41,036 bases of DNA, from NCBI RefSeq assembly GCF_944324745.1, contig NZ_CALUXO010000021.1, forward strand, positions 1-41,036. Direction: 5' to 3'. The number at the start of each line of letters is the position of its first letter. The stretch's first letter is position 1. The notes beneath the pieces are model-generated. The model was not told where the DNA came from, made no database searches, and saw only the letters and a list, made by a program, of their open reading frames with translations. This DNA comes from an uncultured Thomasclavelia sp. GTDB taxonomy: Bacteria; Bacillota_I; Bacilli_A; Erysipelotrichales; Coprobacillaceae. This document shows positions 1 to 41,036 of this stretch, in pieces. A program made the position numbers and the translations under genes.

Positions 1-14
1 GCCGCACACTATCG

Positions 15-43
15 TTGCAATGTCAATATTTTTCTTTTAAAAA
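15..43 (+). promoter_or_regulatory. Weak candidate promoter for the membrane protein-pspA pair
   Basis: TTGCAA at 15-20 and TAAAAA at 38-43 are separated by 17 bases. The -10 match is weak and the region is AT-rich, so this is only a candidate. Confidence 0.3.
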
Positions 44-95
44 TGATAAAAATTTTATAAAAAAGAGAGGGCATATTTGCAATATAACCATCGAT

Positions 96-122
96 TGTCA
101 TTAAAATCTTAACTTAATGACA
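96..122. repeat. Perfect 9-bp inverted repeat overlapping the first possible start codon
   Basis: TGTCATTAA (96-104) and TTAATGACA (114-122) are perfect inverted copies around a 9-base spacer. The right arm contains the ATG at 117. It could be an operator or an RNA hairpin hiding the start of the downstream gene. Confidence 0.5.
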
Positions 123-494
123 TTGGAGTTTAGATATCTTTCCGGATATGCGGTTGATACTATTATGGATAATGAAGCTTGTAATATTTTTGAAGGCTAT
201 TATTTTGAAAACTATTATAACACTTCACTTTCAACTGAACAGCTAATCTCACAGACATTTATTGATACGGCTGATTCCATCATGTCACACCCAACTAGTT
301 TTTGGGATTTTGCAATTATTGCTGTCATTGTAATTGCAGCTGTAATCATTATCTTCATTCTTTACAAATTATATAAGACTAGAAAGAAACGAGAACAAGA
401 AAAAGAAGAATATGTAAAAGATATTCTAGATAAACCACTAGAAACCTTTGGTGAAGACACCAGTGATCTAGAAAAAAAATATGAAAACGAATAG
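117..494 (+). CDS. Small single-pass membrane protein upstream of PspA
   Basis: A 125-residue protein of unknown family. Residues 1-60 are acidic and Tyr/Asn-rich with no recognisable domain. One strong membrane helix spans about residues 65-83 (Ile/Val/Ala-rich), followed by a basic stop-transfer patch (KLYKTRKKR) and a charged tail of about 40 residues with the motif DILDKPLETFG...LEKKYE. The charge pattern suggests that the tail faces the cytoplasm. The gene ends 11 bases before pspA on the same strand, so the two are probably co-transcribed. By analogy with PspB/PspC-type membrane partners it may tether or signal to PspA; this is inference. The start is uncertain: the ATG at 117 has no Shine-Dalgarno and lies in an inverted repeat, and the ATG at 165 is an alternative without a better site. 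An in-frame stop at 102-104 bounds the frame. Confidence 0.7.
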   Translation: MTLEFRYLSGYAVDTIMDNEACNIFEGYYFENYYNTSLSTEQLISQTFIDTADSIMSHPTSFWDFAIIAVIVIAAVIIIFILYKLYKTRKKREQEKEEYVKDILDKPLETFGEDTSDLEKKYENE

Positions 495-505
495 GAGAGA
501 AAATT

Positions 506-1180
506 ATGGGAATTATTTCAAGATTTAAAGACATCATGTCTGCAAACATCAATGCATTATTAGATAAAGCGGAAAATCCCGCTAAAATGATCGATGAATA
601 TATGCGGAAAATAACTGAAGAATTAGCTGAAGTAAAAAAAGAAACAGCTGGAATCATGGCTGAAGAAAAAAGAGCTAAACGCTTATTAGAACAAAATGAT
701 GAACAGATTACTAAATATGATAACTTAGCTCGTAAAGCTTTAACCGCTGGTAATGAAGATGATGCACGAGTATTTTTAAAGAAAAAACAATCATATGTTG
801 ATAATGGAATTGATTTACAAAAATCCTATGATATCGCTCATGATAATGCAACTAAAATGCGACAAATGCATGATAAACTAACTAATGATGTCCAAACATT
901 ACAACAACGTCGTCAAGTTATTAAAGCTAAAGTTGCAGTTGCTAAAACACAAGATCGAATTAATAAAGTTACTAGTTCAATGGATGCCGCCAGCGGTTCT
1001 ATGAAGGCTTTTGAACGCATGGAAGAAAAAGCTGATCGAATGTTAGATCAAGTTAATTCAATGGCTGAATTAAATGAAAAACCAGTTGATATTGCTGATG
1101 AATTAGAAGCTAAATATAGTAATAGTGATGTTGCTGTTGATGAAGAATTAGAAAAGTTAAAGAAAGAAATGGGATTATAA
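506..1180 (+). CDS. pspA: PspA/IM30 family membrane-stress protein
   Basis: A 224-residue PspA/IM30 (ESCRT-III-like) protein. It opens with the family signature (MGIISRFKDIMSANINALLD, then KAENPAKMIDEY) and is almost wholly alpha-helical coiled coil with long Lys/Glu/Gln-rich heptads, ending in a helix of the type ADELEAKY. Family members oligomerise on the inner face of the cytoplasmic membrane, sense curvature or stored stress and limit ion leakage. The length matches the family (about 220-230). It follows the membrane protein at 117-494 with a good ribosome binding site (ATAGGAGAG, 8 bases before ATG) and is followed at once by a terminator, so the pair forms a two-gene unit. Confidence 0.93.
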   Translation: MGIISRFKDIMSANINALLDKAENPAKMIDEYMRKITEELAEVKKETAGIMAEEKRAKRLLEQNDEQITKYDNLARKALTAGNEDDARVFLKKKQSYVDNGIDLQKSYDIAHDNATKMRQMHDKLTNDVQTLQQRRQVIKAKVAVAKTQDRINKVTSSMDAASGSMKAFERMEEKADRMLDQVNSMAELNEKPVDIADELEAKYSNSDVAVDEELEKLKKEMGL

Positions 1181-1205
1181 AAGAAGCACGGTGGTGCTTC
1201 TTTTA
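1181..1205. terminator. Convergent (bidirectional) terminator
   Basis: AAGAAGCAC (1181-1189) pairs perfectly with GTGCTTCTT (1194-1202) around a GGTG loop, with T-rich flanks on both strands. It lies between the ends of pspA (+) and the aldo/keto reductase gene (-) and can serve both. Confidence 0.88.
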
Positions 1206-2051
1206 ATATTGATAACGATTTAAACAGATTTTTTTAACGTCTTCAGGATTACGATTGTCAAAAGTATTTCCATCTTTACGATCTAATGTCTTAATTAAAT
1301 CCATCTTTTCATCTGTCAATTTAAAATCAAAAATCTGAAGATTTTCTTTTATTCGCTGTGGATTATGACTTCGAGTTAAAGTTACAATTCCACGTTGGAC
1401 TAACCAGCGTAAGATGATTTGTCCCACATTTTTATGATACTTTTGTGCTAAATCAACTAAGATAGGTTCTTGAAATAAATTAGCATCACCCTGACTAAAT
1501 GGTGAATGAGCTTCATGAATAATCTGATATTGATCCATAAATTCTTTAGTATCACGATGTTGAAAATATGGGTTAGTTCTAATTTGATTAATGGTTGGTT
1601 TAACATCAACATGTATAATAAAATCCATTAAACGATCAGCATACATATTACTTACACCCAGAGCTCTTACTTTATGATCATGATAGGCTTCTTCCATAGC
1701 CTGCCACATTCCATAAATATCTCCCATAGGTTCATGAATTAACAATAAATCTATATAATCCAATTGCATTCTTTGTAAAGCTGCATCAATTGCGAATTTA
1801 GCTTTTTGATAAGTAGCATCTTGTACCCACAATTTAGTTGTTATAAATAACTGATCACGAGCTACTCCAGCTTCTTTGATCGCCTGACCTACTTCAATTT
1901 CATTCATATAAATTGCGGCAGTATCAATTAATCGATAACCAGCATTAATAGCATCAATTACACATTGTTTACATTCATCTTTGCTAATTTGATATACACC
2001 AAAACCTAAAATTGGCATTTTTACTCCATTATTTAATGTTACATATTCCAT
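1203..2051 (-). CDS. Aldo/keto reductase (AKR5-like)
   Basis: A 282-residue NAD(P)H-dependent aldo/keto reductase, a cytosolic TIM-barrel enzyme reducing aldehydes or ketones to alcohols. The catalytic tetrad is intact: Asp43 and Tyr48 (DTAAIYMNE), Lys73 (TTKLW) and His106 (LLLIHEP). The N-terminal pattern NNGVKMPILGFGVYQ is typical of the 2,5-diketo-gluconate reductase/YvgN-like branch. The substrate cannot be told from sequence. The start is supported by AGGGGTG 8 bases upstream. It is monocistronic: it converges on pspA and has its own candidate promoter. Confidence 0.92.
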   Translation of the reverse strand: MEYVTLNNGVKMPILGFGVYQISKDECKQCVIDAINAGYRLIDTAAIYMNEIEVGQAIKEAGVARDQLFITTKLWVQDATYQKAKFAIDAALQRMQLDYIDLLLIHEPMGDIYGMWQAMEEAYHDHKVRALGVSNMYADRLMDFIIHVDVKPTINQIRTNPYFQHRDTKEFMDQYQIIHEAHSPFSQGDANLFQEPILVDLAQKYHKNVGQIILRWLVQRGIVTLTRSHNPQRIKENLQIFDFKLTDEKMDLIKTLDRKDGNTFDNRNPEDVKKICLNRYQY

Positions 2052-2077
2052 CTATTAACACCCCTTTTCTAATTAAA

Positions 2078-2106
2078 ATTTTATCCAATCTGACTATTAA
2101 CCGCAA
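2078..2106 (-). promoter_or_regulatory. Candidate promoter of the aldo/keto reductase gene
   Basis: On the minus strand TTGCGG (2101-2106) and TAAAAT (2078-2083) are separated by 17 bases. The rest of the 292-base gap (2052-2343) is AT-rich and I see no other gene or structured RNA in it. Confidence 0.45.
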
Positions 2107-2343
2107 TTTTGTTTACTAATTATGACCATTAGTTTTTCTTATTAATAAAATTGTTTTACTTAACTTTAATACAAATATAAAAATTGTTCTTTTTCTTTAC
2201 TTTTAAGCATAAAATTATTATACTTATTGAGCTAAATCAGATCAGATAACTAATTAAAAAATTAATTAATAAATCTTAATAATTACTTTAACATATTTTT
2301 AAGATTTGTTTGTTAAGATAGATGTATAAATGGAGGGGATAAA

Positions 2344-2430
2344 ATGAATCCTATAGTTGCTATTGTTATTATGTCTGTTATTGAAATTATTGGTATTAGT
2401 ATCTTTTTACATTACCGTCATAACGATTAA
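2344..2430 (+). CDS. 28-residue single-pass membrane peptide
   Basis: A very short gene: ATG at 2344 to TAA at 2430. The peptide starts MNPIVAIVIMSVIEIIGISI and continues with FLH and a short polar, mostly basic tail (YRHND). That is one membrane helix of about 20 residues with almost no soluble part. Support that it is a gene: a strong ribosome binding site (GGAGGGG, 6 bases before ATG) and an intrinsic terminator whose first arm overlaps the stop codon. The layout resembles small hydrophobic peptides such as regulatory micro-membrane proteins or type I toxins, but no family is recognised and no antisense RNA is evident. Confidence 0.6.
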   Translation: MNPIVAIVIMSVIEIIGISIFLHYRHND

Positions 2431-2456
2431 AAGATTAGCCAAGCTAATCTTTTAAT
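2429..2456. terminator. Intrinsic terminator between the 28-codon gene and the SDR gene
   Basis: AAAAGATTAGC (2429-2439) pairs perfectly with GCTAATCTTTT (2443-2453) around a CAA loop, with T-rich ends. It directly follows the short plus-strand gene and overlaps the 3' end of the minus-strand SDR gene, so it can work in both directions. Confidence 0.85.
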
Positions 2457-3213
2457 TTTGTTTTCTTTTTTGTTGCCATGAGGCAATTGTAATATATAAA
2501 TAGTTAGGTAAATATCTTCCTAATGTCATCGCTAATTTCATTTTAAGAGTTGGAATAATGACAACTTTTCTTTTTTTCATCTGCTTTAAAGCATAGCTGG
2601 CACAATAATCAGCTGAGATTCCTTTTAAAGCAAATTTAACCTTAGCTATCTGATTAAATTCAGTATCTACGGGTCCCGGGCAAAGACAACCAATATAAAC
2701 GGGACTATGCTGTTCTTTTAATTCTTTAGCTATGCCTTGAGTTAAACTAGTTACATAAGCTTTAGTTGCATAATAAGTAGCCATATGCGGTCCTGCCGGC
2801 ATTAACCCAGCACAAGATGCCACGTTTAAAATATAGCCCTGATGATTCTTTTCCATTTTTTCAAGCATCAACTTCGTCAGAATATGCAATGCTTTAACAT
2901 TAACATTAATCATTTTCAATTCTTGATTTAAATCAATTTGATCATAATTACCACTAATACCAAATCCAGCGTTATTAATAAATATTTCAATTTCTAGGTC
3001 TTTAATCTGATTAAATAAATCATGACATTCTGTCTCATTATTTAAATCCGCTTTAATTACTAAACAATTAGTATCCAATTGCTTTGCAAGTGTTTCTAAA
3101 CGATCAACTCTTCTAGCAATTAAAACTAAATTATAATGTTGTTTAGCTAATATTTTGGCAAACTCTTTTCCAATTCCGGAACTGGCCCCAGTTATAACAG
3201 CATATTTTTTCAC
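2452..3213 (-). CDS. Short-chain dehydrogenase/reductase (SDR, DltE-like branch)
   Basis: A 253-residue classical SDR oxidoreductase. The nucleotide-binding TGASSGIG motif is at residues 8-15, NNAG at 80-83, the catalytic Ser at about 133 (NVASCAG) and the YxxxK pair at Tyr147/Lys151. The C-terminal extension of about 60 residues with hydrophobic and basic segments resembles the YqjQ/DltE-type subgroup rather than FabG. It reduces or oxidises an unknown carbonyl/alcohol with NAD(P)(H). AGCAGGGATAG precedes the ATG. Its nearest relative in this window, fabG at 31861-32613, lies in the FAS operon and is clearly a different type. Confidence 0.9.
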   Translation of the reverse strand: MKKYAVITGASSGIGKEFAKILAKQHYNLVLIARRVDRLETLAKQLDTNCLVIKADLNNETECHDLFNQIKDLEIEIFINNAGFGISGNYDQIDLNQELKMINVNVKALHILTKLMLEKMEKNHQGYILNVASCAGLMPAGPHMATYYATKAYVTSLTQGIAKELKEQHSPVYIGCLCPGPVDTEFNQIAKVKFALKGISADYCASYALKQMKKRKVVIIPTLKMKLAMTLGRYLPNYLYITIASWQQKRKQN

Positions 3214-3332
3214 ACTATCCCTGCTTTCTTTTTAACTGCCTTTATTTTATACTACTTTTTTCTTTTCATAAACTGTTAACTGCTTGATTTATCAATTACT
3301 ACCGTTACTATAAAATCAAGGAGAGTGATTTT

Positions 3333-3817
3333 ATGGATAATATTTATACTATAGCTGCTAAAAAAGCCCAAGAAAAATAATTAGATCTAGTAATTGCTTC
3401 TTCAAGCGGTGCTAGTGCTTTAGCATTGATTGAAGCTTGTAAACAGATTAATTATCAAAATCGAATTATCGTTGTCAGACTAGCCAGTCAAAAAGGAATC
3501 AATAAAATGTCACTGTCGTCACTGCTGGTCATGCTTTAAGTGGTGCAGAACGAGGCTTAAGCGGCCGTTTTAACGGTGTCTATCCAGTTGAAATTATGGC
3601 CCACACTTTAAGGACTTTTGGTCAGGGCACTAAAGTCTGCTTTGAATGTGCTGTTATGGCTTTAGACAATGATGCTGTTATTTATAACCAGCCAGTTGTA
3701 GCAATCGGTGGTAGCAGTCGTGGTAGCGATACGCCCATGATTATTACTCCGTCATATTCAGCAACTATCTTAGATACAAAAATTCACGAAATATTAGTCA
3801 AACCTGATTTATACTAG
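3333..3817 (+). pseudogene. Broken pyruvate-kinase C-terminal (alpha/beta) domain-like gene
   Basis: Remnant of a stand-alone protein of the pyruvate kinase alpha/beta (C-terminal) domain family. It still has a ribosome binding site (AAGGAGAG) and an ATG at 3333. Codon 16 is a TAA (3378-3380), after which the frame continues with family sequence (LDLVIASSSGASALALIEAC). Near 3507-3512 the frame shifts and resumes as VTVVTAGHALSGAERG, then GVYPVEIMAHTLRTFGQG and VAIGGSSRGSDTP to a TAG at 3817. The junction looks like a deletion, since the sequence between the two halves is shorter than I expect for the family. Intact members are about 180-190 residues and of unknown function. The stretch from 3597 alone could be read as a 73-residue protein, but it lacks its own start signals. 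Confidence 0.85.
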
Positions 3818-3856
3818 AAAAAGTACCGTACTATTTAAACTACGGTATTACTTTTT
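3818..3856. terminator. Convergent terminator
   Basis: AAAAAGTACCGTA (3818-3830) pairs with TACGGTA and, after a small bulge, CTTTTT (3841-3855). It separates the pseudogene (+) from the glycyl radical enzyme gene (-). Confidence 0.7.
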
Positions 3857-3858
3857 AA

Positions 3859-6270
3859 TTATAAAGTTTGTTCAGTTCGTCCAATAATATCATCTTGAGT
3901 GGCTTTAGATAAAACATTGAAGAAAGCTGAATATCCAGCCACCCTAACAATCAAATCTTTATGTTTTTCTGGATGCTTTTGGGCATCGATTAAGGTTTCG
4001 CGCGAAACGACATTATATTGAACATGATATCCTTCTAGACGATTGAAGAAAGTTTTAATTAATAATTCTAATTTTTGTTTATTTTCTTCACTAGATAACA
4101 TTTGTGGTGTCACTTTTTGATTCAACAATACTCCACCTGTAATTTCATGTGTTGGTAATTTAGAAACTGATTTAAAGACTGCTGTTGGTCCTTTTTTATC
4201 AAGACTATGAGCTGGCGAACATCCTTCAGCTAAAGGACTATGGGCCTTACGTCCATCTGGAGTAGCCATAGTACCATAACCTTGTCCGACATTAGCAGAA
4301 ATAGATGATGTTCCTGCATAACGAATTCCCCCAATTGGTCCTCTGCCATAACGAGTATTAGGATATTTCTTCATTTCATCAATATAGCTATCATAAGCTG
4401 TTACGACTAATTGATCTACATAATCATCATCATTACCATATTTAGGAGCTTCATTAATCAGCATTTTTTGAATCTCCTGACTTTCTGGACTAGTAAAATC
4501 ATCCAATAATGCATCCCATAATTGTTGCTTAGTAATTTTCTTTTCTTCAAATACTAGTTTTTTAATTGCCGCTAAACTGTCCGCCATATTGGCAATTCCA
4601 ACTTGTAACCCTGAAATATAATCATAGATTGCGCCACCTTCTTTTATTGTTTTACCACGACCAATACAATCTTGGGTCAATGTTGAACATAAAATATCTG
4701 GCACTTCTCTTTCTGAAGCTAGATCAATAGCATTTTCAACAATAACGCTCATTCGTGTTAATTCTCGAACTACTTGATCCCAGGCTGCCATCAATTCATC
4801 AAAAGAATTCATTTCGGTAAAATATCCACATTCTTTGACAAAACGTTTACCCGAAGTCATGTCAATGCCATTATTCATTGCAATCAATAAAATTCTTGGG
4901 AAATTCATATAACTCATTCCCGTACAACGATAACCCCATTTACCAGGAACTGCTGTTTCGACACAACCTATTGCTGAATAATCATAAGCATCTTCTTCTT
5001 TGACTCCTTTTTCAATAAAAGAAGGAATAATAACTTCATCATTATTAAAAGCTGGCATTCCCGTTCCTAGTTTCATTACTTCAATTGCTTCATCTAAAAA
5101 AGCTGGATCAATATTTCGATGATAACGAACTGTTAAATTTGGTTGTGGTAATCTAGTTTGAGCAACTGATTTTAATACTAAAAATGATAAACGATTGACA
5201 GCGTCCTTTTTATCAGTTGTTTGACCACCAATTGTAACATTTTGATACATCGGACTACCGGCACTAGAAAACGTATGTGATTGTGAGCGTACTTTATTGA
5301 TCGTTAAAGTTTTGATCCACAAATTATCCAATAATTCAACAACTTTTTCTTCATCAATAATACCATTAGTAATATCCTTATTAAAATAAGGATACATATA
5401 TTGATCAAAACGTCCATATGATAATGAATGTCCATTAGATTCAATTTGCAAGATTAATTGGATAAACCAGACAGCCTGAATGGCTTCATGAAAAGATTCA
5501 GCTGGATAATATGGTACTTTTTTACAGATACGACTTATTTCTAATAATTCTTGTTTTCTAGTTTCTCCAACATCATTAGCCAAGGTTAAAGCTAAATCAC
5601 TAAAGCGCTTTGCAAAATTTTTAACAGCATTAATAACGATTAAAACAGCTCGATAAAAATGATACTTATCAATATTTTCAGCGACACATAAATCTAAACT
5701 TTCTTTTAATTTCAAAACTCTTTTTTCATAACCAACTAATCCCGTTTCTAGTAACTGCTTATAATCAACAGCTAAATGAGCATCTCCGGAATTCAATTTA
5801 CCTTCCATTCCAAAAAAACCAGTTTCCATAAAAACACTTACTTCTTCAGGTAATAGCGCTTCCCCTGTTGCTCTTAAATTATTGTTTTCCCAAAATGGAG
5901 CTATTTTCCGTAAAGCCTCTTTAGTTTCTTCAGTGATATAAAAAACATCACCATCACGTTTTTCAAATAAATCTAATTCATCAATAACGAATTTCATCGT
6001 ATATTCAGGAAAAATAGGAGCATCACGATTAGAAGCTGCTTGGTTCCCAACGATTAAAGTTTCATCTTCAATATAAATTGGCATTTTTTCTAAAATATTT
6101 TGCAACATTAAAGCTCGTTTAATTACAATTGGCTGATTTTGATATTTTTGATAAGCTTCAGTAGCTAAGATAGCTCTGGTAGCATCAATATATGGTTTTT
6201 TATCTAAAACTGCTTCTCTAAAATCATTCATACGTGGTGTTAAGTCACCAAAATGTTCAACGTTTTTCAT
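3859..6270 (-). CDS. Glycyl radical enzyme of the YbiW type (annotated as formate acetyltransferase-like)
   Basis: An 803-residue glycyl radical enzyme. The catalytic Cys is Cys436 in SAIGCVETAVPGKWGYRCTG and the radical site is Gly779 in RVAGYSAFF. True pyruvate formate-lyase has two adjacent Cys; here there is one, followed by Val-Glu as in the dehydratase/lyase branch, so it is not a classical PflB. The wording around both motifs and the stretch YGRGPIGGIRYAGTSSISANV closely resemble E. coli YbiW as I remember it. I recall a report that YbiW opens the ring of 1,5-anhydroglucitol 6-phosphate; I cannot check this here. The Gly is activated by a radical SAM enzyme, encoded divergently at 6450. 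The start is supported by GGAGG before the ATG. Such enzymes are destroyed by oxygen, which indicates an anaerobe. Confidence 0.9.
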   Translation of the reverse strand: MKNVEHFGDLTPRMNDFREAVLDKKPYIDATRAILATEAYQKYQNQPIVIKRALMLQNILEKMPIYIEDETLIVGNQAASNRDAPIFPEYTMKFVIDELDLFEKRDGDVFYITEETKEALRKIAPFWENNNLRATGEALLPEEVSVFMETGFFGMEGKLNSGDAHLAVDYKQLLETGLVGYEKRVLKLKESLDLCVAENIDKYHFYRAVLIVINAVKNFAKRFSDLALTLANDVGETRKQELLEISRICKKVPYYPAESFHEAIQAVWFIQLILQIESNGHSLSYGRFDQYMYPYFNKDITNGIIDEEKVVELLDNLWIKTLTINKVRSQSHTFSSAGSPMYQNVTIGGQTTDKKDAVNRLSFLVLKSVAQTRLPQPNLTVRYHRNIDPAFLDEAIEVMKLGTGMPAFNNDEVIIPSFIEKGVKEEDAYDYSAIGCVETAVPGKWGYRCTGMSYMNFPRILLIAMNNGIDMTSGKRFVKECGYFTEMNSFDELMAAWDQVVRELTRMSVIVENAIDLASEREVPDILCSTLTQDCIGRGKTIKEGGAIYDYISGLQVGIANMADSLAAIKKLVFEEKKITKQQLWDALLDDFTSPESQEIQKMLINEAPKYGNDDDYVDQLVVTAYDSYIDEMKKYPNTRYGRGPIGGIRYAGTSSISANVGQGYGTMATPDGRKAHSPLAEGCSPAHSLDKKGPTAVFKSVSKLPTHEITGGVLLNQKVTPQMLSSEENKQKLELLIKTFFNRLEGYHVQYNVVSRETLIDAQKHPEKHKDLIVRVAGYSAFFNVLSKATQDDIIGRTEQTL

Positions 6271-6285
6271 TTGTTACCTCCATAA

Positions 6286-6297
6286 TTTCATTTGAAA
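6286..6297. promoter_or_regulatory. Operator-like inverted repeat, copy 1
   Basis: TTTCATTTGAAA has inverted arms TTTCA/TGAAA with a 2-base centre. It lies in the predicted 5' leader of the glycyl radical enzyme transcript. An identical copy is at 6381-6392, centre to centre 95 bases, close to nine helical turns. Confidence 0.55.
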
Positions 6298-6323
6298 CTT
6301 ATTACAACTTATTAACTGCTTAT

Positions 6324-6351
6324 ATAATAGCATTAATTATTATTTAGTCAA
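6324..6351 (-). promoter_or_regulatory. Promoter of the glycyl radical enzyme gene
   Basis: On the minus strand TTGACT (6346-6351) and TATTAT (6324-6329) are separated by 16 bases, placing the start of transcription near 6316, between the two operator copies. Confidence 0.65.
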
Positions 6352-6380
6352 GTAAATATTTCAAAAATAACTATTTTTTC

Positions 6381-6392
6381 TTTCATTTGAAA
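6381..6392. promoter_or_regulatory. Operator-like inverted repeat, copy 2
   Basis: Exact copy of the TTTCATTTGAAA element at 6286. A third, diverged version (TTTCATTCGTAA, 8 of 12 identical) is at 6405-6416, within the likely promoter of the activase gene. Confidence 0.55.
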
Positions 6393-6399
6393 TTATTTG

Positions 6400-6427
6400 T
6401 TTACTTTCATTCGTAATCATGTTAATA
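6400..6427 (+). promoter_or_regulatory. Weak candidate promoter of the activase gene
   Basis: TTTACT (6400-6405) and TTAATA (6422-6427) with a 16-base spacer. The diverged third repeat (6405-6416) overlaps the spacer, so a bound regulator could block it. Other -10 choices (TATCAT, 6426-6431) are possible. Confidence 0.35.
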
Positions 6428-6449
6428 TCATAGATAAGGAAGTGAAAAT

Positions 6450-7346
6450 ATGTGCCAGGGAATAATTTTTAATCTCCAAAAATTTAGTATTCATGATGGA
6501 CCAGGAATTCGGACAACGATCTTTTTTAAGGGCTGTCCTTTAAGATGTCAATGGTGTTCTAATCCTGAATCGCAACTAGAAAAAGTTCAAATTTTATGTG
6601 ATTACCAAAAATGTCTTCATTGCTTAAACTGTCTGAATAACTGTCCTAAGCAGGCAATTAGCTTAAGCAACGATCAAATTGTTATCGACGATCAAAAATG
6701 TGTTGGTTGTTTAAAATGTGTTGCTAGCTGTAATAGTGAAGCCTTAAGCTATGAAGGTAGAGTAAGTGAAATCGACACCATCGTTGAAGAATGTTTACAA
6801 GACATAGATTTTTATTTAGAATCTAATGGTGGTATTACTATTTCTGGTGGTGAAGCGATGATGCAGCCCCAGTTTTTAAAACAACTAGTCTTAACTTTAA
6901 AAAAGCATCAGTTGCATGTAGCAATTGAGACTACCGGTTATGCAAACCCAAAAATCTTTAGCGAATTAGCACCGTTATTTGATTTACTTTTATTTGATGT
7001 TAAACATGTAGATGATCATAAACACCGATGTAAAACCGGGGTTTCCAATGAACAAATCAAAGCCAATTTAAAATGGGCTGTTGAAAATAATCTTAATGTG
7101 CTACCAAGAATTCCCGTTATTCCTGATTTCAATGAAACACTTGATGACGCTAAAGAGATAGCTACATATCTACAATCAATTAATTTAAATAAATGCCAAT
7201 TATTACCTTTTCATCAATTTGGTGAAAAAAAATATCAATTGTTGAACCGTCAATATGACTACCAGCAAATACCAGCTTTACATCCTGAAGATCTCAAGGA
7301 ATATCAGCAAATATTTATTGACCAAGGAATTGATTGCTTCTTTTAA
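6450..7346 (+). CDS. Glycyl radical enzyme activase (radical SAM, two ferredoxin-type clusters)
   Basis: A 298-residue activating enzyme that uses S-adenosylmethionine and a [4Fe-4S] cluster to place the radical on the partner Gly. The radical SAM motif CX3CX2C is Cys29, Cys33 and Cys36 in FKGCPLRCQWCSNPE. An inserted ferredoxin-like domain carries two further clusters: Cys55/58/61/65 (CLHCLNCLNNC) and Cys84/87/90/94 (CVGCLKCVASC). This extra domain is typical of activases for the glycerol dehydratase/HPAD/YbiW-type enzymes and is missing from the PflB activase. ISGGEAMMQP is the usual SAM-binding GGE motif. AAGGAAGTG precedes the ATG. It is divergent from its presumed substrate enzyme at 3859-6270, so expression can be shared through the common control region. 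Confidence 0.93.
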   Translation: MCQGIIFNLQKFSIHDGPGIRTTIFFKGCPLRCQWCSNPESQLEKVQILCDYQKCLHCLNCLNNCPKQAISLSNDQIVIDDQKCVGCLKCVASCNSEALSYEGRVSEIDTIVEECLQDIDFYLESNGGITISGGEAMMQPQFLKQLVLTLKKHQLHVAIETTGYANPKIFSELAPLFDLLLFDVKHVDDHKHRCKTGVSNEQIKANLKWAVENNLNVLPRIPVIPDFNETLDDAKEIATYLQSINLNKCQLLPFHQFGEKKYQLLNRQYDYQQIPALHPEDLKEYQQIFIDQGIDCFF

Positions 7347-7362
7347 AAACCCAAAAGAAACA

Positions 7363-7470
7363 TATGTCGATTGATAAATTCAGCACCGATGAATAGTGAA
7401 ACAAGCCAAAAACAAGATTGATATACATGACATTATCATCTTTTTGATAAATCAATCATAATTGGACATA
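7363..7470. repeat. Imperfect inverted repeat in a gap between genes
   Basis: TATGTCGATTGAT (7363-7375) is mirrored by ATCAATC (7451-7457) and, after 7 extra bases, GACATA (7465-7470). The gap 7347-7585 has no convincing gene; this may be an RNA fold or the remains of something lost. Confidence 0.3.
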
Positions 7471-7530
7471 CCCTTAGCCTTCTTTCTATTGAAAATGAAC
7501 ACTTAAATTGTAAAGCTTTGTCCTTTTTTT

Positions 7531-7559
7531 AAGTAAAAAGAAAGGATCTTATCGATCCT
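7531..7559 (-). terminator. Terminator of the 73-residue protein gene
   Basis: On the minus strand AGGATC pairs with GATCCT (7554-7559 and 7543-7548) around a 5-base loop, followed by a T-rich stretch (TTCTTTTTACTT). Confidence 0.6.
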
Positions 7560-7572
7560 CCATTTAAATTAT

Positions 7573-7603
7573 AAAGCCAGTTATTCTAAGCCTGGCTTTT
7601 TTT
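7573..7603 (+). terminator. Plus-strand terminator-like hairpin
   Basis: AAAGCCAG (7573-7580) pairs with CTGGCTTT (7592-7599), followed by a T run on the plus strand. It overlaps the 3' end of the minus-strand 73-residue gene and probably ends transcripts from the activase gene. Confidence 0.6.
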
Positions 7604-7807
7604 ATGATGCTTTTTATGATCTTCTAGCCATTGTTTTTGAAGCTTTTCTAGGATTGTTTTTAATTGTCCTTGTTCATCTTCAGATAAAGTTGATAAAATA
7701 CTTGCCTCATCTTTACCATGTTCTTGCATCTTTTCACTTTTGTGTTCAGCTACCTGTCCACAGATTGAAAGTAACTTAACTAATTCATTTTTACTTACTG
7801 ATTTCAT
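7586..7807 (-). CDS. Small helical protein of 73 residues, function unknown
   Basis: A short, charged, probably all-helical protein. The middle (LSEDEQGQLKTILEKLQKQW) resembles the C-terminal dimerisation helix of MarR-family regulators, but there is no winged-helix DNA-binding part, and the C-terminus is His/Lys-rich (DHKKHHKKSQA). The start has a good ribosome binding site (AGGATGGTGA) placed right after the terminator of the EIIC gene, so it is read by read-through or from a promoter within that gap. A protein-binding modulator is possible but is not supported by anything else here. Confidence 0.65.
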   Translation of the reverse strand: MKSVSKNELVKLLSICGQVAEHKSEKMQEHGKDEASILSTLSEDEQGQLKTILEKLQKQWLEDHKKHHKKSQA

Positions 7808-7822
7808 CTATTTCACCATCCT

Positions 7823-7873
7823 AAAAAAAAAGAGTTGTGCTGTCACGATTGGACTTACGTGATAACACAACTC
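7823..7873 (-). terminator. Terminator or attenuator downstream of the PTS EIIC gene
   Basis: On the minus strand GAGTTGTG pairs with CACAACTC (7866-7873 and 7832-7839); inner CACG/CGTG bases extend the stem, and a run of nine T follows (7823-7831). This is a strong intrinsic terminator, located between the EIIC gene and the same-strand 73-residue gene. Confidence 0.9.
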
Positions 7874-7932
7874 ATCTTAACTATTTAAATTATAACTAGC
7901 TATAAGCTGATTCGTCAAGAATAATTATTTAA

Positions 7933-9258
7933 TTAATTACCTTGTTCCAATAAATATTCTTTATCAATCGCTTTAATAAATGGCAAATAAATGAAGACTC
8001 CTAAAATAATCAATAAGATCTGTAAAATTGATCCTTGCCATCCACTAGCTAAAAAGCCAGAAATAATAGGTGGTGTCGTCCATGGTAAAATAACCCCATT
8101 GGTTATAGGTACTAAACCTATTAACATTACAACATAACTAATAATAATATTAATTAGTGGTGTCAATATAAATGGAATTGCCAATGTCGGATTTAAAACA
8201 ATTGGTAAACCAAAAATAACTGGTTCGTTAATTCCAAAAATACCTGGCAAGATTGCTAATTTACCTAATTGTTTAATTCGTTTTGACTTACAGAAGAAAA
8301 ACATTGCAATCAACAAAGATAAAGTCGATCCACCACCGCCAAAAGTCGCAAATAAATCTTGGAACTGTTGATTGATAATATGTGTTGGTGCTTGACCAGC
8401 AGCTACAGCTACTTGGTTTTCACTAGATAATACTAATAAAATAGGATTGAAGACCGCACCGGTAACATTAGTACCATGAATACCAAATAACCATAATACG
8501 TGAGCGATAAGATACACTAATAACATAGCCCCTAGTGAATCACCAATATTTTGTAATGGTGTTTGTAAGATCGTATAAACAAAAGTAAATGGATCATTCC
8601 ATGGTGTTAAAACAAATAGAATTCTAATCACCAAAAAGAAAATTACTACTAGCGCAATTGGAATCAAATCCGAAAATGATTGACTGACTGTTGGTGGTAC
8701 CCCATCTGGCATTTTAATTGTCCAACCTTTATCGCTAATGTATTTATATAATAAAATAGAAATAAAAGCACAGATAATTCCAATGAAAATACCACGGGCT
8801 CCAACCCAATCAAGCGGAATACTAGAAACAGAAAATGGTACACTTCCTTCAGGCAATAAAGCAACAATACTGTCATCTGGTGTAAAAGATGTGGTAAATG
8901 GCATTAATACAAACCAGGTAACGATTGCTGTGATTCCCCCAGAAGCTGGATTAATTCCTTCTTGTTTAGCAAAATTCATTCCAATTCCATAAACAATAAA
9001 AACTGCCATGATTGAAACCGTTACTGTTGATGGAATCGAAAGCAATGTAGCAAGTGACTGACCGTTAAGTGTAGTATTCGCTAACCAATCAGTCCAAGCT
9101 GTAATTGGAAAATTAGTAATCAAAGTAAAAAATGATCCAACAATTAATAATGGCATAGCTAGAGTCATTCCATCACGTAATGCAACGAGATATTTGTTTT
9201 GTCCTATCACACTAGCTATCGGCATTAATTTGTCTTCAAATTTGTCCATTAAGCTCAT
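7933..9258 (-). CDS. PTS EIIC permease, lactose/cellobiose family (first copy)
   Basis: A 441-residue multi-pass membrane permease of the CelB/LacE type. It starts MSLMDKFEDKLMPIASVIGQ, with the family's DGMTLAMPLLIVGS, IPLDWVGARGIF and LPGIFGINEPVIFGLPIVLN motifs (the last holds the substrate-binding Asn-Glu-Pro segment). It forms the sugar channel and needs EIIA and EIIB, neither of which is in this window. A TTG 10 codons upstream keeps the frame open, but AAGGGGG sits 8 bases before the ATG at 9258, so I take that start. It follows the RDD gene by 44 bases and is probably co-transcribed with it. Being near the glycyl radical enzyme (about 1.7 kb from EIIC stop to GRE start), it might bring in that enzyme's substrate; this is speculation. 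Near-identical in type to the EIIC at 27283. Confidence 0.93.
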   Translation of the reverse strand: MSLMDKFEDKLMPIASVIGQNKYLVALRDGMTLAMPLLIVGSFFTLITNFPITAWTDWLANTTLNGQSLATLLSIPSTVTVSIMAVFIVYGIGMNFAKQEGINPASGGITAIVTWFVLMPFTTSFTPDDSIVALLPEGSVPFSVSSIPLDWVGARGIFIGIICAFISILLYKYISDKGWTIKMPDGVPPTVSQSFSDLIPIALVVIFFLVIRILFVLTPWNDPFTFVYTILQTPLQNIGDSLGAMLLVYLIAHVLWLFGIHGTNVTGAVFNPILLVLSSENQVAVAAGQAPTHIINQQFQDLFATFGGGGSTLSLLIAMFFFCKSKRIKQLGKLAILPGIFGINEPVIFGLPIVLNPTLAIPFILTPLINIIISYVVMLIGLVPITNGVILPWTTPPIISGFLASGWQGSILQILLIILGVFIYLPFIKAIDKEYLLEQGN

Positions 9259-9302
9259 GACATAAACCCCCTTTTTATTATCCACCAAAGATAAATCAAT
9301 CG

Positions 9303-9851
9303 TTATTGTAGATATTCAATTTTTGTTGCCCCGATAAAATCATGTAAAGCACGTCCTTTAAAAACCACCAGTAAACAAGAAATAAAAGTAATTAGATATC
9401 CAAAAATCATCACAGGATCAGAAGTAAAAATATCAGTCGTTAAGATTAAATCTAAAAACTGTCTTAATGTAGTCGTTAGAGAAAAGACAACTCCCTCAAA
9501 AATCGTGATTCCAATAATTTGTCTTAAAAAAAGATTTTTAAAAGAGATTTCCTGAGTATCGTTTTGAATAATTTTCATCTTCAGTATTCGTTTCCCAAGT
9601 GTTTGCCCAGGCCATAATCTCAAAGGAATAATAAAAAAATAAAATATTCCAAATATAACCCCGAAAATTCCAGATAGCAATGCTACTATAATATTATTTT
9701 CGCCAATTACTAATAAATTTGTTTGCATTTGTGTTTGATTAAAGACACAACCATAAATTAGAACAATTGGTAAATTAATCATCAAACCCCCGATATACCA
9801 ATCAATTCCATAAGCAATAAAGCGTCTTATGATTATCTTTATTTGACTCAT
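9303..9851 (-). CDS. RDD family membrane protein
   Basis: A 182-residue membrane protein with the RDD signature: the Arg-containing first helix (RRFIAYGIDWYIGGLMINLP) and the second motif RLWPGQTLGKRILKMKI. Four to five hydrophobic segments are visible. RDD proteins are poorly understood; some act as Na+/H+ antiporters or in compatible-solute transport. Two in-frame TTG codons lie just upstream of the ATG at 9851; the ribosome binding site GGGGTGA is 9 bases before this ATG. A canonical promoter lies upstream and the EIIC gene follows at 44 bases. Confidence 0.85.
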   Translation of the reverse strand: MSQIKIIIRRFIAYGIDWYIGGLMINLPIVLIYGCVFNQTQMQTNLLVIGENNIIVALLSGIFGVIFGIFYFFIIPLRLWPGQTLGKRILKMKIIQNDTQEISFKNLFLRQIIGITIFEGVVFSLTTTLRQFLDLILTTDIFTSDPVMIFGYLITFISCLLVVFKGRALHDFIGATKIEYLQ

Positions 9852-9889
9852 CAACAAAAATCACCCCTTTTATCCTTGGCATGTAAAAT

Positions 9890-9918
9890 ATCTTAATACT
9901 AAAAAAGTTATCTGTCAA
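9890..9918 (-). promoter_or_regulatory. Promoter of the RDD-EIIC unit
   Basis: On the minus strand a perfect TTGACA (9913-9918), a 17-base spacer and TAAGAT (9890-9895), about 40 bases before the RDD start. Confidence 0.75.
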
Positions 9919-9952
9919 TAATATTTTATCATATCAATCATTTTTTATTACA

Positions 9953-9985
9953 GATATAAAAAAATAGTATCACATTGATACTATT
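9953..9985 (-). terminator. Terminator of cfa
   Basis: AATAGTATC (9963-9971) pairs perfectly with GATACTATT (9977-9985); on the minus strand the hairpin is followed by a run of T. Confidence 0.85.
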
Positions 9986-9997
9986 TCTTACTCTTAA

Positions 9998-11161
9998 TTA
10001 ATACCATCTGACCATTGGCAAATCATTATTGATTCCTTTAGTAAATAATATTTGATGTAAGTCAATAATTCCATTATGGAAAGTTGCAGCACAAGCAGCT
10101 AAATACAAATCCCACATTCTTACAAACTTTTCATCAAACATTTCGCGAACTTCATCGATATGTTCATGATAATTATTTAGCCAGCAAAGCAAGGTCTTAT
10201 TATAATGCAAGCGCAGATTTTCAACATCAATAGTATGGAAATTATCTTCAGCCGCACATGATAACATCTCACGTAAACTAGGAATTACCCCTCCTGGAAA
10301 AATATATTTTTTAATCCAAGGATCTCCAGAATATTCCTTTAAACCACTAATATAATGCAACAAGAAGACACCACCAGGTTTTAATACTTCATTGACACAA
10401 TCAATAAACAATTGATAATTTTCACGTCCAACATGTTCAACCATACCAACACTGACAACTCGATCAAATGTTTGTTTTGTTTTTGGTAAATCCCGGTAAT
10501 CCATTAATTCAACATCCAATAGATCTTGTAAATTTTCTTGTTCAATTCGTCTTTTAAATTCTCGATATTGTTCCTCGCTTAATGTAATTCCCAATCCATG
10601 AATTTTATATTTTTTTGCAGCTTCAATTAATAAAAATCCCCAGCCACAACCAATATCAAGTAAACTCATTCCTTCTTTTAGATATAATTTTTCTAGAATA
10701 TAATCTACTTTATTAACTTGCGCCTGATATAAACTATCATCAGGATTTTTAAAATAACCGCATGAATAACTCATAGTTTCATCAAGCCATAATTTATAAA
10801 AATCATTACCGATATCATAATGACTTTGAACCTCTTTCTTTTGGTTCTTTTTTCCAGTTGAAGGATGAATTAATTTTTTTAAAGCCGATTCATCTTTAGA
10901 AAATTTACCCATCTGCCCTAAAAAATGATCCAAAGCATAATATAAATCACCTTCAACTTCAATATCTCCATTCATATAAGCTTCACCTAAAGCCAAAGAA
11001 GTACTCGTCATCAATGAAGACAATGGAATGTTCTTCTTAATTCGAACGGTAAATTCTGGATTTCCTTCTCCGATAAGATATTCTTTATCTTCAAATTTCA
11101 CACAAAATGGATGTTCATCAAACTTCTTCAAAAAAGATATCATAACATTTTCTTCTAACAT
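9998..11161 (-). CDS. cfa: Cyclopropane-fatty-acyl-phospholipid synthase
   Basis: A 387-residue SAM-dependent enzyme that adds a methylene bridge across cis double bonds of membrane phospholipid acyl chains. The N-terminal lipid-binding domain (about 1-105) is followed by QSHYDIGNDFYKLWLDETMS, the SAM-binding LLDIGCGWGF (about 167-176), VSVGMVEHVGRENY and the bicarbonate/active-site region GGVIPSL. The family is usually 380-400 residues, so it is complete. AGAGGTG is 5 bases before the ATG at 11161; a GTG 3 codons upstream overlaps that site and is unlikely. A MarR gene is upstream in the same direction, with a terminator and a 20-bp palindrome between, so cfa has its own regulated promoter. 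Confidence 0.95.
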   Translation of the reverse strand: MLEENVMISFLKKFDEHPFCVKFEDKEYLIGEGNPEFTVRIKKNIPLSSLMTSTSLALGEAYMNGDIEVEGDLYYALDHFLGQMGKFSKDESALKKLIHPSTGKKNQKKEVQSHYDIGNDFYKLWLDETMSYSCGYFKNPDDSLYQAQVNKVDYILEKLYLKEGMSLLDIGCGWGFLLIEAAKKYKIHGLGITLSEEQYREFKRRIEQENLQDLLDVELMDYRDLPKTKQTFDRVVSVGMVEHVGRENYQLFIDCVNEVLKPGGVFLLHYISGLKEYSGDPWIKKYIFPGGVIPSLREMLSCAAEDNFHTIDVENLRLHYNKTLLCWLNNYHEHIDEVREMFDEKFVRMWDLYLAACAATFHNGIIDLHQILFTKGINNDLPMVRWY

Positions 11162-11277
11162 TTTTTGCACCTCTTTCTACTTATTTTATAAATAATTAAT
11201 CACTATCATATTATTATCATTTTTTAAATAAATACCTGTTTTTTATTTATCACCTCTTATCACCATAATAACATATT

Positions 11278-11297
11278 ATCAATAACATGTTATTGAT
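11278..11297. promoter_or_regulatory. 20-bp perfect palindrome upstream of cfa (candidate MarR operator)
   Basis: ATCAATAACATGTTATTGAT is a perfect 20-base palindrome, with a related imperfect copy (ATAATAACATATTAT, 11265-11279) abutting it. It lies about 120 bases before the cfa start and directly downstream of the marR terminator, the kind of site a MarR dimer would bind. Confidence 0.65.
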
Positions 11298-11304
11298 ATA
11301 TTGT

Positions 11305-11330
11305 AATTAAAAGCTTGCCAAAAGGCAAGC
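11305..11330 (-). terminator. Terminator of the marR gene
   Basis: GCTTGCC (11313-11319) pairs with GGCAAGC (11324-11330) around an AAAA loop; the minus strand continues with TTTTAATT. Confidence 0.8.
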
Positions 11331-11336
11331 CTTAAA

Positions 11337-11762
11337 TTATATTAAATTGTTACAAACTTTTTCCAATAATTCCTTAAATACAATAACTTCTTCCTCAGAC
11401 ATATTTTGCAACATTTGTCGTTCAAAATTAGCCATATTATACTTAGCTTCATTACAGCATTGAATACCAAATTGATTAATTCTTACGCGTTTAATCCGTT
11501 TATCATTAGGATCGGTAAATCCTTCTAACATCTTCTTTTTTTCTAAACGTAATACTAAACCAGCAACATTCGGCTGCGAGACTTGTAAGAGCTGTTCTAA
11601 TTTTTTTAATGATAATTCATTATTTGGTGCTTCAGTCAACAGCATCAAAGCACTTAATTGTGATAAAGTCAAATTATGTTTTCGCAAAGCATTATCAATA
11701 TTTCGAGAAAGTGCTAAATGTATCTGGCGAATCATCATGCCACATGGACTTTCGGGCCACAT
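11337..11762 (-). CDS. MarR family transcriptional regulator next to cfa
   Basis: A 141-residue winged-helix regulator. The DNA-binding part is LSLKKLEQLLQVSQPNVAGLVLRLEKK (about residues 50-76) followed by the wing with DPNDKRIKRVRI, and long N- and C-terminal helices form the dimer. The sequence has four Cys (PESPCG near the N-terminus, CC at about 101-102 and a C-terminal Cys), which could make it redox-responsive, but this is a guess. The start is ATG 11762: AAGGAG is 9 bases before it, while it abuts the ATG at 11771. Its likely targets are its own canonical promoter and cfa through the palindrome at 11278-11297. Confidence 0.9.
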   Translation of the reverse strand: MWPESPCGMMIRQIHLALSRNIDNALRKHNLTLSQLSALMLLTEAPNNELSLKKLEQLLQVSQPNVAGLVLRLEKKKMLEGFTDPNDKRIKRVRINQFGIQCCNEAKYNMANFERQMLQNMSEEEVIVFKELLEKVCNNLI

Positions 11763-11784
11763 ACAAATCATCTCCTTTGTCTCA

Positions 11785-11813
11785 AGTATAACATTGCTAT
11801 TTTTTTAGTACAA
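11785..11813 (-). promoter_or_regulatory. Promoter of the marR gene
   Basis: On the minus strand TTGTAC (11808-11813), a 17-base spacer and TATACT (11785-11790), followed by the ribosome binding site. Confidence 0.75.
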
Positions 11814-11859
11814 TAAGCTGGAATTAAATTATTTATTAAATATTTAAAATGATGATTAT

Positions 11860-11898
11860 TTTAAAAAAAGTTTAAGATTTATTAAAATCCTAAACTTT
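11860..11898 (-). terminator. Terminator of the deoR-type gene
   Basis: AAAGTTTAAGATTT (11867-11880) pairs with the near-complement AATCCTAAACTTT (11886-11898), followed on the minus strand by TTTTAAAA. The stem overlaps the last codons of the gene. Confidence 0.8.
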
Positions 11899-12636
11899 AA
11901 CGACATTAATATTCTTCTCTTGTAAATATGTTTCAAATTTTGAACTAATATCTCCATCAGTAATTACGGTACTAACCTGGCTAAGAGATACCAAATTGAT
12001 TAATCCTTGTTGTCCAAACTTACGAGAATCAGTTAAAATAATTACCTGATTAGCTTGTTTGACCATATCCCGTACTGTTTCTCCACGCATATAATCACTA
12101 CCTGTAAAACCAGTTTTTTCATTAAAACCATCTACTCCTATAAATAGCTTATCAACATAAAAAGTTTCTAAACAAGCTTTGGTCATTGGTCCAACATTTA
12201 CTTGAGATTCCATTTGATATTCACCACCAAGTAAAATGATCTTTACACCACCATTTTTACGGACAAAATCAGCAATAAATGTTGAATTGGTAATAATGGT
12301 CACATTCTTTTTTTGTTTAGCAATTTCTAAGGCTAATAAAGCACAACAAGAACCAGATTCTATCATAATTGTTTCATTGTCTTCTACCATTTGGCATGCC
12401 CAAAGAGCAATCTTTTGCTTACTGTCATAACGATAAGCTAATCGATTATTAATATCATCATTTTCGTTTAACTTGGCATAGCCATGTTCACGAATTAAAA
12501 TTCCAGTACTTTCTAATTGATCTAAATCTTTTCTAATGGTTACCTGTGAAACTCCTAATAACTGGGATAGTTTACTAACTTCCACTTTTTTATCTTTCGT
12601 TAGTAAGTCTAATATTTTTGTATGTCTTTCATTCAT
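11890..12636 (-). CDS. DeoR family transcriptional regulator
   Basis: A 248-residue sugar-sensing repressor. The N-terminal DeoR helix-turn-helix is at residues 1-57 (MNERHTKILDLLTKDKKVEV, then SQVTIRKDLDQLESTG). The C-terminal ISOCOT effector domain has the typical ESGS and ITNS motifs (about 94 and 118), GGEY, and IGVDGFN. Family members bind phosphorylated sugars. The frame stays open 40 codons upstream, but the extension does not resemble the family, and a Shine-Dalgarno-like GGAAAGAG precedes ATG 12636. It is monocistronic with terminators on both sides, and no sugar gene abuts it, so its targets are unknown. Confidence 0.9.
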   Translation of the reverse strand: MNERHTKILDLLTKDKKVEVSKLSQLLGVSQVTIRKDLDQLESTGILIREHGYAKLNENDDINNRLAYRYDSKQKIALWACQMVEDNETIMIESGSCCALLALEIAKQKKNVTIITNSTFIADFVRKNGGVKIILLGGEYQMESQVNVGPMTKACLETFYVDKLFIGVDGFNEKTGFTGSDYMRGETVRDMVKQANQVIILTDSRKFGQQGLINLVSLSQVSTVITDGDISSKFETYLQEKNINVVKV

Positions 12637-12700
12637 AGCTATCACTCTTTCCATCAAAAGAATATCATAATCCTTTATTAAAAGCAATTTTATGTCATTA

Positions 12701-12733
12701 AAAAAAGTTGCCAATACTATTAGCAACTTTTTT
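12701..12733 (-). terminator. Terminator of the OYE-type gene
   Basis: AAAAAAGTTGC (12701-12711) pairs perfectly with GCAACTTTTTT (12723-12733). Confidence 0.88.
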
Positions 12734-12764
12734 CGAAACATTTCACAATAAATCATAAATATTA

Positions 12765-14693
12765 TTAAATTTGTCTTGCAGCTACAAATCCTTCATGGAT
12801 TGCATCATAAATTTGCCGAACTTTAGTACAGTCTCCTACTCTAAATACCTCAACATCTAAATTATCTTCAATTTGATCAGCTAAACTATTTTGTGGTAAA
12901 AAGCCAGCTGCAATAACAACATCATCAACTACTATTTCAGTCTCATTGCCCCAACGATCAGTCAAAATCGCTTTATCATCTTCTAGAGCAATTAATCTTT
13001 TTCCAGTCATAACTTTAATATCTGTTTGTTGAATTGCCATCATATACGCCTGATTTGATGATGACATATTAGCTAAAAATTGATCAGCCATTTCCACAAC
13101 AGTGACTTCTTTACCAGCTTGATTTAATTCCAAAGCCGTTTCCGCACCAGTAATACCGCCACCGATTACAGCTACTTTATTGCCAGTTACTTTTACACTA
13201 CCATTTAAATAATCATTAGCATAAATTACTTGATCGGGTTTATTACCGCTAATTTTTAATTTTCTAGTCTTACCACCAACAGCAACTATCACTGCATCGT
13301 AATTTCCACTAGCGATTTTATCAAAATCTGCCTGTTCTTTAATCACTTTAATATGGGGGTTATTTTCAATATGATTTTGATAATATCTAATTAATCTTCG
13401 GATATTAGCTTTATTATCAGGTACAGCTGCTTCAATCATCATACCACCAATATCTCGCTTTTCATAAATAGTAACTTCATGTCCTCGCTTTGCCAGTGTT
13501 AAAGCTGCTTCACATCCAGCAGGTCCAGCTCCAATAATCGCAACATTTTTCTTAGTCTCGGCTGGAGTAATTTTAGGACATTCATATTTATATAACGTCG
13601 GATTCACTGTACAATGAATTGGAGTATGGGATAATAATCCCCGATCTAAACACCCAATCAAACAATTAATACATGGTTTAATATCTTCGCTGCGTCCTTC
13701 CTTAGCTTTTTTAGCCCAGGCTGGATCAGCTAATTGACTACGACCTAAAGCTACAAAATCACCACAACCTTCAGCAATTAAACTTTCAGCTTCTTCTGGA
13801 GTAAAAATATTATGTCCAATAAATACAGGTATATTAACAGCATCCTTTATCATTTTTGTTTGTTTAGCATTAAATGCATTAGGCAATAAAAATTCCCTTG
13901 CTGCTGTCGCATGAGTTCCACCCATTATATTTAAATGTGATACTCCTTCTTTTTCTAAAGCTTTAGCGACTTCAATCGTTTCTTCAATTCTAATTCCTTC
14001 AGGCTCCCAGTCTTCACTACTTAATTTAACACCGATTGGAAAATCTGGACCACATTTTTTCTTCATATCACGCACAATTTCTATTAAAAGACGCATCCGA
14101 TTATGTAAAGAACCTCCATACATATCATTACGCTTATTATCATGAGGTGATAAAAAGTTAGTCGGAATACAACCAGCTGCACCATGAAGCTCAACAATTT
14201 CAAAACCAGCTTTTTTACAGCGTAAAGCTGCATCACCAAATTTACTTACAAGATCATGGATTTCATCAATCGTCAATTCCCGTGGTAATTTAGCTCCCGC
14301 CTCATACCAGGGTTCAAAAGTGATGTTACTGGCACCAATTACATCTTCGCTACCAACAAATCCTGCATCACGACCTGGATGAGCCAATTGCATTCCTGGT
14401 ATCGCCCCATGCTGTTTTACTGCCTCAGCCAACAATGTTAATCCCGCTATAAATTCATCTGAGTCGGCTCTTAATCCACATGATGTCATTGGTACTGGAA
14501 CCGCATTATCCATAAAAATAAGACCAGCACCACCTTCAGCAGCTTCGGCATATGCTTTAATCTGACGATCAGTTACAGTACCATCAGGATTCCCTAAATA
14601 TGTTCCCATTGAATTACGGACAATTCGGTTTTTAATTATAACATTTCCAATTTTACCTTTTTGAAATAAATTAGGATAATATTTATTTCTCAT
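12765..14693 (-). CDS. NADH:flavin oxidoreductase, OYE/2,4-dienoyl-CoA reductase (FadH) type
   Basis: A 642-residue FMN/FAD/[4Fe-4S] ene-reductase. The OYE TIM barrel covers about 1-340, the cluster ligands are Cys341, Cys344, Cys348 and Cys361 (CX2CX3CX12C), and the FAD/NAD(P) half starts at VAIIGAGPAGCEAA (384-397) with a second dinucleotide fold VAVIGGGITGAE (about 507). Length and order match FadH, enoate reductase and the bile-acid reductases BaiCD/BaiH. The active site is unusual: where relatives have HxAHGYL or HxANGYL, this one reads HGAAGCI (170-176), so the proton-donating Tyr is Cys175 and the second substrate ligand is Ala173. The substrate is therefore hard to predict. AAAGGGGA precedes the ATG. 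A TetR gene is divergent, with a perfect palindrome and a canonical promoter between. Confidence 0.92.
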   Translation of the reverse strand: MRNKYYPNLFQKGKIGNVIIKNRIVRNSMGTYLGNPDGTVTDRQIKAYAEAAEGGAGLIFMDNAVPVPMTSCGLRADSDEFIAGLTLLAEAVKQHGAIPGMQLAHPGRDAGFVGSEDVIGASNITFEPWYEAGAKLPRELTIDEIHDLVSKFGDAALRCKKAGFEIVELHGAAGCIPTNFLSPHDNKRNDMYGGSLHNRMRLLIEIVRDMKKKCGPDFPIGVKLSSEDWEPEGIRIEETIEVAKALEKEGVSHLNIMGGTHATAAREFLLPNAFNAKQTKMIKDAVNIPVFIGHNIFTPEEAESLIAEGCGDFVALGRSQLADPAWAKKAKEGRSEDIKPCINCLIGCLDRGLLSHTPIHCTVNPTLYKYECPKITPAETKKNVAIIGAGPAGCEAALTLAKRGHEVTIYEKRDIGGMMIEAAVPDNKANIRRLIRYYQNHIENNPHIKVIKEQADFDKIASGNYDAVIVAVGGKTRKLKISGNKPDQVIYANDYLNGSVKVTGNKVAVIGGGITGAETALELNQAGKEVTVVEMADQFLANMSSSNQAYMMAIQQTDIKVMTGKRLIALEDDKAILTDRWGNETEIVVDDVVIAAGFLPQNSLADQIEDNLDVEVFRVGDCTKVRQIYDAIHEGFVAARQI

Positions 14694-14726
14694 AGTTTAT
14701 TCCCCTTTCTACTTTTTTCATTTATA

Positions 14727-14755
14727 ATATTAGTACTGAGTATTTTTACAAACAA
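14727..14755 (-). promoter_or_regulatory. Promoter of the OYE-type gene
   Basis: On the minus strand TTGTTT (14750-14755), a 17-base spacer and TAATAT (14727-14732). The palindrome at 14771-14794 lies just upstream of the -35. Confidence 0.65.
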
Positions 14756-14770
14756 GCAACAGTAATTTCT

Positions 14771-14794
14771 AAATAGTTGCATATGCAACTATTT
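14771..14794. promoter_or_regulatory. 24-bp perfect palindrome, candidate TetR operator
   Basis: The half-site AAATAGTTGCAT is followed directly by its exact inverted copy, giving a 24-base perfect palindrome. It lies between the divergent OYE and TetR genes, 28 bases before the TetR start, and is well placed to control both. Confidence 0.8.
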
Positions 14795-14822
14795 ACACCA
14801 ATTTATCGCTTAAGGAGTCACT

Positions 14823-15419
14823 ATGAAACAAGATTTAAGAATAACTAAGACCAAAACAAATATTGAAAACAAATTTATAGAACTACTAAAAAACAATTCA
14901 TTTGATGATATTACTATTAAATTACTTATTAGCGAATGTAAAATTAATCGCTCTACTTTTTATCGTAACTATGAAGATAAGTATGATTTACTTTATAAAA
15001 TAATCGAAAAACAACTTGGCCAATTTGAAAAAATAATTAATCCTCACTTTATTATTAACAACAGTCATAAATCAATTGACTTTAAACCATATTTTTTACC
15101 ATTATTAGACTATTTTGAAAAAAACAAAAATGAATTATTAATTTTAAATCACAATAAATTACCAATCAATATTTTCCACGAAATGTTTATTATTTATAGT
15201 AATTATCTAATTCATGAAATAGTTAGTTATTATCATATTACTAATAATCAAAAAATTAAACTTATAACCTATTATTGTCAAATAATCACTTCCAATATCC
15301 TAACTGCAATTAAGTGGTGGCATTTGGAAAGTCCAGAAACTAGTAAAAAAGAAATTTTATCAATGATTACTATTACCATTGTCAATGGTATTTATCCAAC
15401 TCTTCAAACACTTTATTAA
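14823..15419 (+). CDS. TetR/AcrR family transcriptional regulator
   Basis: A 198-residue regulator. The N-terminal TetR helix-turn-helix is at about residues 10-58 (TKTNIENKFIELLKN, then CKINRSTFYRNYEDKYDLLY), and the rest is a helical ligand and dimer domain with C-terminal helices like those of the TetR_C_7/DhaS-like group. TAAGGAG is 5 bases before the ATG. It is divergent from the OYE-type flavoenzyme and shares the 24-bp palindrome with it, so it probably represses that gene and itself until an inducer binds, perhaps the enzyme's substrate. It is very AT-rich and Asn/Ile/Lys-rich even for this window. Confidence 0.9.
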   Translation: MKQDLRITKTKTNIENKFIELLKNNSFDDITIKLLISECKINRSTFYRNYEDKYDLLYKIIEKQLGQFEKIINPHFIINNSHKSIDFKPYFLPLLDYFEKNKNELLILNHNKLPINIFHEMFIIYSNYLIHEIVSYYHITNNQKIKLITYYCQIITSNILTAIKWWHLESPETSKKEILSMITITIVNGIYPTLQTLY

Positions 15420-15440
15420 ACTACAAAAAAATTATCATAT

Positions 15441-15469
15441 TTGAATGATTAATTTCTTAATGCTATAAT
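15441..15469 (+). promoter_or_regulatory. Promoter of the G3E GTPase pair
   Basis: TTGAAT (15441-15446), a 17-base spacer and a perfect TATAAT (15464-15469), followed by a ribosome binding site (TAGGAGATG). The -35 region has an imperfect inverted repeat (ATCAT...ATGAT, 15434-15449) that might bind a metal regulator. Confidence 0.8.
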
Positions 15470-15495
15470 AGACGCGAATAGGAGATGAAATATTA

Positions 15496-16566
15496 ATGAC
15501 AAAAGTAGATATTATATCTGGTTTTTTAGGGGCTGGGAAAACAACCTTTATCAAAAAATTAATCAATGAAGTATATCAAGGACAACAAATTGTTTTAATT
15601 GAAAATGAATTTGGTGAAATTGGTATTGACGGAACTTTTATGAACAATGCCGGGATTGAAGTTACTGAAATCAACTCTGGATGTATTTGTTGCAGCCTAG
15701 TTGGTGATTTTGAAGCTTCATTAAAAGAAGTTTTAGATACTTATCATCCTGATCGAATTATTATCGAACCTTCAGGTGTTGGTAAATTATCCGACGTAAT
15801 CAAAGCGGTTGGTGATGTTCATAGTGATGAATTAGAACTTGATAACTATATTGCTGTTATTGATGCTAAAAAATGTCGTTTATATACGAAAAACTTTGGT
15901 GAATTCTTCAATAATCAAATCGAATATGCATCATTAATTATCTTAAGCCGTAGCCAAGATATTACTGAAATGCAATTAGATGAATGTATTAAAATCATTA
16001 AAGAACATAACGATAAAGCTAATATTATTACAACGCCATGGGATAAATTAACTAAAGACACTTTACTTCATGCTTTCAGTAATAGTGATAATTTACGTGA
16101 TGAACTATTAGCTGAACTTGATATTTGTCCTGAATGTGGTCATCACCATCATCATGACCACGAACATCATCATCACGATCATGAACATGAATGTTCTTGT
16201 GAACATCATCATCACGACCATGAACATGATCACGATCACGAATGTACTTGTGGCCATCATCATGATCATCACCATCATCATGCTGATGAAGTATTTACTA
16301 GCTGGGGAAAACAGACACCTAAAAAATATTCTAAAGAACAGCTAGAAGCAATCTTAAAAGACCTTAGTGAAAGTAAAGAATATGGAAATATTTTAAGAGC
16401 TAAAGGTTATGTTGATAGTGATAATGACAAGTGGTGGTATTTTGATTTAGTTCCTGGAGAATATGAAATTAGAACTGGTGATGCCGATTTTACTGGTAGA
16501 ATTTGTGTTATTGGTGAAAAACTAGACGAAGCAAAATTAGAAACATTATTTGAAGGAGAAGCCTAA
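15496..16566 (+). CDS. G3E family (COG0523/CobW) metallochaperone-like GTPase with a His/Cys-rich segment
   Basis: A 356-residue P-loop protein of the G3E family, which delivers metal ions to target proteins. Walker A is GFLGAGKTT (9-17) and the metal-binding CxCC is Cys63, Cys65 and Cys66 (SGCICCSLVG). Residues 211-262 are a strongly His/Asp/Glu-rich stretch with about 30 His and the Cys pairs CPEC, CSC and CTC, a likely metal store or sensor loop built from imperfect repeats. After it comes the CobW C-terminal domain with GNILRAKGYV and WWYFDLVPGEYEI. Odd: the guanine-specificity motif NKxD, expected at about 151-154 after LIIL, reads SRSQ, so GTP specificity may be lost. The stop overlaps the next gene's ATG by one base. 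Zn, Ni or Co are possible; the sequence does not decide. Confidence 0.9.
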   Translation: MTKVDIISGFLGAGKTTFIKKLINEVYQGQQIVLIENEFGEIGIDGTFMNNAGIEVTEINSGCICCSLVGDFEASLKEVLDTYHPDRIIIEPSGVGKLSDVIKAVGDVHSDELELDNYIAVIDAKKCRLYTKNFGEFFNNQIEYASLIILSRSQDITEMQLDECIKIIKEHNDKANIITTPWDKLTKDTLLHAFSNSDNLRDELLAELDICPECGHHHHHDHEHHHHDHEHECSCEHHHHDHEHDHDHECTCGHHHDHHHHHADEVFTSWGKQTPKKYSKEQLEAILKDLSESKEYGNILRAKGYVDSDNDKWWYFDLVPGEYEIRTGDADFTGRICVIGEKLDEAKLETLFEGEA

Positions 16567-17507
16567 TGAGCACTCGAGTTTATATTTTTGCGGGATTTTT
16601 AGATAGTGGAAAAACCACATTTATTAATGACACTTTAAGTAATCCTGATTTTTATCTAGGTGAAGATACTTTACTGGTCAGTTTTGAAGAAGGTGAAGTC
16701 CCATATGACATGCAAGTTTTAAAACGAGCAGCAACAACTTTAGTTACATTAGATCATGAAAATTATACTGCTAAAGATTTAGATGATTTAGTAACTAAGT
16801 ACCAACCAACTCAAATTTTAGTTGAAGCTAATGGGATGATGGATTTAAATGCTTTTGTTAAGGAAATCGTTCCTGAAAGCTGGAATGTTGTGCAGGTTTT
16901 GACTACTTTTGATACAACAACTTTTTCAATGTATGTAAATAACATGCGTTCTTTAGTTTATGGCCAAGTGGTATTTAGTGATTTAGTCATCTTTAATCGC
17001 TATGATCGTAATGTCAAAAAATCAAGTTTACGCAATAATATCAAAGCAATTAATTCTAATGCTCAGATTATCTATGAATTACCTGATGGTACTATTGATA
17101 CATTAAATACTGATGAAGAAATGCCTTTTGATATTTCTAAAGATCGAATTGAAGTTCTTGATCATGATTTTGGTATTTTCTGTATGGATATTATGGATCA
17201 TCCTAAAAAATATGAAGGAAAGACGATTAAGATCAAAGGAAAATTCATTGGACTTGATCGGGTTTTAGATAATGGCTTTGTCTTAGGTAGACAAGCAATG
17301 GTGTGCTGCGAACAGGATACATCATTAATAGGACTTATTTGTATTAGTCCATTAGCGAAAAAACTGATTCCTGATGAATGGGTCAGTGTCGAAGGAAAAA
17401 TTCAGGTTGAATATGATCCTGAATATCAAATGGACGTTCCTGTTTTACCAGTTGATAATCTTGAAGTAGTAAAACCGCTGGAAAATCCTTATGTAACTTT
17501 TGATTAA
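16566..17507 (+). CDS. Second G3E GTPase, apparently with a DUF1980/YcgQ-like C-terminal domain
   Basis: A 313-residue P-loop protein translationally coupled (TAATG) to the GTPase before it. Walker A is GFLDSGKTT (10-18). NRYD at 144-147 fits the NKxD position, so unlike its neighbour it keeps guanine recognition. The CxCC metal motif is absent. The C-terminal part (about 195-313) does not look like the CobW C-domain: it reads as an OB-like fold with GKTIKIKGKFIG, VMCCEQDTSLIGL, WVSVEGKIQV and a final NPYVTF, resembling the tail of TIGR03943/DUF1980 (YcgQ) proteins that pair with a YcgR-type permease. Known YcgQ/YcgR systems occur near G3E GTPases, so a metal-related role is likely. Two Cys (247-248) may bind metal. 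The domain match is from memory. Confidence 0.85.
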   Translation: MSTRVYIFAGFLDSGKTTFINDTLSNPDFYLGEDTLLVSFEEGEVPYDMQVLKRAATTLVTLDHENYTAKDLDDLVTKYQPTQILVEANGMMDLNAFVKEIVPESWNVVQVLTTFDTTTFSMYVNNMRSLVYGQVVFSDLVIFNRYDRNVKKSSLRNNIKAINSNAQIIYELPDGTIDTLNTDEEMPFDISKDRIEVLDHDFGIFCMDIMDHPKKYEGKTIKIKGKFIGLDRVLDNGFVLGRQAMVCCEQDTSLIGLICISPLAKKLIPDEWVSVEGKIQVEYDPEYQMDVPVLPVDNLEVVKPLENPYVTFD

Positions 17508-17512
17508 ACAAA

Positions 17513-17541
17513 AAAGGCTTTGGAAAAATCCCAAAGTCTTT
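17513..17541. terminator. Convergent terminator between the GTPase pair and birA
   Basis: AAAGGCTTTGG (17513-17523) pairs with CCAAAGTCTTT (17531-17541), one G-T pair, loop of 7; T and A runs flank both sides. Confidence 0.85.
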
Positions 17542-18236
17542 TATTTACTGTGAAGCGATATTTCGTTTACTAAAACATTATGTCTTTGATTATGATTATC
17601 AATAAAATCAACAGTACCATCTTCATTCAATTTCAAAAAGGTTACTAAACCATAATCTTGAAAATTAACTTTTTTGTCTTTTAAATAGGCAATATCATTA
17701 GCATAATCCAATATCTTATCATAACATCCCTGCTGATAAAGATTATAATAGATCTTAAAATAAGTTAACATCGTAATCATTAGCGGATAAATCGAATAAT
17801 CCTGTCCAGTTTTCATCTTCATTGAGGCAAAACTGCCACCAATAGAATTAACATTCAGGCCAATTCCAACTACAATTCCTTTTAAATCTGGCTGAAAAAC
17901 AGCTTCAACTAAAATCCCACAGATTTTCAAATCATCTACATAGACATCATTAGGCCATTTTATCTTTGCTTTAATATCAAAACGTTCTAATAAACCTACA
18001 ACACTGCAGGCAGCGATTTGGGTCATTTTTTGCAAATCTTGAGGATTTTTAAAATCTTTAACTAAAATACTCATTAATAAATCCTTACCGGCCTCACTTT
18101 GCCAAACATGACCATTTCTTCCTTTACCATTAGTTTGATAATTGCAACGAACCACACTTAAGTTGGTTAATTTATCCATATTTCTTTTAACATATTCATT
18201 TGTAGAATCAATTGTATCTAATTGAATATAACTCAT
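17541..18236 (-). CDS. birA: Biotin--[acetyl-CoA-carboxylase] ligase, monofunctional
   Basis: A 231-residue biotin protein ligase that makes biotinyl-AMP and transfers biotin to the Lys of AccB. The biotin/ATP loop is GKGRNGHVW (37-45) and the second motif is KWPNDVYV (93-100), with ICGILVEA and VGIGLNVN following. It begins directly with the catalytic domain (SYIQLDTIDSTNEY) and lacks the N-terminal winged helix of bifunctional BirA, so it cannot act as the biotin repressor. The target, AccB, is in this window at 40136-40600. GGGGTGG precedes the ATG, and a promoter with a perfect -10 lies upstream. Confidence 0.93.
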   Translation of the reverse strand: MSYIQLDTIDSTNEYVKRNMDKLTNLSVVRCNYQTNGKGRNGHVWQSEAGKDLLMSILVKDFKNPQDLQKMTQIAACSVVGLLERFDIKAKIKWPNDVYVDDLKICGILVEAVFQPDLKGIVVGIGLNVNSIGGSFASMKMKTGQDYSIYPLMITMLTYFKIYYNLYQQGCYDKILDYANDIAYLKDKKVNFQDYGLVTFLKLNEDGTVDFIDNHNQRHNVLVNEISLHSK

Positions 18237-18260
18237 AATACCACCCCATTGCTACTTTTT

Positions 18261-18289
18261 ATTATAATACAACCAAGGTGATTAAACAA
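18261..18289 (-). promoter_or_regulatory. Promoter of birA
   Basis: On the minus strand TTGTTT (18284-18289), a 17-base spacer and TATAAT (18261-18266). Confidence 0.75.
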
Positions 18290-18323
18290 ATAATTCACAA
18301 AAAATAACTAATAATTTTTTATT

Positions 18324-19263
<940 letters not shown>

Positions 19264-19274
19264 TAAATTTAAAT

Positions 19275-19339
19275 AAAATACCCAATTGGAATTGAACTTC
19301 TTATTAAACCAAGAAATTCCATTTCCTTTTGGGTATTTT
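19275..19339 (-). terminator. Possible long terminator hairpin after the DMT gene
   Basis: AAAATACCC (19275-19283) pairs with GGGTATTTT (19331-19339), with further pairing (GGAATT/AATTCC) inside the loop and a moderately T-rich flank on the minus strand. It overlaps the damaged 5' end of the GH1 pseudogene. Confidence 0.5.
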
Positions 19340-20207
19340 AATCTTTAATAACCATTCGTTTTCTTTGATAAATATAACTGGCGACAGCAGCTAGAATAAT
19401 AATCATATATCCAACAACACTGAAAACATCTGGAATTTGATTCAAGAAAACAAAACCTAAGATAGCTGCAAATAAAATTTGACTATAATCATAAATAGAA
19501 ATATCGCGTCCTGGAGCTTGATTATACGCCGCCGTAATTGAAAATTGACCACCTGCTGCCATGAATCCAGCCAAGATTAATATTAGTGTCTGTTGTAAGG
19601 TCATTGGCTGATAATTGAAAATCAAATATGGAACTACAACTAGACAAGAAAAACATGAAAAGAAAAAGACGATCTTTGGTCCTGACACTCCTTGTTTTCC
19701 TAATTGTCTAACACAAGTATAAGCTACTCCAGCGCCTAAAGCTCCTAAAACACCAATCAATGAATTAACATTATTAATAAAATTAACAGATGGTTTAATA
19801 ACAAATAAAGTCCCAATAAAAGCAATAATTATGGATATTTTCTGCATCGAATTGGCCTTTTCTTTTAAAAAGATAGCTGAACAGATAATTACAAAAAACG
19901 GTGATAATTTATTTAACATCGAAGCATCACTTACCAGTAAATGATCGACAGCATAAAAATTGCACAATATGCCCACTGTTCCAAAAAACGAGCGTAATAA
20001 TAACATTGGTAAATCTTTTTGCTGATATTTAAATCCCTGTTTGTTTTTAATTAAAATTCCAAAAGCAAAGATGGCCGCAATTAAGTTTCTAAAAAAACTC
20101 TTTTGAATTGATGGTAAATCACCAGCCATCCTAACAAAAACATTCATAGCTGCAAAAAAGAATGCCGCTAAAATAATATATATCATTCCCTTTTTAGTAT
20201 TATTCAT
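19338..20207 (-). CDS. EamA/DMT family exporter
   Basis: A 289-residue inner-membrane transporter with ten hydrophobic helices arranged as two EamA repeats (about 1-135 and 145-285). It opens MNNTKKGMIYIILAAFFFAA, with the family's FRNLIAAIFAF and LSPFFVIICSAIFLKEKA motifs in repeat one and ISIYDYSQILFAAILGFVFL in repeat two. Such proteins export small metabolites such as amino acids or nucleosides; the substrate is unknown. A TTG codon 4 codons upstream is part of the ribosome binding site GGAGG, so the ATG at 20207 is the start. Confidence 0.92.
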   Translation of the reverse strand: MNNTKKGMIYIILAAFFFAAMNVFVRMAGDLPSIQKSFFRNLIAAIFAFGILIKNKQGFKYQQKDLPMLLLRSFFGTVGILCNFYAVDHLLVSDASMLNKLSPFFVIICSAIFLKEKANSMQKISIIIAFIGTLFVIKPSVNFINNVNSLIGVLGALGAGVAYTCVRQLGKQGVSGPKIVFFFSCFSCLVVVPYLIFNYQPMTLQQTLILILAGFMAAGGQFSITAAYNQAPGRDISIYDYSQILFAAILGFVFLNQIPDVFSVVGYMIIILAAVASYIYQRKRMVIKD

Positions 20208-20227
20208 AAATTCCTCCAATAGTTGCC

Positions 20228-20255
20228 ATTATAATGAAATGCCATAATGAGTCAA
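20228..20255 (-). promoter_or_regulatory. Promoter of the DMT exporter gene
   Basis: On the minus strand TTGACT (20250-20255), a 16-base spacer and TATAAT (20228-20233), 20 bases before the start codon. Confidence 0.75.
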
Positions 20256-20357
20256 ACAATATGCTTGTTTCATTATTATAACTTAAAGCTATTTTTCACT
20301 ATAAAAATTTCTATCAAATTCTATCATTTACGCAATATTATTAATATTAAATAGACA

Positions 20358-20390
20358 TAAAAAAGTAGAAATAGAATTTTCTACTTCTAC
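20358..20390 (-). terminator. Terminator of the PLP enzyme gene
   Basis: GTAGAAATAGAA (20365-20376) pairs with TTCTACTTCTAC (20379-20390) with one mismatch; the minus strand continues with a T run. Confidence 0.8.
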
Positions 20391-20394
20391 TAAT

Positions 20395-21549
20395 TTATTG
20401 ATAAGCTTTATTTAAAGCTGAAACAAAATCATCAATTAATAACTGACTATCTTCTAACCCTAAATAAACTCGCAACTGACCAACAGCTAGCCCGCGCTGT
20501 TTTAATTCTTCAAGATTATTTCCTTTATATACTGGCATAATCAAACTTTCAAAACCACCCCAACTATAAGCCAGGGTAAAGTGCTTTAATGAATCAACAA
20601 ATTTTTCAATTATCACTGGTGTCGCCTCTTTTAAAACAACGCCAAATAAACTACCATATCCATTTAAATAACGACTTGCCAAATCTCGATCATTAATATA
20701 TGGATGATATAATTTTTCAATTTTAGGATGTGTTTTTAACATATCTAACATCTTAATAATTGTTTCATTTTGTGATTTTAAACGTACTGGTAAAGTTCTT
20801 AATCCTCTAATTGCCAGCCAGGCATTAATTGGAGTCATAGTTGCACCTAGTAAAATCGTTGCAAAATCATCAATTTTTTGCATTAAACTTTCATTAGTAA
20901 TCACCACACCGCCAACAATATCACTATGACCACCAATATATTTAGAGCAAGAATGGATTACAACATCAATACCATGATTTAACGGATTTTGCAATAATGG
21001 CGTTGCCCAAGTATTATCGATTACTGTATAGATTTCTTTTTCTTTAGCAACTCTGGCAATCAACTCTAAATCCAGCATTGCAAACTTTTGTGATGAAGGA
21101 CTCTCAAAATAAATCATTTTAGTATTTTCTTGAATATAATCAAAGATTTCTTTTGTTTCATTGACATCAATTTTTGTTGATTCCACTCCAAATTTAGATA
21201 ATTGCTGAATCAACTTAACACTAGAACCATATACAGTGTTAACAATAATAATATGGTCGTTTTGTTTAATTAAACTTAAAACAGTTCCCGAAATTGCTCC
21301 CATTCCTGAAGCAAATGCTCGAGCTTGTTGACCACCTTCCAATCTAGCCAGTTTATCTTCTAAAATTTTAATTGTTGGATTATCGCCACGTGTATAAGTG
21401 TATGCAAACTCGCTATTAGCATTAACATCTACATAATGTTGAAAATTTTTAAACTTAAAATTAGAAGTCTGTACTATTTCTGGTGCTATTGGATAATATT
21501 CAAAACTATTATCATCAATTTCTAAACAAATATTCTCATTTTCTTTCAT
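20395..21549 (-). CDS. Cys/Met metabolism PLP-dependent enzyme (cystathionine gamma-synthase/beta-lyase type)
   Basis: A 384-residue fold-type I PLP enzyme of the trans-sulfuration group. The PLP Lys is about Lys203 (HSCSKYIGGHSDIVGG), YTRGDNPT matches the family's YsRxxNPT phosphate-binding motif, NTVYGSS carries the PLP-stacking Tyr, and YFESPSSQ replaces the usual ESPTNP. Members make or split cystathionine, or release methanethiol or sulfide from Met/Cys; sequence alone does not decide which. AAAGGATC is 9 bases before ATG 21549; the ATG at 21555 is possible but very close to that site. It starts 68 bases after the end of the GH3 gene and may be co-transcribed with it. No S-box or T-box leader is visible. 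Confidence 0.9.
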   Translation of the reverse strand: MKENENICLEIDDNSFEYYPIAPEIVQTSNFKFKNFQHYVDVNANSEFAYTYTRGDNPTIKILEDKLARLEGGQQARAFASGMGAISGTVLSLIKQNDHIIIVNTVYGSSVKLIQQLSKFGVESTKIDVNETKEIFDYIQENTKMIYFESPSSQKFAMLDLELIARVAKEKEIYTVIDNTWATPLLQNPLNHGIDVVIHSCSKYIGGHSDIVGGVVITNESLMQKIDDFATILLGATMTPINAWLAIRGLRTLPVRLKSQNETIIKMLDMLKTHPKIEKLYHPYINDRDLASRYLNGYGSLFGVVLKEATPVIIEKFVDSLKHFTLAYSWGGFESLIMPVYKGNNLEELKQRGLAVGQLRVYLGLEDSQLLIDDFVSALNKAYQ

Positions 21550-21617
21550 TGCCATGATCCTTTCATATCTATTACCATTATTTTAACAAATAATTACTAT
21601 TTTAAAATATTAAAAAC

Positions 21618-23822
21618 TTATTTTTCTATGGTAAGGAGATATTCTTGATAATTTTGGCTATCTTGTCCTAGACAAATCATCACTTTCCCGGCTTCAACTG
21701 TAAAATTCATGAATTCATCCCAAATAGCAAAATCTTCATATGTTAGCTTTATTTGAACATTTACCTTTGCTAATTTAGGAACAAATACTTTTTTAAATCC
21801 TTTTAATTCCAAGATTCGAACTACTATCGATGCATTTAGATGTTTTAAATACACTTGGATGACATCACTACCATCGATATTGCTTAAATTACAGATATCT
21901 AGTGAGATTTCTAATCCATCTTTTTTTAATTTGGAAATACTAATTGTTTTAGGAATAGATATGTTTTGGTAGACAAAATCACTATAACTTAATCCATAGC
22001 CAAATGGTAAAAGTGGTCCTGGCTTCAAATCAACATAGTCTTTTTGAGCCCCATTATATTTATGATTATAATAACAAGGTAAGGCCCCTACATGCCGCGG
22101 CAACGAAACTGATAAATGGCCACTAGGATTGTAATCTCCAAATAACACATCACTAATCCCATCACCACCACGAGCTCCAGGATAAAAACTGGCAATAACC
22201 GCTTTAGAATATTTCAATACTTGATCTATTACGTGAGGTCGTCCTTGGATTAAAACAGTAACAATATTAGAATTAACTTTACTAACTTCTTGCAACAATT
22301 GATTTTGATAACCCTCTAATTCTAGAGAAGCTAGATCAATATTTTCACCACAATTCATCTCATTATATTCTTGAATTTTCAAAGCTCCATTATTTTCAAA
22401 ATCATTTTGATATAATCGCGTACTATTACCACCTAAGACCATAACAACTACATCGGCTTCTTTAGCTATTTTTAGTGTTTGATCTAAATCTTCAAATTGT
22501 TTAAGCCTTGTAGTACACCCAAGTGCAAACATCGGTGGTGTTTTAGTCTTTTTAGCAATTCCCTGTAAAACAGTGACAATATCGTCAGCTTCTTGATAAG
22601 CGGTATAATCGCCTAATTGGTTTAAATAATTATGAGCATTAGGACCAATAACTGCAATTTTTTTATCAGTTGCAATTGGTAGAATCCGATTCTCGTTTTT
22701 TAATAGTACTTGACATTCTCTAGCACATTCAAGTAATAAATCATCACTTTCAGGTAAAGGGATATTTTTTGATGGTTTAAATAAACCAAGTTTTTCTTTT
22801 AATTTTAAAACTCTAATAACCGCCTGATCCAATTCCTTCTCTTGCAAATATCCAGATTTAATAGCATCATCTAATTTTAAATACACTTGATCCCAGAGAC
22901 TTAAGTCAACACCGGCTTTTAATGCTTTACTTCCCATTAATAAAGGATTATCATTCATTAATAAAAGACGATCTAAAGCACAGCCATCTGCCATCACAAT
23001 TCCATTAAAACCATATTCTTTTCTTAAAATATCATTTAACAGGTACTGATTTATATGACAAGGAATTCCATCAATTTCATTGTAAGCTGCCATTACAGCA
23101 CTGGCATTAGCCATAACAGCCGCTTTTACAGGTGGTAAATGAATTTCTCTTAGCTCCCGCATTCCAATATTAGCAGCATCAGAATTATGTCCTCCAACTC
23201 CAGCACCTTGACCGCATAAATGCTTAACAACTATCCCAACACTGTGATTATCTTTTTGAAATCCGGTAACCCCCGCTTTTACCATCTGACTAGTTAAATA
23301 AGGATCTTCACTAAAGCATTCTTCACTACGTCCCCAGCGGGGATCTCTTAGCACATCAAATCCAGTAAATAAAGCAAGATTACCACCTTTAGCTGCTAAT
23401 TCCTGACTGACATTTTGACTCACCTGTTCCATTAACTCTATGTTCCAGGTCATTCCCATAGCTAATTGTGTTGGAAACACCGCACTTTTTAAAGCCATAT
23501 GGCCATGAACACATTCTTCACTAATTAATGCGGGAATATTAAAGCGTGAATGTTTTTTGATGTAATCTTGGATCATTGTAATTACTTTTTTACTATCTTC
23601 GCGACTGATTCCATTATTTTTATCAATCTGTGACCAGGCATCAGCGCGCATAATACCATAAATTGCTCCAACGCCACCGAATTCTTTAACATGTTTTTTA
23701 AATGTCTCAGTCAATTCATAATGATCAGCTACTTTTTCAAAACATTGCCAGCCATATAAATGCTGATTTAACTGGCCAACTTTTTCTTTTAATGTCATTT
23801 GTTTTACAATTTCTTCTACCAT
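21618..23822 (-). CDS. Glycoside hydrolase family 3 (beta-glucosidase type), intracellular
   Basis: A 734-residue GH3 enzyme with the TIM barrel (about 1-345), the alpha/beta sandwich (about 360-580) and a C-terminal fibronectin III-like domain (about 640-730). The nucleophile is Asp279 in GIVMADGCALDR, and Lys200-His201 in VKHLCGQG bind substrate, as does RDPRWGRSEECFSEDPYL. There is no signal peptide, so it acts in the cytoplasm on imported sugars. Usual activities are beta-glucosidase, beta-xylosidase or similar. It ends the mannosidase gene run: the RpiR gene is 17 bases upstream in the same direction. AGGAAGAT precedes the ATG. Confidence 0.93.
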   Translation of the reverse strand: MVEEIVKQMTLKEKVGQLNQHLYGWQCFEKVADHYELTETFKKHVKEFGGVGAIYGIMRADAWSQIDKNNGISREDSKKVITMIQDYIKKHSRFNIPALISEECVHGHMALKSAVFPTQLAMGMTWNIELMEQVSQNVSQELAAKGGNLALFTGFDVLRDPRWGRSEECFSEDPYLTSQMVKAGVTGFQKDNHSVGIVVKHLCGQGAGVGGHNSDAANIGMRELREIHLPPVKAAVMANASAVMAAYNEIDGIPCHINQYLLNDILRKEYGFNGIVMADGCALDRLLLMNDNPLLMGSKALKAGVDLSLWDQVYLKLDDAIKSGYLQEKELDQAVIRVLKLKEKLGLFKPSKNIPLPESDDLLLECARECQVLLKNENRILPIATDKKIAVIGPNAHNYLNQLGDYTAYQEADDIVTVLQGIAKKTKTPPMFALGCTTRLKQFEDLDQTLKIAKEADVVVMVLGGNSTRLYQNDFENNGALKIQEYNEMNCGENIDLASLELEGYQNQLLQEVSKVNSNIVTVLIQGRPHVIDQVLKYSKAVIASFYPGARGGDGISDVLFGDYNPSGHLSVSLPRHVGALPCYYNHKYNGAQKDYVDLKPGPLLPFGYGLSYSDFVYQNISIPKTISISKLKKDGLEISLDICNLSNIDGSDVIQVYLKHLNASIVVRILELKGFKKVFVPKLAKVNVQIKLTYEDFAIWDEFMNFTVEAGKVMICLGQDSQNYQEYLLTIEK

Positions 23823-23839
23823 ATCTATCTTCCTATTAA

Positions 23840-24601
23840 TTATAAATATTTTTTATTATATAAATACTGATTAACTAATTCTCTTAATAAATATTCGATT
23901 GCCAGATGAATATGCAACCGTGAATCAATATCATAACCTTCATCTTCACAAACCGAAACATTCATGACATAATCTGATAACTTGCCCATTGGTGATTGTT
24001 TTCGCTCAGTTATTAATAATATTTTACAGCCACTAAACTTAGCATTTTTTAAAACATCAAAAATCGCTTCAGTTTCCCCACTTCGTGATAAAACAATAAC
24101 AAAATCATCTTTCGTTAAATTATTAGCTTCTAAATATAAAAACCAACTATCATCGGGGTAGATTGTTCTTATTCCATATAAACTCAATTTTACTGCCAAT
24201 ATTTTGGCCACATATTTATTCATACCTGATGAACAGATAAGAACACTTTTGGCATTGACAATGTCTTTAATTGCCTCGTCAATATTTATGCTTTTTAGCA
24301 TAGTTATTGTATCTCGAATCTCTTTTTCCATCAGATCACAAATATCTTTATTAGTCTTTTCAGCGACAAATTCATCATGACGTTGATATAAAAGATCATA
24401 ACGAAAATCCATAAATGTTTTATAATTTAACTTTTTTACCATTCTAAATATCGTTGTTGTCGATACATTTAAAGCTTCAGCAAGTGAAGAGATTGTTAGA
24501 CTTGGTTCCAAATTTTCAAAAGTTAATAATTTTTGAAATGATTCAATTTCCAGTTCTGTTAAATTATTACCAAACTTTTGAAAATTTTTAATCAAACTCA
24601 T
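23840..24601 (-). CDS. RpiR/MurR family transcriptional regulator (HTH plus SIS domain)
   Basis: A 253-residue sugar-phosphate-responsive regulator. The N-terminal RpiR helix-turn-helix is at about 1-75 (TISSLAEALNVSTTTIFRMV) and the SIS sugar-isomerase-like sensor domain is at about 100-240 (SVLICSSGMNKYVAK, VIVLSRSGETEAI). It has the ribosome binding site AAAGGATGG 9 bases before ATG 24601; an ATG 7 codons upstream overlaps that site. Between GH38 and GH3 genes on the same strand, it most likely controls this mannoside/glycoside locus in response to a phosphorylated sugar. Confidence 0.92.
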   Translation of the reverse strand: MSLIKNFQKFGNNLTELEIESFQKLLTFENLEPSLTISSLAEALNVSTTTIFRMVKKLNYKTFMDFRYDLLYQRHDEFVAEKTNKDICDLMEKEIRDTITMLKSINIDEAIKDIVNAKSVLICSSGMNKYVAKILAVKLSLYGIRTIYPDDSWFLYLEANNLTKDDFVIVLSRSGETEAIFDVLKNAKFSGCKILLITERKQSPMGKLSDYVMNVSVCEDEGYDIDSRLHIHLAIEYLLRELVNQYLYNKKYL

Positions 24602-24627
24602 ATTACTGTACCATCCTTTCATGTGAA

Positions 24628-24654
24628 AATAGAGTAGAAAAAATCTACTCTATT
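24628..24654 (-). terminator. Hairpin between the GH38 and rpiR genes
   Basis: AATAGAGTAGA (24628-24638) pairs perfectly with TCTACTCTATT (24644-24654), loop of 5, followed on the minus strand by a short TTTT. It overlaps the end of the GH38 gene and may only partly stop transcription. Confidence 0.7.
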
Positions 24655-27290
24655 ATAACAGTAATGAAAGTATTTGCCATAATATTTTCAAATAAAACTT
24701 GTCCGTTTTTATTCTCTAATTTTTCTAATTTTTCCTCATGAACATTAGCCAAATAGCACTTACAATTCTTATCTAATGACAATACAACATCTTTTACATC
24801 ATCATCACGATTATTTAAAATCCGTATTACTGATCCATTACCGTTTTCTAATTTTTTATAAGCCATCAATTCAACTCTTGAATCTAATTCAAGAATGCTA
24901 TTACGCCAAGCTAAACCAGCATTTTTGTGACGACTAATATCATTTAAATAACGACTTTGTACTGGTGTATTTAAAACTTCAGCATTTTTAATCAAGTCAC
25001 TCATTTGATCAGCTTTACCTAAAAAGATAGAATATTCACTAGTAATTGATTTATCCAATAACTGTGAGGATGGTGTATCCATTCGATAGCCTGAAGATCT
25101 TCCTGGTCTAATTAATAAATCAGCTTTTCCAAATTTACCAACACTTCGTAATAATGTTAAACAGATTTTTTGATTATCTTCAATTTCATACTCTAATGGA
25201 CCTTTACTAATTAATGCCATAATTGATTTTTGATGATTCAATTTGACAAAACGCTGCATTGCATAAATTGGTAATACATACTCCGTTGCTCCATCTTCCA
25301 AACTTTTTTGATTTTCGATTTTATTATCTCTGATGATGGTTCCAAATTGATCTTGGCTACAATTTTGAAAAGATTTATATAAATCATCAAAAGTTACCCG
25401 GACGATATGATCAGATGAATGATTTTCCACTGTTGTTTTAAAATCTATTGTTTGACTATCGGCTTTTAAAGAAACATCACTAATGATTTTTAACTCTTTT
25501 AATTTTGCAACACGATGATGTTCAACAACCTTTTCTGGAACCATTGTCTTATAGACAATTCGATATTTAGCTTCAATCGGTGATGATTCAACTAAAGTAA
25601 TAACTGGTTTGGAATCATTGATTAAAATTTCTTGATCATCAATACATGGTGAATAATTATATTCATCACCATCATCACCCTTTTCAACAAAAGCATTTAA
25701 ATTATTATATGTTTCATTAGTAATCTTATTTGTTGCAGTAATCGTGCCGTTAGTTTCAATTTTAATTTTTAAATATTTATTTTCAGCCCCATTTGCAAAA
25801 ACTGTTACATCACCATCAATATTATTAGTGCTTGTTTCATTAAAACATACTTTTAAGATTTCATATCCCATTGCTGGTAAAAATGATGTTGCAATTTTTA
25901 ACTGCACTTTAAACTTAGTTCCTTCTAAAACTTCACCTGAATCATGGAAGTTTTCCATTCCATTGTAATATTCAATATCATGACAAGTATCAATTGTTTC
26001 ATTCATTAATTGGTACGGAACAATTGAACCATCTTGTTTTCTTAAAACAAAATTCTTATCCTTGACGATCATACTAACAAACGCATAGTCATTACGCTGA
26101 TATGGTAAAGTATTAAATAAAACTAGAATATCTTCATTTTCATTTAATGAACTTAAATCGGTTTTTTCTGCCAAATATCTAAAATTCATCCAGATTAATT
26201 CATTTAAGCCATGTCGCAAATTCAACAAACGATTGGCAACTGTATGATTAACACTATCAGGTGAAGAACTGTAAATTGAATCATGAAACTGATTTTTAAA
26301 GATTATTTTCCAAAAATAATTAACTAATTCTTGGTCACAATAACCACCGAGCATTCGTGATATACTAATCATTGGTTCAACCACTTTAGCCATTAATGTT
26401 TCATAATAACGCATAGCATTTTTAATATCAATTCGTGTTGAAGTAATTCCAGCATGAATTCGTCCTAATGACGCACTGCGGGCTTCACCTTCATAAACAT
26501 TTAAATCATGGTGATTGTTCTTTGCTGCTTGTAAAATTGTATCCAAGAAATCTTCGGGATTATTCATTTGACAGTTATAACCATCTTGTTTTAACAATTC
26601 AATCATTTTTGGAGCATGTCTTCTAGGAAATGCATAATCACTTCCTAACATGAATAATATTTCTTGATCTTGATAACGAGCTTTTAATTTAGGAATAAAA
26701 TTTTCCATATCCTTTTTTACTTCCTGATAATCTTCAGGAAAACCACGATAATGTCCATAACCTAAGGCAAAATGAACCGTTGGTAAAACTGTATTTCCAT
26801 TTCCGCTCCACAGAAATAATGAATCATCTAAGCAATCATAATCAAACCCACGCCAAGCATAAATTCCTTTCATTCCTAATTCTTTAAACAGATAAGGTGT
26901 TACTTTATTTTGTCCAAAGGCATCCGGTACCCAACCCACGTTCATACAATGTCCTAAAGAACGAGCGTAGTTAGAACCTACTAATAAATTTCTAATTAAA
27001 GCTTCACCAGATGGTATAATCATATCCGGTTGAACATACCAGGGACCAATTAATAATTTTCTTTCTTTAACCAATTTAGCAATTTTTTCTTTTTGATATG
27101 GTTTAATTGCCAGATAATCTTCTAAAGCTGCGGTTTGACCATCGAAGGTAAAACATTCCATTTTACTATCGTTTTCTAACATATCGATTAAGCGGTCAAA
27201 GAAATAAACTAATTTAATTCTTGAAGCATCAGTGGAACGAAGCCATTCGCGATCCCAATGAACATGGGGAATAAAATGTATTCTACTCAA
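24645..27290 (-). CDS. Alpha-mannosidase, glycoside hydrolase family 38
   Basis: An 881-residue cytoplasmic GH38 enzyme. The zinc site begins HVHWDREW (His11, Asp13), the nucleophile is Asp123 in GWVPDAFGQ, and another metal ligand is in RIHAGITSTRI-like sequence, with FHDSIYSSSPDSV in the middle and the C-terminal beta domain after about 520. GH38 enzymes remove alpha-mannose from glycans; the bacterial MngB branch cleaves mannosylglycerate or its 6-phosphate. The start is probably TTG at 27290 (GAGGGTG, 6 bases before), overlapping the EIIC stop by 8 bases; the sequence upstream in frame (a GTG at 27305) lies inside the EIIC gene. The overlap couples it tightly to the EIIC gene at 27283. 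Confidence 0.92.
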   Translation of the reverse strand: MSRIHFIPHVHWDREWLRSTDASRIKLVYFFDRLIDMLENDSKMECFTFDGQTAALEDYLAIKPYQKEKIAKLVKERKLLIGPWYVQPDMIIPSGEALIRNLLVGSNYARSLGHCMNVGWVPDAFGQNKVTPYLFKELGMKGIYAWRGFDYDCLDDSLFLWSGNGNTVLPTVHFALGYGHYRGFPEDYQEVKKDMENFIPKLKARYQDQEILFMLGSDYAFPRRHAPKMIELLKQDGYNCQMNNPEDFLDTILQAAKNNHHDLNVYEGEARSASLGRIHAGITSTRIDIKNAMRYYETLMAKVVEPMISISRMLGGYCDQELVNYFWKIIFKNQFHDSIYSSSPDSVNHTVANRLLNLRHGLNELIWMNFRYLAEKTDLSSLNENEDILVLFNTLPYQRNDYAFVSMIVKDKNFVLRKQDGSIVPYQLMNETIDTCHDIEYYNGMENFHDSGEVLEGTKFKVQLKIATSFLPAMGYEILKVCFNETSTNNIDGDVTVFANGAENKYLKIKIETNGTITATNKITNETYNNLNAFVEKGDDGDEYNYSPCIDDQEILINDSKPVITLVESSPIEAKYRIVYKTMVPEKVVEHHRVAKLKELKIISDVSLKADSQTIDFKTTVENHSSDHIVRVTFDDLYKSFQNCSQDQFGTIIRDNKIENQKSLEDGATEYVLPIYAMQRFVKLNHQKSIMALISKGPLEYEIEDNQKICLTLLRSVGKFGKADLLIRPGRSSGYRMDTPSSQLLDKSITSEYSIFLGKADQMSDLIKNAEVLNTPVQSRYLNDISRHKNAGLAWRNSILELDSRVELMAYKKLENGNGSVIRILNNRDDDVKDVVLSLDKNCKCYLANVHEEKLEKLENKNGQVLFENIMANTFITVIIE

Positions 27291-28623
27291 GAACAACACC
27301 CTCACTCTCTGCTTCTATACTATTTTGTTTAATTTGTAGTCTTACAAATGGATAATATAAAATCAAATCAATGATGAATAAAACAATACATAAAATAACT
27401 GGACTAATTGTAAAGGCTCCTAATACCCATGCATTAACGAAAATTGGCTCAACCCCAGAATTTAATACAACCAAATGATTGACTAAGCCCCAAGATGTGG
27501 CGAAATATCCAATAATGGCATTAATAACTGGTACAAATACAAATGGAATAAACATGATTGGATTCAAAACAATTGGTAAACCAAATGTTACTGGCTCATT
27601 AATTCCAAATAATCCGGGAATGATAGCAACTTTTCCAATTGATCTTTCTGCTGATCCTTTTTTACCTAAAACTAATAATAATACTACTAAAGCTAAAGTT
27701 GACCCTGAACCACCAATCATGGCATAAACATTACATAATGTATTAGGTGCGACTTGAGTAATTTTATCAAATGAACCTGTTTCAACATAAATTTGAATAT
27801 GTTCATAGAAAATTGGCATCCATAAAACTGAAATTAAACCCCACATGATTGAAAAACCATGAACTCCAAAGAACCATAATAATTGCATAATGATAATTAC
27901 TAAAATAACTGCTGGTAATCCCGTACCAATACCATTTAATGGGGTAATAATAAATTGAGTGAACAATTCTTGAATCGAAGCAAATCCACAAACAGTTACA
28001 ATTTCTTTAATTCCTGAAAAAACAACCATGATTACAAAAAATGGAATAATTGATAAAAAAGAATTCAAGACCATTGGTGGCACTTGACCTGGTAATTTAA
28101 TAGTGTATTTAGAATTAACTAAATGATAATATAAATATGAAGAGGCTAAACCAATAACCATTCCAGTAAACATTCCTTCATAGTTGAAGAAATTAATTTG
28201 AAACGCAGTAATTGTTGAATCACCAACATCAATTGCATTTGGAATGGTAGCAATATAAGCTATCAATGATACTACACAAGCAACTAATGGAACACATTTA
28301 TCACCTTTTTTATTTCCTTTAAGTTGTGTTGCATAATTATAAGAAGAAGCTAATACAACTACTAATCCAGTTAGTCCCATGGCAACAGTATTAATGTTAG
28401 CAAATGTATTAACAATACTTCCCAAAATACCATCTAATGCTATTCCCCATTGACCACACCAATAAGTAGCTTGTTGACTAATTAGTCCCGCTAGGGAACC
28501 GACAACAGTAAATGGGCTAGTTAAAATACAAGCATCTTTAATCGCATTCAATAATCTGTTTGCGGTAATTTTATTAGAAAAAGGCATCAAATATTTTTCT
28601 AATAATGACATAATAAATTTCAT
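27283..28623 (-). CDS. PTS EIIC permease, lactose/cellobiose family (second copy)
   Basis: A 446-residue multi-pass sugar permease of the CelB type with VVGSLAGLIS, INFFNYEGMFTGMVIGL, LWFFGVHGFSIMWG and PGLFGINEPVTFGLPIVLNP. Its substrate is likely a mannoside because it is translationally coupled to GH38. No EIIA or EIIB is nearby, so it must borrow them, as for the EIIC at 7933. GGGAGG is 10 bases before the ATG. Its own promoter overlaps a cre-like site, so glucose-type repression is expected. Confidence 0.94.
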   Translation of the reverse strand: MKFIMSLLEKYLMPFSNKITANRLLNAIKDACILTSPFTVVGSLAGLISQQATYWCGQWGIALDGILGSIVNTFANINTVAMGLTGLVVVLASSYNYATQLKGNKKGDKCVPLVACVVSLIAYIATIPNAIDVGDSTITAFQINFFNYEGMFTGMVIGLASSYLYYHLVNSKYTIKLPGQVPPMVLNSFLSIIPFFVIMVVFSGIKEIVTVCGFASIQELFTQFIITPLNGIGTGLPAVILVIIIMQLLWFFGVHGFSIMWGLISVLWMPIFYEHIQIYVETGSFDKITQVAPNTLCNVYAMIGGSGSTLALVVLLLVLGKKGSAERSIGKVAIIPGLFGINEPVTFGLPIVLNPIMFIPFVFVPVINAIIGYFATSWGLVNHLVVLNSGVEPIFVNAWVLGAFTISPVILCIVLFIIDLILYYPFVRLQIKQNSIEAESEGVVLE

Positions 28624-28649
28624 TTTCTATTTTCCTCCCTTTGACAAAT

Positions 28650-28679
28650 ACCAGTATATAAAAAGCGCTTTCAAATTGG
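28650..28679 (-). promoter_or_regulatory. Candidate promoter of the EIIC-GH38 unit
   Basis: On the minus strand TTCCAA (28674-28679) and TATACT (28651-28656) with a 17-base spacer. The cre-like element lies within the spacer. The -35 match is weak. Confidence 0.5.
28660..28673. promoter_or_regulatory. cre-like catabolite control site
   Basis: AAAAGCGCTTTCA (28661-28673, with the perfect core AAAGCGCTTT) matches the CcpA cre consensus TGAAAGCGCTTTCA at all but the first positions. Placed in the promoter spacer it should act as a block. Confidence 0.7.
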
Positions 28680-28710
28680 AATTACAGAACCGGTAATATT
28701 TTTTCTAAAC

Positions 28711-28736
28711 AAAAAAAGAAGGAATTTAATCCTTCT
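28711..28736 (-). terminator. Terminator of the GH125 gene
   Basis: AGAAGGA (28718-28724) pairs with TCCTTCT (28730-28736), followed on the minus strand by TTTTTTT. Confidence 0.85.
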
Positions 28737-28770
28737 GGCTAGATTATACTGATTTTTAAGCAATAGACAA

Positions 28771-30036
28771 TTATTTTAAGTATGTTTTAATAATTAACTC
28801 AGCAAATAAAGAATTGGCCCAACAAAACCATTCTCTAGTATACTTACTATCATCATTGACATCAAAACTTTCATGACAATATCCAGTATTACCGGTATTA
28901 TTGACAATCATTTCAATAAGTTCATTAATTTCATTAGCATCATTAGAAGTCAAGGCCTGCATGGTAAGAGCAATTGGCCAAACATATTCTTTCCAAGTAT
29001 GTGGTGAACCAATTCCTTTAGCTAGTTTTCCTTGATAATAATAAGGATTATCGGCACTTAAAATGAACTTACGAGTGTTTTGATATATTTCATCATCGAT
29101 ATCAACATATCCTAGATAAGGAATTGAAAGTAAACTAGGAACATTGGCATCATCCATTAGCACATGATTACCATAACCATCTGTTTCATAAGCATATATT
29201 TTACCATATTTAGGATGTAAATAAGTTCCAAATAATTCAATCCCATAATCAATTTCAAATTTTAAATCTTCAATTCTGGCCACTAAATATTGATCATGAT
29301 ATATCTCAGCAACGATTTGCTTTAAATACCCTAAAACAATACTGCAAAACATATTACCAGGAATATTATAATTTAATGCACAAGCATCATCACTGGGACG
29401 AAAAGCGCTCCAGGTCATTCCTGTATAACGAGTAGTAAAACCGTGACCGTGATTTTGTAATGTTTCGGTTTTTCTTAAATTCCATTTTTTAGCAATTTCT
29501 CTTTCAAATGTATAAGATGATCTTTGACTATGATATTGTTCAGTTTCAATGGTATCTAAAACAACGTTAATAAAATGAAGATATTTTTGATCAAAAATAG
29601 AAGTATCCTGACACTTTTGATAATATTGATAAGCCAATTTAATGGGATAACATAGTGAATCTACTTCATATTTTCGTTCCCATACATATGGCTTCATAAT
29701 AGTAGTATCGTGATATTCTCTTTTAGTATCTTCAGTATTTAAAAATGCATTAGCATATGGATCTAGAAGAACATAATCAACTTGAGCTTTAATTAATCCT
29801 TTGATTTTTAATTGTAGATCTTTATCATCATTTATATAATCTAAATAATGATTAACTTGACAGCTAGAATCTCTTAACCACATGGCATTAATATCACCAG
29901 TAATAATATAAGTTTTATCATCAACTACTTTCATACTTGTTTCAATTGTTGATAAAAAACATTGTTTAAACATTGTTTTTAGTTTTTCATCTTTAATAAC
30001 TGCATCAGCTTTTTCTAATAACGTCTGTATTTTCAT
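28771..30036 (-). CDS. GH125 exo-alpha-1,6-mannosidase
   Basis: A 421-residue (alpha/alpha)6-barrel enzyme of GH125 (formerly DUF1237), metal-independent inverting exo-alpha-1,6-mannosidases. The hallmark GDINAMWLRDSSCQ is at about 47-60, followed by LDPYANAFLNTED, GMTWSAFRPSDDAC, YNIPGNMF and ESFDVND...EWFCWANSLF, all typical. No signal peptide, so it acts on imported oligosaccharide. GH125 and GH38 together would take apart alpha-mannan or N-glycan fragments. GGAGG is 5 bases before ATG 30036. It has its own terminator and a candidate promoter, and lies upstream of the EIIC-GH38 unit. Confidence 0.93.
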   Translation of the reverse strand: MKIQTLLEKADAVIKDEKLKTMFKQCFLSTIETSMKVVDDKTYIITGDINAMWLRDSSCQVNHYLDYINDDKDLQLKIKGLIKAQVDYVLLDPYANAFLNTEDTKREYHDTTIMKPYVWERKYEVDSLCYPIKLAYQYYQKCQDTSIFDQKYLHFINVVLDTIETEQYHSQRSSYTFEREIAKKWNLRKTETLQNHGHGFTTRYTGMTWSAFRPSDDACALNYNIPGNMFCSIVLGYLKQIVAEIYHDQYLVARIEDLKFEIDYGIELFGTYLHPKYGKIYAYETDGYGNHVLMDDANVPSLLSIPYLGYVDIDDEIYQNTRKFILSADNPYYYQGKLAKGIGSPHTWKEYVWPIALTMQALTSNDANEINELIEMIVNNTGNTGYCHESFDVNDDSKYTREWFCWANSLFAELIIKTYLK

Positions 30037-30108
30037 AATTACCTCCATTTTCTACCATATCATTTATTTTGATAATGTCCATTTCTTACAAAGTAAAAAT
30101 TTTTCTAA

Positions 30109-30138
30109 TTACATTATATAATTAAGAACTCACAATTA
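30109..30138 (-). promoter_or_regulatory. Candidate promoter of the GH125 gene
   Basis: On the minus strand TTGATA and a perfect TATAAT are separated by 18 bases, shortly downstream of the fabZ terminator. Spacing is slightly long. Coordinates are approximate. Confidence 0.5.
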
Positions 30139-30145
30139 TCAATCA

Positions 30146-30175
30146 AAGAAAAAAGCTAGTTTTTTCAACTAGCTT
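30146..30175 (-). terminator. Terminator of the FAS-II operon
   Basis: AAGCTAGTT (30153-30161) pairs perfectly with AACTAGCTT (30167-30175), followed on the minus strand by TTTTTTC. It ends the operon after fabZ. Confidence 0.9.
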
Positions 30176-30180
30176 AATAA

Positions 30181-30606
30181 TTATTGAACTGCAAAAGTTA
30201 ATTCAGCTTTACAAACAACTTTACCATTAACTTTAGCAACTGCTTCACCAATTCCAACAGGACCTTTTTGTTTAGTTAAATGACATTCCATTTCTAAAAC
30301 ATCACCAGGAATAACTTGTCCTTTAAAGCGACATTTATTAATTCCACCAAAGAAAGCAATTTTTCCTTTATTTTCTTCTTTAGATAAAATGGCAATACAT
30401 CCAACTTGTGCCATTGCTTCAACAATTAAAACTCCTGGCATTACATGATGTTGTGGAAAATGTCCACAAAATTGCATTTCATTCACACTTACACATTTGA
30501 TTCCTTTAGCATATTCACCTGGTTTATAATCAGTGATACGATCAACTAAAGCAAAAGGATAACGATGTGGATTGATTTCTTGAATTTGATTACTATTTAA
30601 TTCCAT
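30181..30606 (-). CDS. fabZ: 3-hydroxyacyl-[ACP] dehydratase FabZ
   Basis: A 141-residue hot-dog-fold dehydratase that turns 3-hydroxyacyl-ACP into trans-2-enoyl-ACP. NPHRYPFALVDRI near the N-terminus, the catalytic His in CGHFPQHHVMPGVL and the catalytic Glu in IVEAMAQ are all present. The frame is open further upstream within fabF, but GGAGAG lies 7 bases before ATG 30606, 4 bases after the fabF stop. Last gene of the operon. Confidence 0.96.
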   Translation of the reverse strand: MELNSNQIQEINPHRYPFALVDRITDYKPGEYAKGIKCVSVNEMQFCGHFPQHHVMPGVLIVEAMAQVGCIAILSKEENKGKIAFFGGINKCRFKGQVIPGDVLEMECHLTKQKGPVGIGEAVAKVNGKVVCKAELTFAVQ

Positions 30607-30610
30607 TCTC

Positions 30611-31849
30611 TTACTCTCCATATTTCTTAAATACGATTGCTGCATTATGTCCACCAAATCCAAGTGAATTAGACATTGCAACATTTACTTCTTGTTCTCT
30701 TCCAACATTAGGAACGATATCTAAATCACATAGAGGATCTGGGTTTTTATAATTAATTGTTGCCGGAATATATCCTTCTTCAATAGCTTTAACACAGAAA
30801 ACACCTTCAATACCACCAGCTGCTCCTAAGCAGTGTCCGGTATTTCCTTTAGTTGAAGAAACCGCTACATGATAAGCTGCTTCACCTAAAGCGGCTTTGA
30901 TTGCTAGAGTTTCACCTTTTTCGTTTAATGGTGTACTAGTTCCATGAGCATTGATATAAGTAACATCTTCAGGTTTTAAATTAGCATCTTCTAACGCATT
31001 GATCATTGCTTTGGCACCACCAGAACCATCTTCTAATGGAGCTGTAATATGATGGGCATCACAGCTAGCACCATATCCTACCATTTCACAATAGATATGA
31101 GCCCCACGAGCTTTAGCGTGTTCTAATTCTTCAAGAATTAAAATACCAGCACCTTCACCCATAACAAAACCACTACGATCAGCATCAAATGGAATAGAAG
31201 CTCTATTTGGATCATTACTATCACTAAGAGCTTTCATTGAAGCAAAGCCCCCAATACCTAATGGCGTAATACTAGCTTCAGTTCCCCCAGCTACCATAAT
31301 ATCTAGATATCCATCACGAATATTTCTAAAAGCATCACCAATTGCATTTGTACCTCCAGCACAAGCAGTGACTGGACATGTACACATTCCTTTAGCTCCT
31401 AAATCGATAGCGATATTTCCAGCAGCTAAATTAGTAATGACCATTGGTACAAAGAATGGAGAAACACGATCATAACCTTTTTGTAAAGCTTTAGTATGAT
31501 CTTTTTCAATTGTTCCAATACCACCAATACCACTAGAAACTGCTACTCCAAAACGATCTGCATCAATTTTGTCAATTTCTAATCCAGAATCTTTAAAAGC
31601 TTCACGAGCAGCAATTACTCCAAATTGGGTAAAACGATCCATTTTACGAATAGATTTTTTATCTAAATAATCAGCTGCATTAAAGTCTTTAACTTCTCCG
31701 GCAATTTTAACTTTTGTTAGTGAATTATCATAATTTTTAATTTCACCAATTCCACATACACCATCTTTAATACTTTTCCAAGATTCTGCAACATTATGCC
31801 CAATTGCATTAATTGTACCAATTCCCGTAACAACAACTCTTCTTTTCAT
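30611..31849 (-). CDS. fabF: 3-oxoacyl-[ACP] synthase II FabF
   Basis: A 412-residue ketosynthase that elongates acyl-ACP with malonyl-ACP. The catalytic triad is Cys163 (VTACAGGTN), His in INAHGTSTPLNEK and His in GNTGHCLGAAGG; the C-terminus AMSNSLGFGGHNAAIVF is typical. Three ATGs run together at the start; AAGGAG is best spaced (7 bases) for the third, at 31849, though 31855 is possible. It lies 11 bases after fabG and 4 before fabZ. Confidence 0.96.
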   Translation of the reverse strand: MKRRVVVTGIGTINAIGHNVAESWKSIKDGVCGIGEIKNYDNSLTKVKIAGEVKDFNAADYLDKKSIRKMDRFTQFGVIAAREAFKDSGLEIDKIDADRFGVAVSSGIGGIGTIEKDHTKALQKGYDRVSPFFVPMVITNLAAGNIAIDLGAKGMCTCPVTACAGGTNAIGDAFRNIRDGYLDIMVAGGTEASITPLGIGGFASMKALSDSNDPNRASIPFDADRSGFVMGEGAGILILEELEHAKARGAHIYCEMVGYGASCDAHHITAPLEDGSGGAKAMINALEDANLKPEDVTYINAHGTSTPLNEKGETLAIKAALGEAAYHVAVSSTKGNTGHCLGAAGGIEGVFCVKAIEEGYIPATINYKNPDPLCDLDIVPNVGREQEVNVAMSNSLGFGGHNAAIVFKKYGE

Positions 31850-31860
31850 CATCATTCTCC

Positions 31861-32613
31861 TTACATTGCCATTCCGCCATCAACGTGGATAGTCTGTCCT
31901 GTAATATATTTAGCATCATCACTTGCTAAGAAAACAACTGTATTAGCAATATCACTAACTTCACCAAATGTACCTAACGGAATTTGTTTCATCATACTTT
32001 CTTTAATATCTTCTGGTAAAACATCAGTCATCGCTGTTTTGATAAATCCAGGAGCTACAGCATTAACTGTAATGCCACGACTACCAACTTCACGAGCTAA
32101 TGACATTGTCATTCCGATAATTCCTGATTTAGTTGCTGCATAGTTAACCTGACCAGCATTTCCCATAACACCAACTACTGATGACATTGAAATGATACGA
32201 CCATAACGTTGTTTCATCATAACCTTAGTGACATGTTTCATACAATTCCATGTTCCTTTTAAGTTAACATCAACAACAGCATCAAAATCTTTTTCTTTCA
32301 TTCTCATTAATAAATTATCTTTAGTAATTCCAGCATTATTAACTAAAACATCAATTCGTCCAAATTCTTTAACAACTTCTTTAACCATCGCTGCTGTTTC
32401 ATCAAATGAAGCTACATTGGCTTGTGCTAACATGACAGTTGCTCCAGTTTCTTCAAGCTCAGCTTTAGTTTGCATTGCAATTTCTTTGTTATCACCAATA
32501 TCAATATAATTTACTACAATTTTAGCACCTTCACGAGCACAGGCAAAACAAATTTCTTTTCCAATTCCCTGAGCGCCACCAGTTACTAAAACTACTTTAT
32601 CTTTTAATTTCAT
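31861..32613 (-). CDS. fabG: 3-oxoacyl-[ACP] reductase FabG
   Basis: A 250-residue NADPH-dependent SDR that reduces 3-ketoacyl-ACP. TGGAQGIG (11-18), NNAG (92-95), Ser of SMSSVVG (about 144), Tyr158 and Lys162 (NYAATKSG) and the C-terminal ITGQTIHVDGGMAM are all standard. AGGAG precedes the ATG. It directly follows fabD, by one base. Confidence 0.96.
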   Translation of the reverse strand: MKLKDKVVLVTGGAQGIGKEICFACAREGAKIVVNYIDIGDNKEIAMQTKAELEETGATVMLAQANVASFDETAAMVKEVVKEFGRIDVLVNNAGITKDNLLMRMKEKDFDAVVDVNLKGTWNCMKHVTKVMMKQRYGRIISMSSVVGVMGNAGQVNYAATKSGIIGMTMSLAREVGSRGITVNAVAPGFIKTAMTDVLPEDIKESMMKQIPLGTFGEVSDIANTVVFLASDDAKYITGQTIHVDGGMAM

Positions 32614-32614
32614 T

Positions 32615-33547
32615 TTATTCTCCTTTTAATCCCGCTAATGTCTTTTCTAATGATGCTTGATCTTCAACTTGGTAAGTTTTAATTTTACGGTCAATCTTAC
32701 GAACAAATCCACTTAACACCTTACCTGGACCAATTTCAACAATAGTATCTACTCCATTTGCCAGCATATAACGAATACTATCTTCAAAATATACTGATGA
32801 TTTTACTTGTTTTTCTAACATTTGAGCAACAGTAACTCCAGCTTCTAATTCTTTAGCAGTGCTATTAAAGATTACTGGTACTTGCATTTCATGAAAAGTC
32901 ACTTCTTGGAACTTTTCTTTTAATTTTAAACTAGCTGGTTCTAAAAGTTTTGTATGGAAAGGTCCGCTAGTATTTAATGGAATTGCTCTTCGAGCTCCTT
33001 TTTCTAAAGCTAATTCACTAGCTTTAGTTACGGCAGCCGCTTCACCACCAATAACTAATTGTCCTGGACAATTATAATTAGCAATTGAAACTACTCCTAA
33101 ATCACTAGCTTCAGCTACCGCTTCATTTAATAAATCACGATCAAGACCAATAATAGCAATCATTTTACTGTCAATACCAGCTGCTGCTTCTTCCATTGCC
33201 TGACCACGGAAGCGAACTAAATTAATTGCTGTTTGATCATCTAAAACACCAGCTGCATTTAATGCTGAATATTCACCTAAACTAAGCCCAGCGACATAAT
33301 CAGGATTTATTCCATTTTCTTTTAATAACTTTGTTGCAACTATAGCAACTGCCACCATACATGGTTGTGTATTGCTTGTCTTTGAAAGTTCTTCAATTGG
33401 ACCTTCAAAACATAATTTCTTTACATCAATATCTAAATCAATCTGATCAAAAACATCTTTAGCCACTTGATAGTTATCATAGAAAGATTTACCCATACCA
33501 ACTACCTGGCTACCTTGACCAGCATATACAAATCCAATTTTACCCAT
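32615..33547 (-). CDS. fabD: Malonyl-CoA:ACP malonyltransferase FabD
   Basis: A 310-residue acyltransferase that loads malonyl groups on ACP. GQGSQ (10-14), the nucleophile Ser89 in GLSLGEYSAL, GPFHTKLL with the catalytic His (about 198) and EIGPGKVLSGF are present. Its ATG overlaps the stop of the preceding gene by one base (TAATG), which indicates coupled translation. Confidence 0.96.
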   Translation of the reverse strand: MGKIGFVYAGQGSQVVGMGKSFYDNYQVAKDVFDQIDLDIDVKKLCFEGPIEELSKTSNTQPCMVAVAIVATKLLKENGINPDYVAGLSLGEYSALNAAGVLDDQTAINLVRFRGQAMEEAAAGIDSKMIAIIGLDRDLLNEAVAEASDLGVVSIANYNCPGQLVIGGEAAAVTKASELALEKGARRAIPLNTSGPFHTKLLEPASLKLKEKFQEVTFHEMQVPVIFNSTAKELEAGVTVAQMLEKQVKSSVYFEDSIRYMLANGVDTIVEIGPGKVLSGFVRKIDRKIKTYQVEDQASLEKTLAGLKGE

Positions 33548-34614
33548 TATTTAAACCCTTCCTTTAATTCATCCATTAATTCTTTAACTGTTACAATTTT
33601 ATCATTTCGATACCCATTGCTGCCACTAAAAACTAATCCTTCATCAATATTTCCTTTAGCAGCATTGATCAAAGCTGCTGAAATACAATAAGGTGTTGTT
33701 TTAACATCGCATGGTATTAAACAATTATAACATCTTTTAACTGGAATTCGTTCATCATTTTTTAAGCGTTCTGTAAGTTTGGTCATAATTGCTCTTCCAG
33801 GCATACCTACTGGAGATTTTACAATTTCGATATCTTCTTTTTTAGCTCTAATAAACGCTTCTTTGTATTTTTGATCCGCATCACATTCTTCAGTACAAAT
33901 AAATCTTGTTGCCATCTGTACACCATCGACACCTAATTCCATAAATTCTTTGATATCTTCAGCTGTGTAAATACCCCCAGCAACAAAGATAGGAATTTCT
34001 TTTTGGTATTTTTCAACAAATGGTTGTAATGTCTGTTTTACTTCTTTAAAAATATCAGCCAATTTAGCTGTAGTTTTATTTAAAACATCTTCTTTATGAA
34101 AACCTAAGTGCCCTCCAGCTTCGCTACCTTCAATTACCACAAAATCTGGTGCTACTTTAAACCGACGATCCCAGGTTTTACAAATCAAACGTGCTGCTTT
34201 ACCACTAGATACAATTGGTGCAATTTTTACCTTAGTGCCTTTAACAAAACTTGGTAAGTTCAATGGTAAACCAGCTCCTGAAATAATCGCATCAATTTTA
34301 TTTTTTATTGCCACTTCTACCATTTCTGCATAATCAGTTATTGCTACCATTGCATTAATAGCCACCATTCCTTTTCCTTTAGCAATCTCTCTGGCTTTTT
34401 GGATTTCTTTAGCTAGCTCGCGTTTATTTACTTCAGTTGGATTTTTATCAAAATCCGATGCCCGATATCCAGGATGGGCTGTGGAAATTACCCCCATTCC
34501 ACCATTTTTTGCTACGTGTCCTGCTAAGTTACCCAGTGAAATACCAACACCCATACCCCCTTGAATAATTGGTACTTCTAACTTCATATCACCTATGCAA
34601 ACACTTTTCATCAT
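33547..34614 (-). CDS. Second FabK/nitronate monooxygenase-like flavoprotein with a Cys motif
   Basis: A 355-residue FMN TIM-barrel protein of the nitronate monooxygenase/FabK superfamily: IIQGGMGVGIS at the N-terminus, VAINAMVAI, VIEGSEAGGHLG (active-site His), VAGGIYTAEDI and GVQMATRFICTEEC. It is distinct from the true FabK next to it: it is longer, and near the C-terminus has Cys295, Cys298, Cys302 and Cys310 (RCYNCLIPCDVKTTPYC), the spacing of an iron-sulfur or zinc site. Its place inside the FAS operon, overlapping both neighbours by one base, suggests a role with acyl chains: an alternative enoyl reductase, or an isomerase-like or protective function. No established function is known to me. 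Confidence 0.88.
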   Translation of the reverse strand: MMKSVCIGDMKLEVPIIQGGMGVGISLGNLAGHVAKNGGMGVISTAHPGYRASDFDKNPTEVNKRELAKEIQKAREIAKGKGMVAINAMVAITDYAEMVEVAIKNKIDAIISGAGLPLNLPSFVKGTKVKIAPIVSSGKAARLICKTWDRRFKVAPDFVVIEGSEAGGHLGFHKEDVLNKTTAKLADIFKEVKQTLQPFVEKYQKEIPIFVAGGIYTAEDIKEFMELGVDGVQMATRFICTEECDADQKYKEAFIRAKKEDIEIVKSPVGMPGRAIMTKLTERLKNDERIPVKRCYNCLIPCDVKTTPYCISAALINAAKGNIDEGLVFSGSNGYRNDKIVTVKELMDELKEGFK

Positions 34615-35546
34615 TAAATCTCACTTTCTAATCTTTTCATTTCTTCTTTACATTCATCAAATAAATTTTTGATAATTGTCGCTGCTGGTTGAATTTCTTT
34701 AACCATTCCAGCTACTTGTCCGGCCATTAAAGAACCTGTATCAACATCACCTTCAAGAACAGCTCTTCTTAAAGAACCTAGTGTATATTTTTCTAGTTCT
34801 TCCATTCCGGCTCCTTCTTTTTCCCGTTTAACATATTCTTTAGCCATTTTATTTTTGATAATTCTAACAGGTGTTCCACCAATTCTTCCAGTAACAATTG
34901 TACTTGTATCTTTAGCTTTAATTACAGCATCCTTATAATTTTGATGAATTGGACATTCTTCACTTGCCAATAGACAAGTACCAACTTGAACACCACAAGC
35001 TCCTAAAGCATAAGCTGCCAGAACTTGTTTTCCTGAAGCAATCCCACCAGCAGCAACTACTGGAACCTTAACTGCTTCAACTACTTGAGGAACTAAAGCC
35101 ATTGTTGTTAATTCTCCAATATGACCACCAGCTTCAGTACCTTCTACAATAACTGCATCAACGTTATATTTTTCCATTCTTTTTGCTAGAGCAACACTAG
35201 GTACTACTGGTAATACTTTAATTCCAGCTTCTTTCCACGCTTTAACATATTTACCTGGATTACCAGCTCCAGTTGTAACAACAGGAACTTTTTCATCAAT
35301 CACTAATTGTGCCATTTCATCAGCATATGGATTCATCAACATGATATTAACCCCAAAAGGTTTATCAGTTAAACTACGACAGATTTCAATATTTTTCTTT
35401 AAAGTTGCCGTATCCATTCCACCGGCTCCGATCAATCCTAATGCTCCGGCATTAGAAATACTGGCTGCAAATTCACCAGTAGCAATATTTGCCATTCCCC
35501 CTTGAATTAATGGGTATTCAATTCCTAATATTTCATTTAACTTCAT
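34614..35546 (-). CDS. fabK: Enoyl-[ACP] reductase II FabK
   Basis: A 310-residue FMN-dependent NAD(P)H enoyl-ACP reductase, the last step of each elongation cycle. YPLIQGGMANIATGEFAAS, GVNIMLMNPY, VEGTEAGGHIGE with the catalytic His, and VAAGGIASGKQVLAAYALGA match FabK. Such bacteria, having FabK in place of FabI, are as a rule insensitive to triclosan and FabI inhibitors. It lies 3 bases after fabH and is followed by its paralogue. Confidence 0.94.
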   Translation of the reverse strand: MKLNEILGIEYPLIQGGMANIATGEFAASISNAGALGLIGAGGMDTATLKKNIEICRSLTDKPFGVNIMLMNPYADEMAQLVIDEKVPVVTTGAGNPGKYVKAWKEAGIKVLPVVPSVALAKRMEKYNVDAVIVEGTEAGGHIGELTTMALVPQVVEAVKVPVVAAGGIASGKQVLAAYALGACGVQVGTCLLASEECPIHQNYKDAVIKAKDTSTIVTGRIGGTPVRIIKNKMAKEYVKREKEGAGMEELEKYTLGSLRRAVLEGDVDTGSLMAGQVAGMVKEIQPAATIIKNLFDECKEEMKRLESEI

Positions 35547-35549
35547 TTT

Positions 35550-36491
35550 TTAACTCCATTCTATTAATGTTGCGCCCCATGTTAGACCGCCACCAAAACC
35601 AACACAAATAATTTTATCACCAGCTTTTAATAAACCATTAGCATCCATTTCACCTAATGCCAGAGGAATACTAGCCGCTGAAGTGTTTCCATATTCTTGT
35701 AGATTCATATAAAACTTATTAGGATCAGCTTTCATTTTTTTATAAACATTTCTAATAATCCGATAATTAGCTTGATGACAAACTACATAATCAATATCAT
35801 CAAAGCTTAATCCTGTTTTATCTAAAATGGCATTTATACTTTCAGGAATTACTTTAACTGCAAATTTAAACACTTCCTGACCAGCCATTGTTAGAAAATG
35901 GTTTTCGTCCTGCTTATTTATTGCCGGAGCACATAAAGCTCCAATATTACCAGCTGAATTACAATAACTTGCAAACATACCGTCACCATTGCTGACAACG
36001 ACAGCCCCAGCACCATCTCCAAATAAAACACAAGTATTACGATCAGTAAAATCAATAATCTTAGAAATTTCTTCACTGCCTACTACTAAAGCGTATTTAT
36101 CTGGCATCCCTTTTAAAAGAGCCTGCGCCGTTGTTAATGCATAGACAAAACCACTGCAAGCTGCGCTTAAATCAAAGCACATTACCTCATGATCATTTAA
36201 TCCTAATTTTTCTTGCAATAAACAAGCTGTACTAGGGGTAAAATAATCTGGGGTCATCGTTGCACAGATAATCAATCCGATTTTATCTTTATCAACTTTT
36301 TCAATGGCTTTTACAGCTGCTAAATAAGCCATCTGGGTGCAATCTTCAGTTTCGCATATATGTCTTCTTTCAATACCAGTTCTTGACACGATCCATTCAT
36401 CAGATGTTTCAACCATTTTTTCTAGATCAAAATTATCTAATATTTTGGAAGGGGCATAGTAACCAGTAGATAATATCTTTATTCCATCCAT
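35550..36491 (-). CDS. fabH: 3-oxoacyl-[ACP] synthase III FabH
   Basis: A 313-residue initiating ketosynthase that joins an acyl-CoA primer to malonyl-ACP. The triad is Cys112 (LSAACSGFVY), His239 (VVCHQANYRI) and Asn269 (EYGNTSAASIP); TSDEWIVSRTGIERRH is the usual N-terminal motif. It sits 9 bases after fabT, and AGGAG is seen before the ATG. Confidence 0.96.
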   Translation of the reverse strand: MDGIKILSTGYYAPSKILDNFDLEKMVETSDEWIVSRTGIERRHICETEDCTQMAYLAAVKAIEKVDKDKIGLIICATMTPDYFTPSTACLLQEKLGLNDHEVMCFDLSAACSGFVYALTTAQALLKGMPDKYALVVGSEEISKIIDFTDRNTCVLFGDGAGAVVVSNGDGMFASYCNSAGNIGALCAPAINKQDENHFLTMAGQEVFKFAVKVIPESINAILDKTGLSFDDIDYVVCHQANYRIIRNVYKKMKADPNKFYMNLQEYGNTSAASIPLALGEMDANGLLKAGDKIICVGFGGGLTWGATLIEWS

Positions 36492-36500
36492 TATAATCTC

Positions 36501-36962
36501 CTAATATCTTTCCTTGATATCTTCAAAGAAATAAACCAGCTGTTGTAACGATTTAATCAATAATTCATCATCTAAAACAGTACTATCTTCACAAACCCGA
36601 CTAACCATTTCTTCATGAAAATCGCTATGCACTTTACAAACTCGAGTTCCCTTTGGCGTTAACTCAACCCGAATAATCCGGCGATCATTTTGATCCTTGT
36701 GTCTTTTAACATAGCCTTTAGCTTCTAATTTTTTAATTGCGGTAGTAATAGTACCATTAGTCAACGTTGCTTTTGAAGCAATCGTTGACATTGTTGGACT
36801 AGATAAAGAACTAATAGCATCAATAATATGTAATTCAGATACACTTAAGTCCTCTACTCCATGGGCAACCATATACTTGCTTTCAATATCAAGAATTTGA
36901 TTAAATAAACGTACAAAAAGATGGTTAATTAATTCTCGGTTTAAAATATCACGATTAGTCAT
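36501..36962 (-). CDS. fabT: MarR family repressor of fatty acid synthesis, FabT-like
   Basis: A 153-residue winged-helix regulator. Helix-turn-helix TMSTIASKATLTNGTITTAI (about 57-76) and wing with QNDRRIIRVELT are clear. Its position next to fabH and its length match FabT of streptococci and lactococci, which with acyl-ACP as co-repressor binds a TTTGA-NNN-TCAAA box. Such a box lies upstream of acpP at 40969-40981. It overlaps accA by 8 bases, so it is transcribed within the operon it presumably controls. Confidence 0.9.
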   Translation of the reverse strand: MTNRDILNRELINHLFVRLFNQILDIESKYMVAHGVEDLSVSELHIIDAISSLSSPTMSTIASKATLTNGTITTAIKKLEAKGYVKRHKDQNDRRIIRVELTPKGTRVCKVHSDFHEEMVSRVCEDSTVLDDELLIKSLQQLVYFFEDIKERY

Positions 36963-37905
36963 TCGTAATTCTACCCATTTCTCTATATTTTTGATAACGC
37001 TTGTTAATTAATGATGATTTTGATAATTTTAATAACTCAGCTAAGGTATCACGAAGATAAATTCTTAACCGTTTATAAACATATTCTGGTTTTTTAGTAA
37101 TACCACCACGTGGTTCATGAATAATTTTATCAATTATTTTCATATCATAAAGATCTTGAGCTGTTAATTTCATTAACTCAGTTGCTTCATGAACCCGTTT
37201 ACCTTCTTTATCTTTCCATAGAATTGAAGAGAAACCTTCAGGTGATAAAACCGAATAAACACTGTTTTCTAACATTACAATTCGATCCCCGATACTAATA
37301 CCAAGAGCACCACCACTATTACCTTCACCAGTTACGATCACGATGATTGGTACTTTTAAACGTGACATTTCCATTAGATTTCGAGCAATCGCTTCTCCAA
37401 TCCCATTTTTTTCTGCTTCTAGACCAGGATAAGCACCTGGTGTATCAATAAAAGTTATAATTGGTCGGTTAAATTTTTCGGCTTGTTTCATCAAACGTAA
37501 AGCTTTACGATAGCCTTCTGGTGATGACATTCCAAAATTACATTTAATATTTTCTTCAACTGTTCTTCCTTTTAAATGACCAACAACCGTACAAGGAATA
37601 TCATTAAAAAGAGCTAACCCACCAACAATTGAACCATCATCTTTAAAATTTCGATCTCCATGTAGTTCAATAAAATCATCAAACAGATTGTCGATATACT
37701 CATATACATTAGGACGATCAGCCTTACGAGCTAAATATACTCGATCGTAAGCAGTTAAGTTTTGATAGGCTTCTTTTTCTAATTTAGCTTTAGTATTTTC
37801 TAAATCTTTGATTTGTAGCGTATGATCAACTTTCTGATCTTCTTTTAATTTTAATAATTCTAGTTCAATTTCTTTAATTTTAACTTCTTTTTCCTGTAAT
37901 GTCAT
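36955..37905 (-). CDS. accA: Acetyl-CoA carboxylase carboxyltransferase subunit alpha
   Basis: A 316-residue carboxyltransferase alpha subunit with the N-terminal coiled coil (1-50) and AYDRVYLARKADRP, FIELHGDRNFKDDG, FIDTPGAYPGLEAE and GEGNSGGALGI (oxyanion-hole) motifs. With AccD it carboxylates acetyl-CoA from biotin-CO2. Its ATG overlaps accD by one base. AccA and AccD are separate genes, as in most bacteria. Confidence 0.96.
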   Translation of the reverse strand: MTLQEKEVKIKEIELELLKLKEDQKVDHTLQIKDLENTKAKLEKEAYQNLTAYDRVYLARKADRPNVYEYIDNLFDDFIELHGDRNFKDDGSIVGGLALFNDIPCTVVGHLKGRTVEENIKCNFGMSSPEGYRKALRLMKQAEKFNRPIITFIDTPGAYPGLEAEKNGIGEAIARNLMEMSRLKVPIIVIVTGEGNSGGALGISIGDRIVMLENSVYSVLSPEGFSSILWKDKEGKRVHEATELMKLTAQDLYDMKIIDKIIHEPRGGITKKPEYVYKRLRIYLRDTLAELLKLSKSSLINKRYQKYREMGRITND

Positions 37906-38777
37906 TATTGAACCCCCCGACTATGCATTTTTAATAACTTAATAATTGTTTCGCGCATTTTAGGACGTTCAACAATTAAATCAATAAACCCATGTTCCTG
38001 CATGAATTCTGTTCTTTGGAACCCTTCAGGTAATTTTTGTTTAATTGTCGATTCAATGACCCGCGGTCCGGCAAAACCAATTAAGGCTTTTGGTTCTCCG
38101 ATAATAATATCTCCTAACATCGCAAATGATGCCGTAACCCCACCTGTTGTTGGATGAGTAATATATGAGATATATAATAAACCAGCTTCATGATGTTTAG
38201 CTAAAGCTGCACTAGTTTTAGCCATTTGCATCAATGAAATAATTCCCTCTTGCATTCTGGCCCCACCAGATGTAGTAAAAATGATTAATGGACATTTTCG
38301 CTTAGTAGCATGTTCAATAGCACGAGTGATTTTTTCACCGACTGCTCCGGACATACTTCCCATCAAAAAGCGAGAATCCATTACACAGACAACAACTTTT
38401 TTCCCATCAATCTTACCAGTTGCACAGACAACAGCTTCATTTAAATGCGTTTTTTCTTGTAGCTGTTTTAACTTTTCCTGATAACCAGGAAACATTAATG
38501 GATCATTTGATTGAATCCCGCGATAAAGTTCTCGATATCTACCCCCATCATAGAGTAACTTTAAGCGAGTATAAGCTTGCATTTTTAAATGAGCACCGCA
38601 TTTAGGACAAACATAATAATTTTCTTTTAAATCCGTCGTTAAAATTGATTCACCACAATCATCACATTTAGTGTAAAGCCCCTCAGGTATATCAATTCGA
38701 CGATTAGTTTTCATTTTATGACGTAAAGACTTAAATAAATTTAATTTAGCTTTCCGTGCTTTAAATAACTCTTCCAT
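37905..38777 (-). CDS. accD: Acetyl-CoA carboxylase carboxyltransferase subunit beta
   Basis: A 290-residue beta subunit. The zinc ribbon is Cys38/Cys41 and Cys57/Cys60, followed by the crotonase-like domain with MDSRFLMGSMSGAVGEK, TSGGARMQEGI and PTTGGVTASFAMLGD. The zinc ribbon in E. coli AccD also binds its own mRNA; whether that holds here is unknown. It overlaps accA by one base and follows accC by 3. Confidence 0.96.
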   Translation of the reverse strand: MEELFKARKAKLNLFKSLRHKMKTNRRIDIPEGLYTKCDDCGESILTTDLKENYYVCPKCGAHLKMQAYTRLKLLYDGGRYRELYRGIQSNDPLMFPGYQEKLKQLQEKTHLNEAVVCATGKIDGKKVVVCVMDSRFLMGSMSGAVGEKITRAIEHATKRKCPLIIFTTSGGARMQEGIISLMQMAKTSAALAKHHEAGLLYISYITHPTTGGVTASFAMLGDIIIGEPKALIGFAGPRVIESTIKQKLPEGFQRTEFMQEHGFIDLIVERPKMRETIIKLLKMHSRGVQ

Positions 38778-38780
38778 CTA

Positions 38781-40133
38781 TTATACCACCAGCTTATCTA
38801 AATTCTTTTCAATGAAACTAGTATCAAAATTACCTTTGACATACTCACTTGAATGTAAGATCAAATATTGTAACTCTTGATTAGTATCAATTCCATCAAT
38901 TACTAACTCTGCTAAAACCCTACGCATCCGGCGAATTGCTTCTAGACGATTAGCCCCATGGACAATTACCTTAGCAATCATTGAATCATAATGAGATGAT
39001 ACTTCGTAACCTTGATATAACGTTGTATCGATTCTCACTCCAGGTCCACCTGGTAAATGAACATTTTTTACAACCCCAGGGCTTGGTCTAAATCCTTCTT
39101 TAGGATTTTCAGCATTGATACGACATTCAATAGCATGACCATTTAAGTGAATATCACTTTGTTTATAAGTTAGCTTTTGGTTAGCAGCAATGCGAATTTG
39201 CTCCCGAACAATATCGATTCCAGTAACCATTTCAGTAATTGGATGTTCTACCTGAATTCTAGTATTCATTTCAATAAAATAATAATTTCCATTTTGATCT
39301 AAAACATATTCAACTGTTCCAGCATTACGATATCCAGCTCCTTTAGCTGCTTTAACGGCATCCTCTCCCATTTTTTGTCTTAATAATGGAGTTAAAGCTT
39401 TACTAGGTGCTTCCTCAATCATTTTTTGATTTCTTCTTTGAATTGAACAATCACGTTCCCCCAAATGAATAACATTACCATAATTATCGGCTAAGATCTG
39501 GAATTCAATATGTTTTGGATTTAAAATTAATTTTTCTAAATACATATCATCATCGCCAAAGCAGGCTTTAGCTTCTGCTTTAGCAGTTAAATAAGCATCT
39601 TCAAATTCTTCTTCGCTAAAGGCTTTACGCATTCCGCGACCACCACCTCCAGCTGATGCTTTAATTAAAACTGGATATCCTATTTTATCAGCACAGGCTT
39701 TAGCCTCTTCTAAAGTATTAACACTACCATCACTACCAGGAACTACTGGTACTCCCGCTTCAATCATTTTTTGACGAGCTTGACTTTTATTTCCCATCAT
39801 ATCAATAACATCACCACTTGGTCCAATAAAAGTCATACCACATTCTTCGACTAAACGGGCGAATTTAGAATTTTCAGATAAAAATCCAAATCCTGGATGA
39901 ATAGCATCACATCCTAAGGCTGTTGCAGCACTTAAAATATTTTTCATATTCAAATAACTTTCAGAAGCTTTGGCTGGGCCAATACAAACCGCATAATCAG
40001 CTAATTGCACATGTAAAGATGTTTTATCAACATCTGAATAAACAGCAACTGCTTCGATTCCTAATTCTTGACAAGTTCTAATAATTCTAACAGCTATTTC
40101 ACCACGGTTGGCAATTAAAATACGCTTAAACAT
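38781..40133 (-). CDS. accC: Acetyl-CoA carboxylase, biotin carboxylase subunit
   Basis: A 450-residue ATP-grasp enzyme that carboxylates the biotin of AccB. RILIANRGEIAVRIIRTC opens the N-domain, KASAGGGGRGMRKAF is the ATP lid, and EMNTRIQVEHPITEMVTGID is the catalytic stretch. The length matches the family. It lies 2 bases after accB. Confidence 0.97.
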   Translation of the reverse strand: MFKRILIANRGEIAVRIIRTCQELGIEAVAVYSDVDKTSLHVQLADYAVCIGPAKASESYLNMKNILSAATALGCDAIHPGFGFLSENSKFARLVEECGMTFIGPSGDVIDMMGNKSQARQKMIEAGVPVVPGSDGSVNTLEEAKACADKIGYPVLIKASAGGGGRGMRKAFSEEEFEDAYLTAKAEAKACFGDDDMYLEKLILNPKHIEFQILADNYGNVIHLGERDCSIQRRNQKMIEEAPSKALTPLLRQKMGEDAVKAAKGAGYRNAGTVEYVLDQNGNYYFIEMNTRIQVEHPITEMVTGIDIVREQIRIAANQKLTYKQSDIHLNGHAIECRINAENPKEGFRPSPGVVKNVHLPGGPGVRIDTTLYQGYEVSSHYDSMIAKVIVHGANRLEAIRRMRRVLAELVIDGIDTNQELQYLILHSSEYVKGNFDTSFIEKNLDKLVV

Positions 40134-40135
40134 AA

Positions 40136-40600
40136 TTAATTTCCTTCAATGATTATTAATGTTTGATCATATTCAACTAAATCTTCAGTTTTAGCTAAAA
40201 TTGCGCTAACCGTTCCATCAATTGGTGATTTAATTTCGTTCATAACTTTCATTGCTTCTACAATACATAATACTTGTCCAGCCTTAACTTTACTTCCAAC
40301 TTCAACATATGGTTTTGCAGTTGGTGAACTAGCGGCATAGAAAACCCCAACGATTGGTGATTTAACAGGTGTACCACTAACTTCCGGTTCCTTTTCTTCT
40401 GTTGTTTCAGCAGTATTATTAGTTACAGGCTGTTGCATAGGCATAGTTGGGTATTGAGCCATTGGCGCACTAACTACATTTACCGGTGCTGCTGGTTCTT
40501 TTTCTAATTCTAATTTTATATCATCAATTTCTACTTTCATTTTGAAAACATCAGAGTTTTCAAATTCAGTAATTAATTGTTTTACTAAATCAATTTTCAT
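40136..40600 (-). CDS. accB: Acetyl-CoA carboxylase biotin carboxyl carrier protein
   Basis: A 154-residue carrier. The C-terminal biotinyl domain has the biotinylated Lys118 in EAMKVMNEI; the middle (about 46-80) is a flexible Pro/Ala/Gln/Thr-rich linker; PIVGVFYAASSPTAKPYVEVG includes the thumb typical of the acetyl-CoA carboxylase form. AAGGAGG is 7 bases before ATG 40600; the reading frame is open 9 codons upstream but that part includes the ribosome binding site. Biotin is attached by BirA (17541-18236). Confidence 0.95.
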   Translation of the reverse strand: MKIDLVKQLITEFENSDVFKMKVEIDDIKLELEKEPAAPVNVVSAPMAQYPTMPMQQPVTNNTAETTEEKEPEVSGTPVKSPIVGVFYAASSPTAKPYVEVGSKVKAGQVLCIVEAMKVMNEIKSPIDGTVSAILAKTEDLVEYDQTLIIIEGN

Positions 40601-40639
40601 AATATCCTCCTTTATTTTGATTATCAAAGTAATTTTTTA

Positions 40640-40672
40640 AAAAAATTATTACCCAGCTGCTCTGGGTAATAA
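40640..40672 (-). terminator. Intrinsic terminator/attenuator between acpP and accB
   Basis: TTATTACCCAG (40646-40656) pairs perfectly with CTGGGTAATAA (40662-40672), loop of 5, followed on the minus strand by a T run. It lies within the operon, so part of the transcription should stop after acpP, making ACP mRNA the most abundant. Confidence 0.85.
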
Positions 40673-40677
40673 AATTA

Positions 40678-40905
40678 TTAAGCGTTTTCTTCGATAAAAT
40701 CAACGATATCCTGAACAGTTTTCATTTCTGCAGCTGTTTCATCAGGAATTTCAACATCAAATTCTTCTTCTACTGCCATGATTAATTCAACAGCATCTAA
40801 AGAATCTGCATCTAAATCTTCTTTTAAATTAGCTTCTAATGTAACGCTATCTTCGTCACATCCTAAAGAATCAACAATTATTTCTTTTACTTTTTCAAAT
40901 ACCAC
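40678..40905 (-). CDS. acpP: Acyl carrier protein
   Basis: A 75-residue acyl carrier. The 4'-phosphopantetheine attachment site is Ser35 in [15 protein letters not shown] take GTG 40905 as start (protein begins [15 protein letters not shown]): GAGGAGG lies 8 bases upstream, and the GTG at 40935 would put that site inside the coding region. First gene of the FAS-II cluster, downstream of a promoter with a FabT-box palindrome and followed by an attenuator-like hairpin. Confidence 0.95.
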
Positions 40906-40937
40906 GTTAATTTCCTCCTCGTGTTTATTACGCACAC

Positions 40938-40965
40938 ATTATAACAAAATCTAGCTATTTGTAAA
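40938..40965 (-). promoter_or_regulatory. Promoter of acpP and the FAS-II operon
   Basis: On the minus strand TTTACA (40960-40965), a 16-base spacer and a perfect TATAAT (40938-40943), 32 bases before the GTG start. Confidence 0.8.
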
Positions 40966-40968
40966 TAG

Positions 40969-40981
40969 TTTGATGTTCAAA
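40969..40981. promoter_or_regulatory. FabT-box-like operator
   Basis: TTTGATGTTCAAA: arms TTTGA and TCAAA with a 3-base centre, matching the FabT site of lactic acid bacteria. It lies 4 bases upstream of the -35 of the acpP promoter. A half-site (ATCAAATT) follows at about 40988-40995. Confidence 0.75.
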
Positions 40982-40999
40982 ATTTTTATCAAATTATGA

Positions 41000-41036
41000 A
41001 AAAAATGCTGAAGTACTAGTAAAATCAGCATTTTTT
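41000..41036. terminator. Terminator of the gene beyond the window edge
   Basis: AAAAATGCTGA (41001-41011) pairs with TCAGCATTTTT (41025-41035), loop of 13, T-rich on both strands. It separates the FAS operon from whatever lies beyond the right edge. Confidence 0.8.

Follow-up and report, generated by a model that had tools for sequence, protein, structure and literature searches.

Gene content of the locus

The window, i.e. the whole 41,036-nucleotide stretch of DNA that was analysed, comes from the genome of a relative of Thomasclavelia/Erysipelatoclostridium-type gut bacteria. It contains a glycyl radical enzyme (GRE) gene of the YbiW type on the minus strand (3859–6270; 803 aa; TIGR01774, 934 bits) and, divergent from it on the plus strand, the gene of the radical-SAM activase of the GRE (6450–7346; 298 aa; TIGR02494, 332 bits), which is its conserved partner. 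The two genes are separated by an intergenic region of 179 bp. The GRE carries a GCVE active site at residue 435 and an RVAGY motif. Its assignment to the YbiW type follows from the presence of the GCxE active site and from its greater identity to E. coli YbiW (51%) than to PflD (36%), and the nearest PDB chains are 6xs4 and those of YbiW (8id7/8yjn). In a passage of PMC12441222 that cites Ma et al. (2024), YbiW is reported to cleave 1,5-anhydroglucitol-6-phosphate.

Two divergent promoters can be recognized between the genes. The probable GRE promoter (6324–6351, minus strand) has an extended −10 and reads TTGACT-16-TATTAT; 51 of the 54 relatives share its −35, which appears as GTCAA on the plus strand. 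The probable activase promoter (6400–6428, plus strand) was read from the sequence as TTTACT-17-TAATAT; −10-like elements resembling its own are present in most relatives.

Near the activase, a lactose/cellobiose-type PTS IIC gene (7933–9288) encodes a protein with 35% identity to the IIC of the streptococcal GRE operon and could be the importer of the sugar of this pathway. No FsaA-like aldolase gene is adjacent to the GRE, and the sole match in the genome (37%) lies on another contig (C86), where a second activase gene stands beside a fructose-6-phosphate-aldolase-like gene. That locus (21900–23491), which has no operator sites matching above 7 bits, is probably a second GRE system. At 18683–19222, the window contains what is likely a broken gene, a glycoside hydrolase family 1 fragment that covers only positions 164–339 of the 453 in the profile.

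Putative operators in the intergenic region

The intergenic region contains three putative operators, all on the plus strand and scored here with the weight matrix (PWM) described below. Operator A (GRE-proximal; 6286–6297; TTTCATTTGAAA; 19.9 bits) lies next to the RBS, at about +26 relative to the inferred start of GRE transcription. Operator B (activase-proximal; 6381–6392; TTTCATTTGAAA; 19.0 bits) lies 95 bp from operator A, upstream of the −35 elements of both promoters and ∼47 bp upstream of the activase start. Operator C (6405–6416; TTTCATTCGTAA; 19.3 bits) lies 24 bp from operator B, slightly off the common helical phase, and sits between the −35 and −10 of the probable activase promoter. 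A preliminary description of this DNA had reported two identical 12-bp words at this distance, a third, diverged copy within the activase promoter and a GRE promoter between the identical words, and our analysis bears out each of these observations.

A degenerate form of the word, TTTCRTTYGWAA, matches only at the three sites in the 41-kb window, compared with a mean of 0.19 matches in shuffled windows, and none of 100 shuffles reached three. The 2.76-Mb genome as a whole has 15 matches to the degenerate word, no excess over its control (16), and seven copies of TTTCATTTGAAA itself. ORF maps place nearly all of the remaining genomic matches to the degenerate word within open reading frames. 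The signal is therefore the local clustering and not the word itself. A genome-wide regulon in this organism was rejected because the other exact matches, too, are nearly all inside reading frames. A 17-bit match at 40234 was taken as chance, since it falls within a coding frame, on codons for a conserved biotinyl domain (MNEIKSPIDG).

Other palindromes were also seen. A 20-bp perfect palindrome, ATAGTTGCATATGCAACTAT, occurs at 14773–14792, between a gene for a BaiCD/bilirubin-reductase-like flavoenzyme (12765–14693, minus strand) and a divergent gene for a TetR-like regulator (14823–15419, plus strand), of which it is probably the operator. A site at 14716, upstream of the same flavoenzyme gene, scores only 9.3 bits with the PWM. 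Furthermore, a search of the genome for TTTCANNTGAAA found four TTTCACGTGAAA palindromes within 6 kb of contig C71 (at 7466, 8331, 10469 and 13093), which possibly constitute a separate regulon.

Conservation and helical phasing among relatives

Divergent GRE/activase pairs with a short intergenic region are present in records of Erysipelotrichaceae-type bacteria, Lachnospiraceae, Oscillospiraceae, Selenomonas, Atopobiaceae and Treponema. From 59 distinct divergent intergenic regions we kept 54 that share little sequence (Bacillota, Actinomycetota and one spirochaete) and derived from them a PWM with the consensus TTCTTTCATTCGTAACTT. At a threshold of 9 bits, the PWM has 100 matches in the 54 intergenic regions, compared with 0.4 in shuffled and one in reversed sequences; these counts are not independent because the relatives share ancestry, and the shuffles, not the scores, serve as the control because the PWM was trained on the same intergenic regions that it scores. 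Matches on the opposite strand number only 11, as expected from palindromic copies. The repeat noted in the preliminary description thus recurs as ∼100 copies in non-redundant intergenic regions, nearly all of them on one strand. Its inverted symmetry, which had been described as the feature, is incidental: most relatives carry an asymmetric TTTCATTCGTAAC in one fixed orientation, and we rejected a perfect palindrome as essential.

The distances between copies fall at 21–24, 70–74 or 92–97 bp, i.e. about two, seven or nine helical turns, with little in between. The spacing of about nine turns pointed out earlier for the window is therefore conserved, with 70–74 bp as an alternative. Relative to the GRE −35, the sites occupy slots at about −55, −44, −33, +18, +29, +39 and +51. 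The slot of operator B (+37 to +42) is the most conserved, with 37 sites in the 54 intergenic regions; that of operator A (−54 to −57) holds 27 sites, and the slot of operator C is occupied in few relatives. The slots fit a single phase of 10.5 bp (R = 0.81 over sites; cluster-level p = 0.0008), as expected for DNA-looping DeoR repressors; in the window, operator C deviates from this phase. When 296 class members were searched without bias for site pairs 71–98 bp apart, five places emerged, four of which are at GRE/activase genes. In one locus of another family (L164, 1501–1584), two TTTCATTTGAAACTATTATT copies 72 bp apart precede a MarR-type gene and a permease gene, with no GRE nearby.

Judged by this conservation, the predicted sites are very probably real operators. 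Jumps of two helical turns in spacing between lineages would be hard to explain without a constraint on phase. The sites could nevertheless be independent operators of the same regulator that form no loop, with a spacing that reflects the fixed layout of the divergent promoters. We regard this reading as a serious contender, somewhat short of an even chance; it concerns a sub-question of the explanation preferred below and overlaps with it in likelihood. Every site lies where a simple repressor would act, namely in the GRE start region or upstream of and inside the activase promoter, and some relatives have only a single strong site (L016, L050 and L070). By contrast, neither the jumps between 70–74 and 92–97 bp nor a single helical phase across divergent sequences is needed for sites that act independently.

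A YciT-type DeoR protein as the probable regulator

The preliminary description assigned the sites to an unknown regulator and stated that no regulator gene adjoins them. Our results contradict both points and indicate a probable binder, a YciT-type DeoR-family protein encoded on the minus strand of the same window (11890–12756), 4.5 kb downstream of the activase with several genes between. In most relatives, its ortholog directly adjoins the activase or GRE gene. The open frame begins at 12756, and homology starts from the Met at 12636, a conserved start, which gives a coding region of 11893–12636. Membership in the DeoR family is indicated by PF08220 (59.2 bits, cut-off 21) and PF00455 (DeoRC; 155.8 bits, cut-off 31.8). 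The YciT equivalog NF040887 is the best NCBIfam model, although its score of 219.8 bits is below the cut-off of 450. Compared with six of the DeoR paralogs of E. coli, the regulator is closest to YciT (40% identity, 187 bits), followed by SrlR (114 bits) and AgaR (105 bits), which places it in a YciT clade in the wider sense, as closer to YciT than to the other paralogs tested. In the tree, YciT groups next to the clade of the regulator, with an uncertain exact join because the outgroup branches and the YciT branch are long. The wing motif RxHG[YFA]A is present in 74 of 80 orthologs and also in YciT. With the regulator as query, the PDB yielded no match at E 0.001.

Around GRE/activase genes, 80 good matches to DeoR-family orthologs were found over 104 loci, some of which are from the same genomes. 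Of 40 related genomes, that of the window among them, 24 encode a close activase; all but one of these (23) also encode the regulator, which is missing from the 16 others (Fisher p = 3e-10). In the one exception (G017), a contig end lies beside the activase. When the window's own genome was searched with the N-terminal domain of a relative's regulator, the single match was at 11890–12756 on the minus strand.

The regulator gene may also contain sites of its own. A possible weak auto-operator (TTTCATTCATAG, 10.9 bits; 12627–12638, plus strand) overlaps its start codon; the same place scores 17–19 bits in three relatives, and the M-N-E-R codons explain part of the match. A possible second weak site (TTTCGTTAGTAA, 12.4 bits; 12595–12606, plus strand) lies inside the gene, 32 bp from the first, and a window of this size should contain about one such site by chance. 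In streptococci and several other bacteria, autoregulation is likely.

The same DNA word is found at the YbiW/YbiY genes of E. coli, as would be expected of a YciT-type clade: the ybiU-ybiV-ybiW-ybiY-fsaA region has three sites of 19–22 bits, all intergenic and each TTTCATTCGAAA. By ChIP-exo, YciT was located upstream of ybiUVWY and fsaA with a palindromic motif, and deletion of yciT changed the expression of ybiV, ybiY and fsaA (PMC8464067). YciT is also enriched near −5 of the ybiY promoter, with anaerobic expression (PMC12132413).

On this evidence from gene neighbourhood and motif, we consider the YciT-type DeoR protein (11893–12636) the probable regulator of the sites. A different binder, namely the MarR protein encoded at 11337–11771, Rex, FNR or CcpA, seems very improbable. 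The two TTTCATTTGAAA copies that lie without a GRE beside a MarR gene in the other family show that such palindromes are not private to one regulator type. However, the DeoR protein is the only one that we found repeatedly next to the GRE and activase genes and co-occurring with them across genomes, and Rex, FNR and CcpA boxes presumably do not match the consensus of the sites. E. coli YciT, moreover, binds promoter regions with the same motif (PMC8464067). Chance resemblance of the repeats within an A+T-rich intergenic region has a practically negligible likelihood as an explanation: the lack of genome-wide enrichment of the word alone would agree with it, but the absence of three matches in any of 100 shuffles and the conservation and phasing across phyla speak against it, and the footprint refutes it.

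Proposed mechanism

Taken together, we are confident, if short of certain, that the three words are operators of the YciT-type DeoR repressor, which would respond to a phosphosugar and block both divergent promoters. From the observed sites, their conservation and phasing and the co-occurrence of the regulator, we infer binding in the window's organism and a course of repression, ligand response and looping as follows. When the ligand is absent, the repressor would sit on operator A, just beyond the point where GRE transcription starts, as well as on operator B, upstream of the activase promoter, and operator C, within it. Both promoters would thus be blocked, so that enzyme and activase would be made together only with substrate present. 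Joint control of the two genes by one operator set, proposed in the preliminary description, is strongly supported by the conservation in relatives. DeoR-family proteins respond to phosphorylated sugars, and the ligand is probably such a sugar, perhaps 1,5-anhydroglucitol-6-phosphate, the compound that YbiW reportedly cleaves.

Because the sites lie on the same face of the DNA at whole-turn distances, a small loop across the GRE promoter could form between oligomers bound at operators A and B. E. coli DeoR loops between its operators in vivo (loopometer; PMC8053113), which makes such bridging a reasonable inference. By this analogy, a DNA loop between operators A and B is plausible.

The regulator might instead act in two ways, repressing the GRE from operator A and activating (or also repressing) the activase from operator B. 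Operator B occupies the most conserved slot, just upstream of the activase −35, and activation at one promoter is conceivable because YciT is annotated as a dual regulator in E. coli. However, operator C, between the −35 and −10 of the activase, is in a repressing position, and at E. coli ybiY the binding of YciT is near −5 (PMC12132413). We therefore regard dual action as unlikely relative to repression of both promoters.

Wider implications

More broadly, YciT-type DeoR proteins might be dedicated phosphosugar-sensing repressors of radical anhydrosugar degradation in Bacillota, Actinomycetota, Spirochaetota and Proteobacteria. In Bacillota, the 180-bp divergent promoter shared by enzyme and activase would be folded into a loop of nine (or seven) turns by a helically phased array of several operators. 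This general proposal is tentative, and we give it slightly less than an even chance of holding in full. If true, it would make the ‘osmolarity’ role that has been proposed for E. coli YciT a secondary one. In the literature searched, we found no description of the phased operator geometry or of its cross-phylum distribution. An oddity of a single window thereby leads to a cross-phylum regulon prediction, in which a probable regulator is named for a widespread GRE pathway of gut bacteria, and the operator word and geometry are precise enough for gel-shift testing. It also offers a candidate ligand and a conserved physiological role for YciT, a poorly defined E. coli y-gene regulator.

Comparison with known systems

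The YciT regulon of E. coli K-12 (PMC8464067 and PMC12132413) resembles the system described here in its DeoR-family regulator, its YbiW-type GRE with an activase and the TTTCATTCGAAA word in promoter regions. It differs in that three intergenic regions each have one strong site, whereas the window has several phased sites in a single region. Moreover, yciT is unlinked in E. coli, and the GRE and activase genes are codirectional there but divergent in the window.

E. coli DeoR with deoO1, O2 and OE (PMC8053113) is likewise a DeoR-family protein with several spaced operators. However, its spacings are ∼300–600 bp and it controls nucleoside catabolism; in the window, operators A and B are only 95 bp apart and looping would be by analogy.

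The streptococcal locus of activase, DeoR, PTS and GRE-aldolase-dehydrogenase genes shares an orthologous GRE (74%), the activase, a DeoR protein and the site. In streptococci, by contrast, the site is mostly flanked by the activase and regulator genes, which are divergent there, and the GRE is in a PTS operon. Loss of gldA from the pflD-mipB-gldA operon of Streptococcus pyogenes raises expression of the other operon genes (PMC10210942). This effect would fit induction by a pathway intermediate that acts on a YciT-type regulator.
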